This document shows positions 1 through 64,000 of a stretch of 64,000 bases of DNA, one piece after another (position 1 is the first letter of the stretch; every line of letters starts with the position of its first letter). Source of the stretch: a virus; IMG/VR virus record IMGVR_UViG_3300029268_000010, positions 26,516 through 90,515 of that record. The stretch is one strand, 5' to 3'. The translations under genes and the position numbers were made by a program. A model generated the notes under the pieces. The model did no database searches, was not told the DNA's origin, and saw only the letters and a list, made by a program, of their open reading frames with translations.

Positions 1-1
1 A

Positions 2-829
2 GTATGTGTTATTGAAAAACCAGATGCCGTTCTTGTCGTTGGCGATGTTAATTCAACAGTGGCATGCGCATTAGCAGCAAAGAAACTGAATATCAAGGTT
101 ATTCATCTTGAGGCCGGCTTACGGAGTTTTGATATGACAATGCCGGAAGAGATAAACCGTATCATCACAGATAGCATTTCTGACGTGTTATTGACCTCCT
201 GCCAGGATGGTAATGTCAATCTTGCCCGGGAAGGAAAAGACGTGTCAAAGATTCATTATGTAGGAAATATAATGATCGATTCTCTTTATTATAACCTGAA
301 GAAGATAGAGAATTCAAATATCAGGGAGAGATTAAATCTGTTTGATCCTTTTATCCTTGTCACACTGCATCGTCCTTCCAATGTAGATGATAAAATTATA
401 CTGAGTAATATCATGCAGCGGTTAAGAGGTGTTTCCGAATACCTTAAAGTTGTTTTTCCAATGCATCCGCGCACAAAACATGCGATCATTGACAACAATA
501 TTGATATAGGTAATATCATTATTACAGAACCATTAGGATATTATGATTTTAATAATCTTATGATGGCTTCAAAAGGAGTCATTACAGATTCCGGAGGTGT
601 TCAGGAAGAGACTACAGCTGTAAGGATACCTTGCCTGACGATAAGAAAGAATACAGAACGTCCTGTAACAATAAGGGAAGGCACCAATGAACTTTACGAT
701 GGGAATCTTGACAATATATATAGTTTTTGTGATAGAGTCATGCATAAGTCCTGGAAGATAGGTGGTACTGTAATCAACTGGGATGGTAATACTGCAAAGA
801 GAGTCATTGATATTTTAAAAAGATTGTAG
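2..829 (+). CDS. wecB: UDP-N-acetylglucosamine 2-epimerase (non-hydrolysing), 5'-truncated by window edge
   Basis: The frame is open from base 2, so the gene starts outside the window; the internal GTG at 59 is not its start. The visible 275 aa cover the last two thirds of a family that is usually about 370 aa. Seen: GDVNST, HLEAGLRSFD followed by MPEEINR (the substrate loop typical of WecB/MnaA), then TDSGGVQEE and RPVTIREGTNEL near the C-terminus, which hold the UDP-binding residues. The enzyme interconverts UDP-GlcNAc and UDP-ManNAc in the cytoplasm for polysaccharide synthesis. It is followed after 19 bp by methyltransferase and glycosyltransferase genes on the same strand, so it probably feeds a sugar-decoration pathway. 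It ends in TAG, which argues against TAG recoding here. Family assignment is firm; the role in a phage is inferred. Confidence 0.93.
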   Translation, partial: VCVIEKPDAVLVVGDVNSTVACALAAKKLNIKVIHLEAGLRSFDMTMPEEINRIITDSISDVLLTSCQDGNVNLAREGKDVSKIHYVGNIMIDSLYYNLKKIENSNIRERLNLFDPFILVTLHRPSNVDDKIILSNIMQRLRGVSEYLKVVFPMHPRTKHAIIDNNIDIGNIIITEPLGYYDFNNLMMASKGVITDSGGVQEETTAVRIPCLTIRKNTERPVTIREGTNELYDGNLDNIYSFCDRVMHKSWKIGGTVINWDGNTAKRVIDILKRL

Positions 830-848
830 AACTAGAAAAAAGAAAATT

Positions 849-1403
849 ATGAACGAAAGATTAAGAAATGTCCATCAGGACAGAGAGAACTTAGTATTGG
901 AAATGATAAAAGATCAGTTTCCGATAAAAAACATGCTTTATGTAGGTGCTTTCAGGGGTGCCTGCGCGCTAGTAGATATGTTCAAGACCAATAATCCTAG
1001 CATTAAAATTACACTTATCGAAGCTTTTGAAGATAGCGTGAACTATTTCAAACAACATAAATTATTTGACCGGGTAGTGCATGCAAATGTCGTTGACTGT
1101 CTGAGTCATTTTGAGCCTGCAGAATTTGATGCAGTAGTATGGTGGCATGGACCAGAACATGTAGAAAAGTTACAGTCCATATGTGCTATAAAAGATCTTG
1201 AAACACTAGCTTCAAAGATTATATTGATAGGATCACCATGGGGTAACAGACCTCAGAAAAATAACACCAATACCTTCCAGAATCATGTCAGCGCTTTTGA
1301 TATTTACGATTTTAATAAATTGGGATATCAGGATATAAAAACCATTGGTGGTATTCATCGGCCATCAAATTGTCTCATAGCAATAAAAAGATTAGGTATA
1401 TGA
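849..1403 (+). CDS. Methyltransferase-like Rossmann protein of the glycan cassette
   Basis: 184 aa. After an N-terminal helix, residues ~28-45 (MLYVGAFRGACALVDMF) resemble a degenerate SAM-binding motif I, and FDAVVWWHGPEHVEKL (~95-110) resembles the post-motif II strand of class I methyltransferases, where the HGPEH segment echoes the H(G/S)PEH(V/L) often seen in sugar methyltransferases. No target can be named. The gene ends in an ATGA overlap with the glycosyltransferase at 1400, so the two are translationally coupled. Fold assignment is moderate; a nonmethylating Rossmann protein is possible. Confidence 0.65.
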   Translation: MNERLRNVHQDRENLVLEMIKDQFPIKNMLYVGAFRGACALVDMFKTNNPSIKITLIEAFEDSVNYFKQHKLFDRVVHANVVDCLSHFEPAEFDAVVWWHGPEHVEKLQSICAIKDLETLASKIILIGSPWGNRPQKNNTNTFQNHVSAFDIYDFNKLGYQDIKTIGGIHRPSNCLIAIKRLGI

Positions 1404-2086
1404 GCAAGGAAATAGATGTTTGCGTCGTAACCTATAATCGGTTAAGTTATCTCCAAAAGTGTGTTTGGAGTATTATTGCTTCTACACGTCGGCCATACAG
1501 AATTCATGTCATTGATGATGGTTCTACTGACGGATCCAGAGAATGGCTTCAATATATGAAAGAGTCCGGAAAGATATTTAATTATATTTTCAATGAAGAG
1601 AATCTTGGATCCGCTGGTTCGCTGAATAAAGTCATAGACAGTACAGAAACACAATACATCACTGTGACCTTTGATGATATGTATTTTCATCGTGGATGGG
1701 ATGAAACAGTCTTTGGTATTCTTCGTGACTATAAAGATTCAGGTCTTATCTCATTCTATAATTATCCTTTTACAAAATTTGATACTAAGATTGATGATAG
1801 GGTATGGAAGGTTGTAAGGACAGGTATCGGGGCCGCTCTGATCAATAAGGAGTTATATGAAAAAGCAGGTAAGTTCATTCTTCCTTATGGACGAAAGATG
1901 GGATGGTTTACCACTCCGTTCTGTAATCGCTGCAATCATGTTGATATTCCAAGAAACAAACATTATGTTCCTGTAATGCCTTATGTAACGAACATGGACG
2001 AACCTCAGTGCCGATTAAATGAAAGAAATGCCCAGGGAGAATATATTGCTATGCGTCAAAAAGAAAAGAAAGGATGGGGGTTATGA
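1400..2086 (+). CDS. Glycosyltransferase family 2 protein
   Basis: 228 aa from the ATG at 1400, which overlaps the upstream stop as ATGA; an in-frame ATG at 1370 lies inside the previous gene and is unlikely. The N-terminus has the GT-A fold signature: DVCVVTYNR at the start, HVIDDGSTDGS (~35-45) and an NLGSAGSLN segment, with TFDD standing for the DxD nucleotide-sugar/metal site. Such enzymes move a sugar from an NDP-sugar to an acceptor. It lacks membrane helices, so it is probably cytoplasmic. The donor and acceptor are not visible. It overlaps the next gene by 4 bp. Confidence 0.88.
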   Translation: MSKEIDVCVVTYNRLSYLQKCVWSIIASTRRPYRIHVIDDGSTDGSREWLQYMKESGKIFNYIFNEENLGSAGSLNKVIDSTETQYITVTFDDMYFHRGWDETVFGILRDYKDSGLISFYNYPFTKFDTKIDDRVWKVVRTGIGAALINKELYEKAGKFILPYGRKMGWFTTPFCNRCNHVDIPRNKHYVPVMPYVTNMDEPQCRLNERNAQGEYIAMRQKEKKGWGL

Positions 2087-2640
2087 GATCACTTGATGAA
2101 ATAGCTTTGACATATGTTACAGACAAGCGTGCATCTGCTCATAATTATCTGGAGAAATACGAAAGGTATTTTGGTCCGAGAAGAGATTATGCAAAGATTG
2201 TTCTTGAGATCGGAGTGAAGTTCGGAAAGTCCATAGAGGTCTGGAAAGAATATTTTACTGAAGCTCATATTGTAGGTATTGACATTGATCCTAAATGTAA
2301 AAGGCATGAAGGAGTGAGAAAATCTGTTTATATAGGAAACCAGAGTGATCTGTCATTCCTTAAATCAGTAATGGATGATACCGGTGCCCCTGATATAATC
2401 ATAGATGATGGAAGTCACAAAGGAAAAGATATCCTTGCTTCCTGGCAGTTCTTATGGAACTTTTTAAAGCCCGGCGGCATTTATATCATAGAAGATATAT
2501 CAACTTCTTACAACTGGCCGAATAATACTGATTTCAGTGATGTACTTCCGGGAATACTACAGGGATTATTATCAAGAAAAGACTGTACTATTTTCAGTAT
2601 GGAAATGTTCTTTAATCTTTTAATAATACGCAAGAAATGA
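2083..2640 (+). CDS. CmcI-like (cephalosporin hydroxylase family) SAM-dependent methyltransferase
   Basis: 185 aa from the ATG at 2083 (ATGA overlap with the upstream stop); an ATG 9 bp earlier is also in frame. Seen: VLEIGVKFGKSIEVWKEYF (motif I), GIDIDPKC (motif II acidic residue), then IIDDGSHKG and GGIYIIEDI, the combination typical of CmcI/macrocin-O-methyltransferase type proteins. The family methylates sugars or antibiotics; in glycan clusters it usually O-methylates a sugar. The N-terminal segment (tyrosine, lysine-rich, about 35 residues) matches the usual YxTDK...YxxYF lead of these enzymes. Overlaps the next gene by 4 bp. Confidence 0.82.
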   Translation: MRSLDEIALTYVTDKRASAHNYLEKYERYFGPRRDYAKIVLEIGVKFGKSIEVWKEYFTEAHIVGIDIDPKCKRHEGVRKSVYIGNQSDLSFLKSVMDDTGAPDIIIDDGSHKGKDILASWQFLWNFLKPGGIYIIEDISTSYNWPNNTDFSDVLPGILQGLLSRKDCTIFSMEMFFNLLIIRKK

Positions 2641-3212
2641 TAGCACACTACGATAAAAACCCAAATTCTGTAGCGTGGATGGATAATCATTATTCTCGCG
2701 CAAAGTTCTCTCCGGAGAATGAAAGATTAAATGCATGGATGTTTCCATTACTTGAAAAGTATATTCCAAAGGAAGGAACTGTACTTGAAGTAGGATGTGG
2801 TTGCGGAAGGACCCTTGACTGGATATATCAGAAGAATCCTAATCTTAAACTTATAGGTACTGACGTTTCAAATGTGGCAATTCAGAAAGGTGCAGAATAC
2901 TACAAGCATATTGAATTCATATGTGAAGACGCGGAATTTGCCGAACATAAAGATATTGACCTTGTAATTTGCTCTCAGACTCTTGAACATGTTGACAGGC
3001 CCAGCGAGGTAATGATCAATATGCAGTCCTGGTTAAAAGACAAAGGAGTATTATTTATTACTATTCCTTATCCGAGAAGTGTTCTTGATATGGGATGTAA
3101 GGTTCATTACTGGAGCATTTACGAACATGATTTTATCAGTATCTTTGGTAAAAATGTCATATGTTCAAAAATTGATAAAAATCATTTGGCGGCAATATGG
3201 GAAAAGAAATAA
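2637..3212 (+). CDS. Class I SAM-dependent methyltransferase
   Basis: 191 aa. Motif I is clear (VLEVGCGCGRTLD, ~49-61), followed by IGTDVSNVAIQKG (acidic residue binding the ribose), CEDAEF (adenine contact) and LVICSQTLEHVDRP (post-II, typical of UbiE/COQ5-like Methyltransf_11 proteins). It probably methylates a sugar nucleotide or glycan together with its neighbours. The start overlaps the preceding stop (ATGA), and the 3' end overlaps the next gene by 16 bp, so the cassette reads as one operon. Confidence 0.88.
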   Translation: MIAHYDKNPNSVAWMDNHYSRAKFSPENERLNAWMFPLLEKYIPKEGTVLEVGCGCGRTLDWIYQKNPNLKLIGTDVSNVAIQKGAEYYKHIEFICEDAEFAEHKDIDLVICSQTLEHVDRPSEVMINMQSWLKDKGVLFITIPYPRSVLDMGCKVHYWSIYEHDFISIFGKNVICSKIDKNHLAAIWEKK

Positions 3213-3865
3213 TACATATAATTGCTACGCGATGTAATTATTCAAATGAAGATCTGTTCATAAAGAGATTTCCATACCTGATTAATTGCGCTTATGATTG
3301 TTTGCTGCATCAGACATGTAAGAATTTCCAATGGATCATCATTACCAATAATGAAGGAGTGATAAATTGCAAGTTTGATTTTCCTGTTATCTTTTCTAAA
3401 TCAAAGGAAGATTACAAGAAATACATTAATTTTCTTTCAACTGATTCTAATATCCTGCAGTCGAGACTTGACATTGACGATGCCCTGGCTCCTGAGTATG
3501 TTCAGAAGATGAAAGATATTGAATTTCCTGATAATAACTGTATCATTGATTTTTCGGGTTATCGTCTTGATGAACGGACCCAAAAAGTCATGAAAGACAA
3601 AAAATATAATCTTCGTGTTCCTTCTCCCTTTTTGAGTCTTTATACTCCGAAACAAGATACTGAAATCGAAAGTGTTTTTGATCATCAGCATACACAGATG
3701 GCAAAACTCTATCCTCTGATAAAAAAAGATGATATGATGTGGTTTCAGATAATAAATCCTGATTCGGCACTTATGGGAAAGAGAACTATTGAAGAAACGG
3801 AAAAAGGTGGATTTTCAGTAACAGATTATCCTGAATGGATAAATAGATATAGACATGAAAGATAA
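3197..3865 (+). CDS. Putative rhamnosyltransferase-like glycosyltransferase
   Basis: 222 aa. The pattern IIATRCNYSNEDLF near the start, LINCAYDCLLHQTCKNFQWIII and then QSRLDIDDALAPEYV resembles the putative rhamnosyl transferase family (PF11316), in which a T-R-[FYC]-N start and an R-(L/I)-D-x-D-D segment are the hallmarks. RLDIDD would be the DxD metal/nucleotide-sugar site. Donor sugar is not deducible from sequence. Overlaps the following double glycosyltransferase by 11 bp. The match was recognised by eye and not searched. Confidence 0.7.
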   Translation: MGKEIIHIIATRCNYSNEDLFIKRFPYLINCAYDCLLHQTCKNFQWIIITNNEGVINCKFDFPVIFSKSKEDYKKYINFLSTDSNILQSRLDIDDALAPEYVQKMKDIEFPDNNCIIDFSGYRLDERTQKVMKDKKYNLRVPSPFLSLYTPKQDTEIESVFDHQHTQMAKLYPLIKKDDMMWFQIINPDSALMGKRTIEETEKGGFSVTDYPEWINRYRHER

Positions 3866-5387
3866 AGGTATAACAATAATCATTACAGCTTACAGGGCAG
3901 AACAGTTCATAGAAGAAACGTTGAATTCAATCTATGCTCAGTCCTATTTCAAGGACAATGAAGAATTTGAAATTCTTATAGGTGTCGATGGATGCCGGTC
4001 AACCTACAATAAAATGTATGCGCTGAGAGGATCATATAGAAATATGAGAGTATTTGTTTTTAACAATAACCTTGGAACATATATTGTTAGGAATAGTCTT
4101 ACTTCTCAGGCAAAATACAATAATCTTCTTTTCTTTGATTCTGATGATGTCATGTACCCTAATATGATACAGACGGTCATGGAAACAAATAGTCAGTATA
4201 TTACTTACTATTATCATAAATGGCAACATGATATCACTTCTAATGTAGGCAAACCTAATCCCGGAAGTTTCTTTATTAATAAGAATCTTTTCGATTATTA
4301 CGGTGGTTTTATGCCCTGGCGTTGTGCTGCTGACGCTGAAATTCACCAGAGGATGAAACGATGCGGTTGCAATTCTGTCGTTATCCAGGAGCCTATGTAT
4401 AAGTACAGGGTGCACACTGAAAGTCTTTCTCATAAGAGAGATACCGGAGCTGCTTCTGAAATAAGGAAGAGTTATTGGAAGTTACGTGATAATTTTGAAG
4501 AGTTTAAAGTTGCCAAAATTATAAAGACCACAAATTCTGATTATTTTGAGATCTTTAAAAATTCTGATAAAAAAGATATTCAGGCATTTTTTCCAGGAAA
4601 GAAATTAGGAATAATTTATAATCTTTTCGACGAGATAGAACTTTTTAAGATAGCAGTAGAATATGCGCGGCCGGCAGTAGACTATATCTGTGTCACCTAT
4701 CAGAATGTATCTTATAATGGTATTAAAGCCAAAAGAAACATATATTTTGATTTAAAGAAGATGAAACAGGAAGGATTGATTGATTATATCATTCCTTATA
4801 TTCCTAATACGGCGATCAAACCAAAGATGAATGAGATCCGGAAACGGAACATAGGAATAAATTACTGTCATAAGAATAAGTGCACGCATTATATGGCCCT
4901 GGATTCTGACGAGATATTCAAGACAGAAGAACTTAAAAGGGCAAAGAATGAAATATTCTATAATGGTGCTGATTTTTCTGTATGCAAAATGATCACCTAT
5001 TATAAAACTCCGACGACGATATTATTTCCTCCTGAAGAATATTATATTCCTTTAATCATCGAGATGGATGATCGTAGATTTACTTATAAGTTTCAAAATG
5101 GATATTCTCTTGATTCAGGTCGTTCTATGCCTTTTTCACGTTGTCATGAGTTCGAGAGAGAAGATATCCAGATGCATCATTTTTCTTTCTGTATGAAGGA
5201 TATGGAGTTGAAATTAAAGACTCAGCCCACTCCTATACGAGAAGAAACACTTGAGAAGATATTAGACCATTATAATAAGTTTGAACCCGGAATGAAGGCT
5301 TTGACTAATAATGGTTATTTCCAAACAAAACAAGTTGAAGATAGTTATTTCCAAAAAAAGGAGGTAGAGAATGAACTTGTTAAATAA
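3855..5387 (+). CDS. Two-domain glycosyltransferase (tandem GT-A folds)
   Basis: 510 aa. Domain 1 (about 1-230) is a family 2 enzyme: ITIIITAYRAEQFIEETL at the N-terminus, DSDD at 95-98 as metal/donor site, and a GGFMPWRCAADAEI segment matching the acceptor-side loop. Domain 2 (about 250-450) starts with LGIIYNLFDEIELFKIAVE and has its own DSDE at 350-353, typical of the second GT2-like family that handles polysaccharide capping. Two sites suggest addition of two sugars or a disaccharide repeat. The last 25 residues hold a short duplicated YFQ-K-VE unit. Overlaps the next gene by 17 bp, and its 3' end carries that gene's strong ribosome binding site. Confidence 0.85.
   Translation: MKDKGITIIITAYRAEQFIEETLNSIYAQSYFKDNEEFEILIGVDGCRSTYNKMYALRGSYRNMRVFVFNNNLGTYIVRNSLTSQAKYNNLLFFDSDDVMYPNMIQTVMETNSQYITYYYHKWQHDITSNVGKPNPGSFFINKNLFDYYGGFMPWRCAADAEIHQRMKRCGCNSVVIQEPMYKYRVHTESLSHKRDTGAASEIRKSYWKLRDNFEEFKVAKIIKTTNSDYFEIFKNSDKKDIQAFFPGKKLGIIYNLFDEIELFKIAVEYARPAVDYICVTYQNVSYNGIKAKRNIYFDLKKMKQEGLIDYIIPYIPNTAIKPKMNEIRKRNIGINYCHKNKCTHYMALDSDEIFKTEELKRAKNEIFYNGADFSVCKMITYYKTPTTILFPPEEYYIPLIIEMDDRRFTYKFQNGYSLDSGRSMPFSRCHEFEREDIQMHHFSFCMKDMELKLKTQPTPIREETLEKILDHYNKFEPGMKALTNNGYFQTKQVEDSYFQKKEVENELVK
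5358..5364 (+). promoter_or_regulatory. Strong Shine-Dalgarno for the gene at 5371
   Basis: AAGGAGG lies 6 bp before the ATG at 5371, inside the 3' end of the upstream glycosyltransferase gene. Most virion genes further on have no such motif, so this one is unusual and fixes the start. Confidence 0.75.
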
Positions 5388-5829
5388 GATAAAAGAAATT
5401 TATGATGGATGGAAGAACCTTGTAAATAAGAAGGTCACTATAGAAGATATTGCTCGGGTGAGAAAGAATATCTGCCGGACCAACAAATGTGGTTTTTACA
5501 TGACAAAACCATATCGCGGATGTTCTGAGTGTATGTGTCCTGAAAGAGCAAAGATTCGTTCACTAAGAACTAAATGCCCGGAAAACTATTTTGGGTATGC
5601 TCATGAATTAAAACTTTTATTAACAGAACAACTTCTTGATGATCTTACTAGGTTTCGCAAGAAACAAAGTGGTGATGTTATAATATATTCCGATAAGGAA
5701 TTTCGTATGGATTTTGATGTGAAGATGAAAGTTTGTACCTTTAGGCATTATCCGGAACAGGAACCAGTAAAATATTGGAATGAATTATGTAGTTTCTATA
5801 AGTTAAAAATAGGTAAGAGATTATTTTAA
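5371..5829 (+). CDS. Hypothetical protein with a Cys cluster
   Basis: 152 aa, not recognised. Residues ~30-70 carry a cysteine cluster (C-x4-C, then CSECMCPE and a later CPE), which could bind zinc or iron; the CxECxCP arrangement is common in small phage proteins described only as hypothetical. It starts from a consensus Shine-Dalgarno and ends in TAATG, so its stop overlaps the next start by one base. It sits between the sugar cassette and the virion genes; no function is proposed. Confidence 0.75.
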   Translation: MNLLNKIKEIYDGWKNLVNKKVTIEDIARVRKNICRTNKCGFYMTKPYRGCSECMCPERAKIRSLRTKCPENYFGYAHELKLLLTEQLLDDLTRFRKKQSGDVIIYSDKEFRMDFDVKMKVCTFRHYPEQEPVKYWNELCSFYKLKIGKRLF

Positions 5830-6308
5830 TGGCTTGTCAGATCGTAATAGTAGGTGATATGCAAGTTAAAAGCTTGTCAGGTATAAAGAAATGGTTTTAT
5901 ACCCAGGAACGTCACTGTTATACAAGAAAGATAAGATTAATGAAACCTTGCATTTCTTGTAAAAAGAAGAATTCTACACGACTCTTATGGTATTACGAAG
6001 TAGTTATCGATGGAGAGACTTATCAGCTTCATGAATCATCTGTTGTTCTCTATGATCAACCAATAATGCTTAATCCTATTAAATGGGGAGATAAATCAGA
6101 AGAGAATACGATTCATAAGGATATCTATGAAGATTCCGAAAAAGATGAAGATTATCCGGCCAATGGAGATTATCAAGGTTATATGAAAAAGAAACTAGGT
6201 CTTGTCCAAAGTAATAAACCTGATTTCGATGGTGATACCTGGTTGCAAAATACACAGACGAAGATTATCAGGCAAGGAGGAACCAAAGATGGTGACACGA
6301 CTGTATAA
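5829..6308 (+). CDS. Hypothetical protein
   Basis: 159 aa, not recognised. A CISCKKK motif occurs around residue 40 after a basic stretch (CYTRKIRLMKP); the C-terminal half is acidic and probably disordered. The ATG overlaps the upstream stop as TAATG, and the gene overlaps the next by 20 bp. Position directly upstream of the adaptor gene suggests a late virion or assembly role, which is inference. Confidence 0.7.
   Translation: MACQIVIVGDMQVKSLSGIKKWFYTQERHCYTRKIRLMKPCISCKKKNSTRLLWYYEVVIDGETYQLHESSVVLYDQPIMLNPIKWGDKSEENTIHKDIYEDSEKDEDYPANGDYQGYMKKKLGLVQSNKPDFDGDTWLQNTQTKIIRQGGTKDGDTTV
6274..6280 (+). promoter_or_regulatory. Shine-Dalgarno deciding the start at 6289
   Basis: AAGGAGG sits 8 bp before the ATG at 6289. 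The longer reading from 6202 would put 29 residues in the previous gene's coding region, so this motif supports the shorter protein. Confidence 0.7.
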
Positions 6309-6765
6309 ATCGCAATACGGATATATGCGTTATAAAGTCAGATATTTTGATGATATCATTTCAGATACAGAGCCTTTATTCAAAGGAAATAAAAGATTCA
6401 AGAATTACAGAGAACTATTAAAAGGTATAAATCGTAGAGGTCACGAAGATAATAATCGTATTGTAAAGAGAATCTGCAGTACATTTCTTAAATTAATGAT
6501 GCATGATCTTATCTTTAAAAATTATCGTTTTCAGATGCCTTTATATAATTTTTGTTCTTTGTACATTGGATATAAAAAATTCACTAATACAGAGTTTAAA
6601 TATAATATTAATACTGGAGGTCCTTATTATATTGCCCGTTTTGAATACACTAAAGAAGGAAGAAATAGGATTCACAACACAATGTATTATCCATGGCTTT
6701 CAAAAGGATATTATAAGATATTAATGGAAGAAGTAAACAAAGGTCACAAATATTCAAATATATGA
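6289..6765 (+). CDS. Hypothetical protein upstream of the adaptor gene
   Basis: 158 aa from the ATG at 6289, chosen because of the strong upstream Shine-Dalgarno. Rich in Lys, Tyr and Arg, with no membrane segment; GINRRGHEDNNRIVKRICSTF suggests a basic helical centre. No family recognised. It ends in an ATGA overlap with the adaptor-like gene, so it is probably part of the tail/neck assembly operon. Confidence 0.75.
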   Translation: MVTRLYKSQYGYMRYKVRYFDDIISDTEPLFKGNKRFKNYRELLKGINRRGHEDNNRIVKRICSTFLKLMMHDLIFKNYRFQMPLYNFCSLYIGYKKFTNTEFKYNINTGGPYYIARFEYTKEGRNRIHNTMYYPWLSKGYYKILMEEVNKGHKYSNI

Positions 6766-7409
6766 CAACAACAGTAATAGATCCGGATTGGATCACCGTC
6801 GATGTAATAAAACAAATGCTCTCTTCTCGTTTCAAAACGAAAGAATGGCAGGAACAGGAAATACTTGAATGGTGCATGGAAGTTGAGACTATGCACCTTG
6901 TTGATGTAGATACCTTTGCTAAGTTTGTGGAAGTATGTATTCCGGTACAGAATAAACGATTCAGAAAACCATGTAATCTTTATCGTTGGCTTGACATATA
7001 TTCTTCCGCTGGAGATCCTCAAAGCAAAGTAAATAATGATACAAGGTCATTAACAGCCTGGGTTAAACTCGATGATGATTTTACTGGTGATTATGTTTAC
7101 GTTAATTATATAGGAACAAAAGTTGATGAACTGACAGGGCAACCACTGATCAATAGATATCATCGGCTTGCATGTATGTTCTATTGTGCTCAGCAGGCTT
7201 TTATGGAAGAGTCAATGCTTGGTATATTCCCTGCACAGGCATATCAGTTGCTTCAGGATGGTTATTCTGCAGCTTGTTATAATGCAGCTGATCTGGAAGC
7301 ATATCGTAATATGCAACGTCAGGACTTTACCAATCTTTCAATTATACAGGGTAATGCGTTACCGCGCATAGGAAACCTTACATTGTATCAACAAGGAATG
7401 GGAGAATAA
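6762..7409 (+). CDS. Putative head-tail adaptor / ring protein (P22 gp4-like position)
   Basis: 215 aa, mainly acidic and helical. N-terminal VIKQMLSSRF and WCMEVETMHLVDVDTF followed by a polar middle and a Q-rich helical end (FPAQAYQLLQDGYSAACYNAADLEAYRNMQRQ is the kind of helix found in adaptors). In crAss-like phages a protein of this size precedes the large muzzle/stabilisation gene and forms a ring under the portal. The assignment rests on size, fold impression and order, not on a decisive motif. Starts by ATGA overlap; ends 2 bp before the muzzle-like gene. Confidence 0.55.
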   Translation: MTTTVIDPDWITVDVIKQMLSSRFKTKEWQEQEILEWCMEVETMHLVDVDTFAKFVEVCIPVQNKRFRKPCNLYRWLDIYSSAGDPQSKVNNDTRSLTAWVKLDDDFTGDYVYVNYIGTKVDELTGQPLINRYHRLACMFYCAQQAFMEESMLGIFPAQAYQLLQDGYSAACYNAADLEAYRNMQRQDFTNLSIIQGNALPRIGNLTLYQQGMGE

Positions 7410-7411
7410 TT

Positions 7412-10400
7412 ATGCAACAAATAAATCAATTTCTCAAAGGTTTGATATCTGATATTGATGTTTCAAAAAGAACATCAGAATATTGGACATTTCCTTCAAT
7501 GAATATCAGAGTCTATAATAAGAAGGGCCAGGGATTCATTGTTACTTATATTGAGGGTAGTACGAAAGTTGATTCATTTGGAATTCCTATTGGAAGCGGT
7601 GAAGAGTTTTCGATAAAATCCGGATATAAAATTCTTGGAGCATGCGAATATAATGGCGTAATTTATATATCTTCATATAATGCTTCAGTAAGTGTTGACA
7701 AGGGAGAAATAGGTTGTTTCCCTAGTCCAAATATTCTTGATTTCAGTAAACCAAATGGTGCTCCCGGCACTCCTGATGCTCCACCTATTGGCTACAATAT
7801 TCAATTTGAAAGGATATACAGAACATTACGAAATTTTACAAATACCACTGATCCTACCGGAATTGAAACTACAGTTCAACGTGATCCATTAAATACCACT
7901 CTTTTTGGATGGGATATTGAAAGATATGTCGACATGTTTGCAGCTGAGAGTTATGATGGATCTCTTGATTTTTACCTTTGTGATTATAAAAATCCAAATA
8001 GAGTAGTAAACTCAGGATTTCATTATAATACAGGAATTGCCAACAATAGATTGTATTGGAATAATGATTTCTTTGGATCGCTTAATCAGGTACAAACTAC
8101 TTTTGCAGATGCTTCGGCTCAGTTTATTGGTTTGCTTCCTAATGGTGATGAGAAATGTGGGTTATATTTTCTTCACTTTAGATATTGTGATAATAATTTA
8201 AATACAACTCCTTTTATTTTAGAATCAGGGCCTATACAGGTTCATATAGGCGATACGACTACTTTAAATACTGTAATGGGTGGAGAAGATACTTATAATT
8301 CTCATAAACAAATCCATTTCAAAGTTATTAATCCCGATCAGTCTTATCAATATATAGAGGTTGCTTTCGTAAGATATTTTTCAGATAGTTCCGGAGTACA
8401 AATACATGAAACATGGCTTATAGATTGGAGATATCCCATTGTTTCTGGAGCAGATGTAGATATTCTTATCACTGGTAATGAAGCTTTGTTAACAATTACA
8501 GATGCAGAAATAATTGAAAGAAGTCTTATTGAAAGAACTTGTCGGTCACATACCCAAATTGCAAATTATTATTTTGGTGGAAATTGGAAAAGTTCTCGTA
8601 CTGATCATCCGGCACTTGTAGAATTCTTTAAAAGAGTACAAGTTTCCTATGATGATAGTTTGGAAAAAAATGTTAATACTCCTATTAATATTAATGAACC
8701 TTCAGCAAATTATATTCCTTATCAAGACGTTTATCTTACATATGATGATGTAGGATATTTTAGAGGTGAACCGTATGCTTTTGGTGGATTTGTTCGATTA
8801 AATGATATGCAGTATTCAAGTGCATATCCTTTACGCGGATGTGATCAATTTGATGGACAAATACTTGGTACTACACAAGATAATTACAATGGTGTTTATC
8901 GGTTTCCAAGAACAACAAAATCACCTTGTATGTCTGCTATTGATAGGATAAGGATATTGCGTGTTAGAATGGATTTTACAGATGCTTTAGCATGGCTTCA
9001 GACAAATCCTACTGATCCTAATGTAATATGGTTACGTTATAATGTAAAACATATATTTCTTGCCAGGGCAGAAAGAAAACCTACATTAAAATGTCAAGGT
9101 GTAGCGATAGGTGGAGCTCAATCATATTCAGAACATTTTCCATATTCTACTTATGAATGTTCTTATAATTGGTGGGATCCATTTAATAGTCATTTAAAGA
9201 CACTTCAAAATATTTGGGTAAAAGCGGATGATGCACTTCAAATACCTACACGATGGGATAATCAAGATGTCGTGACACATTTAGATGAAGTTGGATTATC
9301 AGGTAAACATGGACAACCACTTGTGAAATTTACTGGTGCTGGTAATGAAGCTCAGAATCCATTTAAAGGATGGGCCGATAACTCAACGAATGTTGCGGGT
9401 AATGTTTGTAATCCGGCAGGAGCAGCGAATTCTACTTATATGGAATTAGTTATTCCTATTTATCGTGCATATATGCCAATGTTGTATTATAATTATAATG
9501 GAGGTAATACAGATTGGAGATATTTTAGTTCAAGATGGTTCATTCAACCAAAGAAATATGGTGTTTTCTGTCCAGATCATTTATTAAATAGAAATCTTGA
9601 TATTTCTGATATTGAATATATTCAACGTGTAGCAAAGACTGCGCATAATTTTGTTGAACCAAATCCTGGTTCATACGATTATTGGTTTTTTGGATATCCA
9701 CCTTATGGTTTTGCAAGTTATGATGATGTAGTTCCATATAAATATATTAATGAAATGCAATATGGAAAATATATTGATAGAGTTCTGCCTGGATTCTTAT
9801 CTTCAAATGTTGTAGGAAAAGAAGATGTTGGCAGGGATGGATTACATCGTGTTCCTTCATATCCTACTGCTCTTGGTTTTGTTAATGAGACATATGATAT
9901 TAATGATATTAATGGAAATAATACTTCTCATCAAAATTGTCTTTTATATGCTTATGATAGTAGTAATAAAAGAGAATGGTCAACAAGAAATCTTCGAACA
10001 GCTCCATTTATTGCTATTGAAGAAGATGCAGATATACCAGGCATAGTTCAGGATAATTATAATCTAGATATAGTAAATCTTTATTCTAAAAGACCTGAAG
10101 ATCTTAATTCCAATCTTGCGACCTGGTATGCTGTAGGTCCTCAATTACAATATTATAAAATTTCAGAAGCTATTCCTTTTGTTAATCAAAGTGGAAATTA
10201 TATTTTTCCGGTAACTCAATTATTAGGTCGCGGTGATTGTTTTCTGCAAAAAACATTTTTCAAACAGGCTACATGGGATCCTTCAGGATTTAAAGGTGAT
10301 GCTGCAGATTCCGTAGGTGCCGGATGTGGTGGTACTGGTGATGGATTCCCTACTCATTTCACAAATGATACAGGTCCTGTTTTTGATGCTACTGTATCTA

Positions 10401-12037
10401 TTGCGGATAGAGTTCGGTATTGTCATGGTGTTGTCTTGGGTATTGTCACTGAGAATGCAGTCAATTCTGCTATGCGACACATGGACAATGTTAATGCTTA
10501 CAGTCCTCAGTTCTATCCTATGGCTGTTCCAGACTGGGCTCTTTATCCATTATCGTATGAAGGTTATGAATCTTTTCTTTATAATCATGGATATCATCGG
10601 CAATTATCAATCGATATCTTTTTGGGATATGATTCAAATCTTCCGAATACTCAAAATACAATAAAGAAAACAAGAATTCGTCATAGTCCTAAAAAAGTTC
10701 CTTTTGCTTATGTTGACAATTACAGAAATCTTCAAATCAATGATTACAAAGATTTTGATTTACAGTTTGGACAGATAATGTCTATCGAACATATTGAAGA
10801 AACACTTATTTCTATTCAGGAAGGTGCAATTAATGAACATTATATTAATGAGGAAGCATTAAAGGCCCCAACAACGGCAGGAGAACTTACACTTGGTCTT
10901 GGTCCAATACTTTCGGATAAGATAAATATATTGGCATATTATGGAACACAGCATCAGTGGTCAATATGTAAAGGATTTACAGGTATCTATGGGTGGGATT
11001 GGAAGAAAAGAGTATTGTGGAAAGTTAAAGCTGGCCAGACTGCTATTGGTACAAGATCTATGGCGGTACAATCTCTTTCTCAGGAAAAAATGATTGATAA
11101 ATGGTTATTCGATTTTTCTAATTCAATAAATACAAGGACGGATATTCTTAATCAATTAAAAGATACTCCAGCGAATGGAGAAGGTATTGTCGTTGGTTAT
11201 GATCCGGAAAATCATGAGATACTATTCACATTAATTAAAAGGCAACTTTCTCATTATGTATGGCAGTGGAATACTGTTACTGCATGTTTTACTTCTTGGA
11301 TGAATACTATGGGTTATTTACAATCAGATGTTGAAAACTTACCAATAACTGAGTATGTCAATGGAATGACAATGGTTTCGGGGCAACTATATTTTGACAC
11401 TGATCATAACTATATTTTTATCTATTACAAAGACAGCGGCCAGCGTTGCCACGTTCATGCAAGAGCTGTATATGAAGATCTTTCAAGGACATTAATCTTT
11501 AATGAGGACCTTGATTTTTTTACTTCTGAACTAGGTGTTAATAATTATTGGTACGGATATATCAATCGTGACTTTTTCAGTGCTGAAAGTAATCGTGTTT
11601 ATTTACATAACAAAGGTCCGATATGTACTTTTAATAATAATATTTTTGTTCCAGCTCAGATATCAATTATTATAAATGGTGTAATTGGAGAAACGGAAAA
11701 TTATTCTGCAATATCGAAACTTTATACATGGGTACTTTGTGAATCACAGAATACTCCTTTTTCGCGAATTGATTATGAAACTACATATCAAGCATCAGCT
11801 GCCCCGGGAGATACTTTTGATGATTTCCAAACGCCAATAAATTTCTGGAGAAATCCTATTCATCATGAACATAAATGGAATTGGCCCGTAAATGTTCAAA
11901 CTTCTGCAAATAATGATGAGTTCATTACTGGATCAGAAATGCGTGGAGAATGGATAAAGATCACTTTGACGTATGCAAAAAGAGTACAGGGGTGGATTAA
12001 GAATATAATTACTACTTTTATATCATCAAATTCATAA
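7412..12037 (+). CDS. Muzzle / tail stabilisation protein (P22 gp10-like, crAss family)
   Basis: 1541 aa. The N-terminus (INQFLKGLISDIDVS, then EYWTFPSMNIRVYNKKGQGF, VTYIEGSTKV and ILGACEYNGVIYI) follows the pattern of the large crAss-like stabilisation/muzzle proteins, in which an early W-(T/R)-(Y/F)-P-x-x-N-(V/I)-R segment is followed by a beta-propeller-like GxCEYNGVxYI. The rest is rich in Asn, Tyr and aromatic beta strands, as expected of a tail hub. In the structure of phiCrAss001 the muzzle closes the tail barrel below the portal and ring proteins. AT-rich leader without Shine-Dalgarno. Followed by three cargo-like genes. Confidence 0.78.
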   Translation: MQQINQFLKGLISDIDVSKRTSEYWTFPSMNIRVYNKKGQGFIVTYIEGSTKVDSFGIPIGSGEEFSIKSGYKILGACEYNGVIYISSYNASVSVDKGEIGCFPSPNILDFSKPNGAPGTPDAPPIGYNIQFERIYRTLRNFTNTTDPTGIETTVQRDPLNTTLFGWDIERYVDMFAAESYDGSLDFYLCDYKNPNRVVNSGFHYNTGIANNRLYWNNDFFGSLNQVQTTFADASAQFIGLLPNGDEKCGLYFLHFRYCDNNLNTTPFILESGPIQVHIGDTTTLNTVMGGEDTYNSHKQIHFKVINPDQSYQYIEVAFVRYFSDSSGVQIHETWLIDWRYPIVSGADVDILITGNEALLTITDAEIIERSLIERTCRSHTQIANYYFGGNWKSSRTDHPALVEFFKRVQVSYDDSLEKNVNTPININEPSANYIPYQDVYLTYDDVGYFRGEPYAFGGFVRLNDMQYSSAYPLRGCDQFDGQILGTTQDNYNGVYRFPRTTKSPCMSAIDRIRILRVRMDFTDALAWLQTNPTDPNVIWLRYNVKHIFLARAERKPTLKCQGVAIGGAQSYSEHFPYSTYECSYNWWDPFNSHLKTLQNIWVKADDALQIPTRWDNQDVVTHLDEVGLSGKHGQPLVKFTGAGNEAQNPFKGWADNSTNVAGNVCNPAGAANSTYMELVIPIYRAYMPMLYYNYNGGNTDWRYFSSRWFIQPKKYGVFCPDHLLNRNLDISDIEYIQRVAKTAHNFVEPNPGSYDYWFFGYPPYGFASYDDVVPYKYINEMQYGKYIDRVLPGFLSSNVVGKEDVGRDGLHRVPSYPTALGFVNETYDINDINGNNTSHQNCLLYAYDSSNKREWSTRNLRTAPFIAIEEDADIPGIVQDNYNLDIVNLYSKRPEDLNSNLATWYAVGPQLQYYKISEAIPFVNQSGNYIFPVTQLLGRGDCFLQKTFFKQATWDPSGFKGDAADSVGAGCGGTGDGFPTHFTNDTGPVFDATVSIADRVRYCHGVVLGIVTENAVNSAMRHMDNVNAYSPQFYPMAVPDWALYPLSYEGYESFLYNHGYHRQLSIDIFLGYDSNLPNTQNTIKKTRIRHSPKKVPFAYVDNYRNLQINDYKDFDLQFGQIMSIEHIEETLISIQEGAINEHYINEEALKAPTTAGELTLGLGPILSDKINILAYYGTQHQWSICKGFTGIYGWDWKKRVLWKVKAGQTAIGTRSMAVQSLSQEKMIDKWLFDFSNSINTRTDILNQLKDTPANGEGIVVGYDPENHEILFTLIKRQLSHYVWQWNTVTACFTSWMNTMGYLQSDVENLPITEYVNGMTMVSGQLYFDTDHNYIFIYYKDSGQRCHVHARAVYEDLSRTLIFNEDLDFFTSELGVNNYWYGYINRDFFSAESNRVYLHNKGPICTFNNNIFVPAQISIIINGVIGETENYSAISKLYTWVLCESQNTPFSRIDYETTYQASAAPGDTFDDFQTPINFWRNPIHHEHKWNWPVNVQTSANNDEFITGSEMRGEWIKITLTYAKRVQGWIKNIITTFISSNS

Positions 12038-12041
12038 AATT

Positions 12042-12995
12042 ATGGCAAATTCAAATAGGTGGAAACACTGGGTAAGAAGTATCGGTACGGGTCTCGGTGG
12101 TGTTATTGGTGCTGTTGCTGGCGGTGGATGGAATTTTGGTGTTGGTGCTGTTCCCGGATTTCTTGCAGGCGTAAGTGTCGCATCTTCAATAATGGGTGCT
12201 GCATTACCTGATGAAAGTATATGGGATAAGAATGTTTCGGTTGCTTCTACTGATCCGTATGCAATAGGAACAAGTGTCGGACAAAGACAAAACCGTATTG
12301 GTAAAACTGGATCATGGAAAGATCCTAATTCTACTTATGATACTATATCAGGAGTTGTTGGTCTTGCCGCCGGAGCTCTCGGTGCCACTGGAGTGGGTTC
12401 TGGTATTTCACTTGCCGGAAATGGTGCAAGTGGCGCTTCAAATATTGCCAACGTTGCCGGAACAACTGCAAGTCATTGGTCTATGGGAACAGGTGCTGTT
12501 GAAAATGCACCCAAGATGGCCGGAATGCTATCCGGTATCTCTCAACCTACAAATATTGTTATGGAAGGTGCGAATGTTGCCGGAACTGTAGGAGAGGTTA
12601 CTCCTATGGTTGATCAGGTGGCAAATATCGCAACTAAAACTGCACCATTTGTTAAGACTGCAAAATCTGAATTGAATACATTATTGAAAAAACCTAGTAC
12701 TTATAAAGATCTTTTAAGTACCGTTCAGAAGATTCCATCAATTACCGATAATACTAAGAAAACAGGATTTAATAGTAATGTTGATTTAAATGTAACTCCT
12801 GAATCTATGAATGCAGCTTATCAGAAGCCGGCAGTACTTAATGTTCCACAAGGAATACAACAAACAAATTCTTTATTCAAAAATAATTTTTCTCCGATAT
12901 CACTTCCTGGTTATACTGGCTTTCAAAATAAGAAAGCTGATCAGGGAATGAACGCGTTACTTGAATATTATTCAAATATGTATAATATAAAATAA
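12042..12995 (+). CDS. Virion cargo-type protein with glycine-zipper segment
   Basis: 317 aa. Residues ~13-50 form a Gly/Ala-rich stretch with repeated GxxxG spacing (for example GTGLGGVIGAVAGGG), long enough to cross a membrane; a second Gly/Ala region lies around 105-150. The C-terminal third is polar. Such segments suit an ejected protein that inserts into the host envelope. Its place after the muzzle gene and before the polymerase polyprotein matches the crAss-like cargo block. No family confirmed. Confidence 0.6.
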   Translation: MANSNRWKHWVRSIGTGLGGVIGAVAGGGWNFGVGAVPGFLAGVSVASSIMGAALPDESIWDKNVSVASTDPYAIGTSVGQRQNRIGKTGSWKDPNSTYDTISGVVGLAAGALGATGVGSGISLAGNGASGASNIANVAGTTASHWSMGTGAVENAPKMAGMLSGISQPTNIVMEGANVAGTVGEVTPMVDQVANIATKTAPFVKTAKSELNTLLKKPSTYKDLLSTVQKIPSITDNTKKTGFNSNVDLNVTPESMNAAYQKPAVLNVPQGIQQTNSLFKNNFSPISLPGYTGFQNKKADQGMNALLEYYSNMYNIK

Positions 12996-13004
12996 ACTGA
13001 CGAT

Positions 13005-14174
13005 ATGCCACTATTACCTCCTTTTCCTGGAAGTATGCCTGCTCCAACAGATGAAGAATATTGGACAAGCGCTACTGATCCAAAACAGATTTACAAGAAA
13101 GATAAAACAGGTGCTTATTCTTGGGTAAAAGACTATGATCAAAAAACAGATTTAAGTAAATTGACATGGACTCCTGTTACTGATGCGACTTCTTTGGCTG
13201 CTATGAAAAATATGGGAAGTAAAAATTTTCCTGTTTATACACCTCCTACGACTACTAAAAAAGAAGTTCTTGCTAATGAATGGACTGATGGTGAAGATAT
13301 CAATATGACCGATGCGCAACCAAAGTTTATTGCAGATGAATCAGGAACAGTAAGTCCAAATATACTCAGTACTGGTAATGAGTCTGCTGTTACAAGAAAC
13401 AAAAATACTGAAAAATGGGAACCCAAACCTACTTTTTCCGGACCATCAGTTGCGCCTACATGGCTTGACAATTGGTATGAAAGTTTACAGAAACAACATG
13501 CGGAGGCAAAAACATACAATGATGTAAAAACTATTGGTGATGTTGCAACAGGTGGACTTGCTTATTTATCTAATGCATTTGCAAAGAAAGAAGATCTTCC
13601 TGCCCCTCCAATGTCTATCCCCGCCGTTTATGGAAATATCTATGGATCAGAAAAAGGTCTTGTTGACAATGCACTAGCATTATCTCTTGGTACTGCAAAT
13701 AAAGTCTCCAGGGAACTTGGCAAACCTGAATATATAGGATCTAATCTTGGTACAATGATGGACGCGCAGGCAAAAGCATATGCCGGTATTGCACAAGATG
13801 TTTCTACTATTGATCAGGCAAATAGAAAAAGTGTTGCAGAAGCAGATACCGCAAATAGTTTAGCTTCTTATACTACTGAGGTGGCTAATAATGCTGCTCT
13901 TAAAGAAACCGGATTAATGCGTTCTCAGACTATGGCTGCACAGTTGACTGCTAATAGTAAGATGATCAATGATAGAATTAAAAATAAATTCGAGATTGAT
14001 GAATCAATGAATCAACAGACGATGTATTATAATCTTATAAAGAATGGTGCATCTACAGAAGAAGCTCTTGCGATGATGAAATTGATAGCTCCAAATCTTG
14101 TTACTGAAACTGCAGAAGAAGATTATAAAACCATTTATGATAAAGACGGTAATATTACAGGTTATACAGGTTAA
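13005..14174 (+). CDS. Virion cargo-type protein
   Basis: 389 aa, not recognised by motif. N-terminal part is Pro/Thr-rich and low complexity; residues ~185-330 are alanine-rich, predicted long helices (TANKVSRELGKPEYIG, then AQAKAYAGIAQDVSTIDQA) of the sort found in ejected internal proteins. The last 40 residues include EEALAMMKLIAPN. It lies 9 bp after the preceding gene, on the same strand. Role as packaged/ejected protein is inferred from context. Confidence 0.6.
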   Translation: MPLLPPFPGSMPAPTDEEYWTSATDPKQIYKKDKTGAYSWVKDYDQKTDLSKLTWTPVTDATSLAAMKNMGSKNFPVYTPPTTTKKEVLANEWTDGEDINMTDAQPKFIADESGTVSPNILSTGNESAVTRNKNTEKWEPKPTFSGPSVAPTWLDNWYESLQKQHAEAKTYNDVKTIGDVATGGLAYLSNAFAKKEDLPAPPMSIPAVYGNIYGSEKGLVDNALALSLGTANKVSRELGKPEYIGSNLGTMMDAQAKAYAGIAQDVSTIDQANRKSVAEADTANSLASYTTEVANNAALKETGLMRSQTMAAQLTANSKMINDRIKNKFEIDESMNQQTMYYNLIKNGASTEEALAMMKLIAPNLVTETAEEDYKTIYDKDGNITGYTG

Positions 14175-14186
14175 AAATTTAATGTT

Positions 14187-16379
14187 ATGGCAATACTTGA
14201 TGCTTTAAAAGACGGCCAGCCGGAATATCCATTATACCAACCTGACTCATGGGAATTCAAAGCTCCCAAGGGTTTACTTACTTATGCTGCACTTATGGGC
14301 GGTTCGAGTACATCGAAATCTGGAAGTAGTAAAAAAGGTGCAAAACCATTTCCGGGCATGGAAGGACAACATCAATATGTGACGGAAAAAAAACAATTAT
14401 TTGATGAAGAGGTTGCTGATGTTTCAAGTAGATTGATGTCTGGAATGAAAATGAGTGGTGATCCATTAGGATATATAAAAACTGACGAAGGAAAGGCGCT
14501 TGTTGAAGAACTTACAGTACTTAATAGAAAGGCTACAAAACTTGCTGAAAACAAACAATTCACAGAACAGAATTATGAAGCATATGTAAAAAATGAAGCA
14601 ATAGTAAATAGTACAAAAAAGTCCGGTGGGCAGTATGACTACAATCCTACGACAGGACAATATACCGGTATTATTACAAAAAAAGATGGATCTTTTGAAG
14701 AAGTCAGTGCTTCAGATGTTGCTACTTTATGGTCAAATGGTGCCATACCTATTACTGTTCAAGACAAGAATGATCTGATCAATAAATATTACACTGCTGA
14801 TGCAAATGGGGTGATTCGTAAACCACAGTTTTCTACCGGTTTTGATAGTTCTGCAGACTGGACTACAAAAATGACATCATATCTTGAAAGATTAAAGACT
14901 ACTTCTGGTGGTGACCTTGGATTCGCCGCACAAGATGTTGATGTAGGAACAGATGTCTATGGAAATCCAAATAAATATGTATTTAAACATGGTACTTATG
15001 AAGGTAATTATTCTGCTTGGTTAACAACTCATGGTGCCGGAGTAAAGAATTTATTGGAAGGTGATGATCTTGCCAGTGCAAAAGAAGCATATAATAGAGA
15101 TTTATGGAATGGAGATCCCGATGCGTGGGAATATGAAACCAAACAAAATGCACAAGGACAGGATGAATATATTGAAGATGAAGATGCAATGCATGGATTA
15201 AAGTCTACTAAAAGAACATTTGATGAATGGTTAGAACAAAAAATTATTGAACAGAAAACAGGATTACAAACTTATAAACCCTCTATTGGTTATACTACAA
15301 TGGATAATCCAAATGCTGCAGGCGGTGGTGGTGGAACTGGTGATAATGTTAATTATTGGGAATTATTAGAATATGATCAGTCGAAAAATCTTTTAGGAGA
15401 AAAAAATCTTGATTGGAAAACAGGAGTTTTGGATTTGGGTGAAGTTGCTGCTAATTTAAGTAAGGTTAATGGATTGACGTCTACTTCTGCTAGTTATTTG
15501 TTAAATCAATATAAAACTGCTGCAAAAGAAAAACTCAAAGCTACAGGATATTCTGAAACATCAATTACTGATGATATGATTAATAAAACTGCATGGAATT
15601 TAGTTTCGGCTAAAGATCAGAAAACAATTATAAAAGGAGTTATTTCAGCACAAACACAAGCAAAAACAGGAGAAGAATATACTGCTTTAGCACGTATGTA
15701 TCCAGGATTAACTGTATGGAATCCTTTTAATTGGAAATTATATAAAGATGAAAAAAATCAGATAACAACTGCATTAATGGTAGGACCAGAAAATGTTCAG
15801 AAATATGGGGCTGATATTATTCAAACAAGTATAAGGACAGATGTTCAAGTTAATAATGGAATTACTTTTGATAAAGTTTCCAAACATAATCCTGTTGGTG
15901 TTGGCATGACAGCCATAACAGATTTTACTGCTACTAATAAAAAAGAACCAATGATTATTAAAGCAGAATCTCAATTTGTACTTAATGGTAAACCCTATAC
16001 AAATGTTGTTGTATTGGTAGATAAATCGGATGCAGCTTTAAGTAAATTAAAAGGATATTTACCAAATACTAGTGGAGAATTAGAGTTAGTAGATTATACT
16101 GATCCAAGAATTAAACAATTTATAAAAGATGGATCGTTTCTCGAAACGTTTGGTTTAAATGTAGGTTCGTTAACAGCTGAAGAAGGTTTAATGTTAACTA
16201 CTAATGGATATACCGCAGCTTCTGATGATTTTTATATGGTTCCATTAACTATTGATGGAGATTGGGTAAAAGATCAAAAATGGACAACTGCTGGTTCCAG
16301 TAAATTATTTACTGCTATTGAAAGTGGATTTATAAATAATATGGCAACTGATGTTGAAAGTGATATTACTACTAAATAA
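14187..16379 (+). CDS. Virion cargo-type protein, 730 aa
   Basis: Not recognised by motif. The first ~60 residues are Ser/Gly/Lys rich; residues ~65-140 are helical and charged; the middle has a Gly-rich linker (GGGGGTGDN, ~378). No membrane helix or catalytic motif stands out. It sits directly before the giant polymerase ORF (8 bp spacing), the position of large packaged proteins in crAss-like phages. Inferred to be packaged in the virion together with the polymerase. Confidence 0.58.
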   Translation: MAILDALKDGQPEYPLYQPDSWEFKAPKGLLTYAALMGGSSTSKSGSSKKGAKPFPGMEGQHQYVTEKKQLFDEEVADVSSRLMSGMKMSGDPLGYIKTDEGKALVEELTVLNRKATKLAENKQFTEQNYEAYVKNEAIVNSTKKSGGQYDYNPTTGQYTGIITKKDGSFEEVSASDVATLWSNGAIPITVQDKNDLINKYYTADANGVIRKPQFSTGFDSSADWTTKMTSYLERLKTTSGGDLGFAAQDVDVGTDVYGNPNKYVFKHGTYEGNYSAWLTTHGAGVKNLLEGDDLASAKEAYNRDLWNGDPDAWEYETKQNAQGQDEYIEDEDAMHGLKSTKRTFDEWLEQKIIEQKTGLQTYKPSIGYTTMDNPNAAGGGGGTGDNVNYWELLEYDQSKNLLGEKNLDWKTGVLDLGEVAANLSKVNGLTSTSASYLLNQYKTAAKEKLKATGYSETSITDDMINKTAWNLVSAKDQKTIIKGVISAQTQAKTGEEYTALARMYPGLTVWNPFNWKLYKDEKNQITTALMVGPENVQKYGADIIQTSIRTDVQVNNGITFDKVSKHNPVGVGMTAITDFTATNKKEPMIIKAESQFVLNGKPYTNVVVLVDKSDAALSKLKGYLPNTSGELELVDYTDPRIKQFIKDGSFLETFGLNVGSLTAEEGLMLTTNGYTAASDDFYMVPLTIDGDWVKDQKWTTAGSSKLFTAIESGFINNMATDVESDITTK

Positions 16380-16387
16380 TTATTAAT

Positions 16388-19300
16388 ATGCCTATAGACG
16401 AAACTATAAAAACTGAACCGGTAAATATAAATTTTAGAGATAAGACTTTTTCTAATAATTTAGATTTTGCTTCACGATTATTAAAGGGTGATGATCTTGG
16501 TGACATCTGGCATGAGAGTAATAATTATGATGCTGAACCCGTATTATATTCTAAGGAATCTTTAGCAAAAAAATATCCTACTGTAGATCCTACTAAATGG
16601 GATGAAATATATCCAGAGATAGAAGCACAATACGATCTTTATAAAAAAGGTCAGTTTACAGCCGGACAAACTAATAAATTTTGGTTACCAATAACTGAGG
16701 GTACTTCAACGGCTATGCGTAAGTATCAACAGACCTCAACTCCTTTATTAAGACCTACTATACCTACAATAGCGTATACTCCATTTGGTGAAATTCCTCT
16801 TATGCATGATGATGAGGCAGCTACTAACGTAGGAATGGTTATGACAAAATCAGGTCTATGGGAACCTCTCAGTACTGACAAACCACTCAATAGGATGAAA
16901 AGAATGTATGGAGATATGATAAATACTCCATATACTTATTGGAAAGAATCTGAAGATAATGAGTTCATTAATGGTGATGAGATAAAACTTGCAAGTTGGC
17001 TTGGTGACAGATCACTGACTTCTAATTTCTTTGGATCTCATGTCAGGGGAACAATAAGTGGTGTAATGAAATTCGCTTCTGGAATTGGTCAGTTAATTGA
17101 TGTCGCCGGGGATTCTTATAAATCATACGATTCACAATTAAATGCATTACAGAATTTCAATAAAGCTTTTTTTACTACCAATAAAGATAAATTTGGTGGA
17201 GAAAATAAAGATATCCTCTGGACTGATAGAGTTGGCAATAATTGGACTAACTGGGCTAATCAACAAACCAGGCAGAACAATGATGAGAAAGAAGGATATT
17301 TTAACGATTTAAATGCTTTCATATTTGGAACGTTCGATGGTGTTGGACAGATGGCCCCGTTGATTGCTTCATCATATCTTGTAGGTGCCGGTTCGCGTGG
17401 ACTTCTTGGGTTTTCAAAAGCTTCTAGTCTTGCTAATAAAACGTCGATGGTTTTAGGATCTGTTGAGGCTGGAGGTATGTTCAGACAGGAAATGAAGAAA
17501 TTGGGAATCCCTGATACTGAGTCCGCGAAATGGTGGGCTCCTTTTGCTGTTGCTACATATCTCTCTGAGAGTATATTTAGAACAAATGTTGTCCAGAATA
17601 TATGGGGTAGGGATATGAAGAATTTGGTACTCCCTGCTATTCGTCAGAATTTAAAAGAAGCAGCTATTAAAAAAGGAACTTCTGTTAATGGACTTTCCAA
17701 TGAAGTGAAAGCTGGTATCTTTAAAAAAGCATACAACACTTTTATAAAGAGTCCTGATAGTTGGTTAACAAAATTAGCCAGTAGTAAAAATGTAGCAGTA
17801 AGAGGTTTTGCTGGTGGTGTAGAAGAAGGTTCTGAAGAACTTGTAGAAAATGCAATGGATATGGGTATTGCTTATACTTATAATTCGTTGGCATTTGCAA
17901 GTGCTTTAAATACTAAAAGTCGTTTTGATGGTGTTACCTGGACAACAGGTACGGATCGTGCCGGAGTTGAAAGATATTATAGAATCGAACCTACTGGTGC
18001 CAAGAAACAGATTGATGAGGAAAAATGGCAAGCTGAACAGGATGAATATGAATTTTCAAATGCAGTAATAAAAGGAGAAAAGAATCTAAGCGAAGAATTT
18101 GGATGGACTGATGCTCCTGCAGCTTTTTTTAGTACATTCATATTGCTTGGTATGGGAAAGATAGTTGGTGTCAATAAAGGACAGAATGAAAAACGTACTA
18201 TTCATAAAATAGCTTATGATATAGCAAAGAATCCTTCATTGAAACAAAAGTATATGGAGGTTACTCAATCTCATATTCCCACAGGAGAGTTTGGTTATAC
18301 CCATATTGATGAGAATGGTGTTACTATTAAAGAAGAAGAAAAAGGAACCGTTCTTTCTCAGGCACAAAAGAATCATGATTTATTCTGGCAAGATGTAGAT
18401 CTTATTACCAATATAATTCAGGAAGGTGAAATGACAAGTCCTGAATTCACTGCTAAGATGATGGGTGAAAGTACGATGATCCTTGATGCAATTAATTTGA
18501 AAGTTAAATTAAAATCATTAGCAGTAGATCTGCAGAAAGTGCGTGCCAATGATCCTAATGTAAAAAATCTTACCGAAGAAGGAATACTTGCTGAGATCGA
18601 TCAGAAGCAGAAGGATTACGATTATCTTACAATGTCCAAGACAGATTATACTTTAAAATATGGTACATCCAAAGAGACGGAAGTCATAGAAGAAGGAATG
18701 AAGAAAAAGAAACTTCCAGCAAAAGAAGGAAAAACTTCTTGGGCTTATACTGAAAGGTTTCTTAATTTTATGGAAATGGATAAGTATCGTGATAAATTTG
18801 TTGAAGATTTAGCAGCTGCAAAATATCAAAAATTATTAAAGAAAGTAGAAAAAGGAGAGGCAACACAAGCAGAATATGATGAAAAAGTAAATACTTTTAA
18901 GGCTGAGAAAAAAACAGATTTATTAAAAAATGGTCACAAAAATGGATGGTCTACATTTTATGCTATTTATGCGAATCCATTATTAACAGGAGGAATGAAT
19001 GCTATCGATTTATTCTTTAATGATTCTGAAGAATTCAAATCAAATATTACTGAAAGAATTGCAGCGATAAATGAAGAATTTAAAAAATACAACCAAACTG
19101 ATACTACTGTTCTTACTGATAAATTAACAGAACTACAGAATACATTGAATACTGTTTTAGGTTCAAAAGGTTCTCATAATATTGCAAATTTTGAAAAAGG
19201 TAAATTAGAAACTTCGGATGTAAAAGCTATTACCGATAGTTATCAAGATCTTATTAATAGTGTTCATGAGGTTGTGAATATTGCCAGGGCAACTCCGAAT

Positions 19301-22300
19301 CTCGATGCTAAAGTCAAATCATCAATAACTTCTTTACTTGGAACATTCCAGACTATGAGTGATGAGGCAAATAATCATCTTGTAGGGGAATTCGAAAATT
19401 ATCAAACACAGAATACAAAAGGTCTTTCTCCGGAAGCTATTGCAAAGAAACAGGCAGTATTGGACAATGAAGGAAATATTGATTCCATACTTAAGTCATT
19501 TGAAGCAATGGATGAAAGTATAGCAATTGGAACACAAAATTTTGCTAATCCAATTAATCAGATTAATAATTTTGATGAATTAACTTCTGAGTTACAACAA
19601 AAATTAAAACATGAAGCTTTTGTTGCTTTCATAAACAAGATCGCTGGTGGTACTACATTAGAAAATTACAAAAAACTTGCTGCTGAAAAAGTTACTGTTG
19701 AAAATCCCGGAGTGATATCTGCGTTAATGCAGAATTCCTTAAATGGACTAAATAGATTAAATTATTTCTTAACACGTCTTGGTATTCATATAGATACTCT
19801 TGAAAAAAATCCTGATTATGTTGAACATGCTCTTACATTTGGTGATGAACAATTACAGATAAGTGCCGAAGAGAGAGATATATTAAAAAATATTATCAGA
19901 AATAAAGCTATTGAAGTTAATGATGTTAAGGTATGGGCCGAAAGTCATGTTGCAAGTAAGGAGACATCACAATTCAAAGAAGCCTGCATGCGCCTCGATC
20001 ATAAACGTATGGTTATAGAGTTTGCTGCATTACAGAATCAACCAAGTGTTAGTCTTGTCGATATAGATGATTTCCTTAGTAAGAATGGATTGACAGGAAA
20101 GAATGGCATCCAAATGATATTTGATGCTTTTACTGATGATAGTCAGACTGCTAAAACAGAAGGTAAAAAAGGAAAGGCAATAAGTCTGTATGAACAATTA
20201 GATAAATTGGTAACCATACAACTTGACAATCTATGTAAGGATTCAAAAGTTGTTTATGATTATATTCTTGACAATTTAAAGAAACCTGATTTCGCTAATA
20301 ATGGTTATGATTTCCTCAATGAATTTAACTCAGGAACATTTATAGAAAGTGAACTGTTAAAATATGGTGGTACTTTTTCCAGAGAAGAAATGGAAAAGAA
20401 AGGTACTAATCCTGAAAAAGCACAGAAATGGTGGTTAATTGTTACAATGACCGCAAGACTGCATTTATTTGGGCAAGTACAGAAAGATGGCAAAACCCGT
20501 TATACATACTCTCAGGCACGCCAAGCTTATCGTGACGTCCTTAAAACAAAAAAACAGAAAAAAATCAATGACAAGGTTGCTACTATAGCACAGGAGGATC
20601 TCATTACACATATGGTAATGTTTTCAATGACTCCTAATGCCAATACTGATTATGTAAAAATATTAAGTATAGCTGGAAATTATATACCAGGTACTTTGGT
20701 TGTTCGTGGTTTCGGTGGTGCAGGGAAGAGTACGGTTGTTATGTCAAACACAATTGAAACAGTAGCAACCCTTCGCGATAAAAAAGTGAAAGTATCTGTT
20801 TATTCTACTAACAATGCACTAGCTAAACAGCATTCTGATAATCTTGAACTTTTAAAACAGTTAGGTGTGGTAGATTACAAAAGTTTATTGATGCCTGATT
20901 TAATGAATAAAGTTGCTGATTCATCGATTGCTGATGATGTGGATTTAGTATTCATTGATGAAGCAAGTCAGTACGGTGATCAGATCTATAATGAATTGCA
21001 AAATGATATTCTAAAGGATAATAAACGCCCTGTCATAATTTTAGGTGACGATACTCAAATGATCCCTGAAGATAATGCAAAAGGTGGCTCTACATTCTTT
21101 ACCGGTCTCCCGCGCATGAACATGATTGGGGAGAGAACACTTCCGATTGTAGAGGTATTTAGGACTGGTGTTGAGATATTGTATCAGTTACAGTCTTATT
21201 TGCGTACTACAAAGCGATTGTCAACGGAACAGATGGATAACATTATTCTTCCTGGTGCACTTCATACAAGTGATTCTAACTATGGTTACAAACACAGGCA
21301 AAATATTGATCAGGTTATTGAAGATTTTATTAATACTGTCAAGAACGATCCTGGTGCAGTAGCAACTGATGTTTTACTTATATTCTTGAATTATAAAGAT
21401 TATACCGATGCTATTGTCAGTGGAAAATATGCTACCCAATTACAGAATTATCTTCCTTTTATTAAGTTTTTGACATATGATATGCTCAATCCGGATCTTA
21501 CTGTTTCCGGTTTATCATCCAAAAAAGTATATTTTGCATGTGATGTGTTTCATGATGATAGAATGGATATAAGCGATTCTGATAAAAGAAATGTGTTTAT
21601 TCGTTCTTTACTTACTGCTAGTTCCCGGGCTGTCAATTTCTTTGAAATGGTAGGACCTGATTTCCTTTATAATCCACAGGAACTTGATTGGATTCCTGGC
21701 ATGGTAAATGTATCGCAAGATCCTATTATAAAAGCTGCAGAAGATTTAGCGCAACAACAGATAGACAGAAATAAAGCAATAACCCGATTAGATAATATCG
21801 TTGGTCCAAGTACCTATAAGGATATTGTTAATCCTCCACCGGTATTTTCTTTTAATCGTAATCTTGATTTGCAGAATGAACCAGAAGTTCTTGTAAAAGT
21901 ACAGGAAGAGATTGAAAGGATAAAAGCAAATGTGCGTGATGCGAAAAAAGTAAGTGCAACTTCATTTGTTAATTGGTCGTCGACAGTTAATGTAGAGAAC
22001 CAGGCACGAAATAAAGTCTTTGTTGCCGCTTTACGTTATAATATGTCGTTGGACTATGGTAATTTTACGGAAGAACAGCAGAATGAATTTCTCAAATATT
22101 TAAATGATTCTGCTAAAGAATATTCTAGTCTAGTAGGTATTGATGAAGCATATCGTTTTGCAAAATCAGTACTTAATTCGTTGTATTTTACCAATGAGTT
22201 AACATCGTTAATGAGTAATCCTTTGACTTTAATAAACCCAGTTATATCCTTTGGTGATATCCAGGGCATGCCTGCAATGGTAAAAATAGTAGGTACACAT

Positions 22301-25300
22301 GAGGTCAATGGAAAGATAGTACCGATAGTAGATATTATCGATTTTTGGTTTACCAAGTCTGCAGTAAAGGGTTACGAAACACAACAGGTTGAAAAGATGG
22401 CCGCTTATGCAGCATTATTAACTGCTAATGGTTATCATATCAATAAAACAGTTCTTTATAATGTAGTTGAAACAACGGTCAATGGAAGAAATGATGCTAC
22501 CTATGGTGGTACTTTTGTACTTAATGAAGATGAACTTTCAAAAAGTATAATTACTATGACCGGTCCTTCTAAAATGAATATTGCCAGTAGTATTCCATTC
22601 AATGACAAAACCATTCTTGTTTCCGAAGAAGAATACATGGAAAATGAGAGAGTCATTATTGATGATAAAAATACAAAGTATGCAGTAGGCAATAGATTTT
22701 ATTCTCCAAAAGACAATATAGTTTATAGAGTTGATTCTTTAACCCAAACAGGTGTAAAGACTCCAAAGATTGCTGTCTGGATGAAGAATAATAAAAATGA
22801 CAATGTAGAGAAGTTTACTTATCGTCAAACAGAGAATTTTTTACCTTATGATCCACAGAATCCTCCGTTATGGAAGTCGTCAGCTGTTCGTTTCAAAAAT
22901 GAAGGAACTTTTTATTCCAGTAATGCCCATACATTGGTATTAGGATTTCAGGGTTGGGGCGTAGATCCTTTGGAGAAATTACTTCCGACATATAGAAAAG
23001 GTTATTGGGATATCAAAGACGTTTTTGGAGATATACATAATCCTTTCCTATCTATTAAAAATGATATTTCTGCTACTATTGATGATAGGAGTAAGAATTA
23101 TATAATGAGAGTTTATCAGAATCTCCCATTCTTACAAATTGATACCGATGGAAATATTCTTCCTATTATTGGTAATACTGGTTATGCTGTTACTGTTGAG
23201 TTGAATGACAAACAAATAGATAAACTGATTAAAAATTTACCTATTTTAAAGAAATATGGCATTAATGATATCGATACATTTAAAAGATATGGATTTCATA
23301 TAATTGGTTCTCTTGGAAAACCTGATATCAATTTTAAAAATAGTGACGGAACAAGAAATTATGTTTCTGATGTTGATATTGATGCTTTCATAAAAGGAAC
23401 AAAGACAACAGAAGAAATATTTAAAAATGCATTTGCTGGAGATCCTGATGCAGAATTACGCAAATTAAACATTGAATATAATACTGAATTACTAAATAAC
23501 ATACGTGTTGGTATGCAGAATAATGGCATTGTAAGTACTAATGTCACTATGAAAAACAGAGAATTAAATGTTAGTTTTAGTAATAACAATAAATCATATA
23601 AAGATTTTGAAGAACAAATGGATTTCCAGGGTTTGACTGTTGAAGGTAAACCTAAAGCAGAACAACAAGCTGGAAAAACACATTTCTATGTTACTGTAAA
23701 CAGAGGAAAGCAACAAGAGAATGTGTCAATACAATTCGATAGCCGCGAAGTTGATTCAGCGTATATTCTTGGTACAATAATGAAAAATTATGATGATAAT
23801 AAACTTATCATCAAAGAAGTATTGGACCGTATAGAGGAATTGATGAAAGAGGAAGCTCCAAAGAATTCCACAAAAGAAGAAATTGAAATTTTCGAAGAGA
23901 AGAAATTAAAAGATGCCGGATCTAATGCAAGTCAATTATGGAAAACATTAAGAACTACTGAATTTTATCAGTTTCTTATGCATAATAAGAGTGTTCTAAA
24001 GAAGAATTCTGAGTTTGATAATTATATGAATATCGGAAAGAAGATCACATTCAAAGGACAGTCTACAGAATATAAAATGAAAAATATTTCCAGGACTCTT
24101 GAACGTATAAGAGAAATGGCAGAAAAAAATAGTGTTAAGTTTTACATGACCGCATTTGATCTTGATAAAACTACTGGTGAAAAAATAGTTCGTACCGAAA
24201 ATCTTGTTACTAAAGTTTCATCAATATCACAAAGAGAATTTCATGTATCAGTACCCAAAAATATAAAGAGTAAACCGGCGCCAGCTTCTACTTTTGCTCC
24301 ATTTAAAAGAATTGATGGTGAGTTTACGGATGATGATCTGATTGAAGAATCGTTGATGCGTGCAGAACTTTATAATCTTATAGGTAATCTTGTCGATACA
24401 AAATTATTTGTAGATCCTAATGGTTTTGTGCTTTCTAATGATGGTGTTAATTTGTGGGGGGCCGTAAGGGATGGATTAATTGAAATAAGTACGGTAAGAG
24501 GAAGGGTTCATAAGGCAGTAGGAAGACATGAGGCAATACATTTTATCTTGCATTATATGGTAAGACCTGAAATGCGGGAGAAGATCATTGCTGATGCCAG
24601 AAATCAAATGGTAAGGAAAGGATATAAGGACTTATCATATATTGGAGTTCATGAATATATAGCAAGTTTATTTGAAACTAAACCGATTAGAAAAGCTACT
24701 ACTATTTTAGAAGAATATCTTCGTAAGTTCGTGATGTGGGTTACTCGCGTTGCTCAGCAGTGGGGTTTATACAATAATCATCTTAATGCATTCATGTATT
24801 CTGCAAGAAGTGGTTATTATCGTGATCAGCCGGCAATGAATCAGAGTGATGGTTATACTTTTGAAATGCGTCCTAATAATTACTACAATTCTTTGGATAT
24901 GAAAGAACTTGTAGATAATGTTTTCCCTGGTGATGCAAAAAGAATGGCTACTATTTTTAAATTAATTCCTGATTGGAAAAATTTCTCATCATTTGGAAGG
25001 AATTTGAAACACTATAATCTTACTTATGGCATGCAGTTATTGGCTATGAGAACATTATATCGTGAACTTGATGAATCATTACCTACAAATGTTACTGTAC
25101 GTGTAAGAGAGATAACCAATGAAGAAACACAACAAACTGGTAAACTTTATAATTATTTCGAAGGTAATGTAAATGACATGTCTCCGAATGTTCTCAGTAT
25201 TGCTGTTGTGAATAGAAGAGAATCTGAGATGAATGATAATGCCATTGAACGATATATCATTAATAGGTTTGCTCAGCAACCAGAAGTGATGTATTCATTA

Positions 25301-28300
25301 ATGCAAGATCTATTTGAGAATATTGACGTTGAAAGAGCAATTAATTTAACATTTTCTGATTCTAAAAATTCTCCTACAGGTAATAAAGGAACCAATGTGA
25401 TTAAAAGGGATAATGAATTATTTGATCCAATGACATCACAATCTCCCATGTTACGTAAAATCCTTTCGTCACTTACTTATTATAGTCACAAAACAGGTGA
25501 AAGACAACACAAATTCATCAGAGAGGCTACTTTGCAATATATATTAATTGATACTGTTGCTACTTTAAAACAAAAAGGAACTAATCCTACTATTGCGGAG
25601 ATTATTAAATCTATGCGTGGGGAGTTAACAAAGAAGTCCGTAAATACAGAACATAAAAATATCATTTATAGTTTCCTTCATGAATTTGGTGAGGAAAATA
25701 ATGGTTATGAAGTCGAAGATATCATTACCAGGGATAACGAAGAATTAAAAACCAGTTTTGCTGACTGGGGAATGGTGTATTTTATCGAACATGCTGAAGA
25801 TTTGAAACAGGCATTTCCTGATATGAAGGAAAGGATCAATGATAAAGTATATGAGGCCAGGGCAATGCTTAATGGAATAGTTTCTTATTATCAGTCATTA
25901 CAAACACTTGCAGCTATAAAAGGAACTGTCAATAAAGATGGCAGTATAGATTTTGAAGAATTTGGTAAGAATCTTGAGAATGTAGTAAAAGCTGATTTAA
26001 GAAAAATAATGCGAGATTCGGTTCTTACTTCTGATAAATCTACTATTGCTAAAAGAATTAGTGAAACTTTTATTGGTCCAAAAAGAAGATATGTATTTCA
26101 TAAAAGTACAGGAAAGAATCCTGTTATGGGATTGTATGAAGTATCTACTGATAGATTAATAATATCTACAAGTACATGGAGAATTGCTGCAGTAGATTAT
26201 AATGCAATATCTGAGTTTTTAGGTTTATCTAAAAGATTATCTGATAGTGAGGTTCTTGGTACTGTCAATAATCAAACACTTGGTCAACAGTTTTTTTATA
26301 TGGTGGCCGGTCTTGCTGTTTCGTCTGCAATTAGTACAAGTGCAGATTTAGCTTTTAAAGACGTTGACGAAAACAAATTGTTATTAGTCGATGATAAGGG
26401 CGTCATTATTCCTAACAAAGATTATATAAGAGAAATAGAAACTCAGGTAAACAGTAAATTAGGTGTTGATGATAAAGGGAAAAAGATAACTTATATGAAT
26501 TTTCCTGAGTTAAAGGAATTACTCGATACGTACTATAAAGACAATGGATTTCAAGCAGAAGATATAAAGAAAATTGAAGTTGGTGAGAATATCATTAATC
26601 TAAAGATGAAACTTTATATTCCTGATCAAATATTTACTTTCTTCAAAGAAATAGCAAAAGGACTTATTTATGAAGGTCGTTATGATAATAATAGGATGAT
26701 CATGAATGTTGACGATGAACCTGTTTATATTCATATATACAGTTCTTTGTTTGCTGAGTTATGGAATTCTGGATCATCACAGACTGTTGCTAATATACAG
26801 ACTCGTATTAAGACAGAAGATACAAAAGGATCCCCGTTATATTCTATTGAAAAAGATAAAAAAGGGAAAACCACTATTGTTTACAATAATGCCGCATTAA
26901 ATGGTAAATTAGGATGGGAACCATATGCCCGTAATTTTGGATTAGAAAAAGTATTTAAGGCATCACAGTTTAAGAATATGACTATAAAGGATGTTCTTTC
27001 TTATATGATTGAGTTGACTGATGATTATATGAGTAACAAAACAACATCTGATACTTATCCTGTAATGTTTGAAACATTTTCTGATAAGAATTTCTCTCCT
27101 ATACTTCCGACTTATGCTATGGACCAGGGAAACAAAATCAAATTATTTAAGATTGAATACAATGATGAATTAGGTAAATTTCAATATATAGTTGATGAAA
27201 CTCATATGGTAAGTATCATTGATGATATTGTACGGTATTATGATCGCGTTAGAAAATTAGCAAATAAAGACATAATGCGTGAATTTAAAATGTCTACTGC
27301 AGAATTCAATAATTACATATCTACAATAAGTCCTAATAGTTCTGCTGGAATGGATGTACGTTTTCGTTTAGAGGAAAATGTTCATTTTGTAATAAAAGGT
27401 AATACTTTTTTACCAGGAAGAGCATTTGCTTCTGATAATGTTTACAATGAAGCATTTTCACAGAAATGGAATGCCGAAACAGAAGGTGGTAAATACAATT
27501 TAATAAGGAAAGCACATCATGATCAATTTTTGAATTTCGGTAAGTTGATAAATGAAAGTGGATATGTATTACCCAAACAAATTCTTTCTAAATTTTCTCA
27601 TTTCGGAATATATCAGCAAGAAGTGGATGAAGAAACAGGTGAAACATTAAATATTACACTTGCACAGTTATATGCTGAAAGAAAATCGACTCTTAAAAAA
27701 TTAGATCTTCAGATAAAAGAAGAACAAAATCCTGATGTAAAAAACACTCTTATAATTAAACATTCTACTGAGAAAATCAGATATAATGAATTAATTAAAA
27801 CATTCAATGAAGGTATTGCTGAGAAAAACTTCATGATGCCTTCTGTTAAAAAATCAATACTTCATGGAGAAACTTCAATTGAAGGAGAATGGCATCCATT
27901 TCTTGAAACAATGTACTGGATGTTCCATATGATGAATGAAACAATATCTCCATTATACAGGGGTCCTTCTATTTATTATCAGGATATCACTGATTTCATT
28001 AAAAGAGCTGCAGGAGATAATGCACCGGGTACTACAATGGTCGCCCAGGATGGCAATGGCATAGGTTCTAAAATGAATTTTATTGCCTTTAATGATATTC
28101 CCGGGTTCAATGAATTATTTGATGAAAAGACAGATCCATATCATGATTTACATACCAATGGTTTTGTTCCGGCAAATCCAGTAAGTTATAAAATGATGCA
28201 GCACTCTTCTGGTGATGCTATTGGAAATATATATCAGGGAGCTTTGAAACCTGTATATAAGTACTACGATCCTATTAAGAACAAAGAAGTATATCTTAAA

Positions 28301-31300
28301 ATGGCAATGATGCCCATTACGTTCAGTCAGTTTAAGAATCATATTTACTATCAGACTTTAATGAGAACATTCCTTGGAGAGAAATATTGGAATGAATATA
28401 ATGAGAGATTATTTGAAAATAAGGAATCTTATAGTGCTGCTGTTGAGGAAATGGCAAAAAAAGCATGGGAGTTTAATCCTGACGGAAGTACCAATAGAGA
28501 AAAAATGGTTGATTTTGCGGTTCACAGATCCGCATATAAATCAGGTGTGACTAAATTAAAAAATTACACTACTGATGTCAATGGAAATGTCATAGCAAAT
28601 CCAACATTTAATAGTTCAGAGAACAAACAAGAAGTATTTACTGAACATTTCAGAATACAGACCATTACACGCCAGGAAACTATCGATACACAGAAAACCC
28701 TTCCCACACAGATATTGTCCGCATTAGGGGCTTTGGATCATAACCAGAAACTTATTACAAGGATAAATGCTGCTCTTTCAGGTTTTGCTACACTGGTTAA
28801 TGATGAAGTATCAAAAACATTGGGTAATGATATAGAACATTCTAAAGCAAGAATAGCGCTTTTATCAAAAATAGGCAAAAGGAATATTGGTATTTCTACG
28901 CAAGCTACCAAATATGGTAAATTAATGACCACTCTTGGTATTCATCCTGATGTATTGCAGAATAAACATGTTAACAATATCATTTCCTACATTAATGATT
29001 ACATAAAACCTTCCATGCCCGGACAATCTTATGTCCAATTGCCACATATAGGTAATATTTTCCGTAATAAAAAAACAGGACAATTATTCTTGGCTCAGGA
29101 TATTGGTCTTGGAAACGATTCTGTTATTCATCCAGAATATGATAATATAAAATTGAAACCTGGCACTTATTTATGGAATGATGGAACCAATTGGAATGAA
29201 TTCACACATGATAGGGATCAGTTGGGTAATATTACTAAAACCGCGTATGATAAATTCAAAGAATTAGCTGAGGCAAATCCTAATTCAATAAAGTATCGTC
29301 CTGCAGATGTTGTTATGCCCTTTCAGTACATGAATAAATTTGGACTTACAAAAGATATGACTTTGCAGCAAGCAATGACATTAGGACCCAAGGAAAAGAT
29401 CAGCATGTACGAAACCGGTGTAAAAGCAGAAAGAAGAACTGTTACTGATACTTTCAACTTCCTTAATGAATTATATCTTAATTATAATGCTTTTGAAATT
29501 CGTGATAGTCTTCCTGCAGCAATAAAGGAAGAACTTAAAAAGCGACTTGATGAGAATAGTGTATTAAAAGGAAAGATTAAAGAAAGACATTTAGATAAAG
29601 TTACAAAAGAAGTTGAGAAGAGGTTTTTCTTACAAGAAGCAGATAGTAATAATGCTGAACTTGTAAAAAAGAATACTGGAGAGAAGATGCTCGCTATTCA
29701 GAATAAATTAGATCATCTTTTATTATCTGATATTAATGCTACTTTGACTGAAATGGCAAAATACTATACTTCCTTCAATGATGCACTTGATGTTTATCTT
29801 GTACGTATTCCTACAACAAATGCTTCGCTGGCTTCATTAGGAAGAATTGTAGCATTTGAAAATGATTTGGACAACGCAATACTCATATCGTCTGAAAAGA
29901 ACATTCTGGATGGTTCCGACTACGATATCGACCAATTATCTGTTTATTTTAGGGCAGTAGATAAATATGGTACAGTAAATACCAGTGATCCTGATAAGGT
30001 CATGGATGATAAGAATGCTTTATTCAAAGCATATCAGAATATGATATTTGATTCCGTTCAGGAATACTATCATAACATCAAGAATCATCCAATGGTACTC
30101 GGTAAAATTGATCTTACCAATATTAAAAATAAAGCAAAGGTTGTTACTGATGCAACAGAAATGCACAATGCTGATATTTCTACTACTTTGGTGGCTAATG
30201 TTGTTAATTTCCTTGGTGGTGCTATGGTGGGATATTTTGCTAATCAGATGAATTTTACTTTTAAATTACTGCATGTTCCTTTAATAACTCAGAGAGATTC
30301 TAATGGTAAAGTTGTTAGGAGAGGCAGAACAGATCAGTCTACAGAAACAAAGATGTTTGATTTATCGCTTGGTGCTATATTTGATGAATCACAGATCCCT
30401 GGTATGGCAGATTTTATCAATAACCTTGTAAATGCTTCTACTGATAATGCGAAACTTGCCGGGGCTATAGGTAAGTTAAATGCAAATCAGGCTACGGCCG
30501 GTGTTGTAAATGGAGCTACACTTGTTGGATTAACCGTTGAAGAGAAATTAAAAGGATTAACTATTGAGGATAAGGTTTTAGCAATAATAAATGATCCTAT
30601 CATTAAAGAAGCTTCAGCTGTTGTTTTGAATTCTATGGCAGTTACTACAAAAGGTGGTAGAAAATTTATGTGGAATGTTCTCAAGGCAAAATTAAAAAAA
30701 GGAGAACAAAAATATACTGTAGAAGAAATTGCAAAAATCAATGATTATATTAAGTTTGCTTATATCGGAGAACAGGTTCGTAGATTTGGTGATATAGTAA
30801 AGATCCAACAGGAATTTGATGTTAATCCAGAAGATTTTATTAGGCAGAAAAATAATATTGAGAAAGCATTAGGAATGTCAATGGGTGACTTCCTTGCAAA
30901 AATAAAAACTATTCGTCTTGACGGTTATTCTGTAAATGATCAGATGAACTGGCTTAAAAAGAGTTTTCCTAATAGTTTTAATGCATCAACTAGTGGCAAA
31001 TCAAATATTGAGAATGAGTTACAAATGCGTTCGATGATTAATATTCCTATGGTTGTTGCACAAATGCCCAATCTTGTTTCTTATGTACAGGCAGCATATA
31101 ATATTGATAATTTTTTAAGTCAAACATTTACTGTTTATAAAGACCAGACGGTTTTGAATAATCTTCTGCGTTTAACAGGAAGGGATATATTAACATTTGA
31201 TAACGAGATAAAAACATTCTATGATGAGTATAAAAAGTATGTGGAAGGTTTATTTATTTCTGAGAAATATAACAATGTAAATATGTCTATTAAGGATGTT

Positions 31301-34300
31301 GAACAACATATTTTTAATTTAGGTAATGTAAAAGAAAGAACACATTTTGCATTGTTAATTCCTTATTTTGTTCAGGAGCTTAAGAAGGATGATATGTATA
31401 AGAGGAATGAGTTTGTCAATAATCTTGATATTATCAATTTAAAAGGTACTCCATTTAACTATATTGGATTTCCTAATACTATTGAAATGGATGATTACAG
31501 AAAGACTCAGTTCTCAAATGATTTCGAAAAATTACCAAGAGATATTCAGAGGATATTTAGAGCATACCAGATAATTACATACGGTTTTAAATATAAAATG
31601 GGTAGTTATAATGAGGTAACAGATATTGAGAATGAGTTAATGTTTTCTGAGTGGATTGACAAAAAAAACATGAATGATATAATAAAGGATCCTATTAATA
31701 TTGTTCGTGAATTAACTTCAAAGAATGCAGTCCTTGTTAATACTTCTATTGAACATAGAAGTAATAATAATATTGTTTATTATAGGTGGAATTTTGATCC
31801 TGAAGAGACTCCACAAATAATGGAAAATGATTTTCCGTTATCTTCGCCATATCCAAGGTTTATGAATTCTTATACTGGGAAAGTAACCGCTATGAATAAT
31901 CCAGTAACAAGAAATGTTAATGTTGATGAGTTAATTGAATTGGATGAAAATGGCATAGAGAAAAAGACCAGGATAAGATCTCATTATTCAAATGGAATTA
32001 TAAGACGTGCAACTTATAACAACATGATAGAGAATCAAGAAATAATAAAATCACATTATTTGATTGAAGGAAATCATGAAGCACATCCTGAGAGATATGC
32101 TATAACTACCGACGGTACTCTTGTTAAAGTATTTAAAGATTCTTATACTTCATGGAGTATGCAGAAATTGGCTGGTGTTTCAACGAAAGTAAATCCATCA
32201 GTTCCATTAAGTGCTGTTAATAGTAAATCATCGATTGATGTTATTAATTATATTGTTGATAAGATCCGCTTAGCATTTCCTAATGTAACTATTGAATATG
32301 TTGATAATTCTACAACAGAATATTCGGAATATATCAGTTATGTTAAAAATGGAGTTGTTTACCTGAATAGTGATAAGATTAATAATGATACTGCGCTACA
32401 TGAAATAACACACATTTTTTTAGATACTTTAAAGTATACTAATTTTGAACTTTATAATGTATTAAGAAATAAAGTTATTGATCTTATTCAGACTAATGAC
32501 GCTGTTGTTCTGGCTATGATGGAAAATGAACATTATGCAAACATGAATGATGAAATGTTCATAGATGAAGTTATTTCTAACATTGTCGGGTTTAATACTT
32601 ATGAAAAAGCAATAGGAACATTACTTAATCAGGGTGTAAAGAATGCTCAGGAAGCAAAGAATTTTGTTGAAAAGTTCATTGATAGCATTAATGATTTTTG
32701 GAACTGGGCAAAACGTCTTGTTCTTCGTTTATTTGCTGTTAAATTAAGTAACAATATTCTTTCAAAGATAACTCCTAATAGTACTATAAGGGAAATATCA
32801 GAGGCCATAGCAAGAGAATTACTTGCAGGCAATACTATTAGTTATATTACAAGTAATAAACTTGCTAATTTAAATTCGGCAGTTAGACCATCAGTATCTT
32901 TGGCAACGAGTGTTTCTGATATAGCCGAGAATCTTATTAATGTGAAAAATCTCAAAGAGTATGAGGATTTTGATTTTGGTGAAAAAATAAAATATTTTAG
33001 AAGGAAATTAAAAATTTATAAAGGCATCCTTCCAGCAAAATATTTAGGTATTGCAGTAGACTTTAATAAAATTGATGTTAATCAGTGGGATGATGAGATT
33101 GGTAAGATCATTAAAGAATACGATACAAAAGTTCCTAAGTTGGTTGATAATTTATTGATATTACTTGGAAAAGAAAAAGGTTCTGTAAGCAAATCAATAG
33201 ATATATTCGGAAAAAATAAAAATGGAGATGCGTTGTATAAAGAAGATGTACTTGACAGGTTCCTGCATCAAATAGCATATTCTCCAGCGACTAAATATAT
33301 GCGTTTTAGTTCTCTTGCAAATGATCCTCAGTTCTCCCATCTTTATGATGAAAGATTTAAAGGATTTGATCCTATAATTGGAATTGAATCTGTCGGTGAC
33401 CAATTAGTATTGTCCATATTTGATATAACCAATGAACAAATATATAATCCGGCAATAGGTAGTGAGGATAAGAATATTCTCTCTAAGTTCATTACAGATA
33501 AGGAGGCAAGACGTAACTCTATTACAATGTCAAATACCAAAGGTGATGTAAGGAGTTTAATGATAGGATTGCTTACAAATCACCTTAAGAAATCATTTAG
33601 TGGTGTCCGTATTTTCCATTCTGGTGTTATTCAATTAACCCCAGGATATAGTATAATGAATGTAGTATTTAACAATGACCTTGCTATGAATATGCTTAAC
33701 ATAGGAAAACAAGGAAAGTTCATGAATAGTATAACTGATCCTTACATTCGGGAAATGTTCTTAAAAGACAATATATATATTGCTGAACAGGACTATGAAG
33801 ATTCACTAATTAATTTCTACAATAATTTTAAGGATATATATTACAAAAACGGATTACAGGAATTTAGGGAAAGTAAAGTTAGTCCAGTGGATATTTCTGA
33901 AAAAGTAAGAATATTAAATTACAGATTAAGTGAACTGATTAAAAAATCTAATTTAACTTATATCGATAACAGAGAACTTTATCTATTGATGAAAACTATT
34001 CTTGATTATAATAAATTGAAAATTACAGATTGGCAGTTCAATATAGGAAATGATATTGATACTATGCAAAAAATGTTGAAACCGCAGTTCAATATAAGTA
34101 ATGAAAATATTCAGGTTATCTACAATAAAATGATGGAAACATCATATAGGATCGTGGACCGAATAATGAAAGACTACAAAGAAGATTTTAATGTTTTACT
34201 TGTTAAACTCATACAAAAATTTGAAAGTACAAATGGTAAAATTGAAGGTTTCACGCATGATGTAGTTGCCAAAATCTTCGGTAAAATGTGGGTTGAGGTA

Positions 34301-36445
34301 AAAACTATTGACGAGACAGGACAGGAATTTATGATGAAACCTGGTTTTATATATTGGACAAAGAATGATAATGAAGATCCATTATTTGCTTCGCTGGCCC
34401 GGGAAAATAATATTGATGATGATTTAATTGAAGCCGGCAGGCAAATCGTTGAATTTGTCCATAAGCAAATGGTAGAAAATGTAAAACATAGTAGGTTTAT
34501 GAATGGCAGATTCTATACAAAAGATGTTTATGGTAATCTGAATAATAAAAAATCATGGACACCTTATACCAATGAAGATGCAGAATATGACCTTATTCAT
34601 AATTCTAGTTACCGGAAAGGTATGATACCTGTTATGTATCAGACAGCGGGAGAAATGGCTTCAGAAATGACTTTTAAATCATTAAAAAAAGCGTGGAATA
34701 AAAAAGTAGTAAATATTACTGATACATTTAGTTTGCTTGACGAGAATCTTCATGATCGTAATATGAAAGAAGAACAATTGGCTACTCAATTACGTGATAC
34801 GTTTTTCTATCAGATAGGTCTTGACCAGATTGATACCAACAGTCATTACGGAAGTGAAGGAAGAATGAATTTGATGGGTATTCGTTATGATGAGAATGAA
34901 GATAGATATGTTGTTGATAATGCAAAACGTAATTCACAGTTAAGTCTTGATCTTGAAACTATAGTAAATTACTTTATGATTTCTAGTATTCGTAAAGTAG
35001 AATATGAATCGACTACTCTCCCGATAATGAACGCTATGAAATTATATCTCAAAGATGTAGAAAATAGTTCAGGAGAATCTACTAAAAGTGTTATTGATTA
35101 TATTGATTTGATGATATCGGGTTCTATTAAAGGAGAAAGGAAAAAAGTATCTGGCAAAATTCCTGGTACATCTTGGGAAATAGATCCTGTTACATCAATG
35201 TTACAAACATGTGGTGGTACTATTGCTTTGTTCGGCAATATTAACGTTGGTATGACGTCTGCAATGATTAATGGTTTGCTGGCTATGGTAGAAGGTATTG
35301 CTAATACCTGGGTTGATAGAGGAATGCCTAATGCTGCAGAAATGGCAAAAGCAACACGTTTATTCTTCAGTGACTTCCATAAAGTATCTCAACTAGCAAT
35401 GATGTATCAGACAGTACAAATGACTGATTACGATCTTGCTCAAAACAGATATAGAACAAAAAGTAAGAAACACGTATGGTCAGAATTTGTAGGCCATTGG
35501 TTTAACTGGGCATCGGATATGTTTGCCCGTTCAGTTATAATGACAGCACAAATGTTACATGACGGTACTTACGATGCTCATATTTATAATAAAGAAACTG
35601 GTCGTGTTGAATTTGATGAAAATCTTTGTAGTAGATTTGAAGGAGAAAAAGGTAAAGCGATAAGGAAAGTAGTAGCTGATGATCTTATTTTTAATGGAAG
35701 AATGAAAGCCGGTGATAAATTACCATTGGCATATCATTCTATAGAAACAAGAAAATTAAAAGAGATTGCTGATCAGTATATCATAGGTGCTTATGATGAT
35801 AAGGTAAGAGCAATGCTTGGACAGTATCTAATGGGAAGAATGTTTATGATGTTCCATCAATATGTTACTGTCAGAATGGAGAACGCTTGGTCAAAAGGTG
35901 CTTGGTTAAATGAAATGGGAAGATTTGTCGCAGTGAAGGATAAAAATGGAGAGTATGTTGCCGAGTGGCAGCGACTATGGGTAGAAGGATATACTACTAT
36001 GATTTTTAGGAAAACAGGAGAGTTAATAAATGCTGTTAGAACTAAGGATTTTGAAAAATTTAAAACATGGAATGATACAGATAAGTATAATCTATATAAA
36101 ACTCTTGCTATGGTATCTGTTTTTGTTATAGGAACATTATTGTATAATGGTCTTGTTGATAGGAAGGGTGACGATGATGATAAAAAGATGTTAGGCTTTA
36201 TTCCTAAATTAAATTTAATACCTGAATATAGATTATTAATGAATTGGAGATTTTCAACCAATGGTATATTTATAACTCCAAGTGTTATAGAAATGTTAGA
36301 TAGTCCATGGGTGGTTATAGACCTTGTAAACAGAGCTTTCTTTACAAGATATGGAGAATTAAAATTATCCAATGCTGTAAATCTTATTCCAATGAAAAGA
36401 TCTGTGGAATCCACAATAGAACCAATAACGGGAATTAATGAATAA
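16388..36445 (+). CDS. Giant virion RNA polymerase polyprotein (6685 aa) with SF1 helicase and two zincin-like sites
   Basis: One uninterrupted 20-kb frame. Visible modules: a Gly/Ala-rich possibly membrane-active region (~315-400); a charged helical region; an SF1-type helicase with Walker A GFGGAGKST (1441-1449), VFIDEAS (D1524/E1525), GDDTQ (1553-1557) and a TASSRA motif VI (R1747); an HEAIH zincin-like site (H2714) followed by HEYIASLFE; the RNA polymerase region with DYDID (4511-4515), the D-x-D-x-D metal site of crAss/YonO-type single-chain polymerases, preceded by RIPTT and an upstream barrel-like segment from ~3866; a second zincin-like HEITH (H5338); and a hydrophobic helix near the C-terminus (~6580). 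In crAss-like phages this polymerase is packaged, ejected and transcribes early genes. Self-cleavage by the zincin-like sites is inference. Confidence 0.88.
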   Translation: MPIDETIKTEPVNINFRDKTFSNNLDFASRLLKGDDLGDIWHESNNYDAEPVLYSKESLAKKYPTVDPTKWDEIYPEIEAQYDLYKKGQFTAGQTNKFWLPITEGTSTAMRKYQQTSTPLLRPTIPTIAYTPFGEIPLMHDDEAATNVGMVMTKSGLWEPLSTDKPLNRMKRMYGDMINTPYTYWKESEDNEFINGDEIKLASWLGDRSLTSNFFGSHVRGTISGVMKFASGIGQLIDVAGDSYKSYDSQLNALQNFNKAFFTTNKDKFGGENKDILWTDRVGNNWTNWANQQTRQNNDEKEGYFNDLNAFIFGTFDGVGQMAPLIASSYLVGAGSRGLLGFSKASSLANKTSMVLGSVEAGGMFRQEMKKLGIPDTESAKWWAPFAVATYLSESIFRTNVVQNIWGRDMKNLVLPAIRQNLKEAAIKKGTSVNGLSNEVKAGIFKKAYNTFIKSPDSWLTKLASSKNVAVRGFAGGVEEGSEELVENAMDMGIAYTYNSLAFASALNTKSRFDGVTWTTGTDRAGVERYYRIEPTGAKKQIDEEKWQAEQDEYEFSNAVIKGEKNLSEEFGWTDAPAAFFSTFILLGMGKIVGVNKGQNEKRTIHKIAYDIAKNPSLKQKYMEVTQSHIPTGEFGYTHIDENGVTIKEEEKGTVLSQAQKNHDLFWQDVDLITNIIQEGEMTSPEFTAKMMGESTMILDAINLKVKLKSLAVDLQKVRANDPNVKNLTEEGILAEIDQKQKDYDYLTMSKTDYTLKYGTSKETEVIEEGMKKKKLPAKEGKTSWAYTERFLNFMEMDKYRDKFVEDLAAAKYQKLLKKVEKGEATQAEYDEKVNTFKAEKKTDLLKNGHKNGWSTFYAIYANPLLTGGMNAIDLFFNDSEEFKSNITERIAAINEEFKKYNQTDTTVLTDKLTELQNTLNTVLGSKGSHNIANFEKGKLETSDVKAITDSYQDLINSVHEVVNIARATPNLDAKVKSSITSLLGTFQTMSDEANNHLVGEFENYQTQNTKGLSPEAIAKKQAVLDNEGNIDSILKSFEAMDESIAIGTQNFANPINQINNFDELTSELQQKLKHEAFVAFINKIAGGTTLENYKKLAAEKVTVENPGVISALMQNSLNGLNRLNYFLTRLGIHIDTLEKNPDYVEHALTFGDEQLQISAEERDILKNIIRNKAIEVNDVKVWAESHVASKETSQFKEACMRLDHKRMVIEFAALQNQPSVSLVDIDDFLSKNGLTGKNGIQMIFDAFTDDSQTAKTEGKKGKAISLYEQLDKLVTIQLDNLCKDSKVVYDYILDNLKKPDFANNGYDFLNEFNSGTFIESELLKYGGTFSREEMEKKGTNPEKAQKWWLIVTMTARLHLFGQVQKDGKTRYTYSQARQAYRDVLKTKKQKKINDKVATIAQEDLITHMVMFSMTPNANTDYVKILSIAGNYIPGTLVVRGFGGAGKSTVVMSNTIETVATLRDKKVKVSVYSTNNALAKQHSDNLELLKQLGVVDYKSLLMPDLMNKVADSSIADDVDLVFIDEASQYGDQIYNELQNDILKDNKRPVIILGDDTQMIPEDNAKGGSTFFTGLPRMNMIGERTLPIVEVFRTGVEILYQLQSYLRTTKRLSTEQMDNIILPGALHTSDSNYGYKHRQNIDQVIEDFINTVKNDPGAVATDVLLIFLNYKDYTDAIVSGKYATQLQNYLPFIKFLTYDMLNPDLTVSGLSSKKVYFACDVFHDDRMDISDSDKRNVFIRSLLTASSRAVNFFEMVGPDFLYNPQELDWIPGMVNVSQDPIIKAAEDLAQQQIDRNKAITRLDNIVGPSTYKDIVNPPPVFSFNRNLDLQNEPEVLVKVQEEIERIKANVRDAKKVSATSFVNWSSTVNVENQARNKVFVAALRYNMSLDYGNFTEEQQNEFLKYLNDSAKEYSSLVGIDEAYRFAKSVLNSLYFTNELTSLMSNPLTLINPVISFGDIQGMPAMVKIVGTHEVNGKIVPIVDIIDFWFTKSAVKGYETQQVEKMAAYAALLTANGYHINKTVLYNVVETTVNGRNDATYGGTFVLNEDELSKSIITMTGPSKMNIASSIPFNDKTILVSEEEYMENERVIIDDKNTKYAVGNRFYSPKDNIVYRVDSLTQTGVKTPKIAVWMKNNKNDNVEKFTYRQTENFLPYDPQNPPLWKSSAVRFKNEGTFYSSNAHTLVLGFQGWGVDPLEKLLPTYRKGYWDIKDVFGDIHNPFLSIKNDISATIDDRSKNYIMRVYQNLPFLQIDTDGNILPIIGNTGYAVTVELNDKQIDKLIKNLPILKKYGINDIDTFKRYGFHIIGSLGKPDINFKNSDGTRNYVSDVDIDAFIKGTKTTEEIFKNAFAGDPDAELRKLNIEYNTELLNNIRVGMQNNGIVSTNVTMKNRELNVSFSNNNKSYKDFEEQMDFQGLTVEGKPKAEQQAGKTHFYVTVNRGKQQENVSIQFDSREVDSAYILGTIMKNYDDNKLIIKEVLDRIEELMKEEAPKNSTKEEIEIFEEKKLKDAGSNASQLWKTLRTTEFYQFLMHNKSVLKKNSEFDNYMNIGKKITFKGQSTEYKMKNISRTLERIREMAEKNSVKFYMTAFDLDKTTGEKIVRTENLVTKVSSISQREFHVSVPKNIKSKPAPASTFAPFKRIDGEFTDDDLIEESLMRAELYNLIGNLVDTKLFVDPNGFVLSNDGVNLWGAVRDGLIEISTVRGRVHKAVGRHEAIHFILHYMVRPEMREKIIADARNQMVRKGYKDLSYIGVHEYIASLFETKPIRKATTILEEYLRKFVMWVTRVAQQWGLYNNHLNAFMYSARSGYYRDQPAMNQSDGYTFEMRPNNYYNSLDMKELVDNVFPGDAKRMATIFKLIPDWKNFSSFGRNLKHYNLTYGMQLLAMRTLYRELDESLPTNVTVRVREITNEETQQTGKLYNYFEGNVNDMSPNVLSIAVVNRRESEMNDNAIERYIINRFAQQPEVMYSLMQDLFENIDVERAINLTFSDSKNSPTGNKGTNVIKRDNELFDPMTSQSPMLRKILSSLTYYSHKTGERQHKFIREATLQYILIDTVATLKQKGTNPTIAEIIKSMRGELTKKSVNTEHKNIIYSFLHEFGEENNGYEVEDIITRDNEELKTSFADWGMVYFIEHAEDLKQAFPDMKERINDKVYEARAMLNGIVSYYQSLQTLAAIKGTVNKDGSIDFEEFGKNLENVVKADLRKIMRDSVLTSDKSTIAKRISETFIGPKRRYVFHKSTGKNPVMGLYEVSTDRLIISTSTWRIAAVDYNAISEFLGLSKRLSDSEVLGTVNNQTLGQQFFYMVAGLAVSSAISTSADLAFKDVDENKLLLVDDKGVIIPNKDYIREIETQVNSKLGVDDKGKKITYMNFPELKELLDTYYKDNGFQAEDIKKIEVGENIINLKMKLYIPDQIFTFFKEIAKGLIYEGRYDNNRMIMNVDDEPVYIHIYSSLFAELWNSGSSQTVANIQTRIKTEDTKGSPLYSIEKDKKGKTTIVYNNAALNGKLGWEPYARNFGLEKVFKASQFKNMTIKDVLSYMIELTDDYMSNKTTSDTYPVMFETFSDKNFSPILPTYAMDQGNKIKLFKIEYNDELGKFQYIVDETHMVSIIDDIVRYYDRVRKLANKDIMREFKMSTAEFNNYISTISPNSSAGMDVRFRLEENVHFVIKGNTFLPGRAFASDNVYNEAFSQKWNAETEGGKYNLIRKAHHDQFLNFGKLINESGYVLPKQILSKFSHFGIYQQEVDEETGETLNITLAQLYAERKSTLKKLDLQIKEEQNPDVKNTLIIKHSTEKIRYNELIKTFNEGIAEKNFMMPSVKKSILHGETSIEGEWHPFLETMYWMFHMMNETISPLYRGPSIYYQDITDFIKRAAGDNAPGTTMVAQDGNGIGSKMNFIAFNDIPGFNELFDEKTDPYHDLHTNGFVPANPVSYKMMQHSSGDAIGNIYQGALKPVYKYYDPIKNKEVYLKMAMMPITFSQFKNHIYYQTLMRTFLGEKYWNEYNERLFENKESYSAAVEEMAKKAWEFNPDGSTNREKMVDFAVHRSAYKSGVTKLKNYTTDVNGNVIANPTFNSSENKQEVFTEHFRIQTITRQETIDTQKTLPTQILSALGALDHNQKLITRINAALSGFATLVNDEVSKTLGNDIEHSKARIALLSKIGKRNIGISTQATKYGKLMTTLGIHPDVLQNKHVNNIISYINDYIKPSMPGQSYVQLPHIGNIFRNKKTGQLFLAQDIGLGNDSVIHPEYDNIKLKPGTYLWNDGTNWNEFTHDRDQLGNITKTAYDKFKELAEANPNSIKYRPADVVMPFQYMNKFGLTKDMTLQQAMTLGPKEKISMYETGVKAERRTVTDTFNFLNELYLNYNAFEIRDSLPAAIKEELKKRLDENSVLKGKIKERHLDKVTKEVEKRFFLQEADSNNAELVKKNTGEKMLAIQNKLDHLLLSDINATLTEMAKYYTSFNDALDVYLVRIPTTNASLASLGRIVAFENDLDNAILISSEKNILDGSDYDIDQLSVYFRAVDKYGTVNTSDPDKVMDDKNALFKAYQNMIFDSVQEYYHNIKNHPMVLGKIDLTNIKNKAKVVTDATEMHNADISTTLVANVVNFLGGAMVGYFANQMNFTFKLLHVPLITQRDSNGKVVRRGRTDQSTETKMFDLSLGAIFDESQIPGMADFINNLVNASTDNAKLAGAIGKLNANQATAGVVNGATLVGLTVEEKLKGLTIEDKVLAIINDPIIKEASAVVLNSMAVTTKGGRKFMWNVLKAKLKKGEQKYTVEEIAKINDYIKFAYIGEQVRRFGDIVKIQQEFDVNPEDFIRQKNNIEKALGMSMGDFLAKIKTIRLDGYSVNDQMNWLKKSFPNSFNASTSGKSNIENELQMRSMINIPMVVAQMPNLVSYVQAAYNIDNFLSQTFTVYKDQTVLNNLLRLTGRDILTFDNEIKTFYDEYKKYVEGLFISEKYNNVNMSIKDVEQHIFNLGNVKERTHFALLIPYFVQELKKDDMYKRNEFVNNLDIINLKGTPFNYIGFPNTIEMDDYRKTQFSNDFEKLPRDIQRIFRAYQIITYGFKYKMGSYNEVTDIENELMFSEWIDKKNMNDIIKDPINIVRELTSKNAVLVNTSIEHRSNNNIVYYRWNFDPEETPQIMENDFPLSSPYPRFMNSYTGKVTAMNNPVTRNVNVDELIELDENGIEKKTRIRSHYSNGIIRRATYNNMIENQEIIKSHYLIEGNHEAHPERYAITTDGTLVKVFKDSYTSWSMQKLAGVSTKVNPSVPLSAVNSKSSIDVINYIVDKIRLAFPNVTIEYVDNSTTEYSEYISYVKNGVVYLNSDKINNDTALHEITHIFLDTLKYTNFELYNVLRNKVIDLIQTNDAVVLAMMENEHYANMNDEMFIDEVISNIVGFNTYEKAIGTLLNQGVKNAQEAKNFVEKFIDSINDFWNWAKRLVLRLFAVKLSNNILSKITPNSTIREISEAIARELLAGNTISYITSNKLANLNSAVRPSVSLATSVSDIAENLINVKNLKEYEDFDFGEKIKYFRRKLKIYKGILPAKYLGIAVDFNKIDVNQWDDEIGKIIKEYDTKVPKLVDNLLILLGKEKGSVSKSIDIFGKNKNGDALYKEDVLDRFLHQIAYSPATKYMRFSSLANDPQFSHLYDERFKGFDPIIGIESVGDQLVLSIFDITNEQIYNPAIGSEDKNILSKFITDKEARRNSITMSNTKGDVRSLMIGLLTNHLKKSFSGVRIFHSGVIQLTPGYSIMNVVFNNDLAMNMLNIGKQGKFMNSITDPYIREMFLKDNIYIAEQDYEDSLINFYNNFKDIYYKNGLQEFRESKVSPVDISEKVRILNYRLSELIKKSNLTYIDNRELYLLMKTILDYNKLKITDWQFNIGNDIDTMQKMLKPQFNISNENIQVIYNKMMETSYRIVDRIMKDYKEDFNVLLVKLIQKFESTNGKIEGFTHDVVAKIFGKMWVEVKTIDETGQEFMMKPGFIYWTKNDNEDPLFASLARENNIDDDLIEAGRQIVEFVHKQMVENVKHSRFMNGRFYTKDVYGNLNNKKSWTPYTNEDAEYDLIHNSSYRKGMIPVMYQTAGEMASEMTFKSLKKAWNKKVVNITDTFSLLDENLHDRNMKEEQLATQLRDTFFYQIGLDQIDTNSHYGSEGRMNLMGIRYDENEDRYVVDNAKRNSQLSLDLETIVNYFMISSIRKVEYESTTLPIMNAMKLYLKDVENSSGESTKSVIDYIDLMISGSIKGERKKVSGKIPGTSWEIDPVTSMLQTCGGTIALFGNINVGMTSAMINGLLAMVEGIANTWVDRGMPNAAEMAKATRLFFSDFHKVSQLAMMYQTVQMTDYDLAQNRYRTKSKKHVWSEFVGHWFNWASDMFARSVIMTAQMLHDGTYDAHIYNKETGRVEFDENLCSRFEGEKGKAIRKVVADDLIFNGRMKAGDKLPLAYHSIETRKLKEIADQYIIGAYDDKVRAMLGQYLMGRMFMMFHQYVTVRMENAWSKGAWLNEMGRFVAVKDKNGEYVAEWQRLWVEGYTTMIFRKTGELINAVRTKDFEKFKTWNDTDKYNLYKTLAMVSVFVIGTLLYNGLVDRKGDDDDKKMLGFIPKLNLIPEYRLLMNWRFSTNGIFITPSVIEMLDSPWVVIDLVNRAFFTRYGELKLSNAVNLIPMKRSVESTIEPITGINE

Positions 36446-36464
36446 TTATAAAAAATAAATCACT

Positions 36465-37577
36465 ATGGCAGTAAGTTTTTTAATGACAACGGATAAGGAC
36501 CTCAATTGTGGTTATATCCATATTGCAGATGCTACCGTTTACAGTTCTGCATTTCCTGACCGCGAAGAAGATTATGCCCGGGCGTGGTGGGTCTTTGAAG
36601 ATGGTGCTTTCTATGATGCCAACCTTTCCAATGAAAACGATTGGGATGTTTCAGTGTCAAATAATCACACTTATACTATCTATGGGTTTCTTGTCGCTGT
36701 ATGGATTGCAGGAACATATGCCGACGGATGCATAGTATATTATGGTGGTTCTTTCTATGTTAATGATACCGGAGCTCCGATAGGACCAGGAGAGATACCC
36801 GGAGTATCAGGTAATGGATGGACTGTTTTAACCGATACGTCAGGGGATTTTAATGACTTCTATAATAGCGGATGTGTCCAGATGGAAGATGCAACTGAAA
36901 TTATAGATTGTCCTGACTATACCCTTCAGAAACAGTCTTGTTATGTTCACAGGCTTTGTGACAATTCCGGATCGGCATTGATAAAGCAAGTTACCATCAT
37001 GGACTATGAAGGAACGGTTATAGATACAGTATATATTGATCCTGCGACAGCTACCTGTTATGATATTGACATTACGGCAAGCGGTGATGGTGTATATCCT
37101 ATACAGATTCAGACAGGAAATATGATCTCCGGGGAGTTTGTCTCCGATGGAACCGATTCTTCATGGATGGTGATTTATGAATATTGTGCCTATGAAAACT
37201 GTACGTGGTTTACTATTGACAAGATTCTTTGCTCCAGTGACCCCTGCGCTGAGATCTGCGACCCTTGTAATCCTAATACGGTAAATCAGCAGACCAAAGA
37301 CAGACAGACCTTAAATCAGCTTATAGCCACTTTTGGAAGTGTCATGGCAATGATCCACGTAGAACGTATAAGATATCTTGGTATCTTTGACTGGAATACA
37401 AGCAGATCGACTTATGTTACCAAAATAGGTATGATGCTCAGAAAAGTAAAAGAACTTGCTGTAAGATGCGGTTTATGTTATGGACAGACGGTAAATAACC
37501 CGAATGCCAACAATGTAACATTTACTGCAGTCATTACCCAGGGAACAGGAACAAGCACTTGCACAGATTGTCAGTAA
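36465..37577 (+). CDS. Putative virion appendage protein
   Basis: 370 aa. The N-terminal ~240 residues look like beta-sandwich sequence (repeated short strands rich in Asp, Gly, Thr, Tyr, with Cys pairs such as CPDYTLQKQSCYVHRLC), and the C-terminal ~110 residues are helical. No catalytic motif. Cysteine content (ICDPCNPN, CTDCQ end) is high for a cytoplasmic protein. It follows the polyprotein by 19 bp and precedes two further genes ending in a tail-fibre-like protein. Could be a tail fibre adaptor or spike; unproven. Confidence 0.5.
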   Translation: MAVSFLMTTDKDLNCGYIHIADATVYSSAFPDREEDYARAWWVFEDGAFYDANLSNENDWDVSVSNNHTYTIYGFLVAVWIAGTYADGCIVYYGGSFYVNDTGAPIGPGEIPGVSGNGWTVLTDTSGDFNDFYNSGCVQMEDATEIIDCPDYTLQKQSCYVHRLCDNSGSALIKQVTIMDYEGTVIDTVYIDPATATCYDIDITASGDGVYPIQIQTGNMISGEFVSDGTDSSWMVIYEYCAYENCTWFTIDKILCSSDPCAEICDPCNPNTVNQQTKDRQTLNQLIATFGSVMAMIHVERIRYLGIFDWNTSRSTYVTKIGMMLRKVKELAVRCGLCYGQTVNNPNANNVTFTAVITQGTGTSTCTDCQ

Positions 37578-37578
37578 T

Positions 37579-38061
37579 ATGGATCCGTTTCTTCCGATAA
37601 CCGATTGTTGCGGTCTTTATAAGACTGACATACAGGAAAAAGTTGCATCTTACTATGAAGCTGCATCCAATATTATCTTTGGATATACTGATAAGGCATT
37701 TGCTACTGCCATCTATGGTAGAAATGCTGAAATGTGGTACAATAGGATAAATGATATTCATTACCTTGTAATTCTTCTCTATATCATCAATAGTAGAAGG
37801 GAGTTATATTATACCCTCAATGGAGAAGATCAGGGATTAGAATGGATATATACCACCTACAGACTGGATTGTATCAAAAGAACATTCATATGCAAAGGAA
37901 TAGATATTCTTCCTTTACTTGTAGTATGGAATCTTGCTCCTTATCCAACTGGTGTTGCTGCTATCACAGGAACCGGAAGTTGTCCTCCTATGCCTGACGG
38001 AATTGACAACATGCATATTGAATCAGGCCCTACTTGCGAAAACTTATTTATCGTTCAATAA
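37579..38061 (+). CDS. Hypothetical protein between appendage genes
   Basis: 160 aa, not recognised. The first half is helical (KVASYYEAASNIIFGYTDKAFATAIYGR), the second half includes a hydrophobic ILPLLVVW segment. The start lies one base after the previous stop, so expression is coupled. The pairing with the 370-aa protein and the tail-fibre-like protein suggests an appendage or chaperone role, which is inference. Confidence 0.55.
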   Translation: MDPFLPITDCCGLYKTDIQEKVASYYEAASNIIFGYTDKAFATAIYGRNAEMWYNRINDIHYLVILLYIINSRRELYYTLNGEDQGLEWIYTTYRLDCIKRTFICKGIDILPLLVVWNLAPYPTGVAAITGTGSCPPMPDGIDNMHIESGPTCENLFIVQ

Positions 38062-38077
38062 TTAAAACACAAATACT

Positions 38078-40180
38078 ATGGCACTCACTCGTTATTTAAG
38101 AAGTATATTTTTCGGTCCTGATGGCCCGACGGGAGACAAATTCTCAAAGCAGAACAAACCCACAAAACAAAGGTTCAAAGAACTCTTTGAAAGTATAGGA
38201 TTCATTAAAGAAACTGATGATAGGGCAAAGACCACCGAACAAGGGTTTACCCATCTGGCAACAGACAATGAAGCTCATACCTATACACCTGTTCCCAATC
38301 CTACGACACAAACACAGTCAAAGGTAGTAGAGCCACATCAACTTCCACAGGTAGGAGCTAATATCAGTGGTGCAGGAGACACTATTGTATCTTCAGATGT
38401 TAATGCTACACGAAGGATAACAGTCAAGAAGTACAAGAGGACTATTAACTTTGGTCGTTTCAGGACATTCTTCAAGATAGAAAATATCATGGGATTCCGT
38501 TCTGCTAATGCTAACCTTACAATTACAGATCCTGATCCTTTGGATGCCAGTAAAGTTCTTTTTACCTGTAATTGCAATCCAGTGACTCCTGGGCCCGTAG
38601 GTCCGGCGGGTGACGATGCCGTAATGGGTACGGCTTCAAAAAACGCTATTGTCCTTCGCGCTAATGCTGCCGGTATTGTTCCTGCTTCAGAATTTCTGAC
38701 AGGATATATTGATTTGAAAGTAATGGAAGGAGATACAATACAGAACCTTACAACATTTACAGCTATTACCATTTCTCCGGCAACTAATCCTGCTTCGATA
38801 GGATATGTATCAAGTTATCCTACTGCTGGAACATTCAGGATAAGAATCAATGCTATGCCAGCCGGTGTTGATAGTGGTGTTTTAACTGTAACATTTGATG
38901 TTGATGGAGATCCTTTACATATCGTTACTCAGCATGTATCTGTTTTGAAGATTAAAGAAGGATTAGGTTTGGTATTCTTAGGAACTGCTGCAGTACATCC
39001 TGTTGCTGCTACACACAATCAGTGGTATACAAATACAGTAAATAATACTTCTTATTGGTTTGATGATGCCGACGGTGATGGCATAGGTACATGGAGGGTT
39101 CTTTCTCCCGGTGGTGCTTCTGAAGGACCATCGTTAACGCATACTATTCCTGCGGCTGGATATACTTATAATCTTACTGCTGTTTCTGCGCCAATACATA
39201 TCATACGAGGAACAACTACATTGACAGGTGCAGTAAATTTCACACATTCCGGAGCTTTTCCTGATGGATGGAAATTCACTTTCATATTCCTTTCTGAGAT
39301 AGATACTGACGGCAATGAATTTAATGTTCTCGGAACAAAGATGTACCCTTCTGAAATAAAGAATGGACCTTCTGAGACATTTAACAGTAATGCTATTCTT
39401 ACAGCTATGTATGATGGAACTGCAGCTGACTTTATGGTGACTATCAACAATCGTCCTATGAATAAAGAGTGGGCAGATCTTGAAGGATTTGGTCATTATG
39501 CATTAGGTGTTGCCAAGCCTAAAGTAAGATATGAAGGAAATAGGTTTTATCTTAATGGACTTGTTATAGTTCCTCTTTCCGATGGTGGTGCAGGCGTTGT
39601 TGAATATACTAATGAAAAAGCTTATGCACAGACTCTTGAAATAGCTCCTTTTGTACATGCTGCAGCCGGCGACGAAGGAATAATACTGAATGGTGTCGAT
39701 CAAAGTCTTACCTTTAATGAAGCTGATCCTGTATTTCCTGACGAAGCTCTTCTTCCGGATAAAATATATTATCAGGATGCAGTTATGCTCCGAAGGGTAC
39801 TGTCAAACACTGCAGATTATTATATTACATATACATCATATGTAAGGGTAGAAATAAATCTTTCAGGACAACTGACAATACGAACAGTAAGAGAAACGGA
39901 ATATCCTACTTCCATTGGTGGCGTCCAAGATCTTTCTGGCAACTGCATGTTACGGTTTATAACATCTCATGCAGAACGCGGCGATCTTGTCTATGATTTC
40001 AGGAATACCAGTCATGGAACATTACATGGAACTCATGGTCTTGTTTCCGGTGATGATACCGGTCTTGATCCTGACGTTGATCCTACTATAGCACATGCAG
40101 TAAGTCTTGATGCTGCAGCGGCTACTGATGTAGGCGGATTCTTTTTTATGCTTAATATATCAGGATTTATCGCCAAGTAA
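38078..40180 (+). CDS. Tail fibre / spike-like protein with collagen-like triplets
   Basis: 700 aa. N-terminal ~75 residues are polar and may dock to the particle; a helical-then-beta segment follows; GPVGPAGDD (~173) gives a short collagen-like Gly-x-y stretch, common in phage fibres; from ~180 onward the sequence is beta-rich with a Pro/Thr/Ala pattern and ends in a compact domain. It is the last gene of the plus-strand transcript, followed by the bidirectional terminator. Its likely job is receptor binding. No enzymatic motif (for example a pectate-lyase helix) was recognised. Confidence 0.6.
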   Translation: MALTRYLRSIFFGPDGPTGDKFSKQNKPTKQRFKELFESIGFIKETDDRAKTTEQGFTHLATDNEAHTYTPVPNPTTQTQSKVVEPHQLPQVGANISGAGDTIVSSDVNATRRITVKKYKRTINFGRFRTFFKIENIMGFRSANANLTITDPDPLDASKVLFTCNCNPVTPGPVGPAGDDAVMGTASKNAIVLRANAAGIVPASEFLTGYIDLKVMEGDTIQNLTTFTAITISPATNPASIGYVSSYPTAGTFRIRINAMPAGVDSGVLTVTFDVDGDPLHIVTQHVSVLKIKEGLGLVFLGTAAVHPVAATHNQWYTNTVNNTSYWFDDADGDGIGTWRVLSPGGASEGPSLTHTIPAAGYTYNLTAVSAPIHIIRGTTTLTGAVNFTHSGAFPDGWKFTFIFLSEIDTDGNEFNVLGTKMYPSEIKNGPSETFNSNAILTAMYDGTAADFMVTINNRPMNKEWADLEGFGHYALGVAKPKVRYEGNRFYLNGLVIVPLSDGGAGVVEYTNEKAYAQTLEIAPFVHAAAGDEGIILNGVDQSLTFNEADPVFPDEALLPDKIYYQDAVMLRRVLSNTADYYITYTSYVRVEINLSGQLTIRTVRETEYPTSIGGVQDLSGNCMLRFITSHAERGDLVYDFRNTSHGTLHGTHGLVSGDDTGLDPDVDPTIAHAVSLDAAAATDVGGFFFMLNISGFIAK

Positions 40181-40196
40181 ACCAGACACCAAGTAA

Positions 40197-40235
40197 AAAA
40201 AAGGGAGAGTCAAACTAACGGACTTTCCCTTTTTT
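40197..40235. terminator. Bidirectional intrinsic terminator
   Basis: Arms 40197-40211 and 40221-40235 form a 15-bp stem (one G-T pair) around a 9-base loop. The outer six pairs are A-T, so each strand reads a GC-containing stem followed by a run of U. It lies between the last plus-strand gene (stop at 40180) and the last minus-strand gene (stop at 40268), so it can end both transcripts. Confidence 0.88.
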
Positions 40236-40267
40236 CATGAGCAACGTACACAAAAATGCAGTCAAAA

Positions 40268-40543
40268 TTAAAATTTTATTTCAAGTGAATCGAATAATGT
40301 CTCCATTTTTCTTTCATCAATAAAGACTCTTTTCTCCGATCTGAACCTATTTAGATTGTCTACAATAGTCATTTCAGTAAGTTCATATATTTCTATTCCT
40401 TTTGCTTCTTTTGGAATAACATAGAACTGCAGTCCGTTATTGATATGGATGTCATTTGTATCAGGATTGAAGAGATAGATATCATTATCATCCATAGGAC
40501 GAACATTCGCTGGCATTTTAGGTATTGATTTAAGATATCCCAT
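40268..40543 (-). CDS. Hypothetical protein, last gene of the minus-strand operon
   Basis: 91 aa, not recognised. Mixed alpha/beta composition without Cys or membrane segments; includes NDIYLFNPDTNDIHI and ends in a Lys/Glu helix. It overlaps the 5'-neighbour (stop at 40530) by 14 bp and ends 33 bp before the terminator stem. Confidence 0.65.
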   Translation of the reverse strand: MGYLKSIPKMPANVRPMDDNDIYLFNPDTNDIHINNGLQFYVIPKEAKGIEIYELTEMTIVDNLNRFRSEKRVFIDERKMETLFDSLEIKF

Positions 40544-40811
40544 CTTCTTCTTCTATTTCGTAAATAACCATATTATGCATGATATCCATCACCTGACTCA
40601 TAATCTCCATTTTCTGTTTAAAGGTCATAGCATAAAACGGAGTGACTCTATAGGATATTTTTTGTTTCTGAAGTTCTTTGAGGATTTTCTGTTCTTCTTC
40701 TGTGTAGGCAGCGGGTTCTTTAATGATACAACTGTCATTAAAATATTTAGATACGTCTTGGTTGGTAAAGTCAACCCGGATAATCTTCTTTTTCTTCTCT
40801 TTGGTAGCCAT
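40530..40811 (-). CDS. Hypothetical protein
   Basis: 93 aa, not recognised. N-terminus is very basic (KEKKKKIIR), the centre is Glu/Lys helical (EEEQKILKELQKQK), the C-terminus acidic. Overlaps both neighbours. Likely one of the small accessory genes; no function is proposed. Confidence 0.62.
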   Translation of the reverse strand: MATKEKKKKIIRVDFTNQDVSKYFNDSCIIKEPAAYTEEEQKILKELQKQKISYRVTPFYAMTFKQKMEIMSQVMDIMHNMVIYEIEEEDGIS

Positions 40812-40941
40812 CAGGATCCTTTCTTAGTTTGTTTCTGTTAAGAATTCTATGTCGTACTTCTTCCGGATCAGCACCCGGCTTAAGCATTATTCTTAGTTTC
40901 AGTTCAGGAATGTATAATACATCACCTTGTTCATCCGGCAT
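40771..40941 (-). CDS. Small hypothetical protein
   Basis: 56 aa from the ATG at 40941, chosen because it keeps the overlap with the upstream gene to 11 bp; an earlier ATG at 40974 would add 11 basic residues. Contains LYIPELKLRIMLKPGADPEEV, then a highly charged tail. Overlaps the next gene by 41 bp. Confidence 0.5.
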   Translation of the reverse strand: MPDEQGDVLYIPELKLRIMLKPGADPEEVRHRILNRNKLRKDPDGYQREEKEDYPG

Positions 40942-41284
40942 CTGGAATGCTTGATGTTTTTTTCTTCTTTTCAATATCTGTCATTTTAAGATTATGTCCA
41001 CTTACCTTCATTCCAAGTTCTTTCATTATTCTTTTCAACCTTTCATTAGGAGTCCAGGAAACAGTATTTTGGATGATCATTTTAATATATACTTTCTCAA
41101 ATTCATTTCGCGGACCTTGTTTGTAGATACCTGAAAGATAAGAAGAAAGACTTTCAGATCGTGGTTTTTCTTCAAGATAGACCTTCTTTACTCCTTTGGT
41201 GTGATCATTAGTATCGATCCATTCAAATTTTATCTCTCTTCCTTTTTCATCAGTAAAGATTCTGTTATCTATTTCTTGGGTCAT
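40931..41284 (-). CDS. Hypothetical protein
   Basis: 117 aa, charged, no recognised domain. The C-terminal part (NERLKRIMKELGMKV) looks helical and may bind nucleic acid, but there is no clear motif. Overlaps the preceding gene end by 20 bp. Confidence 0.62.
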   Translation of the reverse strand: MTQEIDNRIFTDEKGREIKFEWIDTNDHTKGVKKVYLEEKPRSESLSSYLSGIYKQGPRNEFEKVYIKMIIQNTVSWTPNERLKRIMKELGMKVSGHNLKMTDIEKKKKTSSIPDAG

Positions 41285-41588
41285 ATGATTTTAGTTTATC
41301 AGTTATCCATGTGCGAATATCGGAATTTTTTATTTCCCCTCCTTCTTTGGGAGCTCCGGCAATAAAAAACCATTTGAACTCCTGGTGCATGTCTCTCGAG
41401 AACATTTCATCATTGGTAAAGGCAAAGAGGATATTAAGGGCAAAGTCAGCGGGTCCGCTTCCACCATAACCCCATTCAAAACCATCAGGACTATGATATA
41501 TCATTTCATGAGGAATATTTGTTTCAATTCCATCTTCTGTTCGTTTAAACATTACAGGATCACCTGTGTTTACATCTATTTTCTTCAT
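41265..41588 (-). CDS. DUF6166-like phage protein
   Basis: 107 aa. The segment HSPDGFEWGYGGSGPADFALNI is the hallmark of a small phage/bacterial family I associate with DUF6166, whose function is unknown. The rest is polar, with HQEFKWFFIA after it. Located 2 bp after the HNH-like gene. The family link is by eye. Confidence 0.7.
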   Translation of the reverse strand: MKKIDVNTGDPVMFKRTEDGIETNIPHEMIYHSPDGFEWGYGGSGPADFALNILFAFTNDEMFSRDMHQEFKWFFIAGAPKEGGEIKNSDIRTWITDKLKSYDPRNR

Positions 41589-41590
41589 AA

Positions 41591-42070
41591 TTATTTTCCT
41601 TGATTATACTCTATGCGAAATTCTTCGAACATATCAAATACTAACTGCCAACGTGGATTCATTGCAAGGAGTTTGTCTTTACCCAATGAATGAATATCTG
41701 TATGCTCCTGTGGGGTAAGTAGGATAATATTCTTTTTATTTAATATCCATCGTTTGTACTTCTTGGTGTTAAGGATATGATGGAAGAGCCAATGATATAG
41801 TTTCCCTTTGACAAATACACCATCAATGACTTTACCGGCATATGGAGTCAAATCCTCACCGGAGACGAACGATCTCTTATCGGAAGCTATGTAGATTTCA
41901 TCAAAGACCTCCATCTCTCCTGTAGGTTCGTAATCGCTTTTAGGAGTAGTTGTTTTCTGAATAGACTTTGGAGGGTTAGTCCGATAATAGCAATACTTAA
42001 GCATACCTTTTGCCCAAATGTAACCTTCTTGACCGCAGCCACATTTGCAGAGTTTTCGTTTTCGTTGCAT
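41591..42070 (-). CDS. HNH-like endonuclease
   Basis: 159 aa. N-terminus has CKCGCGQEGYIWAKG then a Cys, a possible zinc-binding lead. The C-terminal half has WLFHHILNTKKYKRWILN followed by NIILLTPQEHTDIHS, which fits the H-H ... N ... H layout of an HNH (beta-beta-alpha metal) nuclease. Such genes are frequent in phage genomes as free-standing nucleases or packaging helpers; which applies is not visible. Overlaps the upstream zinc-ribbon ORF by 184 bp, which is unusual. Confidence 0.6.
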   Translation of the reverse strand: MQRKRKLCKCGCGQEGYIWAKGMLKYCYYRTNPPKSIQKTTTPKSDYEPTGEMEVFDEIYIASDKRSFVSGEDLTPYAGKVIDGVFVKGKLYHWLFHHILNTKKYKRWILNKKNIILLTPQEHTDIHSLGKDKLLAMNPRWQLVFDMFEEFRIEYNQGK

Positions 42071-42282
42071 GATTTAATTGGATTAAAAACATAAATTGGT
42101 TTACTTGGAGATAGTATAATACCTGTCTGGAATATTAAATGATTGTAAATAGCGTCTTTTTCGTTATTCCCAAACATATCTATAAATGGTGGTTTATAGA
42201 TAGTATTATCATCGGTTTTACAGTATAGGCATACTCCCTTGTGTAACGGAGCACCACAGTTTCTACAATTTACATTTTCCAT
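41887..42282 (-). CDS. Zinc-ribbon protein overlapping the HNH-like gene
   Basis: 131 aa. Residues 6-21 carry CRNCGAPLHKGVCLYC, a clear zinc knuckle pair. Only the first ~70 residues are free of overlap; the remaining 61 share 184 bp with the HNH-like gene in another frame and look like a shadow sequence. Either this is a true long overlap or the functional protein was once shorter. It overlaps the upstream gene by 13 bp. Confidence 0.55.
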   Translation of the reverse strand: MENVNCRNCGAPLHKGVCLYCKTDDNTIYKPPFIDMFGNNEKDAIYNHLIFQTGIILSPSKPIYVFNPIKSCNENENSANVAAVKKVTFGQKVCLSIAIIGLTLQSLFRKQLLLKAITNLQERWRSLMKST

Positions 42283-42518
42283 GATCCAAAGAATAGTTTA
42301 CCATTACATTTGAAGTACCAATCAGGCAGTTCTTCTGCTTTACAGTGAAACGCACAACATGATACTTTTCTTAGTCCATTCCTTTTTCTACGAGGAATCA
42401 AGTCTTTTATAGTATTACTGAGAGTTTCTTCATTCTCAAAACTTGTTTGAGGAAGTTTTGTGCTGAAATGAATCTGTTCAGCTTTTTCAAAGGTATAAAT
42501 TAAATCAATTTCTATCAT
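42270..42518 (-). CDS. Hypothetical protein
   Basis: 82 aa, not recognised. Ends in CCAFHCKAEELPDWYFKCNGKLFFGSW, a Cys/Trp-rich tail that may bind zinc. Overlaps the preceding gene by 4 bp (ATGA). Confidence 0.6.
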   Translation of the reverse strand: MIEIDLIYTFEKAEQIHFSTKLPQTSFENEETLSNTIKDLIPRRKRNGLRKVSCCAFHCKAEELPDWYFKCNGKLFFGSWKM

Positions 42519-42784
42519 AATGGTATTTCCTTTCCTTTAAGATCGGTAAGCATTGATATTCTATTATGTATTTCTTTATCATATAATGAAGGAATTAGTT
42601 TATATCCGGCAATCTGGAAATAAGAAAGACTTTCAAATTTTGTTTGATTAGGTGTAGAAAGAACAAAAGAATATGATTTAATTTCTTTTTCCTTTTCTGT
42701 TATTTGAATAAAGATTTTCTTTTCACTATTTGGATATTGCATTTCCCAATTTTCAAGTGCATGTTCTATTTTTTGTATGATCAT
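42515..42784 (-). CDS. Hypothetical protein
   Basis: 89 aa, not recognised. Composition suggests an alpha/beta fold (IFIQITEKEKEIKSYSFVLS). Both ends use 4-bp ATGA overlaps with neighbours, so it is translated as part of a coupled chain. Confidence 0.6.
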   Translation of the reverse strand: MIIQKIEHALENWEMQYPNSEKKIFIQITEKEKEIKSYSFVLSTPNQTKFESLSYFQIAGYKLIPSLYDKEIHNRISMLTDLKGKEIPL

Positions 42785-43335
42785 AATTTAAGTTGTATTT
42801 GGTTATATTTTCCAATAGATATTTCACCTTTGGCAAGTCTTTTAAGATCTTCCAATGGCTGAACTTTTGTTTCATAAATCTGATATTTGGATTTCCATTC
42901 TTCGTACATCATTATGCCAGCTTCTTCGTTGTGCTCTAAATGATATATTAAGAACTGATTCCAATTCCAGAATATTATAAGTTGCATGCGGTAACAATCT
43001 TCACAGGACTTTACTTCTTTAGGTTCCATTAACCTGATAGCAATAGCACTATCTTTTGTTCCACAACCATAATGCTTCACTACTCTTTCAACCCATTGTT
43101 CCCAATGAAAGAACATATAAATTCTTCCTGATAGTTTTGTTCCTTTTTCCCTGTCAAATACCAATCTTCCTTTTTCATTCTTTTTTGATCCTTTTATCTT
43201 GCCAAGTTTGACACTAGGTTTATGATAGTGATATCCTATGATATTTTTTCCTTGCATATGCCAGGGTATTTTATCAGGAATAGAATTCTTCTTTATGAAC
43301 TCTATTAATTCTTCATTATAAGGTTCTAGGTTCAT
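42781..43335 (-). CDS. Hypothetical protein
   Basis: 184 aa, not recognised. Contains many aromatic residues (YMFFHWEQWVERVVKHYG, IIFWNWNQFLIYHLEHNEE) and a CEDC pair. No membrane or enzymatic motif is convincing. Overlaps the Cys-rich upstream gene by 20 bp and the next gene by 4 bp. Confidence 0.65.
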   Translation of the reverse strand: MNLEPYNEELIEFIKKNSIPDKIPWHMQGKNIIGYHYHKPSVKLGKIKGSKKNEKGRLVFDREKGTKLSGRIYMFFHWEQWVERVVKHYGCGTKDSAIAIRLMEPKEVKSCEDCYRMQLIIFWNWNQFLIYHLEHNEEAGIMMYEEWKSKYQIYETKVQPLEDLKRLAKGEISIGKYNQIQLKL

Positions 43336-43720
43336 AAGGTTTTTCTATAAAGTATTGTTTGAATTCTTTGTAATCTGAATCTTTCTGTACTTTGTTCTTC
43401 CAGAGATAAAACATATCAGCATCATATCCTCCATTCTCACAACGTCTGGTTTGGTTATTACAGGGCTCAGGACATTCTTTGCAACATGTATGACACTTAC
43501 TTATGCAATGACATATCGCACATATCCGGTCCTCGGTGAATAATGGATTAAGAGGTTTGATTTTACTATTACCAAATTCATCAAGAGTTCCTGGCATAGG
43601 ATTAAAAGTACCATATGTATACTGACCCTTTATACCTTCTCCTTTTGGTTTAGCATTTTCAACTGTTTCTTTACTTATTGGTTCTTCCTCAAAATCAAAT
43701 TCAAGAAATAGATCATCCAT
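43316..43720 (-). CDS. Cys-rich small protein
   Basis: 134 aa. Residues ~70-100 contain eight or more Cys in CAICHCISKCHTCCKECPEPC plus a following C, spaced like a multi-zinc or FeS module. N-terminus acidic and partly disordered. Overlaps the Vsr/DUF559-like gene by 8 bp. Function unknown; a metal-binding regulator or nuclease accessory is possible. Confidence 0.65.
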   Translation of the reverse strand: MDDLFLEFDFEEEPISKETVENAKPKGEGIKGQYTYGTFNPMPGTLDEFGNSKIKPLNPLFTEDRICAICHCISKCHTCCKECPEPCNNQTRRCENGGYDADMFYLWKNKVQKDSDYKEFKQYFIEKPYEPRTL

Positions 43721-44150
43721 TTAATAGTTTTTTTAGGTTAGTAAATCCTTGTGTAAGCAATTCTTTAGGAATAACACGAATGAGTGTCCATCCTAATTCT
43801 GTAGCTTTATTGTATTTCTCCATATCGTTAATGAAACCCTTGCCGCGGGTATGTCTACCCTGCGTAAAAGCGCCACCCTCAACTTCAATAGCAATCATCT
43901 TATCCACGATGGCATAATCAAATTTCCACTTCCGGTCCTCACAAAACTTATACTCAGTAGTACATATAACATTCAGTTCTTTCTCCACAATCTTTTTAAA
44001 CAGATCTATCTTTACTACCTTTCCTTTCTTCAACTTCACTTTTGCTTTCAGCTCAGCAGGCTTATCCTTCCAGTGCAATCTTCCTCTCTTGTCATAGTAG
44101 AGTTCTCCGCTGGCAAGTTTTTCATTGTATTCTTTACTTGTTATCAACAT
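43713..44150 (-). CDS. Vsr/DUF559-like endonuclease
   Basis: 145 aa from the ATG at 44150 (24 codons inside the longer frame, giving a 17-bp overlap with the upstream gene). C-terminal half: ERK-like RKWKFDYAIVDKMIAIEVEGG, then GRHTRGKGFINDMEKYN and GWTLIRVIP. This D-(x8-10)-E-x-E/K pattern with the HTRG-GF segment is the PD-(D/E)XK fold of Vsr-like/DUF559 nucleases often carried by phages. N-terminal part is a short basic region. DNA cleavage, mismatch or junction specificity is not visible. Confidence 0.75.
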   Translation of the reverse strand: MLITSKEYNEKLASGELYYDKRGRLHWKDKPAELKAKVKLKKGKVVKIDLFKKIVEKELNVICTTEYKFCEDRKWKFDYAIVDKMIAIEVEGGAFTQGRHTRGKGFINDMEKYNKATELGWTLIRVIPKELLTQGFTNLKKLLNG

Positions 44151-44661
44151 CTTCACCGAGTATTTCCTGAGCACCATCAAGTCTGCGTTTCTGTTCTTCA
44201 ATAGGAAGCTGATCAAAATCATCAGGCATATGAAGCGCTCCCTCTGGCATCCCGGCTTTTAATATTCCTTTTTTAAACTTTACCTTTTCTTCATCATTGT
44301 TACAAAGGACTTCACCCATAAGCATTACATTGGAAATAGTTTTAAGAAATGAGTCATTAGATTTCTTTTCTTTTCTTTTATGTACCATAGGGTTTCCATT
44401 GATCTTTTTACCTATTACTTTCCCAAAATTAGTGGTTTTCCTTTCAAAAGTAGTAGAACGATATTGTTGTCCATCAATTTTTACATCATAATAGATTACT
44501 CCATTACATTCATAACTATTAATGTATATTTCACATAGTTTTTTTGAATATGAAGCTGACGTTCCTACATTGACATCAATGTCAATATCTTCTCTACCGA
44601 AATCACGACCAGTATTCGTTCCGGATATATTTAAGTATATTTTTTTACTTCTTGCTCCCAT
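44134..44661 (-). CDS. Hypothetical protein
   Basis: 175 aa. The first half is beta-rich (IDIDVNVGTSASYSK, CEIYINSYECNG), the second basic then helical, ending in EQKRRLDGAQEILGEDV. No domain recognised. Overlaps the small zinc-protein gene by 17 bp. Confidence 0.65.
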   Translation of the reverse strand: MGARSKKIYLNISGTNTGRDFGREDIDIDVNVGTSASYSKKLCEIYINSYECNGVIYYDVKIDGQQYRSTTFERKTTNFGKVIGKKINGNPMVHKRKEKKSNDSFLKTISNVMLMGEVLCNNDEEKVKFKKGILKAGMPEGALHMPDDFDQLPIEEQKRRLDGAQEILGEDVDNK

Positions 44662-44785
44662 TTTTTTGATTTAAAGGTTTTACATTATCACATCCGGGTC
44701 CACAACGGAAACCCAATCTTTTTATGTAGTATATCAGATGCCCACAGCAACTACATTTTTCTCCAGCGGGATATTTCTTTTTCAT
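44645..44785 (-). CDS. Small zinc-binding protein
   Basis: 46 aa from the ATG at 44785, four bases after the upstream stop; the longer frame would run into that gene. Carries CSCCGHLIYYIKRLGFRCGPGC, i.e. C-x-C-C ... C-x3-C, a likely zinc ribbon. Function unknown. Confidence 0.6.
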   Translation of the reverse strand: MKKKYPAGEKCSCCGHLIYYIKRLGFRCGPGCDNVKPLNQKNGSKK

Positions 44786-44789
44786 GTTT

Positions 44790-45161
44790 TTAATCTTCAA
44801 ATAAATAAACTCCCTTACCTTCTGGACTACCATCTTGTACCCACTGTACTTTGATAGCACCTACAACATTTCTGTCATATTTTATACGTTGTTTTACTGA
44901 TGCTACTTGTTGAGTAGTATGAAATCCATGAATAGGAAATATACAGAACCATGCACCATCAGGACCGGCTAATCCCCATTCCATAAGTATTCCTTCAGAA
45001 TAATCATTATCGTAATGACTTTCATGACAAGGAAGTTTTGTAGGTAATGTAGATTTTATCATTTCCTGTGATATTATAGGTCTTACCATTGCTGGAAAAT
45101 CATCAAAATGTTTATCTGCATTCTTCAAATCTTCTTTCAGTTTTTTTTCTTGTTTATCCAA
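44790..45161 (-). CDS. Hypothetical protein
   Basis: 123 aa. Helical N-terminus, then the Gly/Trp-rich stretch ILMEWGLAGPDGAWFCIFPIHG, which slightly recalls the DUF6166-like neighbour, and a polar C-terminus. No firm family. Confidence 0.62.
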   Translation of the reverse strand: MDKQEKKLKEDLKNADKHFDDFPAMVRPIISQEMIKSTLPTKLPCHESHYDNDYSEGILMEWGLAGPDGAWFCIFPIHGFHTTQQVASVKQRIKYDRNVVGAIKVQWVQDGSPEGKGVYLFED

Positions 45162-45455
45162 TCAAGTTTCATTTTCTGAATTAACAAAAGGTTTTACTGG
45201 TTCTGTTCCGAATACTTCTTTTAATGGCCCGGCAATCTCTTTTTGCATAGGACTGATATTCTCACTTTTTTCAAAAGCATGTACCTGGAGTTTTAGTTCA
45301 TCAGTGCATAGGTAATGATAGTCGCTATGAGTATGTCCTTTTGCCCTGATAAATTCATCAATATCATCATTGTATTGATTATGAAGTTCCATTTCATCGT
45401 AATGATAAATATGAACTTCTCCCCATATGAAATCAAGAACTGTTACTACTTTCAT
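45162..45455 (-). CDS. Hypothetical protein
   Basis: 97 aa, not recognised. His/Tyr-rich middle (KGHTHSDYHYLCTDELKLQ). Abuts the next gene; overlaps the upstream gene by 4 bp. Confidence 0.6.
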   Translation of the reverse strand: MKVVTVLDFIWGEVHIYHYDEMELHNQYNDDIDEFIRAKGHTHSDYHYLCTDELKLQVHAFEKSENISPMQKEIAGPLKEVFGTEPVKPFVNSENET

Positions 45456-45646
45456 TTTACAATTTTAAAGTGTTTATGCCACATTCCCAAAGTATGCGGA
45501 CTATTAACGTTATCAACAACCTTTGTGTATTCAGTAACCTTTTCACATTCTCCGATTACTTCGTATGTCATATCTTTTGTGAAAGAATGTTCATTATCTT
45601 CCATGTAAAGATTCTTAGTGCATTTTAGTTTCTTTGCCATAATCAA
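45452..45646 (-). CDS. Hypothetical protein
   Basis: 64 aa, small beta-rich protein with the pattern F-x-K-x-MTYEVIGE, reminiscent of SH3-like/DUF small phage proteins. The ATGA overlaps on both sides show it is part of a coupled chain. Confidence 0.6.
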   Translation of the reverse strand: MIMAKKLKCTKNLYMEDNEHSFTKDMTYEVIGECEKVTEYTKVVDNVNSPHTLGMWHKHFKIVK

Positions 45647-45969
45647 TGATGTCTTGATACGTTTCCATTATCTTCAATAAGAATACAGCCGGCATACTGC
45701 CATTGTGAAGTGTTCTGCATGTGCCAGTTTAGTTGTTCAGGTTTCACCGGACGGTCCAGGTCATTAACCCAAAATTCAGCAAGAAGTTGTGATCCTCCGC
45801 TTCTGAATGTTCCCATGGTAAGCTCAGGTTGTGTTGCATGCTTGGCATAGGAATTCATTTGTTCCACTTCAATTTCATAAGCACGTTTTACTTTGCTTAT
45901 AAGTTCTTCGGTACGTCTTTCTACCGGAATACTTTCAATAAGTTTATCAATAGGAACTATATTATTCAT
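45643..45969 (-). CDS. Hypothetical protein
   Basis: 108 aa, not recognised. N-terminal helix (RRTEELISKVKRAYEIEVEQ), then FWVNDLDRPVKPEQLNWHM. Overlaps both neighbours slightly. Confidence 0.6.
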   Translation of the reverse strand: MNNIVPIDKLIESIPVERRTEELISKVKRAYEIEVEQMNSYAKHATQPELTMGTFRSGGSQLLAEFWVNDLDRPVKPEQLNWHMQNTSQWQYAGCILIEDNGNVSRHH

Positions 45970-46156
45970 TGTCGAAAACTATGTTTTTAAATATTTGTAG
46001 ATTAATTATACCGCCAGGCATTTCAATGATACCATATACATCTTCACCAACTGCATGAGAACAATTTCTTCCTACACGATAATCAGTAAGTGTTACCCAT
46101 TGATGAAATAATGCTTTGCACCATTCATTTCCAATTTTTACTTTTACGTGTCTCAT
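45962..46156 (-). CDS. Hypothetical protein
   Basis: 64 aa, beta-rich, of the same general type as the 45452 gene (CKALFHQWVTLTDYRVG, then YGIIEMPGGIINL). Overlap with the next gene start is ATGA. Confidence 0.6.
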   Translation of the reverse strand: MRHVKVKIGNEWCKALFHQWVTLTDYRVGRNCSHAVGEDVYGIIEMPGGIINLQIFKNIVFDNE

Positions 46157-46344
46157 ATCGTTCTTACCTTTCCCCTGAGATATTCAAAAAGTTTGTCCGG
46201 CTGGTCCAGGGCAAATTGAATTGCTTGATTTGCTATCCATCCCGGGTGTGTATTGAGTGACTTACCCATTTTCTGTAAACGGGTATAATTTCTTGATTCC
46301 AGTCCATGTTGAACCGTAGTTCTTTGGTCATAAAGTTTGCTCAT
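46153..46344 (-). CDS. Hypothetical protein
   Basis: 63 aa, basic and helical, with QFALDQPDKLFEYLRGKV near the C-terminus. Coupled by ATGA overlap to the PAPS-reductase-like gene upstream. Confidence 0.6.
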   Translation of the reverse strand: MSKLYDQRTTVQHGLESRNYTRLQKMGKSLNTHPGWIANQAIQFALDQPDKLFEYLRGKVRTI

Positions 46345-47099
46345 AATTCTAATATTAATTGGTTATTTTCATCTTCTTTTAATTCATCGAGAAATATTCT
46401 TCCATGTTTTTTTGAGGGCATAAGCATTGTCTGATCCAGCTCTCTCTCAACTCTGCAATATTCAGCAAATAATTCGGGCATCAGTTTCTTTGCAGTAAGG
46501 AGATCTGCTTTTGAAGCCATGATACAGAAGCAACAAGATAATCGTGTCATTCCAGCTTTATAGGCCCAGTGAGGTTTTTGTTTATGTTCTTTGATAAAGT
46601 CAAAGACTTGTTTTACCTTCCAGTCAAAGATAGGAAACCATTGATACCATGTTCTTTTGCTATTAGACTGACTATCTACTCTTATAAAAGGATCTTTCTT
46701 TGCTCTTCCCGGACTTTCTTCTGCGCGTATGCCCATACAGTTCACTACAACATCAAATCCTCTCTCATTACAGATACCAATAATTTTACTTGATATAGGA
46801 CCCCGTTTAAGGTCGCTGGTGCAGTTTCTGTTCTGAGGTGAAGGAAACATCTTCCTATGGAATATCATATCCCAAAACGTTTTCTTTGCCCTTACAACAT
46901 GAAATTCATGAGAGATTGTTTCTTCAATGTGAGGAATATTACCGGGCCAGTCAACGCCAGGCAAATCTGCATGGATTATAACAAGATTTTCTCTTGGAAT
47001 GATATTTCTCAATGCAAGATACATTGCTTGGGAGTCTTTGCCGGCAGAATGGTTTATTACATACAACACTTTTGGTGTTACTTCTATTGGTAGTTTCAT
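46341..47099 (-). CDS. PAPS reductase / DndC-like PP-loop protein
   Basis: 252 aa. The PP-loop HSAGKDSQA (~16-24, SGKDS type) binds ATP or PAPS; CTSDLKR at ~95, GIRAEES at ~125 and RLSCCFCIM near 190 are the family's other conserved blocks. It matches the phage PAPS-reductase-like family, which could reduce sulfate, activate an acid for DNA or tRNA modification, or adenylate another substrate; the reaction in phages is not settled. It is coupled by 4-bp overlaps to the gene at 47096 and, further upstream, to the sliding clamp and the ThiF gene. Confidence 0.85.
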   Translation of the reverse strand: MKLPIEVTPKVLYVINHSAGKDSQAMYLALRNIIPRENLVIIHADLPGVDWPGNIPHIEETISHEFHVVRAKKTFWDMIFHRKMFPSPQNRNCTSDLKRGPISSKIIGICNERGFDVVVNCMGIRAEESPGRAKKDPFIRVDSQSNSKRTWYQWFPIFDWKVKQVFDFIKEHKQKPHWAYKAGMTRLSCCFCIMASKADLLTAKKLMPELFAEYCRVERELDQTMLMPSKKHGRIFLDELKEDENNQLILEL

Positions 47100-47362
47100 G
47101 TCATTTTAAAATAAACAACGTAGTACGGATCAAGTTTATGATTCTTTGGTATCACTGGTGCCATCACCCAAAAATAGAATGGCGTAACATTACCTTCTTT
47201 TACAACAGATCCTCGGACGGCATCTTTGGTTTTTATCTGAATATACAGCGGTTTGTATTTTACAGGTATTCCTGAAACAACCGTTATCTTTTCTCCATGA
47301 TTATGCATTAAATACTGAAGAAAATAAATTACATCACCTATTTGGTCACTTTTTATTATCAT
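47096..47362 (-). CDS. Hypothetical protein
   Basis: 88 aa, mixed beta composition (KYKPLYIQIKTKDAVRG), not recognised. Its ATGA overlaps the clamp stop on one side and the PAPS-reductase-like start on the other, so it is co-translated with both. Confidence 0.65.
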   Translation of the reverse strand: MIIKSDQIGDVIYFLQYLMHNHGEKITVVSGIPVKYKPLYIQIKTKDAVRGSVVKEGNVTPFYFWVMAPVIPKNHKLDPYYVVYFKMT

Positions 47363-48744
47363 GTTATAAATGGATCATCAGGGTTATTTTCATCAAGTTG
47401 TTCTGCAAGTGGAGTGTCAGTCATTTGTTCTGATTCTTCAGTCTTTTCTTCTTCTTTATCTTTTTCATCAGACAGTCCACTCCATTCAGCGATCGGCATC
47501 ATAAGCTGATCGTTATTGACAATAATTGCTCTATTGTTTAGAGGATTATCATCTATTATAGAGAATCCCATTTTTACTCGTTCAACATTCTTTCCGACAA
47601 GAGTTTTGAATATGTTGGCGCTTACAGCAGTTTCAAATTCCTGGCAGTTACAATCCCATTTTATCTTAAAACAGTTTAAGGTATAACTAAACTGGTTTAT
47701 AAGATCTGTATCTTCAGCGCTGATCATTATTTTGTCAGGTTTTATTTTCATCCGCATTTTATTGACCTGATTTCCTGTGACAGCAATAGAATTTAGTATT
47801 GCAAGGATAATACCTTCATGTGGAACTTCAAGGATGATATTAGGCTGAGGAATTACTGCTTCATAGCGAGGATAGACGTCGACAGGATAACGATAGAATG
47901 CTTGATGTTCTTTCCACCGTATACGAATATAGGGTGTTTCCACTAGTCTTACCTTTGCCAGCATATATCCTTTCTGAGAGAGTTTTGCAAAAGCTTCGTC
48001 GGTAATAGACATTGTAGATGATTCTTCATCATCAATAAATACCTTCTGATAGTCATATGGTTTTGCAAGATGTGTAGCGATAACACTTTTGATAGAATCT
48101 TCATTGATATCTTCTTTTGTTGATGCAGTGATATCAACATGGACAAATTCCTTCTTGGGCCATAATGAGATGATCTTTGGAGTCACCATCCATGGAAGGA
48201 TATTAAAATGTTCATCCATTTCCGGACGGTCATAGAAACACATTTTCATTCCATTGGTGCCTACGATCTTATCCCGGATATAGACATGCATCATCACCGG
48301 CCGATGTTCATCCTTGCCCACATACGGAATTGAATCAACAACCTTTTTAATGGAGAACGTACTGAGGGTATCGATGTATTGCCATTTCCATAATTCATTT
48401 TCTTGCGGAAGTTGAGGAAATTCTTCAGCACTAAGAGAAATGAGATTAAACTCAGCATCCCCATAACATATAGTAAGTTTTGTGACTTCTCCATCTTTTG
48501 CTACTTTTATTTCAAGTGAGTCAGTGATAACATTGTTGATAATATTTTTGAATAGGTTAAAATCCACACACACCTCTTCCATTTCATTCAGTTCAGGTAT
48601 GTCAGATACGAGGCAATTCTCAAGATCAGTGGAAACAATTTTTCCTTTTCCAATCAGGATCATTTCAAGGATAGGCAGCTGTGCCTTTTTAGGAACTATT
48701 TTAGAGTGTAGTGCCAAGCACTTTTTTAATACGGCTGTTCTCAT
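47359..48744 (-). CDS. dnaN: DNA polymerase sliding clamp (DnaN-like) with acidic tail
   Basis: 461 aa against about 370 in bacterial clamps. Near the N-terminus LPILEMILIGKGKIVSTDLE is the clamp signature, and toward the C-terminus NRAIIVNNDQLMMPI matches the usual ...MPIR end of domain III. Between them lie three clamp-like repeats with ~70 extra residues. After the MPI motif comes a 45-residue acidic tail ending in NNPDDPFIT. The protein should encircle DNA and tether a polymerase. The start overlaps the ThiF stop by 4 bp, so clamp and PRTRC cassette are expressed together. The polymerase is not in this window. Confidence 0.85.
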   Translation of the reverse strand: MRTAVLKKCLALHSKIVPKKAQLPILEMILIGKGKIVSTDLENCLVSDIPELNEMEEVCVDFNLFKNIINNVITDSLEIKVAKDGEVTKLTICYGDAEFNLISLSAEEFPQLPQENELWKWQYIDTLSTFSIKKVVDSIPYVGKDEHRPVMMHVYIRDKIVGTNGMKMCFYDRPEMDEHFNILPWMVTPKIISLWPKKEFVHVDITASTKEDINEDSIKSVIATHLAKPYDYQKVFIDDEESSTMSITDEAFAKLSQKGYMLAKVRLVETPYIRIRWKEHQAFYRYPVDVYPRYEAVIPQPNIILEVPHEGIILAILNSIAVTGNQVNKMRMKIKPDKIMISAEDTDLINQFSYTLNCFKIKWDCNCQEFETAVSANIFKTLVGKNVERVKMGFSIIDDNPLNNRAIIVNNDQLMMPIAEWSGLSDEKDKEEEKTEESEQMTDTPLAEQLDENNPDDPFIT

Positions 48745-49535
48745 TTATTTATATATAAAGGGTTAGTTGTCCATGAATCAAGGTTTACGAATACACCATG
48801 CTTATCAGTCTTACCATAACGGAACATTGTCCACATCAGGTGAGCGATCCAGTCTGCCATAAATGAATTGATAAACAGGTCTTGCTTTTCTAATGCTTCG
48901 GTAAGCGAGCAGCTGGGAGTATCATTATCTTCTACACCGGTCTTTAGTTCAGGATAGATATCAAAAACATTAGGAAGCTTATTAGCGCCTTTCATTCCTT
49001 TAGGCTGAGGAATCTTGTGCCGCGTTCCCATGATCACTTGACCGATATTCTTTTTGTTGCCTGCATCAATCCAGTAATAAGTCTTTGCATAAGGTTCATT
49101 GGAATTTTGTTTATTCATCCATCCAAGGACCTTCTGTCTTGATTTGACGGTATCAGTACAGGTAATCATAAAGTTTGCACCATAATTAGTATGATGTGAT
49201 TTACCCCAGTGATAGCAATATGCTTTCCATTCATTGCCAAAAGCAAGGTTTATCCTGCTGATCATTACGTCGGCTTTGAAGAGTCCTACATCCTGTGAAT
49301 AGAATAGTTGCCTGCCTACATTTGCAGTAGTTATCTTGTCTCCATCCCATGCCTGAACGAATAACCCAGGATGTCCTATCCCTCTCAATGCAACATCAAG
49401 CATAGCAAGTTTAGTTAAAAGTAAACTTCCGGTGCCCCCAATTCCTATGACATTGATAGTTATTTTATGAGTAGGATTTAGTATGTATGGATCAGTATAA
49501 TGGAGTAGTGATAATTTTTCCGATATGATCTTCAA
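48741..49535 (-). CDS. PRTRC system ThiF protein (E1-like)
   Basis: 264 aa from a TTG at 49535; no ATG/GTG lies between there and the conserved start, and the longer frame (to 49838) would only be a shadow of protein B. Seen: INVIGIGGTGSLLLTKLA (nucleotide-binding Gly motif), WDGDKITTANVGRQLF (the D ... N-x-x-R-Q ATP contacts), TCTDTVKSRQKV, and DTPSCSLTEALEKQDLFINS. The last block, with Cys at about residue 209, is distinctive for PRTRC ThiF and that Cys is the candidate thioester residue. E1-like enzymes adenylate the C-terminus of a ubiquitin-like partner. It overlaps protein B by 44 bp and the sliding clamp by 4 bp. Confidence 0.88.
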   Translation of the reverse strand: MKIISEKLSLLHYTDPYILNPTHKITINVIGIGGTGSLLLTKLAMLDVALRGIGHPGLFVQAWDGDKITTANVGRQLFYSQDVGLFKADVMISRINLAFGNEWKAYCYHWGKSHHTNYGANFMITCTDTVKSRQKVLGWMNKQNSNEPYAKTYYWIDAGNKKNIGQVIMGTRHKIPQPKGMKGANKLPNVFDIYPELKTGVEDNDTPSCSLTEALEKQDLFINSFMADWIAHLMWTMFRYGKTDKHGVFVNLDSWTTNPLYINK

Positions 49536-50208
49536 GACATTCCGTCGGAATCCAGAACTCTTTTGGGATTTCTTTTTCTTCAGGATTTTTCGTCCTCCAC
49601 TGCCAGTATTCTTTTGTTCCTTTCGGTTCGCCATTATTTGTAAATTTACTGTTAAAGTATGCGTTTGTAAAAGCTTCAGGTATCTCCAGTTTAGTCCATA
49701 TTCTATTTCTGTTGTTGTCACCGACTTTTGTATTTCCGAGACATACTGAGCCAGCAGAATTATAAAACAGGGCATTATAGAGCATTGTTTTTTTATCAGG
49801 TCTTTTATCTTCTTTGTACCAATGGACATGAAGTCCACTATTATAAGTCATGATGAAGCCCGGGCAGTGGTACCATCCTGATTTGAATTCACAAGTAAAC
49901 AAGATCTGTCTTTTTGCAGGCGGCACATGCCAGATAACGGTATTTTTATTGTAGAACAACATTCCTTCCGGTACGATATGAGTAGGATCTTCTTCTGTCT
50001 TGTTGATGATAACAGATTTAAAGATACGGGTAAGAACCACATCACTGAGCATTGTTTCTTTGAGGACATTATATTTACCTTCTATGTTCTCTACGTCACG
50101 ACCTGTGATAAAAGAGTCTCCTGCAGTGGTATTCTGATAGATAGTTATGACCTTTGTAGGAACATATTTTGATTTCAGCAATTTATTTATTTCAACTTCT
50201 TTCGTCAT
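49492..50208 (-). CDS. PRTRC system protein B
   Basis: 238 aa from the ATG at 50208 (17-bp overlap with protein F). Key blocks: VIWHVPPAKRQILF, SGWYHCPGFIM, LHVHWYKEDKRPDKKTMLYNALFYNSAGSVC split here as LYNALFYN and GSVCLGNTK, then AFTNAYFNSKFTN and a C-terminal CLEDHIGKI. This run (H-V-P, PG, N-x-x-G-x-V-C-x-G-x) fits the PRTRC B family. Cys156 in VCLG is conserved there as far as I recall and could be the catalytic Cys of an E2-like fold; that is not proven. The stop lies inside the ThiF gene. Confidence 0.82.
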   Translation of the reverse strand: MTKEVEINKLLKSKYVPTKVITIYQNTTAGDSFITGRDVENIEGKYNVLKETMLSDVVLTRIFKSVIINKTEEDPTHIVPEGMLFYNKNTVIWHVPPAKRQILFTCEFKSGWYHCPGFIMTYNSGLHVHWYKEDKRPDKKTMLYNALFYNSAGSVCLGNTKVGDNNRNRIWTKLEIPEAFTNAYFNSKFTNNGEPKGTKEYWQWRTKNPEEKEIPKEFWIPTECLEDHIGKIITTPLY

Positions 50209-51391
50209 TTTTCTCTTTCCAAATATAACTGTTATAGAAACTGCACATTTTGTCTTTCCAGCGATGGAATATAGTAGGGTAATCAGATTCAAGGTCGAAA
50301 CTTTCATTGATAGTATTAATATCAATATGCCTGTTAAGCACCCATGCCATCTGACCATAGTTTCCTATCCTGTCATTCATATCGTTGTATTCATCTTCGA
50401 ATAGTCTCAGGTTTCCATCCCACACAAAACGATAACAATCTGCAATAGGTAGAACTTCTTCTTCCTGGACACCTGGTATCTCATCAAAGAACTGAAAATT
50501 CTCTATGTTGTATTTATTCTGATACACTTTCTTTGCATAATAGAGTATTTCTGCAAAGTGTTTCATAGGACCAAAGATAGATTTGGACTGAGAATATTTC
50601 TCAATGAATTTATTTATGATTTTCATATCGGGTTTTTTCCTCAGTTTACGCCACCATTCTTCTGCAGGAGAATCATTATACTCTTCCATAGGATTTGTCC
50701 ATTCTGACTCTTTATCAGCTTTTTCATCTTCTTCAATAGTTTCATAATAGTCTTTACGCATATCCAAAAGATCATCCCATAGCAATACATCCCACTTCGC
50801 AGTGAGCATGCGTATCATTTCTATGAAAGCAGTTTTTAGTTCAGCAGGTCTTTTGGAATTAAGGACTGCTTTTATGTCAAAGAATTCAAAGTTAGCTTCG
50901 GACTCTCTGTATAGTCTGTATTCAATTGTCTCTCCATAGCTTCCAAAAGCAAAACTGTTCTTAGTGACGTATTTAGTCAGGTAGTTGCAGATAAACTGGA
51001 ATACTTCCCAGGGTTTCATTTTGCCGAAATCAGTATCACGTACTAGGTCTTTATATTCTTTGTGTTTTGTGATAACACTTCCGGTATTAACGATGATATT
51101 CATCATTTTGTCTCTGGAAAATTTATGATCATTTTTCTCCCATGTAACTTCAGCCCATGATTTATGATTTACGTCAACCTCTATGCTATGAAAGGGGATA
51201 TTGATGAGGGGGGCTTTGAGATGTTTTCTTTTTGAACGGAAAGCAACCTGTAACGGCGATTCTGTCCAGTGTCGTCTTTCATCGAGCTTACGATATTTTC
51301 TGGCAAGTAATTCCATTGTGGTTTTTGTTGTTTCTTTTTCCCGTTCTTCTTTATGTAACCTTGTAAGTCCATTATCCTTTAGTGCCAACAT
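50192..51391 (-). CDS. PRTRC system protein F
   Basis: 399 aa. Assigned to PRTRC F mainly by position between proteins C and B and by length (family ~370-400 aa); no short motif is decisive. Sequence is helical and acidic with long charged stretches, no membrane segment or obvious nucleotide site. Its ATG at 51391 overlaps protein C by 20 bp; an internal Met at residue 26 would give a non-overlapping alternative. The molecular role of F is unknown to me. Confidence 0.65.
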   Translation of the reverse strand: MLALKDNGLTRLHKEEREKETTKTTMELLARKYRKLDERRHWTESPLQVAFRSKRKHLKAPLINIPFHSIEVDVNHKSWAEVTWEKNDHKFSRDKMMNIIVNTGSVITKHKEYKDLVRDTDFGKMKPWEVFQFICNYLTKYVTKNSFAFGSYGETIEYRLYRESEANFEFFDIKAVLNSKRPAELKTAFIEMIRMLTAKWDVLLWDDLLDMRKDYYETIEEDEKADKESEWTNPMEEYNDSPAEEWWRKLRKKPDMKIINKFIEKYSQSKSIFGPMKHFAEILYYAKKVYQNKYNIENFQFFDEIPGVQEEEVLPIADCYRFVWDGNLRLFEDEYNDMNDRIGNYGQMAWVLNRHIDINTINESFDLESDYPTIFHRWKDKMCSFYNSYIWKEKNDERS

Positions 51392-51581
51392 GAGCTACGA
51401 ATTTATATACGGCACTGTCATTTTCAATTATTGGACCTTCTGTTGTTGCATTGGTACATTTCGGGTATTTCCCGGAATAGAATTTTCTGACTTCTTCTAC
51501 TGACATTTTGATATCAGGATCAGGGAGAGTCATTGAATCGAATTTAAAAATACGTGGTAATCCTTTTACTTCTAGTGCCAT
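51372..51581 (-). CDS. PRTRC system protein C (short ubiquitin-like candidate)
   Basis: 69 aa, the usual family size. Strong pattern: LPRIFKF, LPDPDIKMSVEEVRKFYSG, YPKCTNATTEGP and AVYKFVAHVGTKG. Family members have a beta-grasp-like layout, and this one ends in a bare C-terminal Gly (KG*) so no processing is needed before E1 activation. If it acts with ThiF, it would be the conjugated modifier or a sulfur carrier. It starts 2 bp after protein E's stop. Confidence 0.88.
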   Translation of the reverse strand: MALEVKGLPRIFKFDSMTLPDPDIKMSVEEVRKFYSGKYPKCTNATTEGPIIENDSAVYKFVAHVGTKG

Positions 51582-51583
51582 AG

Positions 51584-52186
51584 TTATTCCATATTAAACA
51601 TATCCATTTGAGGTACTTCTTCTTTTACTGGTGTAGCGGCAACGACTTTCTGTCCATTGGCATTGGTAGAGGTCTTTTCCACTTTACCGGTACCGTCGCA
51701 TACTGCACAGTCAATAGTTTCTTCTGAGTCTTCATCATTAGAATCATAATTAGGATTGTCAATAGATCCTTCACCTTTACAGTTAGGGCATTCGTCTTTT
51801 TCTTCTTCTTTAGGTGTAGGTTTAGAATATTTGTTTGGCTTGGCAGGGGTCTTTGATGTTCCGCTTGTCTTGGCTTCTTTTGCTTTCTTCTCAGCATTGG
51901 TTTTTATTACTGACACCGCACTGTCAAGTTGTTTTTTAAAGAAGTCCATATTATTCAGCGCTGAGTTAATTTCAGCGATAGGATTTGCCATGGTATTCCA
52001 GAAGTCATTCTCCAACTCTGCAGGAGTTCCATTCATTAATAATGGAGGAATGACTACGCTCTCTGCTTCTTTAGGGATGCAGGGGATGATCATGACAATA
52101 AGTTTGTCTTTTGTCTTGGTAATTCTGATATCAATGGAGTTATTAACGCTCAGTAGCGAATCCATTTTTACAAAGAATTGTTCCAT
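51584..52186 (-). CDS. PRTRC system protein E with C-terminal zinc-knuckle extension
   Basis: 200 aa. Residues 1-100 match the PRTRC E pattern: FFVKMDSLLS, LIVMIIPCIP, PLLMNGTPAELENDF. After a Lys/Ala-rich linker (~110-135) come CPNCKGEG (~138) and CAVCDGTG (~163), the CxxCxGxG repeats of DnaJ-type zinc centres, then an acidic linker between them and a Q/V tail. The zinc pair is not something I associate with PRTRC E and may be an addition. First gene of the E-C-F-B-ThiF run. Confidence 0.78.
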   Translation of the reverse strand: MEQFFVKMDSLLSVNNSIDIRITKTKDKLIVMIIPCIPKEAESVVIPPLLMNGTPAELENDFWNTMANPIAEINSALNNMDFFKKQLDSAVSVIKTNAEKKAKEAKTSGTSKTPAKPNKYSKPTPKEEEKDECPNCKGEGSIDNPNYDSNDEDSEETIDCAVCDGTGKVEKTSTNANGQKVVAATPVKEEVPQMDMFNME

Positions 52187-52368
52187 AAGTCTAAATCTTT
52201 AACAGTTAAATATTTATATAAATCTCTTTTTGTAAGTTCTTTATCCAGATGGTAAGCCCATGTTTTAGGATATCGTTTCTTCATTTGACGTACGACAATT
52301 CTAATTTCGCATTCAAATCCTATGCTTTTTTCCTTTATACAAAGTTCGTCATACCACAGTTCGGACAT
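52168..52368 (-). CDS. Small hypothetical protein
   Basis: 66 aa from the ATG at 52368; the longer frame from 52413 would overlap the zinc-ribbon gene further. Basic middle (RQMKKRYPKTWAYHLDKELTKRDLY) and no motif. It overlaps the E gene by 19 bp. Confidence 0.5.
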   Translation of the reverse strand: MSELWYDELCIKEKSIGFECEIRIVVRQMKKRYPKTWAYHLDKELTKRDLYKYLTVKDLDLWNNSL

Positions 52369-52544
52369 ACAGATATTCCATAGACATTCGGAAATGGGAG
52401 AGAACAATGGCATGAAGAACAGATAACTTTTGTCTTACTCCATTCATATTCCATTTCTTCATAGTCTTGCATTATTCTTTTCTTCATAGTGACTGCCGGA
52501 TGGCGATCAGGATAAAGGTTATGATATTGTTCTTCTGTTCCCAT
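52335..52544 (-). CDS. Small zinc-ribbon protein
   Basis: 69 aa from the ATG at 52544, one base after the stop of the nuclease gene. C-terminus has CSSCHCSLPFPNVYGISVCPNCG, a C-x2-C ... C-x2-C zinc ribbon. No further family recognised. Confidence 0.65.
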   Translation of the reverse strand: MGTEEQYHNLYPDRHPAVTMKKRIMQDYEEMEYEWSKTKVICSSCHCSLPFPNVYGISVCPNCGMTNFV

Positions 52545-52545
52545 G

Positions 52546-53805
52546 TTATACGGATTGAGTTGTTTTGGCAAATTGGCAAGTACCACCTTCTTTAAGATAG
52601 TTCAGAGGACATTTCTTGCATTCCTGGTATGCATTCTCATAATCTGTCCTTATGGGCCATCCTGAAGCTTCACAGTGCTCGTATATTGCTACGGAATGGT
52701 TTATCCTTGCCATGATGTTTTTCTTTCTCTCCATAGTCCATTTGACGTCTACAGGCTTAAAGTCCAGTTGTTCTTCCGGCACCTGATAGTCAAAGACCAT
52801 ATAGAGGAATAGTTTATTGACGAAGTTCTCTCTTTTTCCAAAAGCTTCTTTCAGGTGAGGGTTGTAGACATAATTGATATCGTCAGTAGCATGAAGATAA
52901 ACTTCTGCCTGAGTGTGATCCATGAATTCAGGAGCACCCCAACAAAAGTCACCGAACTTGGTATTGACATTGCCTGTAAATTTAACATCTACTATAGCCG
53001 TCCATTGTTTTCCTTCATAGAAGATAGGCACAGGGAAGATATCAGGATTTGTCTCAAGAAGTATCTTATCCTTTTCGTCGATAACCTTAAAGATTTTAGG
53101 TTGTATGTTGACACCGGGGATGATAGCAAGAGATCCATCAGGAAGAGTCATGCGGTAGTTGTTAAAGATAACCTTTGCCCTGTCAGCCTGCATACGTACT
53201 CTTATCTCGTCGATATATAGTTCTCCTTCCGGCTCAGGTTTACCTTCTTTTTTGGCAGCTTCTATTGCCTTTTTAGACACTCTTTTACGACCTAACGTCT
53301 CAGTACATTCTCCGTCTCTTCCGAAGCCAAGTATCAATGATTCACCAAGGTTGCCGGCTTTCATAGCATCAGAAGGTTCTTCCTTTTTGCTTCCTAAAAT
53401 AGTAGTATGGTATAGTTTGTTAGGACAGAATGGTATCTCACTTCCTTCTTTAAGCACTCTCTTGATAAAAGACTGAGAGATAATACGGTAACCGTCGTCG
53501 ATATATTGCTGCCTTAATGCTGATCCTTCCAGGTTCATAGCCGGAACGATATGGATCTTAGGCTTTGGCTGTTCTGCTACTATCTGATCTTTAATGGAAA
53601 TATCATCGATAGAGAATACATCTTCAAAAATTCTTCCTTTTACTGGAAATTCACAATCAGGTTCTGCTTGTTCTCTTACCTGTATCTTTTTTTCATCAGA
53701 GACATTAAACCTAATCGGTTTAGCCGTCTTTTTCTTGACCTTATCATCAGGTTGCTCGGCTGGAAGATCATCATCGATCTCCCAGGGCATCTTTTCTTTA
53801 TTCAT
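52546..53805 (-). CDS. PD-(D/E)XK nuclease (Cas4/RecB-like)
   Basis: 419 aa. The nuclease core lies in the second half: WTAIVDVKFTGN gives the D-x-K pair after an upstream acidic residue, and HTQAEVYLHATD continues the helix that carries the QxxxY motif. Near the C-terminus CKKCPL and CQFAK place a Cys cluster as in Cas4-type FeS nucleases. The N-terminal 100 residues are charged. Proteins of this type occur in crAss-like replication modules and process DNA ends in recombination. It abuts the SSB-like gene (2 bp), suggesting joint function. Confidence 0.75.
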   Translation of the reverse strand: MNKEKMPWEIDDDLPAEQPDDKVKKKTAKPIRFNVSDEKKIQVREQAEPDCEFPVKGRIFEDVFSIDDISIKDQIVAEQPKPKIHIVPAMNLEGSALRQQYIDDGYRIISQSFIKRVLKEGSEIPFCPNKLYHTTILGSKKEEPSDAMKAGNLGESLILGFGRDGECTETLGRKRVSKKAIEAAKKEGKPEPEGELYIDEIRVRMQADRAKVIFNNYRMTLPDGSLAIIPGVNIQPKIFKVIDEKDKILLETNPDIFPVPIFYEGKQWTAIVDVKFTGNVNTKFGDFCWGAPEFMDHTQAEVYLHATDDINYVYNPHLKEAFGKRENFVNKLFLYMVFDYQVPEEQLDFKPVDVKWTMERKKNIMARINHSVAIYEHCEASGWPIRTDYENAYQECKKCPLNYLKEGGTCQFAKTTQSV

Positions 53806-53807
53806 AA

Positions 53808-54395
53808 TCAGGTTTCAGAAGTATAGAAGTTAAAGTATTCTTCAGCTTTCTTCAGGACAGAATCGTAGGCTTTAGGTTCTTCAAAACGTATTCCTTTGAT
53901 AACCATCCCACGTATTGCCATCCGGATAGCATTGGAGCATATCTTTCCATTTTCAGAGTCCAGTCCTTTGCCCTGCATCCAGGTAAGGAATATCTTGCTG
54001 ATAGCATAGTCATGTCCTTTCTGAATCTTGGCATAGTCAGAGTTCAGAAGGAAGTCTATAGCACATTCCATGCTTACCATTTTGGCTATACGGAGCTGAA
54101 TTTTAGGATCGAGCTCTCTTCTGTTTTCTTTCTGATGACCTGTAGCCTGCTGATCCCTTGACGGCCGGATAATGGTCTTGGTGAAGTTACCCTGCTGTTT
54201 TGTTTCAATCTCATATGTTACCGTTGCTCCGACGATAAATTTAGTCTGATCCTGATTTATAGAACCATATTCTCCGTCGTCATTGTTTTCCATCCGAATT
54301 CTGTGATAATAGATCTTCTTGCCTTGTGGAGAAGTCCATGTGTTGCCGGTATAGACCGCAGTCTTTACTACCGACGTTTTTGTTTCTACTGCCAT
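53808..54395 (-). CDS. SSB-like single-stranded DNA-binding protein
   Basis: 195 aa. The first ~100 residues look like an OB-fold: KTAVYTGNTWTSPQGKKIYYHRIRMENNDDGEYGS then KFIVGATVTYEIE, similar to phage SSB-type proteins; the rest is helical. No acidic C-terminal tip (it ends YFNFYTSET). Sits between the SbcC/RecF-like and the PD-(D/E)XK genes, as in other crAss-like replication modules. Family is inferred from fold impression and neighbours. Confidence 0.6.
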   Translation of the reverse strand: MAVETKTSVVKTAVYTGNTWTSPQGKKIYYHRIRMENNDDGEYGSINQDQTKFIVGATVTYEIETKQQGNFTKTIIRPSRDQQATGHQKENRRELDPKIQLRIAKMVSMECAIDFLLNSDYAKIQKGHDYAISKIFLTWMQGKGLDSENGKICSNAIRMAIRGMVIKGIRFEEPKAYDSVLKKAEEYFNFYTSET

Positions 54396-54413
54396 TGTTT
54401 CTTTTTTTAATGG

Positions 54414-54743
54414 TTAGTTATTTGATTTTGTTGATTCGAACTGTTTGATAATATCTTCAATAATTTTGTTGAGATCCTTAATGTCGGAAAGGATTAATAG
54501 TTCCTGTACTTTCTGATGAATGGGTTCATCTTGCGGTCTTTTCAGATTTATGTGTTTGTAATATGCGTGAGTAATTAGTTGTTCAATTTTTTCTTCGGTA
54601 AGACTTGACAGATAATCATCAAGATAACCAAAAACTTTCTGATCAGTGATTGCTTTTTGTAAATCTTTGTAATCTGCTTTTGTCCTTGCCATCAGATCAT
54701 CAGCTTGTTTTTTCTGAACAAGGATTTTTCTTAATAATTTCAT
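54414..54743 (-). CDS. Small helical protein
   Basis: 109 aa from the ATG at 54743, which overlaps the tiny upstream ORF stop as ATGA; the longer frame runs into the SbcC-like gene. Sequence is helical and Lys/Leu/Gln-rich (KKQADDLMARTKADYKDLQKA), likely coiled coil. Function unknown, perhaps a subunit of the neighbouring ATPase. Confidence 0.6.
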   Translation of the reverse strand: MKLLRKILVQKKQADDLMARTKADYKDLQKAITDQKVFGYLDDYLSSLTEEKIEQLITHAYYKHINLKRPQDEPIHQKVQELLILSDIKDLNKIIEDIIKQFESTKSNN

Positions 54744-54796
54744 GTAAGTTCCATTCGCAATAGTTTTGCGAAGATGTGAAGTTCTTTTTCGTTCAT
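54740..54796 (-). CDS. Tiny coupled ORF (18 aa)
   Basis: ATG at 54796 overlaps the SbcC-like stop as ATGA, and its own TGA overlaps the next ATG at 54743 as ATGA. It encodes MNEKELHIFAKLLRMELT. It may be a leader that couples translation of the 109-aa gene to the ATPase gene; a chance ORF is also possible. Confidence 0.3.
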   Translation of the reverse strand: MNEKELHIFAKLLRMELT

Positions 54797-56226
54797 TTTT
54801 CTTCCTCCGTATAACATTCAAAGTGTAATTCTTCTGGTGTTTCAGTAACATGGTCGAAGAACATAACGGCATGATATTCTTCTGCCATCTTACCGAGTTT
54901 CTCTTTGCTGGCATTATCATACTCTGCAGCTTTGCCAATACAGATAATAGGAGTTTTCTTATTTAGTTCACACAAAATCTTGGCAACGATAAGCCCACCT
55001 TCTGCATAACTGATATTGGATTCAGTAAATGGAAGCTTATCGTTTCCTTTCATGAAATAGAGTCCATCTTCTTCGACATAGATATTGTCGATCGGGAGTT
55101 TCTCTTTCAGGAATATTGCTTTTCTTTCTGTACGGTGCTTCTCAATAGTTGCTGTTATGGTATCAGATTCTTTTTTCTTTTCCTCTGCCTTTTTCGTTGC
55201 ATCTTCTTTCTGTGCTTTTTTAGGATGGACTTCATTATAGACTTGCATAAAAGCTTCTCCCCGGGCAATATCGGCTTTTAGCTTTTCTGTAGCAGCAGCA
55301 TCACCAGTTCCGGTTTCAGCTTTAAGTGTGGCAATCTCACTCTTAATAGCTTCAAGTTCTTCTGTCTTTTGCTTAGCAAGTTCATTGTATTCACTGACTT
55401 TTGCCTTTCCTTTGTTCTTAAGGGTTTCTATCTGCTGAGTGAGTGCTTCGATCTGTTTCTTTATCTCTTCTGCTTCGGCAGTAGTTGATTCTTTTGCAGC
55501 GGTAATATCTTTTGGTATCTGGACAACTTTCTGCTTCAGGTTTATAAGACGTGCCATCTTCTGAGGATCACCGGCTTGTTTTGCAAGGTCTATTTTGAGT
55601 TTTTCAAGTGCTTCTTTCGCTGCAGGACCATTGGCAAGTATCTTTTCCTGTTTGGCGTCGAGAACAATACTGTCAGCTATACTCATAAATCCTTTAAGAG
55701 CATTATTGACTTCTGTTCTTTTAAGGAATAGTTCACCGGTTCTTTCATTGATTTTAGTATCAATAACTTTTATTTTTTCGCGTGCTTCCTTGGGTAAGAG
55801 TCCGAGAATGACAGAAGCCTGTTCTTTCCTTCCTTTTTCAGACAGGCCCCAGTTAAAGAATTCTTCAACAGTAAAAGCATTGTACTGGAATACGTTTCTG
55901 ATATCAGTGACTTTTCTTGAGGTAGAGGTGTCAGGTCTTACGAGAAGGAACTTATCATCCTTTTCATTACCGAATTCAAAGGTCACAACATATTTCTCTC
56001 CGTCAGCGCCTATGAATTCTCCTGATAGTTTACCTTCTGTCTCACCGAAAGTAGTGATCTGAGAGTTATCATTCTTTGCTATGAGAAGAGTCTGCATAGC
56101 TTGGGTAAATGAGGTCTTGCCTTGCATATTACCCGCTTTCACAAGATAGATATTGCCAGCGCTGAATTCAGCTTCTACGTCAGCAAGTTTCTTGTAGTTT
56201 TTAAAGTTTACAACGATTTTTTCCAT
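54793..56226 (-). CDS. SbcC/RecF-like SMC-family ATPase
   Basis: 477 aa. N-terminus IVVNFKNYKKLADVEAEF followed by VKAGNMQGKTSFTQA (~30-42) is a modified Walker A (A-G-N-M-Q-G-K-T). Residues ~195-350 are a long Lys/Glu/Ala coiled coil without a CxxC hook. Near the end SNISYAEGGLIVAKIL could be the signature helix, but the Walker B place reads PIICIGKAAEYD and lacks the usual D-E. ATP use is therefore uncertain. In crAss-like phages such proteins sit next to SSB and nuclease genes and probably act in recombination. Confidence 0.7.
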   Translation of the reverse strand: MEKIVVNFKNYKKLADVEAEFSAGNIYLVKAGNMQGKTSFTQAMQTLLIAKNDNSQITTFGETEGKLSGEFIGADGEKYVVTFEFGNEKDDKFLLVRPDTSTSRKVTDIRNVFQYNAFTVEEFFNWGLSEKGRKEQASVILGLLPKEAREKIKVIDTKINERTGELFLKRTEVNNALKGFMSIADSIVLDAKQEKILANGPAAKEALEKLKIDLAKQAGDPQKMARLINLKQKVVQIPKDITAAKESTTAEAEEIKKQIEALTQQIETLKNKGKAKVSEYNELAKQKTEELEAIKSEIATLKAETGTGDAAATEKLKADIARGEAFMQVYNEVHPKKAQKEDATKKAEEKKKESDTITATIEKHRTERKAIFLKEKLPIDNIYVEEDGLYFMKGNDKLPFTESNISYAEGGLIVAKILCELNKKTPIICIGKAAEYDNASKEKLGKMAEEYHAVMFFDHVTETPEELHFECYTEEEK

Positions 56227-56236
56227 GTTTGTTTAT

Positions 56237-56422
56237 TTAATCATCTTTTAGTGAATCAAAAGGAAATCCTTCTTCTGCAAGGCGATCATTACATAATGCT
56301 TTAACATCATCTTCTGTTTCTGCATCATGTAAGGAATTTATATCAGCAAGGGAATCCCATTCCATGCCTGCCTGGTTCATGAGATATTTGTCTGCTATTG
56401 CTTTTTTCTGGTCGTAGTTCAT
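56237..56422 (-). CDS. Small hypothetical protein
   Basis: 61 aa, acidic and helical (MEWDSLADINSLHDAETEDDV), no motif. Ten bases before the SbcC-like start, same strand. Confidence 0.6.
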   Translation of the reverse strand: MNYDQKKAIADKYLMNQAGMEWDSLADINSLHDAETEDDVKALCNDRLAEEGFPFDSLKDD

Positions 56423-56424
56423 TT

Positions 56425-57405
56425 TTAGAAGAGTTTATCAACGATAGTACAGATATATGAATTCTCAATAGCTTTGCCAGGATTCTTTTCTATAGCATCA
56501 GAGAGTATGTTTATGAGCATGGAGAAGTAAGCCGTATCAACACCTACTAATTGATCTTCAAGGACTGCAATATCTTTCAGATTAAGTTCTGATACCTGAA
56601 GGAGTATTTTGAATATCTGCCCTGCGTTGATATGCCATCCCCTTTGAACGAATTTCCTTATTCTAATAACACTTGCTACCGGGTATTTACTGCCTTGATA
56701 TATCAGTTCTTTTGCAAGGAGAGAGGTAAGAGCTTTCTGATTCAATACCACTTCATTCTCTTTTGATGTCCAATAGTTGGTACAATGAACGAAATCATAA
56801 TTGCTATGGATGATCTCAGGTTCTCCCCAAAAGCGAATGATAAGTTGAATTTTACCACTAAGAGTAATAGCATTAGAAGATAAGAACAATGGAACATATT
56901 TGTCTTTCTTTCCAATGACAAGTTCTGTCTCTGCTACTTCCATCTCTACCTTGTCAAGAGTGCTGATATCTTCAATGTCACGTTCAATAATATATTTGTC
57001 AGGATCATCTTCCTGCATGTCTCCTACGATTCCTTTAGAAGGAACAATGATCTTTATACGGTCAGGGGTAAGATTCATATACCTGAAACCAGACTGTAAA
57101 TTTATCTTATTAGGATCGACGTCTTTCTCTCCATCAAGGATAATCATTGCCTGAGCTGTATCATTGTCGGGGTGCATAGCTTTGAATTTAGCAACATAAT
57201 ATTCAGCAACAGCTTTGACGGTCTCTTTAGTACGGAAATAGATATCAAAGTCATTGATCTTTTCTTTCAGCAACATACTTGCTATGCAACCACCGGTAAT
57301 GATGGTATTATGCCTGACGAGATCTTTTACATAATCATCATCGATTGACTTTAAGAAATCATTGAACTTTTTGTTCAATACTGATTTTATGTGTTTTTCT
57401 TTCAT
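56425..57405 (-). CDS. Nucleotidyltransferase-like protein
   Basis: 326 aa. ITGGCIASMLLKEKINDFDIYF (~35-57) fits the G-G-x-(A/S)...D-x-D-x-(Y/F) pattern of the polymerase-beta superfamily of nucleotidyltransferases (class I CCA/poly(A)-type head). The remainder is alpha/beta with no second domain recognised. Possible roles: adding nucleotides to RNA or a protein, or toxin-like AMPylation. The metal-binding acidic pair DFD is present; the third acidic residue could be one of several downstream. Two bases before the 61-aa gene. Confidence 0.65.
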   Translation of the reverse strand: MKEKHIKSVLNKKFNDFLKSIDDDYVKDLVRHNTIITGGCIASMLLKEKINDFDIYFRTKETVKAVAEYYVAKFKAMHPDNDTAQAMIILDGEKDVDPNKINLQSGFRYMNLTPDRIKIIVPSKGIVGDMQEDDPDKYIIERDIEDISTLDKVEMEVAETELVIGKKDKYVPLFLSSNAITLSGKIQLIIRFWGEPEIIHSNYDFVHCTNYWTSKENEVVLNQKALTSLLAKELIYQGSKYPVASVIRIRKFVQRGWHINAGQIFKILLQVSELNLKDIAVLEDQLVGVDTAYFSMLINILSDAIEKNPGKAIENSYICTIVDKLF

Positions 57406-57666
57406 TTATATGTTTTTGTTTAGTTGTTGTTCAATTTCTTTATGTATCCATTCAAACTGGTCATGTGGTGCAAGATTGATGGTTCTTTGCTTTGTTATAT
57501 CCGAATGAATATGTTCATCAGTGCATTCATTAAAAAACTTATCCCGTAGTTCTTTCCAGTCAATAGCACTTGTCTGTTGTAATTGTTTTACAATCTCTGC
57601 TTTTTCTTTATCACTAAACAAAGCAATGATTTTCATAACTTCATAAACTGTATAGGGTGTTCTCAT
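57406..57666 (-). CDS. Small hypothetical protein
   Basis: 86 aa, helical (KEKAEIVKQLQQTSAIDWKEL), not recognised. Its stop is directly followed by the next gene's start; overlaps the upstream gene by 4 bp. Confidence 0.6.
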   Translation of the reverse strand: MRTPYTVYEVMKIIALFSDKEKAEIVKQLQQTSAIDWKELRDKFFNECTDEHIHSDITKQRTINLAPHDQFEWIHKEIEQQLNKNI

Positions 57667-57968
57667 TTGCTCTCCTTTTCTTTTAGGTAATCATCAATGA
57701 ATTTTTCGTCTAATAGTGCAATATCAAAAGAATAATTCTCTTTATCAATATATTCAGAAAACCTAATTAGTATCTCCCGTTCACTTGTCTGTTGTTGCTG
57801 CCATCTTGCACCTGATTCAAATATTTCCATTGCGATAATATAATCAACTCCGCATTTAGAAATATCATTTGCAAACTGTTGAGCAGCTTCTTCGAGTTTC
57901 TTTTCTGCTGATTCTTTTGGCTGTTCTATTTGTTCGGATTCTTCTTGAAATCCATTATCGTGGCTCAT
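57663..57968 (-). CDS. Small hypothetical protein
   Basis: 101 aa. N-terminal Glu/Gln-rich region, then EIFESGARWQQQQTSEREIL, a segment common in phage small proteins of unknown role. No function proposed. Confidence 0.6.
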   Translation of the reverse strand: MSHDNGFQEESEQIEQPKESAEKKLEEAAQQFANDISKCGVDYIIAMEIFESGARWQQQQTSEREILIRFSEYIDKENYSFDIALLDEKFIDDYLKEKESK

Positions 57969-57987
57969 ACATTAACTCCTTTCTTGT

Positions 57988-58428
57988 TTAAGATATTATT
58001 TTAGCAGTATAAGTTATTCCATCAAGGGTAACACTTACTTCTTTTCCAACAAGTGATATTATAGGAACTATATTTATACCACTGATATATTCAAATCCTT
58101 CTTTAAAATCAGCAGCTTCTGGAATAGCGAGTAATTTACTCCACTGTTCTTGTGTAATAGATTTCCAAAAATCGGATAATGAAAGTTTACCTGTGTTTGG
58201 AATAATGGTATTAACAAATGATAATATTTCGTTATATCTTTTTTCTCCAACAACTTTATTAAAGGCTCTATATCTTTCCTGCTGAAATGATTTTTCATTA
58301 TTAAAATTTTTTGAATAACAAAATATATTATATTCCGTCATTTTTAAATTTTTACAGGAGTAACAGGAGTAACAGGAGTTACAGGAGTTACAGGAGTAAC
58401 AGAAGTTACATTTAGTATTTGTTTCCAT
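57988..58428 (-). CDS. Protein with N-terminal Cys-Tyr/Asn-Ser repeats
   Basis: 146 aa. Residues ~7-24 are a C-(Y/N)-S triplet array (for example CNFCYSCNSCNSCYSCYSCK), encoded by a 9-bp DNA repeat; the rest (from ~25) is mixed alpha/beta with ending EVSVTLDGITYTAKII, similar to small phage/host proteins with a C-terminal beta unit. The array may bind metal or vary in length between phages. The gene follows the DnaB-operon 296-aa protein. Confidence 0.65.
   Translation of the reverse strand: METNTKCNFCYSCNSCNSCYSCYSCKNLKMTEYNIFCYSKNFNNEKSFQQERYRAFNKVVGEKRYNEILSFVNTIIPNTGKLSLSDFWKSITQEQWSKLLAIPEAADFKEGFEYISGINIVPIISLVGKEVSVTLDGITYTAKIIS
58354..58407. repeat. 9-bp tandem repeat, six units
   Basis: Units of acaggagt(a/t) in phase: 58354, 58363, 58372, 58381, 58390, with a sixth unit (acagaagtt) at 58399. 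On the minus strand each unit reads as (T/A)ACTCCTGT, encoding Tyr/Asn-Ser-Cys. Perfect third positions argue for recent slippage rather than old selection for the protein motif. Confidence 0.9.
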
Positions 58429-58442
58429 AGTTTTGGTTTTTA

Positions 58443-59333
58443 TTATTTATTAATAAGTTTTTCAAATTCATTTATTGCTAATGCTCTTTGGTAAGTAGTA
58501 AGTTCTTTGCCATAAACAAGTGCTTTTAGATTTTCACATTCAACAGCATCATTACTGGGTTGTTTTATTCCTTCATTATAGGCATTCTGAATTAACTGCA
58601 TTACTTCTTTTGGATATTCTTTTCCAATAGTAACACCCATTGCATACAAGTATGCTAAATTTGGCTTTGGTTTTTCTTCACCAATAACAGGCGAAGGTTG
58701 TTTGTTTTCTATTGGTTTATAACCAGTACATTGTGTTGCACTCTTATAGCAATTAGAAGAGGTTTCTTTGCCCTTTTGAGTATGTTCACAAATAGAACAA
58801 TCATATTGCTTTTCATCCCATACAAGTACTATGTGTCCTTCTTTGATAAGTGGAAATTTCTTTCCGTTACATGGAAAATCTTTACAGTCACACTTAGAAC
58901 TATCAGAACCAGTATATCCATAAGTTTCACAAAAACTATATTCAGCAAATACAGTTGTTTCGCCTTTATTCAGCACATCACAGATACGTGGTAGGTCTTC
59001 TTTGCTGATAGTGGGTATTGCATTTAATAATGGATAAGAAGCGATAATATTTTTTGCTGTTAATGAATACATATTTCCTGTTCCTGCAACCGCTACATTA
59101 TTTTCTCCATTATAATATAGTCCACCTTTTTGTGGATAAATAAACTTTTCATCACTTATAAGTAAGACTTGTTGAGGTTGCCAATAAATTCCAACATCTT
59201 TAAAATCCTGAATATATTGAGATAAGTCTGTTTCTCCATAGTCAAATCTTCCTGATGGATAATGCTTGACTACATCACCTTCCAGTATGGCTCTCTGCAA
59301 TGGGATGGGTATTATTGTTAGTTCTTTTTTCAT
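58443..59333 (-). CDS. Hypothetical protein with Cys clusters
   Basis: 296 aa. Central part has CETYGYTGSDSSKCDCKDFPCNGK and a second cluster CSICEHTQKGKETSSNC, separated by ~25 residues, so it may hold one or two zinc ions. N-terminus has IPIPLQRAILEGDVVKHYPSG; C-terminus is helical. It overlaps the DnaB stop by 4 bp (ATGA), so it is expressed with it. No known family. Confidence 0.6.
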   Translation of the reverse strand: MKKELTIIPIPLQRAILEGDVVKHYPSGRFDYGETDLSQYIQDFKDVGIYWQPQQVLLISDEKFIYPQKGGLYYNGENNVAVAGTGNMYSLTAKNIIASYPLLNAIPTISKEDLPRICDVLNKGETTVFAEYSFCETYGYTGSDSSKCDCKDFPCNGKKFPLIKEGHIVLVWDEKQYDCSICEHTQKGKETSSNCYKSATQCTGYKPIENKQPSPVIGEEKPKPNLAYLYAMGVTIGKEYPKEVMQLIQNAYNEGIKQPSNDAVECENLKALVYGKELTTYQRALAINEFEKLINK

Positions 59334-60766
59334 AAATCTTCAAAATAACGATAATCTAATTCTTTAAGGAAATAGGCTACTCCTATAGTGCCGACGAATC
59401 TGTTTTTTATCACGTCAGCGATCATTACATGCTCCAGATATTCTTGCAGTTTATGACCATTGTATTCTTTTATAAGAGTATCATGTGCTTTAGGGTTGTT
59501 TAATAGAACGATCTGAGTGGATATATCCGATAGTCTGGCTGATCCTCTTAGATGTTCTTCTGTGGGTCTGAATCCTGTAACGATATTTTCTTTGCTGAAC
59601 TGCTTCTTGTCAAAATGATGTGCAGCAATAATAATGGAATCTTCTTTGTGTTCATCATAGATATCGCCAAGGACTGTTGAAATATAATCATCGATCTCTG
59701 TCTGTTTATTTCCGAAACTTTGATCTGAGAGCTTCATAATATTATCAATGACTAAAATATATAGTCTTGACTCTCCTACCTTTCTTCTCTTGTCGCAGAA
59801 ATAGTTAAAATGAGAACGGATGTTTTTGATTTTAGTTCTTTTACCTACAAACTCAATATCAAAACGATTAAAATCTTCTTTAATGTTTACTATCAAAATT
59901 TTTTCTTCCGTATTTAAAATGTAATTTCTTTCTGATAGTTGATTTGCAGTTAAGAATGTTTTAGATGAGATATATCCTTTGACAATATTAACAGGCATAT
60001 CCTCCATTGAGTACCATAGAATAGATACATTTTCATTAAGCTCAGACACGCTGAACATCATTTCACTTATAAGTGAAGTTTTTCCTGATCCCGATTTTCC
60101 GGCTACAAGAATAAGGTTACCTGGGCAAAGCATTAGATATTGATTCAATGCCTTTGGATTCATCTGGTAATAATTCTTTTTAGTTCCTTCTTCTACATCA
60201 ATCATGTTTTTGAACATATCTTCCAGTGTATCATTAACAGTAGTGACAGTAGTCACTGAGTTGGCAACATCAAGAACCTTAAGATTCTTATCATGGTCTG
60301 CTGAAAGGTCAAATACATCTTCGCTATCGAGAAAAGCTCTGGAAGCAGTATCGGTACATATTCGTATTAACTCACGTTTCATAAACTTCTGATAGACAAT
60401 AAGCATATGATATTTGGTATTCACAGCATGAGTCATTTTATTAGTTAATTGTGTTACTGTTATAGCTCCATCAGCTACTAATTCATTCATAACTTTTAGC
60501 TGATGTGTCACAGTATGGATATCAATAGGTTTATTTTTAGAGTATAGTTCAAGTATAGCAGTACATATATGCTGATGTGCGGTCTTGTAAAACACTTCAG
60601 GCTTAAACCAATTGATGATTTCATTAATGATAATAGGAACACTTATGCAGGCCCCCAAGACAGCTTCTTCCAAATCTAAAGCCTGCGGTGGAACCATATC
60701 AAAACGGATCGTCGATGAATGTGTTGCTTTCTGCTTTATCCATTTCTTTTTGTTGTTGTTGTCCAT
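59330..60766 (-). CDS. dnaB: DnaB-like replicative helicase
   Basis: 478 aa from the ATG at 60766; the frame can be read to 60901 but those 45 residues are shadow of the overlapping gene. N-terminal domain pattern PPQALDLEEAVLGACI opens the protein, as in DnaB. Walker A is GKSGSGKTSLI (K at about residue 229), then YSMEDMP, VIDNIMKL (Walker B), IAAHHFDKKQ (H4-like) and GFRPTEEHLRGSARLSD. It unwinds DNA at the replication fork. Overlaps the 143-aa protein by 68 bp, so loader and helicase are coupled. Confidence 0.85.
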   Translation of the reverse strand: MDNNNKKKWIKQKATHSSTIRFDMVPPQALDLEEAVLGACISVPIIINEIINWFKPEVFYKTAHQHICTAILELYSKNKPIDIHTVTHQLKVMNELVADGAITVTQLTNKMTHAVNTKYHMLIVYQKFMKRELIRICTDTASRAFLDSEDVFDLSADHDKNLKVLDVANSVTTVTTVNDTLEDMFKNMIDVEEGTKKNYYQMNPKALNQYLMLCPGNLILVAGKSGSGKTSLISEMMFSVSELNENVSILWYSMEDMPVNIVKGYISSKTFLTANQLSERNYILNTEEKILIVNIKEDFNRFDIEFVGKRTKIKNIRSHFNYFCDKRRKVGESRLYILVIDNIMKLSDQSFGNKQTEIDDYISTVLGDIYDEHKEDSIIIAAHHFDKKQFSKENIVTGFRPTEEHLRGSARLSDISTQIVLLNNPKAHDTLIKEYNGHKLQEYLEHVMIADVIKNRFVGTIGVAYFLKELDYRYFEDL

Positions 60767-61130
60767 TAGGAAATTTAGCTTTAAATTGTTTAATTCGTTT
60801 ACTGATATCATCTCTATCGTAATTACCAAATAGATAACTATCTCTTGGATTATCAGAAATATGAAAAGATTTTTTATATTCTCCAGTAGATACAAAATCA
60901 CTAAAGGATTTTAGTTTTTCAGATTTAGTAATAAATTTATCATCTTGTCCTTTGTATTTAGAATTCCACCATTCAAGGTATTTAGCAAAATGATTATATA
61001 TTACTTCGGGTGTGACAGGTTTTCCTTCAATTGTTAAACCTTCATAAGTAGTCATAAAAGTATAAGACTCTTTTGCAGAAACTTTATCTCCTTGAGGAAA
61101 TAAATTCCAAATCATTTCAAAATAATCCAT
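60699..61130 (-). CDS. Putative helicase loader-like protein with SSB-like acidic tip
   Basis: 143 aa. N-terminal IWNLFPQGDKVSAKESYTFM plus IYNHFAKYLEWWNSKYKG recalls the lead of phage replication-accessory proteins of the DnaD/loader type (F-x-x-(I/L)-Y-P ... Y-x-x-W). The C-terminus ends in NTFIDDPF, an acidic tip of the SSB type. Directly upstream of, and overlapping, dnaB. Function is inferred from place and pattern. Confidence 0.5.
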   Translation of the reverse strand: MDYFEMIWNLFPQGDKVSAKESYTFMTTYEGLTIEGKPVTPEVIYNHFAKYLEWWNSKYKGQDDKFITKSEKLKSFSDFVSTGEYKKSFHISDNPRDSYLFGNYDRDDISKRIKQFKAKFPNGQQQQKEMDKAESNTFIDDPF

Positions 61131-61958
61131 TTATTCCTCCATGAATTTATATCCATCTTTTTTTAAGCGTTCACGTAATTGTTTGAAACCATTAGGACGA
61201 ATAAAAAGTTGTATCTTAATAACTTCTTGCTGTTTAATGGTAACTGGAATTTCCTTAACTACAAAATAGTGAAGAAATTTTTGATAAGGCTCATGTCCGC
61301 GCTTGCTTTTAAACAATACATTAACCTTACGAAGATATTCAAACAAGGTATTCCTACCAAATAATTCACCTTGTTTTTTGTAACATTTTAACAATTTTGC
61401 AGCTTCTCCTATACTCATCGCAGTATCAGGAAGTTTCATAAGATGATCAAATGCTTCTTCTTTTGGCGAGGGAAGTTCTTTGAATGATTGAAGAGGTTTT
61501 CGTTCTTCAATAATTTCTTTGAATTCTGCAGCAATTCCAGCAAATACACTATCTATTTGTTTATATGCATTATCAAATAACTTAGTGATTCTTAGATTGA
61601 TATCAGTAAAAACCACTTCTGGTCTTTCTTTTTGTTTGTTGTCCTGGCGGTCTGAAATATACTTTATTATAAGTTCTCTTAGTTCCTGACCTTTTTTCTT
61701 TTTTGACTGGATAGAGATCTGAAGAGCATATTCAGTAGTAATCATATAATCATACATCATATGACCATTTTTACCTTTTCCTATTTGAGTGATCATACAA
61801 TCATTGGGATCAGCATTTGCCAACCAGCGTTTTTTCCATCGTGTCCAGTGAGACAAATCAGCTTCAAAGAAGAAATATATCTGTCTTGCTGATACTGGAT
61901 GCGTAGGATGTCCTGTATCGTCAAATATGACAAGTTTAGTTTGTTGTTCCATCTTCAT
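61131..61958 (-). CDS. Antirepressor-like protein (AntA-type N-terminus, KilAC C-terminus)
   Basis: 275 aa. N-terminal half: VSARQIYFFFEADLSHWTRWKKRW, MMYDYMITTEYALQIS and KKKGQELRELIIKYIS, the AntA-like layout of antirepressor DNA/protein-binding domains. From ~165: EEAFDHLMKLPDTAMSIGEAAKLLKCYKK and ELFGRNTLFEYLRKVNVLF, the KilAC domain. Such proteins counter repressors or regulate phage genes; in virulent phages they are often kept for other control. The stop is followed directly by the next gene start. Confidence 0.8.
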   Translation of the reverse strand: MKMEQQTKLVIFDDTGHPTHPVSARQIYFFFEADLSHWTRWKKRWLANADPNDCMITQIGKGKNGHMMYDYMITTEYALQISIQSKKKKGQELRELIIKYISDRQDNKQKERPEVVFTDINLRITKLFDNAYKQIDSVFAGIAAEFKEIIEERKPLQSFKELPSPKEEAFDHLMKLPDTAMSIGEAAKLLKCYKKQGELFGRNTLFEYLRKVNVLFKSKRGHEPYQKFLHYFVVKEIPVTIKQQEVIKIQLFIRPNGFKQLRERLKKDGYKFMEE

Positions 61959-62250
61959 CTCCTTTCGTAAGTGAGAGGTTAATAAAGATCTTCCTTCCTT
62001 CTATTCTCCAGGATTTGACAAAGAACTTAATTTTTGTAAGAAGAGGTAATATAGGTTTTGGTAGCACCCCTGCACAAAAAGGCTCCTGAAAGAAGTCATG
62101 TTCGAAATATATTTTTCCGGTTGCTGGCTCTACTATAGGTGGCTTAGTCAACTCTGGATTTTTGATCAACGCATCTTCCTGACGCGGGTTCAAAATGTGG
62201 TTGTCAATAAACAAGTCCATCGTTTCTGTTTTAAATTTTTGGTTTAGCAT
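61936..62250 (-). CDS. Hypothetical protein
   Basis: 104 aa from the ATG at 62250; ATG at 62262 or 62220 are alternatives, the latter just after the upstream stop. Basic/hydrophobic mix with LPLLTKIKFFVKSWRIEGRKIFINLSL, not recognised. Overlaps the antirepressor start by 23 bp. Confidence 0.5.
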   Translation of the reverse strand: MLNQKFKTETMDLFIDNHILNPRQEDALIKNPELTKPPIVEPATGKIYFEHDFFQEPFCAGVLPKPILPLLTKIKFFVKSWRIEGRKIFINLSLTKGDEDGTTN

Positions 62251-62512
62251 TTTCTTTTTCATTTTTAAAAGTGTTGTAAATACTTTTATCATTAAGTAGT
62301 ACAAATTTCCATTCAGGTTCTTTGAATCTACGAGTCTTAAAGAATCCTGAATTTGAAAGAAGATCAACTATCTTTTTCTTTTCTTTTACTGAATGAGTGA
62401 TAATAACCAAAGTATCTGCTGTCTCATTACGAAACATAAGATCAATAGTAGGGTATTCTGTTTTCAGTAATTTATAAGTTTCATTTTTAATATCACTGTA
62501 TGTTTTTTGCAT
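62231..62512 (-). CDS. Hypothetical protein
   Basis: 93 aa, charged alpha/beta (ETADTLVIITHSVKEKKKIVDLL), not recognised. Overlaps both neighbours by 20 bp. Confidence 0.6.
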   Translation of the reverse strand: MQKTYSDIKNETYKLLKTEYPTIDLMFRNETADTLVIITHSVKEKKKIVDLLSNSGFFKTRRFKEPEWKFVLLNDKSIYNTFKNEKENAKPKI

Positions 62513-62873
62513 TAGGTAAGAATGTAGGATTAAAGAAAATTATCCCAAACATAGGCTTGAGATATCTTTCAAAGAAATTGAGTTTCGTTGCCGACCGGCA
62601 ACGTTCTATCACGATCATATTTTCAGTAATATTCTCCCATTCATTTTTAGGAGTAAAACGGTTTTTTACAGCATATATAGCAGTAACATTGTTCCAGTAG
62701 TCTTTCTGGATGAATGCTTTGCTTTTGCCATCGCGGATGAAGTAATGACCTTTGTCATTGTCAATGTCGAGAATGTAGCCCATAAGAGCACAATAATCTG
62801 TCAATAAGTCAATGTTAGCATTTGAGAGCTGAGGCAGACTTAGAACTGGAAACTTTTGTTCGTTGTATCTCAT
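62493..62873 (-). CDS. Hypothetical protein
   Basis: 126 aa, not recognised. Contains LTDYCALMGYILDIDND and IVIERCRSATKLNFFERYLKPMFG, ending with a hydrophobic segment. One base separates it from the small membrane protein gene. Confidence 0.6.
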   Translation of the reverse strand: MRYNEQKFPVLSLPQLSNANIDLLTDYCALMGYILDIDNDKGHYFIRDGKSKAFIQKDYWNNVTAIYAVKNRFTPKNEWENITENMIVIERCRSATKLNFFERYLKPMFGIIFFNPTFLPNAKNIQ

Positions 62874-62874
62874 T

Positions 62875-63096
62875 TTACATTAATTTATAGTGATCGTGTG
62901 TTTCATTATCAATGGTTAAATCATTTGCTTCAGTATCGTACATGTGAGCTTCAATAAGAATAAACAGGACAACAGCCAGTAAAGACCATACGATAGACCA
63001 TGCTATTGCCCAGGGCCACCAGCAAAATATCCATATAGGAAAGAATACTCCAACATATACAATTAATGTTAAATAGTTAAATAAGGTTTTTTTCAT
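62875..63096 (-). CDS. Small membrane protein
   Basis: 73 aa with two close hydrophobic segments (about 8-25, LIVYVGVFFPIWIFCWW, and 27-46, AIAWSIVWSLLAVVLFILI) and a polar acidic C-terminus. Size and topology suit a holin or a superinfection-type membrane protein, but no family is established. It is the last minus gene before the divergent gap at 63097-63124. Confidence 0.6.
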   Translation of the reverse strand: MKKTLFNYLTLIVYVGVFFPIWIFCWWPWAIAWSIVWSLLAVVLFILIEAHMYDTEANDLTIDNETHDHYKLM

Positions 63097-63103
63097 ACTT
63101 TTG
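63096..63103 (+). promoter_or_regulatory. Candidate Bacteroidota-type -7 element
   Basis: TACTTTTG fits TAnnTTTG, the -7 box of Bacteroidota promoters. It lies 22 bp before the ATG of the isolated plus-strand gene at 63125. No clear -33 TTTG box was found, so this is a suggestion. Confidence 0.35.
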
Positions 63104-63124
63104 TTATAGATTAAAGATTAAGAA

Positions 63125-63355
63125 ATGTTGGTAGATACAGAATACTATGTACCCGAAGTGACAAAAGTGCTCAATGAAAAATACGGGTACAGTTTCACTG
63201 AGAAGCAAATCAAAAGCATATTACTTTATTTCACAAAGAATATCTGTAAGACTATGTTTCATACAGAAGATGTGCATCTGCAAGGATATCTTAAAATAAA
63301 GTATAATAAGAATGCGGTGATGAAATATCACAAAGGAAAATCAATACGTTCCTGA
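63125..63355 (+). CDS. Isolated plus-strand protein, possibly HU/IHF-like
   Basis: 76 aa, the only plus-strand gene in the last 24 kb. Its middle (SFTEKQIKSILLYFTKNICK, then DVHLQGYLKIKYNKN) weakly recalls HU/IHF helical and beta-strand patterns, but the arms are short and the match is loose. The tail overlaps the lysozyme-like gene's end by 15 bp on the opposite strand. Confidence 0.55.
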   Translation: MLVDTEYYVPEVTKVLNEKYGYSFTEKQIKSILLYFTKNICKTMFHTEDVHLQGYLKIKYNKNAVMKYHKGKSIRS

Positions 63356-63790
63356 AATGAACATTTTATATGTCTGCCACATAACATCTTCATTTTGTTT
63401 AGCGCGAACATACCAATAGTGACGGATAATATCAGCTGTGAGCATACTATCAGCCTGCTGCATTGTAATAGGTCTGTAGAGCATATCTTCTCCCTTGAGT
63501 ATGATGTGTCCATAACCGGTGAGAGTGTTTCCTAAAGAGTCTTTGTAAGGTTTTAACTTACACCTTTCCCTGGTACGCAACATTGGTTTTAATTTCATTA
63601 TCTCAACACTATCAGCATATGTGAGAGTGTCTTTGACAATAAGTGTTTTAGTGATAACTTTAATTTCAGCATGAGAATCAATCCATGATACCAGTCTATG
63701 CTTTAATACGTCAAATATTATCCCTAAAGCAATACAAGTTATAATTATTACAATAACCCATTTCAATTTAAAAGGAAATATACTTTTCAT
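63341..63790 (-). CDS. Half-length membrane-anchored lysozyme-like protein
   Basis: 149 aa. Residues ~12-26 are a hydrophobic helix after a basic start, so it is probably anchored in the inner membrane. From ~70: RERCKLKPYKDSLGN then TGYGH, with E75 and D84 spaced nine apart as in GH24 lysozymes (E11, D20 in T4). The Thr expected at D+6 is at +5 or +7 here. Only about 75 residues follow, against ~145 in the usual domain, and the stop is a TGA with no lysozyme-like sequence after it, so the domain is cut short. It may be an inactive or regulatory remnant or a minimal form. Confidence 0.6.
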   Translation of the reverse strand: MKSIFPFKLKWVIVIIITCIALGIIFDVLKHRLVSWIDSHAEIKVITKTLIVKDTLTYADSVEIMKLKPMLRTRERCKLKPYKDSLGNTLTGYGHIILKGEDMLYRPITMQQADSMLTADIIRHYWYVRAKQNEDVMWQTYKMFISGTY

Positions 63791-63810
63791 ATGGTTTAGT
63801 TTTAATTAAA

Positions 63811-63926
63811 AGAAAAGCAGCAGGAGTGATCCGGTACTGTCGTGATATCCCAAGCAGATAGTTTCTGGCCCACACTGTCGCGCAATCGGTTTTATTATTT
63901 GCTTACTTCACACTCCTGGCTTTTCT
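63811..63926 (-). other. Long structured hairpin in intergenic region
   Basis: Arms 63811-63828 and 63911-63926 pair over 16 bp with a 2-base bulge (63819-63820). The 82-base interior holds CCGGT (63831-63835)/ATCGG (63885-63889) and CAGA/TCTG short stems, giving a branched fold. It lies between the lysozyme-like start and an upstream minus-strand stop, so on the minus strand it is transcribed ahead of the lysozyme-like gene. Could be an ncRNA, a processing site or a regulatory leader. Confidence 0.5.
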
Positions 63927-63935
63927 CGGAGGTTC

Positions 63936-64000
63936 TTATTTTTCTAATCGTCTTACTTTATCAGCAAGTTTAAGAACATTCTGGATAAACAGATCAGAAG
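63936..64000 (-). CDS. C-terminal end of a minus-strand gene, truncated by window edge
   Basis: A minus-strand frame runs in from the window end and stops with TAA at 63936-63938. The visible end (LFIQNVLKLADKVRRLEK) is helical and charged. Too short to name. It bounds the hairpin region. Confidence 0.6.
   Translation of the reverse strand, partial: SDLFIQNVLKLADKVRRLEK

Follow-up and report, generated by a model that had tools for sequence, protein, structure and literature searches.

A PRTRC cassette beside the sliding clamp gene of a phage and its candidate role at the clamp

Gene block around the phage clamp gene

The window, which is the whole stretch of DNA analysed here, covers 64 kb of the 90.5-kb IMG/VR virus record IMGVR_UViG_3300029268_000010, and its minus strand carries a dense block of genes that overlap one another. 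Read leftward, this block comprises PRTRC E, C, F, B, and ThiF, dnaN, a small gene, and a PAPS-reductase-like gene, and the cassette upstream of dnaN constitutes a complete PRTRC set (E-C-F-B-ThiF) minus the JAB gene. PRTRC E (51584..52186) is a protein of 200 amino acids that matches PF19556 (PRTRC_E) with 67.1 bits (cut-off 26) and TIGR03741 with 51.5 bits (cut-off 37.95). C (51372..51581) is ubiquitin-like, 69 amino acids long, and ends exactly at ...GTKG in the alignment; it is followed by F (50192..51391), a divergent protein of 399 amino acids, and B (49492..50208), an E2-like protein with Cys156 in the motif SVCLGN. ThiF (48741..49535) is an E1-like adenylyltransferase with a TTG start, and dnaN (47359..48744) encodes the phage sliding clamp of 461 amino acids. 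The PAPS-reductase/DndC-like gene (46341-47099) lies two genes after dnaN, and genes of this kind are found near PRTRC in several unrelated elements. Two genes upstream of the cassette, at 53808-54395 and 52546-53805, had been labelled SSB-like and nuclease-like in an earlier note on this DNA; neither has a convincing family match, and the labels are not confirmed. On the plus strand, one open frame extends over 16388-36445; with 6685 codons, it is very large for a phage of approximately 90 kb.

PRTRC itself is a known family (NCBIfam TIGR03734-TIGR03742). The window cassette resembles it in having ThiF, C, B, E, and F arranged in the order typical of the family, and shares the JAB-less form of the PRTRC of Bacteroidota plasmids, but it differs in being located in a phage, next to the phage's own DnaN. 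A scan for the JAB peptidase A gave no match in the 90.5-kb record, the same scan matching no control genome either, and A is also missing from the Bacteroidota plasmid cassettes examined; likewise, ParB and PRTRC D have no match in this record, which is possibly incomplete. The cassette matches operon type 6d in the classification of Iyer, Burroughs and Aravind 2006 (PMC1779556); for this type they name a Ub-like protein, a JAB, an E1-like protein, an E2-like protein, and a helical protein, and DnaN goes unmentioned in the paper. A full-text search of open-licence PMC papers found no paper on a link between PRTRC and the clamp, and among the matches listed, nearly all of them passing genome annotations, no title or abstract describes a function for PRTRC. 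To our knowledge, the tie to the clamp is unreported.

Putative conjugation machinery of the cassette

The earlier note had named the gene before dnaN a PRTRC E1-like gene, and this identity is confirmed, ThiF scoring 240.9 bits with TIGR03736 against a curated cut-off of 144.75. Its profile also matches the structures of Cap2, UBA5, and ThiF. Similarly, C exceeds the cut-offs of TIGR03738 (67.3 vs 45.95) and PF14454 (Prok_Ub; 79.8 vs 25), and B that of PF14460 (Prok-E2_D; 69.6 vs 25), while the stricter TIGR03737 cut-off is missed by B (74.6 vs 131.45). The residues of the E1 ATP site, GxGGTG, D64, R75, Q76, K87, and D128, are invariant among 168 ThiF sequences, and the E2-like Cys156 of B is conserved in all 167 sequences compared. 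The E1 Cys209 is invariant too, a count that is biased because PSCSL belonged to the scan pattern. F has no family match in profile searches, although a profile of F from other loci, built without the window protein, matches its residues 153-390, and an F-sized protein is present between C and B in 159 loci. No sequence relatives of C, B, or E were found in the PDB. What the cassette family has in common with Bil and CBASS Cap2, bacterial conjugation systems, is the E1/E2-like enzymes and, where the set is complete, a JAB peptidase. Those two systems are anti-phage defences with known targets, whereas the PRTRC of the window sits in a phage replication block.

The C-terminus of C varies with the presence of the peptidase gene. 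In the JAB-less class, C ends exactly at the glycine, and it is extended beyond it only alongside A (L005, L006, L057, L062, L065-L089, and L339). Three plasmid cassettes (L340, L342, and L343) have A and an unextended C. Among the cassettes examined, an extension of C thus implies A, but A does not imply an extension; a perfect rule between JAB and extension, which had first held in 25/25 and 135/135 cases, was rejected on these three cassettes. The pattern, as read from the sequences, fits a ubiquitin-like protein that would need an exposed glycine. A single C, in L233 (10606-10821), ends with GTKA instead of GTKG, the sole such case seen.

The PAPS-reductase-like gene suggests a different use for an activated C, namely a sulfur relay in which C would be a ThiS/MoaD-like carrier charged by ThiF and feeding this enzyme, which would modify DNA or RNA. 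The position of the gene two genes after dnaN agrees with this, as do such genes near PRTRC in L039 (1754-2968), L081 (11843-12700), L090 (13246-14148), and the plasmid cassette L343 (6076-7875). However, only few loci have one, B is E2-like with an invariant cysteine, and we know of no role for E and F in known sulfur relays, which makes such a relay quite improbable.

The clamp protein

The product of dnaN matches DNA_pol3_beta (PF00712) with 29.3 bits (cut-off 24.4) and phrog_947, and misses the cut-off of the equivalog TIGR00663 (48.3 vs 137.65). A profile made solely from other phage clamps matches its residues 3-205 and 284-411, and its AlphaFold2 model matches solved DnaN structures with an E-value of 2e-22 and a target TM of 0.80, which supports a three-domain clamp fold. 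Judged by these profiles and the predicted structure, it is a genuine though divergent sliding clamp. It has a disordered insertion at approximately residues 208-269 and a disordered acidic tail at approximately 425-461. The earlier note had named the long acidic tail among the features that make a modification conceivable; the tail is private to the window phage and was rejected as a part of the system because the other PRTRC-linked clamps do not share it, L051 carrying an unrelated extension. The tail (47359-47472) ends with ...NPDDPFIT, resembling the DDxPF ends (consensus) of DnaB in related phages, and SSB proteins likewise have ends of the DDxPF type. The clamp frames of L028 (3950-5233) and L054 (3450-4790) start with a cysteine-rich, zinc-like CxxC stretch that resembles a segment within certain long E proteins (L017, L021, and L120); this stretch looks like a generic phage zinc motif.

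In eukaryotes, the acceptor lysine of PCNA is K164. The window cassette would resemble PCNA ubiquitylation and SUMOylation in ubiquitin-like modification at a sliding clamp and in recruitment by a short clamp-binding peptide; it differs in that the linked phage clamps have no conserved acceptor lysine comparable to K164. The earlier note had drawn this parallel. In its narrow form, C would be linked covalently to the phage's own clamp and would switch the partners of that clamp, a narrower version of the broader action at the clamp proposed below that overlaps with it. The intact E1, E2, and ubiquitin-like residues agree with it, as does all the evidence from gene linkage and from the E motif. 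Against it, no lysine column is conserved in the alignment of PRTRC-linked clamps, the best being lysine in 10/10 clamps of one clade and leucine in the window clamp; the acidic tail is confined to one phage, PRTRC in bacterial genomes mostly has no adjoining clamp gene, and most phage clamps occur without PRTRC. Attachment of C to the clamp itself is unlikely, without being far-fetched.

The overlap of ThiF and dnaN

The genes for ThiF and the clamp share four bases at 48741..48744 on the minus strand, which reads ...AAATGAGAAC, the TGA stop of ThiF and the ATG start of dnaN being common to ATGA. The conserved start of ThiF has no ATG, and the TTG at 49535, 44 bp inside PRTRC B, is its only plausible start. 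The earlier note had described the two genes as coupled by this overlap. The overlap is real, but it was rejected as evidence of coupling because it is commonplace in the block and downstream of ThiF in general: 4-bp overlaps occur at 9/29 junctions of the gene block, including that between dnaN and its next gene, and of 80 ThiF genes from viral PRTRC, 17 end in a 4-bp overlap with the gene that follows, which is never a clamp gene. The order ThiF-ATGA-dnaN is repeated in no related phage and is unique to the window phage.

Linkage of clamp and PRTRC across viruses

Scanning IMG/VR, from which very near records may be missing, with one protein at a time, the window ThiF or the window clamp, gave no matches, and an alignment of 20 clamps was too divergent to serve as a scan query. 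A search with a ThiF alignment retrieved 80 viral contigs, 50 of which were searched whole for DnaN. It is encoded by 21 of these 50, a count read with the limits that the scans rest on short patterns, that contigs may be fragments, and that some IMG/VR contigs may be plasmids. In 20/21 the clamp lies on the strand of ThiF and within approximately 5 kb of it, while random placement expects 2.8. Across divergent phages, the linkage takes four forms. In the commonest, seen in 20 loci, dnaN comes directly before E, the gap ranging from -11 to +108 bp. L046 has dnaN within the cassette, flanked by C and F, L020 and L026 have it approximately 3 kb after ThiF, and the window has it immediately after ThiF. 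The earlier note had asked whether the adjacency is conserved in related phages: a broad linkage of clamp and cassette is, whereas the exact order seen in the window is not.

Pairwise identity among the linked clamps is mostly 12-47%. When unlinked phage clamps are included in the clamp tree, seven changes of the linked state are required, at least four of them forced by well-supported branches, and the link was gained or lost separately at least four times, probably seven. Among 97 clamp loci, 24 have E, and in 20 of these E and dnaN are next to each other; the next families reach 8/16 and 6/16. In viral loci, DnaN outnumbers every other non-PRTRC gene beside the cassette. None of 50 clamp contigs without PRTRC nearby had it elsewhere on the contig, and most phage clamps occur without PRTRC. 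In bacterial genomes, a clear nearby clamp was seen only in L166 of 80 PRTRC loci, and the linkage is therefore mainly a feature of viral records.

The main rival to action at the clamp is operon convenience, in which PRTRC and the clamp are both early genes of the replication block and share an operon, while the target of PRTRC would have nothing to do with the clamp, for instance a regulatory or defence protein of the host. Replication genes do cluster, overlaps are everywhere in the gene block, and 29/50 PRTRC contigs have no detected clamp. Yet no other family adjoins the clamp so consistently or is so common beside PRTRC, the linkage exists in several independent arrangements, and E has the clamp-binding-like tails described below; the convenience of a shared operon is a possible explanation, if a somewhat doubtful one.

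Control phages selected by DnaB encode clamps in 4/40 and PRTRC in 1/40 cases. The excess of clamps in PRTRC contigs (21/50) has a Fisher p of 8e-4, to be read with the control contigs being shorter on average and the surveyed records being related rather than phylogenetically independent. This excess also agrees with a takeover, in which PRTRC would inactivate the clamp of the host, or proteins bound to that clamp, and the phage would supply an insensitive one instead; plasmids would then act on the host clamp while carrying none. However, 29 of the 50 PRTRC viral contigs show no clamp, and plasmid carriers must spare their host, so that a takeover is very unlikely.

The tail of PRTRC E

The AlphaFold2 model of the window E has a folded domain at residues 1-108 and a low-confidence tail, the pLDDT being approximately 90 for residues 1-110 and 45-65 after that. 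A structural search gave no confident relative of this fold. The tail peptide, EEVPQMDMFNME, is at the C-terminus, which reads ...VPQMDMFNME, and it contains QMDMF (51596..51610, minus strand; E residues 193-197), a candidate beta-clamp-binding motif three residues from the C-terminus that the earlier note had not remarked on. The consensus of such motifs is QL(S/D)LF, often located in disordered tails; positions 4 and 5 (Leu/Met and Phe) weigh most, and the Gln is helpful but non-obligatory, delta using AMSLF (PMC11139829). Like E, the known binders, such as Pol II, Pol IV, DnaE, UmuC, and delta, carry Q-x-(S/D)-(L/M)-F, or a sequence close to it, in a disordered loop or tail (PMC11139829). 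E differs from them in being neither polymerase nor loader, and is by its sequence a candidate binder.

The pattern [QEP].[STDNGQ][LM]F occurs in 24/57 non-redundant E tails, compared with a mean of 1.1 in shuffled tails and 0/2000 shuffles as high, a test that is not fully independent because the pattern was composed after some E tails had been viewed. B, ThiF, and C show no enrichment of it. A strict pattern derived from the published consensus, Q.[SDTNG][LMI]F, is present in 24/154 E proteins and in 31/867 other phage proteins. For instance, E of L034 ends with QTSLF and that of L091 with QSSLF, L031 has QNSLFGGE, and several Bacteroides cassettes have QGSLF. The E proteins of proteobacterial plasmids and phages often end with SLF, SLL, SLW, ELF, DMY, or DLY, which are like the last part of the motif only, and many E proteins match it in their last three residues only. 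Among 24 clamp-linked E proteins, four have no motif-type match, one of these ending with QTSFFN. In addition, the genes directly downstream of dnaN in L019 (3205-5334), L021 (4150-5607), and L033 (3313-4821) encode E with an N6 DNA methylase domain fused at its N-terminus. The clamp-binding-like motif carried by E tails makes them candidates for docking on the clamp.

Proposed action at the sliding clamp

What adjoins the phage clamp gene is a complete set of an E1-like protein (ThiF), an E2-like protein (B), and a ubiquitin-like protein with a terminal glycine (C), together with E and F. The best explanation of this neighbourhood is that the PRTRC cassette acts at the sliding clamp, to which E tethers it, a reading to which we give an even chance. 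The disordered tail of E would dock in the hydrophobic cleft of the clamp, that of the phage where it has one and that of the host in plasmids; ThiF would activate C, B would carry it as a thioester, and C would be joined to a substrate close to the clamp, which could be a protein bound there, such as a polymerase, nuclease, or DNA methylase, or the clamp itself. The effect would be control over which proteins use the clamp as the mobile element replicates. This reading draws on the excess of DnaN in PRTRC contigs (21/50 vs 4/40), the adjacency of E and dnaN, the changes on the clamp tree, the motifs in E tails, and the fusions of E to methylases. Against it stand the strict Gln motif in only 24/154 E proteins, the four clamp-linked E proteins with no match, the majority of phage clamps, which have no PRTRC, the shortage of clamps near PRTRC in bacterial genomes, the relatedness of the records, and the tendency of phage replication genes to cluster anyway.

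A more specific proposal is that PRTRC serves phages and plasmids as a ubiquitin-like modification system directed at the clamp, in which E would dock through its clamp-binding motif while ThiF and B attach C to the clamp or to clamp-bound proteins; this bacterial parallel to the ubiquitylation and SUMOylation of PCNA we put forward tentatively. The clamp-modification hypothesis of the earlier note is partly supported, because the neighbourhood is conserved more broadly than it had proposed, though the overlap is uninformative and covalent modification of the clamp is a conjecture.

The proposal names residues to mutate, namely the LF of the E tail, Cys156 of B, and the terminal Gly of C, together with a place to look for conjugates. 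PRTRC cassettes are carried by hundreds of plasmids and many phages, and if PRTRC acts at the clamp, ubiquitin-like control of replication clamps would extend beyond eukaryotes to bacteria and their viruses.

Follow-up and report, generated by a model that had tools for sequence, protein, structure and literature searches.

What is a PRTRC cassette, known until now mainly from plasmids, doing in the replication operon of a distant relative of crAssphage? The question is raised by a stretch of 64,000 nucleotides (positions 26,516 to 90,515 of the IMG/VR record IMGVR_UViG_3300029268_000010, hereafter the window), in which a preliminary description had placed five adjacent minus-strand genes, E, C, F, B and ThiF, at 48741-52186. 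Coordinates and profile searches confirmed this arrangement, and the genes are packed as one overlapping operon that runs on into a sliding clamp gene (Table 1). The virus record, of 90.5 kb, is crAss-like as had been proposed: its capsid protein scored 41.9 bits with PF23898 Crass_capsid (cut-off 27), its portal matched 73 phage records, the matches listed being to crAss-like phages, and its terminase (TerL) fits membership of the Crassvirales. The setting in a replication operon held as well, since the ATG of the clamp gene overlaps the TGA stop of ThiF by 4 bp (ATGA) and the window also contains DnaB. An assembly chimera is unlikely because genes overlap at both edges of the cassette and a similar arrangement recurs elsewhere. 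The cassette had been called complete-looking. E, C, F, B and ThiF are indeed all present, but neither protein A (JAMM, Prok-JAB) nor ParB (ParB_N) was found in the whole 90.5-kb record, so that the cassette of the window is an A-less and ParB-less E-C-F-B-ThiF subtype and not a complete PRTRC.

Table 1. Location of the features of the window that are discussed in the text.
Feature	Position	Strand	Remarks
PRTRC E	51584..52186	-	200 aa; PF19556 and TIGR03741 above cut-off
PRTRC C	51372..51581	-	69 aa; PF14454 and TIGR03738 above cut-off
Small ORF between C and F	51181..51372	-	63 aa; candidate component, tentative
PRTRC F	50192..51391	-	up to 399 aa; profile of other F proteins
PRTRC B	49492..50208	-	238 aa; PF14460 above cut-off
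PRTRC ThiF	48741..49535 (start approximate)	-	TIGR03736 above cut-off
DnaN-type sliding clamp	47359..48744	-	461 aa; PF00712, phrog_947
DnaB	59330-60901		
PAPS-reductase-family protein	46341-47099		PF01507; few genes downstream of ThiF

The cassette had been read as a ubiquitin-like pathway with an E1-like ThiF, a ubiquitin-like C and a possibly E2-like B. At the level of the sequences this reading is supported, with the catalytic residues and the C-terminal Gly intact, and the matches of C, E and ThiF to their profiles were all significant and above the cut-offs. ThiF reached 241 bits with TIGR03736 (cut-off 144.75) in the NCBIfam profile search. Its GxGGTG, N-x-GRQ, K, D and the Cys of PSCSL are all conserved, and this Cys is kept in 84 of 84 loci, the window included. 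We identify ThiF as a predicted E1-type adenylating enzyme, in which the residues for nucleotide binding are intact and the Cys does not vary. Its matches among solved structures include eukaryotic E1 and CBASS Cap2, the latter being a fusion of E1 and E2. The gene probably starts with TTG and overlaps B by 44 bp.

B scored 69.6 bits with PF14460 Prok-E2_D (cut-off 25) and 74.5 bits (7e-21) with TIGR03737 PRTRC_B, in this case under the cut-off of 131. A Cys and the Asn located six residues before it are invariant in 81 of 81 loci (N150 and C156 in the numbering of alignment A9, where this N-x5-C pattern is also conserved), and B is classified here as a putative Prok-E2_D protein with an E2-like N...C active-site pattern. 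The E2 fold suggested for it agrees with these residues and with the structure model (pLDDT 84), in which helix, strand meander, Cys loop and helices follow each other in the order of E2, but Foldseek retrieved no E2 with this model, and the fold is therefore consistent but unproven. No credibly related solved structure was found for B.

C matched PF14454 Prok_Ub with 79.8 bits (cut-off 25) and TIGR03738 with 67.3 bits (cut-off 45.95). In the window it stops exactly at ...VGTKG, i.e., the mature form is encoded. G66 and G69 are invariant in 80 of 80 loci, and two C proteins (L199 and L221) have a terminal Ala instead of Gly. By its sequence, C belongs to the Prok_Ub family and has a free Gly as its last residue. 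The beta-grasp expected for this protein was reproduced in the order of elements of the model (beta-beta-alpha-beta-beta with a free C-terminal tail, pLDDT 81), but the comparison of the model with the PDB by Foldseek gave no significant match (best E 0.25), ubiquitin-like domains appearing only below the threshold, and none of the solved structures was credibly related to C.

The tail of C and the presence of protein A are associated. In 73 non-redundant loci C was extended past the terminal Gly only where A was encoded. Viral and plasmid loci had both A and the extension in 53 cases, neither in 26, A only in one and the extension only in none; a second set, made of bacterial genomes, gave 14 with both and 57 with neither, with no exceptions, and of 12 plasmids (including those of Deinococcus, Pseudomonas and Pelobacter) no A-less one had an extended C. 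Loci L072 and L195 encode A and a C that is not extended. A is also missing from the cassettes of Bacteroidota and from several plasmids. That C is encoded mature when A is absent is supported as a rule over the loci examined, window included, and we attribute the mature C of the window to the lack of the JAMM protease A. This pattern is what would be expected of a ubiquitin-like precursor and the protease that processes it. As it amounts to about four changes on the tree, which do not suffice for a test by independent contrasts, no significance is claimed for it.

E matched PF19556 with 67 bits (cut-off 26) and TIGR03741 with 51.5 bits (cut-off 37.95), and has an N-terminal PRTRC_E domain. 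Its C-terminal tail contains two CxxCxGxG repeats, a DnaJ-like pattern predicted to bind zinc, that is unique to the window among 177 E proteins examined and matched PF00684 only below the cut-off. F had been named by its position. It matched no family of the NCBIfam and Pfam libraries, TIGR03742 included, and no solved structure was credibly related to it. With a profile made from 17 F proteins of other cassettes, leaving out that of the window, it was the only significant ORF of the record (E 2e-15; hhalign 95.9%), in agreement with the name given and with homology to the F of Bacteroidota-type cassettes. Its true start is probably downstream of 51391. Both E and F appear, by these matches, to be conserved partners in the cassette. 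The small ORF found between C and F has its ATG overlapping the C stop (TAATG). Among 185 loci, 160 have an ORF of 45-95 codons that begins at the C stop, whereas random positions give about 49, and the profile of this family was positive in a held-out test; the small ORF of the window was not matched by the profile, and we tentatively list it as a candidate for an extra PRTRC component.

The neighborhood of the cassette is informative about a possible target. Clustering of the flanks without preselection gave the DnaN clamp (confirmed with Pfam) as the top recurrent intact neighbor, in 12 non-redundant loci, and the clamp directly adjoins the cassette in 14 of the 18 viral records that carry one. 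The binomial chance of this adjacency is <1e-12 assuming independent records, a value that is too small because the clamp-bearing records are partly related. In phages the clamp gene can be upstream of E, within the cassette or downstream of ThiF. That of the window scored 29.3 bits with PF00712, above the cut-off, corresponded to the processivity factor phrog_947 and matched a profile of other PRTRC-adjacent clamps with an E of 3e-22. Searches of IMG/VR for close relatives with the single ThiF or the clamp of the window alone found none, and alignments were then used as queries. In most proteobacterial and Deinococcus plasmid cassettes the gene directly upstream of E is ParB, which is a CTP-gated DNA clamp (PMC8367383).

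The reading that we prefer, though with somewhat less than even confidence, is that the phage carries a PRTRC-type cascade for ubiquitin-like conjugation. ThiF would adenylate the terminal Gly of C and keep C as a thioester, B would take it over, and the tag would be attached to a lysine in one of the phage's proteins. The clamp or a clamp-bound protein would be the likeliest target, because the clamp is most often directly beside the phage cassettes; this adjacency is proximity, which does not amount to modification, and the target is one that we infer. A tag on the clamp might change its use of partners or its unloading, as SUMO and ubiquitin do with PCNA, and, the cassette being without protease, it would stay in place for good unless an enzyme of the host took it off. 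In plasmids ParB, also a DNA-encircling clamp, would take the place of the clamp as target. The location of the cassette next to the clamp gene in the replication operon suggests that proteins of replication are tagged in some phages in a way similar to PCNA in our cells. A wider version, in which tailed phages would carry a complete pathway that tags their own clamp (in other lineages the DnaB helicase complex), plasmids would tag the ParB clamp, and PRTRC would be a general modifier of DNA-encircling proteins, seems to us rather doubtful.

A check of other crAss-like contigs, which had been proposed, found the same block. A second crAss-like lineage (G055, G073 and, by synteny, G017; loci L208, L228 and L024) likewise has E-C-F-B-ThiF in a replication module. 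It differs in that the cassette is just upstream of DnaB and of further genes of replication and recombination, syntenic at 28-60% identity, and in an MCP about 21% identical to that of the window over the aligned part. No clamp was found in the records of this lineage that were examined, so the clamp cannot be the sole target.

The ThiF of the window shares no more than 47% identity with any other ThiF found, and it is on a long branch of unsure position in the tree, so that its vertical descent in phages is not shown. That the two ThiF lineages of crAss-like phages are sisters was neither shown nor rejected (p-AU 0.31). This distance could be expected of a passenger, captured from a mobile element of Bacteroidota and with no role in the phage, but the catalytic residues are intact in spite of the long branch, the operon overlaps with the clamp and synteny is conserved in the second crAss-like lineage, so that we disfavor this explanation as very improbable. 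Help in keeping or segregating a phage genome that persists as an extrachromosomal element is improbable too. It would agree with the presence of PRTRC next to ParB in plasmids, of which it is typical, and crAss-like phages persist with their hosts; against it, the record is without ParB and the cassette is within a replication operon. Slightly less credible still is a sulfur carrier pathway, in which ThiF would activate C as in ThiS, MoaD or Urm1 and a PP-loop enzyme would pass the sulfur of the C thiocarboxylate to a nucleic acid or cofactor. The PAPS-reductase-family protein (PF01507) downstream of ThiF would fit, and relatives of it are near PRTRC in L218, L197 and L203. Apart from the window, these 3 are the only ones among about 190 loci, too rare for a regular PRTRC partner, and the conserved E2-like Cys of B would have no evident role in a simple sulfur transfer.

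The conjugation cascade could also act on others, tagging a protein of host defense or of a rival phage (anti-defense or superinfection exclusion), as the Bil and CBASS systems of hosts use E1 and E2. Those E1/E2 systems of bacteria that have been studied to date have their role in conflict with phages (CBASS: PMC10097602), CBASS Cap2 is among the solved relatives of ThiF and PRTRC moves among plasmids, chromosomal elements and phages. We consider this unlikely, however, as the cassette is found among replication genes, beside clamp, DnaB or ParB, and apparently not among defense genes. CBASS Cap2/Cap3 and other bacterial ubiquitin-like conjugation systems have E1-like and E2-like proteins too, and some of them a JAMM protease, but they belong to separate families, with other partners and a role in defense (PMC10097602). 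In our search of the literature no conjugation was reported for any PRTRC system, nor was a paper found that gives PRTRC a function. For the cascade that we prefer, acting on the phage's own replication proteins, the location in phage replication operons, the link to the clamp and the relation between protease and precursor provide a first testable role for PRTRC, and the phage cassettes a manageable object to test it, in a system annotated on many plasmids. If true, this ubiquitin-like pathway would be encoded by phages and not by the defending cell, and would be a simple model for why ubiquitin-like conjugation to DNA clamps arose.

PRTRC had been presented as a companion of ParB on plasmids and integrative elements. 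The association with ParB on plasmids stands, but the cassette is not confined there, as it is carried by many IMG/VR contigs and by the isolated Burkholderia phage BgVeeders33. The plasmid and chromosomal cassettes of Bacteroidota (e.g., NZ_OY725769.1, L005) share with the window the order E-C-(small ORF)-F-B-ThiF, the absence of A and the C end GTKG, while their E tail is long and Pro/Gln-rich instead of CxxCxGxG. No clamp adjoins the cassette in L005, the carriers are plasmids or chromosomes and the ThiF is only 41% identical to that of the window. Proteobacterial and Deinococcus plasmids (Rhodoferax, Cupriavidus, Pseudomonas pWW53) share E, C, F, B and ThiF, and differ in the ParB mentioned above and in that A is often present, C being then usually extended past GTKG. 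BgVeeders33 (OK665841), a deposited phage, shares E, C, the small ORF, F, B and ThiF, but A is present, C is longer by 62 residues and the cassette is near the integrase end. This cassette is unannotated in OK665841, and the genome of the phage is otherwise ordinary, with Mu-like tail genes.

We have found that the five-gene block noticed in the preliminary description is indeed present in the window (bases 26516-90515 of an IMG/VR virus record totalling 90,515 bases). The curated models that it proposed to search were passed by ThiF (TIGR03736, 241 bits, cut-off 145), C (TIGR03738, 67 against 46; PF14454 Prok_Ub, 80 against 25) and E (TIGR03741, 51.5 against 38; PF19556, 67 against 26). B was recovered by PF14460 Prok-E2_D (70 bits, cut-off 25) but not under the stricter threshold of TIGR03737 (74.5 against 131), and F had no match in the family library. 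F had been placed by position, and homology confirmed it: when a profile was built from 17 F proteins of other cassettes, leaving out the window copy, the window F was its sole significant match among all ORFs of the record (E 2e-15), and hhalign gave 95.9%. The cassette had been called complete-looking, which holds for E-C-F-B-ThiF but not for A and ParB; strictly taken, it is an A-less, ParB-less subtype. The C-terminal part of E carries two CxxCxGxG repeats, a DnaJ-like zinc pattern, found in none of the other 176 E proteins examined.

Features of the window and of compared loci
Feature	Location	Strand	Remarks
PRTRC E, C, F, B, ThiF, in this order	window 48741-52186	minus	
CxxCxGxG repeats of E	window 51584-51800	minus	
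Small ORF	window 51181-51372	minus	overlaps C stop
Sliding clamp	window 47359-48744	minus	
PAPS-reductase-family gene	window 46341-47099	minus	shortly downstream of ThiF and clamp
DnaB	window 59330-60901		
Single ORF, 6,685 residues	window 16388-36445	plus	DYDID motif at residue 4511
Terminase large subunit	L002 (same record):10869-14045, record bases		upstream of window; interrupted by LAGLIDADG-type insert
Sliding clamp between C and B	L025 (PRTRC locus):6326-7417		
Unannotated E-C-small-F-B-A-ThiF cassette	L191 (OK665841.1) 25952-30438		isolated Burkholderia phage BgVeeders33
Second ubiquitin-like operon	L192:15059-17106		Tunicatimonas pelagia plasmid

A gene upstream of the window matched PF23898 Crass_capsid above cut-off, and the portal had matches in 73 phage records, all crAss-like among the matches listed. 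The closest relative found was a 21.6-kb fragment (36% identity in the MCP, 27% in the portal). The insert in the terminase is probably an intein, and the 6,685-residue ORF is presumably an unusually long crAss-like RNA polymerase polyprotein, its DYDID motif being what we would expect of the giant crAss RNA polymerase.

The cassette belongs to an overlapping or abutting run comprising an upstream ORF, E, C, the small ORF, F, B, ThiF, a sliding clamp, ORF88 and the PAPS-reductase-family gene, relatives of which lie near PRTRC in three other loci (L218, L197, L203). ThiF stops and the clamp starts within a common ATGA. This clamp is DnaN-like (PF00712 above cut-off, phrog_947 match), with E 3e-22 against a profile of other PRTRC-adjacent clamps from which it was left out. 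We clustered without preselection the flank genes up to 4.5 kb from 65 non-redundant cassettes, antisense artefacts left out, and the most recurrent family was a sliding clamp (12 loci); the ten neighbouring clamps checked with Pfam were all DNA_pol3_beta. The clamp was present in 18 of 46 viral records, directly adjacent in 14 and 1-4 kb off in L015, L038, L204 and L207; the probability of such adjacency by chance was <1e-12, a value that assumes independent records and is hence too small. A single inherited arrangement might account for the link, but the placements vary (mostly within 40 bases upstream of E, inside the cassette in L025, downstream of ThiF in the window), which argues against it. 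Plasmid cassettes have ParB directly upstream of E, and ParB is a CTP-gated clamp encircling DNA (PMC8367383). As the sliding clamp and ParB both encircle DNA, the cassettes beside them may have a common function. We infer that the cassette conjugates a tag, with the clamp or replisome as the most likely target, and the earlier interpretation as a phage ubiquitin-like pathway was essentially right.

The ThiF nucleotide-binding glycines, N-x-GRQ motif, Lys, Asp and PSCSL Cys were kept across 84 sequences, including the window. In the same way, B kept an Asn followed six residues on by a Cys (81/81) and C kept G66 and the terminal G69 (80/80). Among solved structures, ThiF matched eukaryotic E1 and CBASS Cap2; for C, B and F there was no credible relative. 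The model of C runs beta-beta-alpha-beta-beta and has a loose tail (pLDDT 81), and that of B runs helix, strands, Cys loop and helices (pLDDT 84), element orders that fit the anticipated beta-grasp and E2 folds. Foldseek against the PDB gave nothing significant for either, with ubiquitin-like domains among the sub-threshold matches of C and no E2 among those of B; therefore the models fit Ubl and E2 folds but do not prove them. When B was compared with predicted viral structures, three matches were significant, all uncharacterised phage proteins with poor superposition; one (BFVD A0A172Q0C7, E 1e-3) makes Acinetobacter phage vB_AbaM_ME3 a possible further carrier of an E2-like protein.

C extends beyond GTKG by 1 to >90 residues in cassettes encoding the JAMM protein A and ends at GTKG in A-less ones. 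Viral and plasmid loci had A and extension in 53 cases, neither in 26, A only in one and extension only in none; for bacterial genome loci, 14 had both and 57 neither. Twelve plasmids (Pseudomonas, Deinococcus, Pelobacter, Pseudoalteromonas, Sphingobium, Cupriavidus and others) fit the rule, with one further A-only case among them (L195). On the ThiF tree (75 proteins), A and the extension each changed about four times, too few for a contrast test. The direction, extension never without protease, is as predicted for a ubiquitin precursor and its protease. Two C proteins (L199, L221) terminate in Ala, not Gly. Of 185 cassettes, 160 had a small ORF between C and F that overlaps the C stop, where about 49 were expected. 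In Bacteroidota-type loci these ORFs form a conserved family, marked by a PP...hydrophobic motif at the C-terminus, and would seem to be a PRTRC component that has no name yet; the one in the window, too divergent, did not match this family.

PRTRC ThiF was detected in about 100 IMG/VR contigs, several with terminase or portal genes. The proposed search of other Crassvirales located the cassette in two contigs, G055 and G073, matching Crass_capsid (3e-52 and 2e-49) and the crAss001 portal and terminase. In G055, DnaB, an AAA ATPase and other genes come just downstream of it, an order repeated at 28-60% identity in contig G017, whose capsid match is a fragment below cut-off. These capsid matches and the synteny place the cassette in two or more divergent crAss-like lineages. 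At the sensitivity used, a search of 50,697 phage records found it in no deposited crAss-like phage and only in BgVeeders33 and a 6.6-kb faecal fragment. Judged by title or abstract, none of the 26 papers found on PRTRC dealt with the cassette in phages or with a function demonstrated for it, and no literature coupling crAss-like phages with ThiF was found. Besides PRTRC, the Tunicatimonas pelagia plasmid carries a different ubiquitin-like operon (multiubiquitin, ThiF, DUF6527). BgVeeders33 offers an accessible laboratory model for PRTRC.
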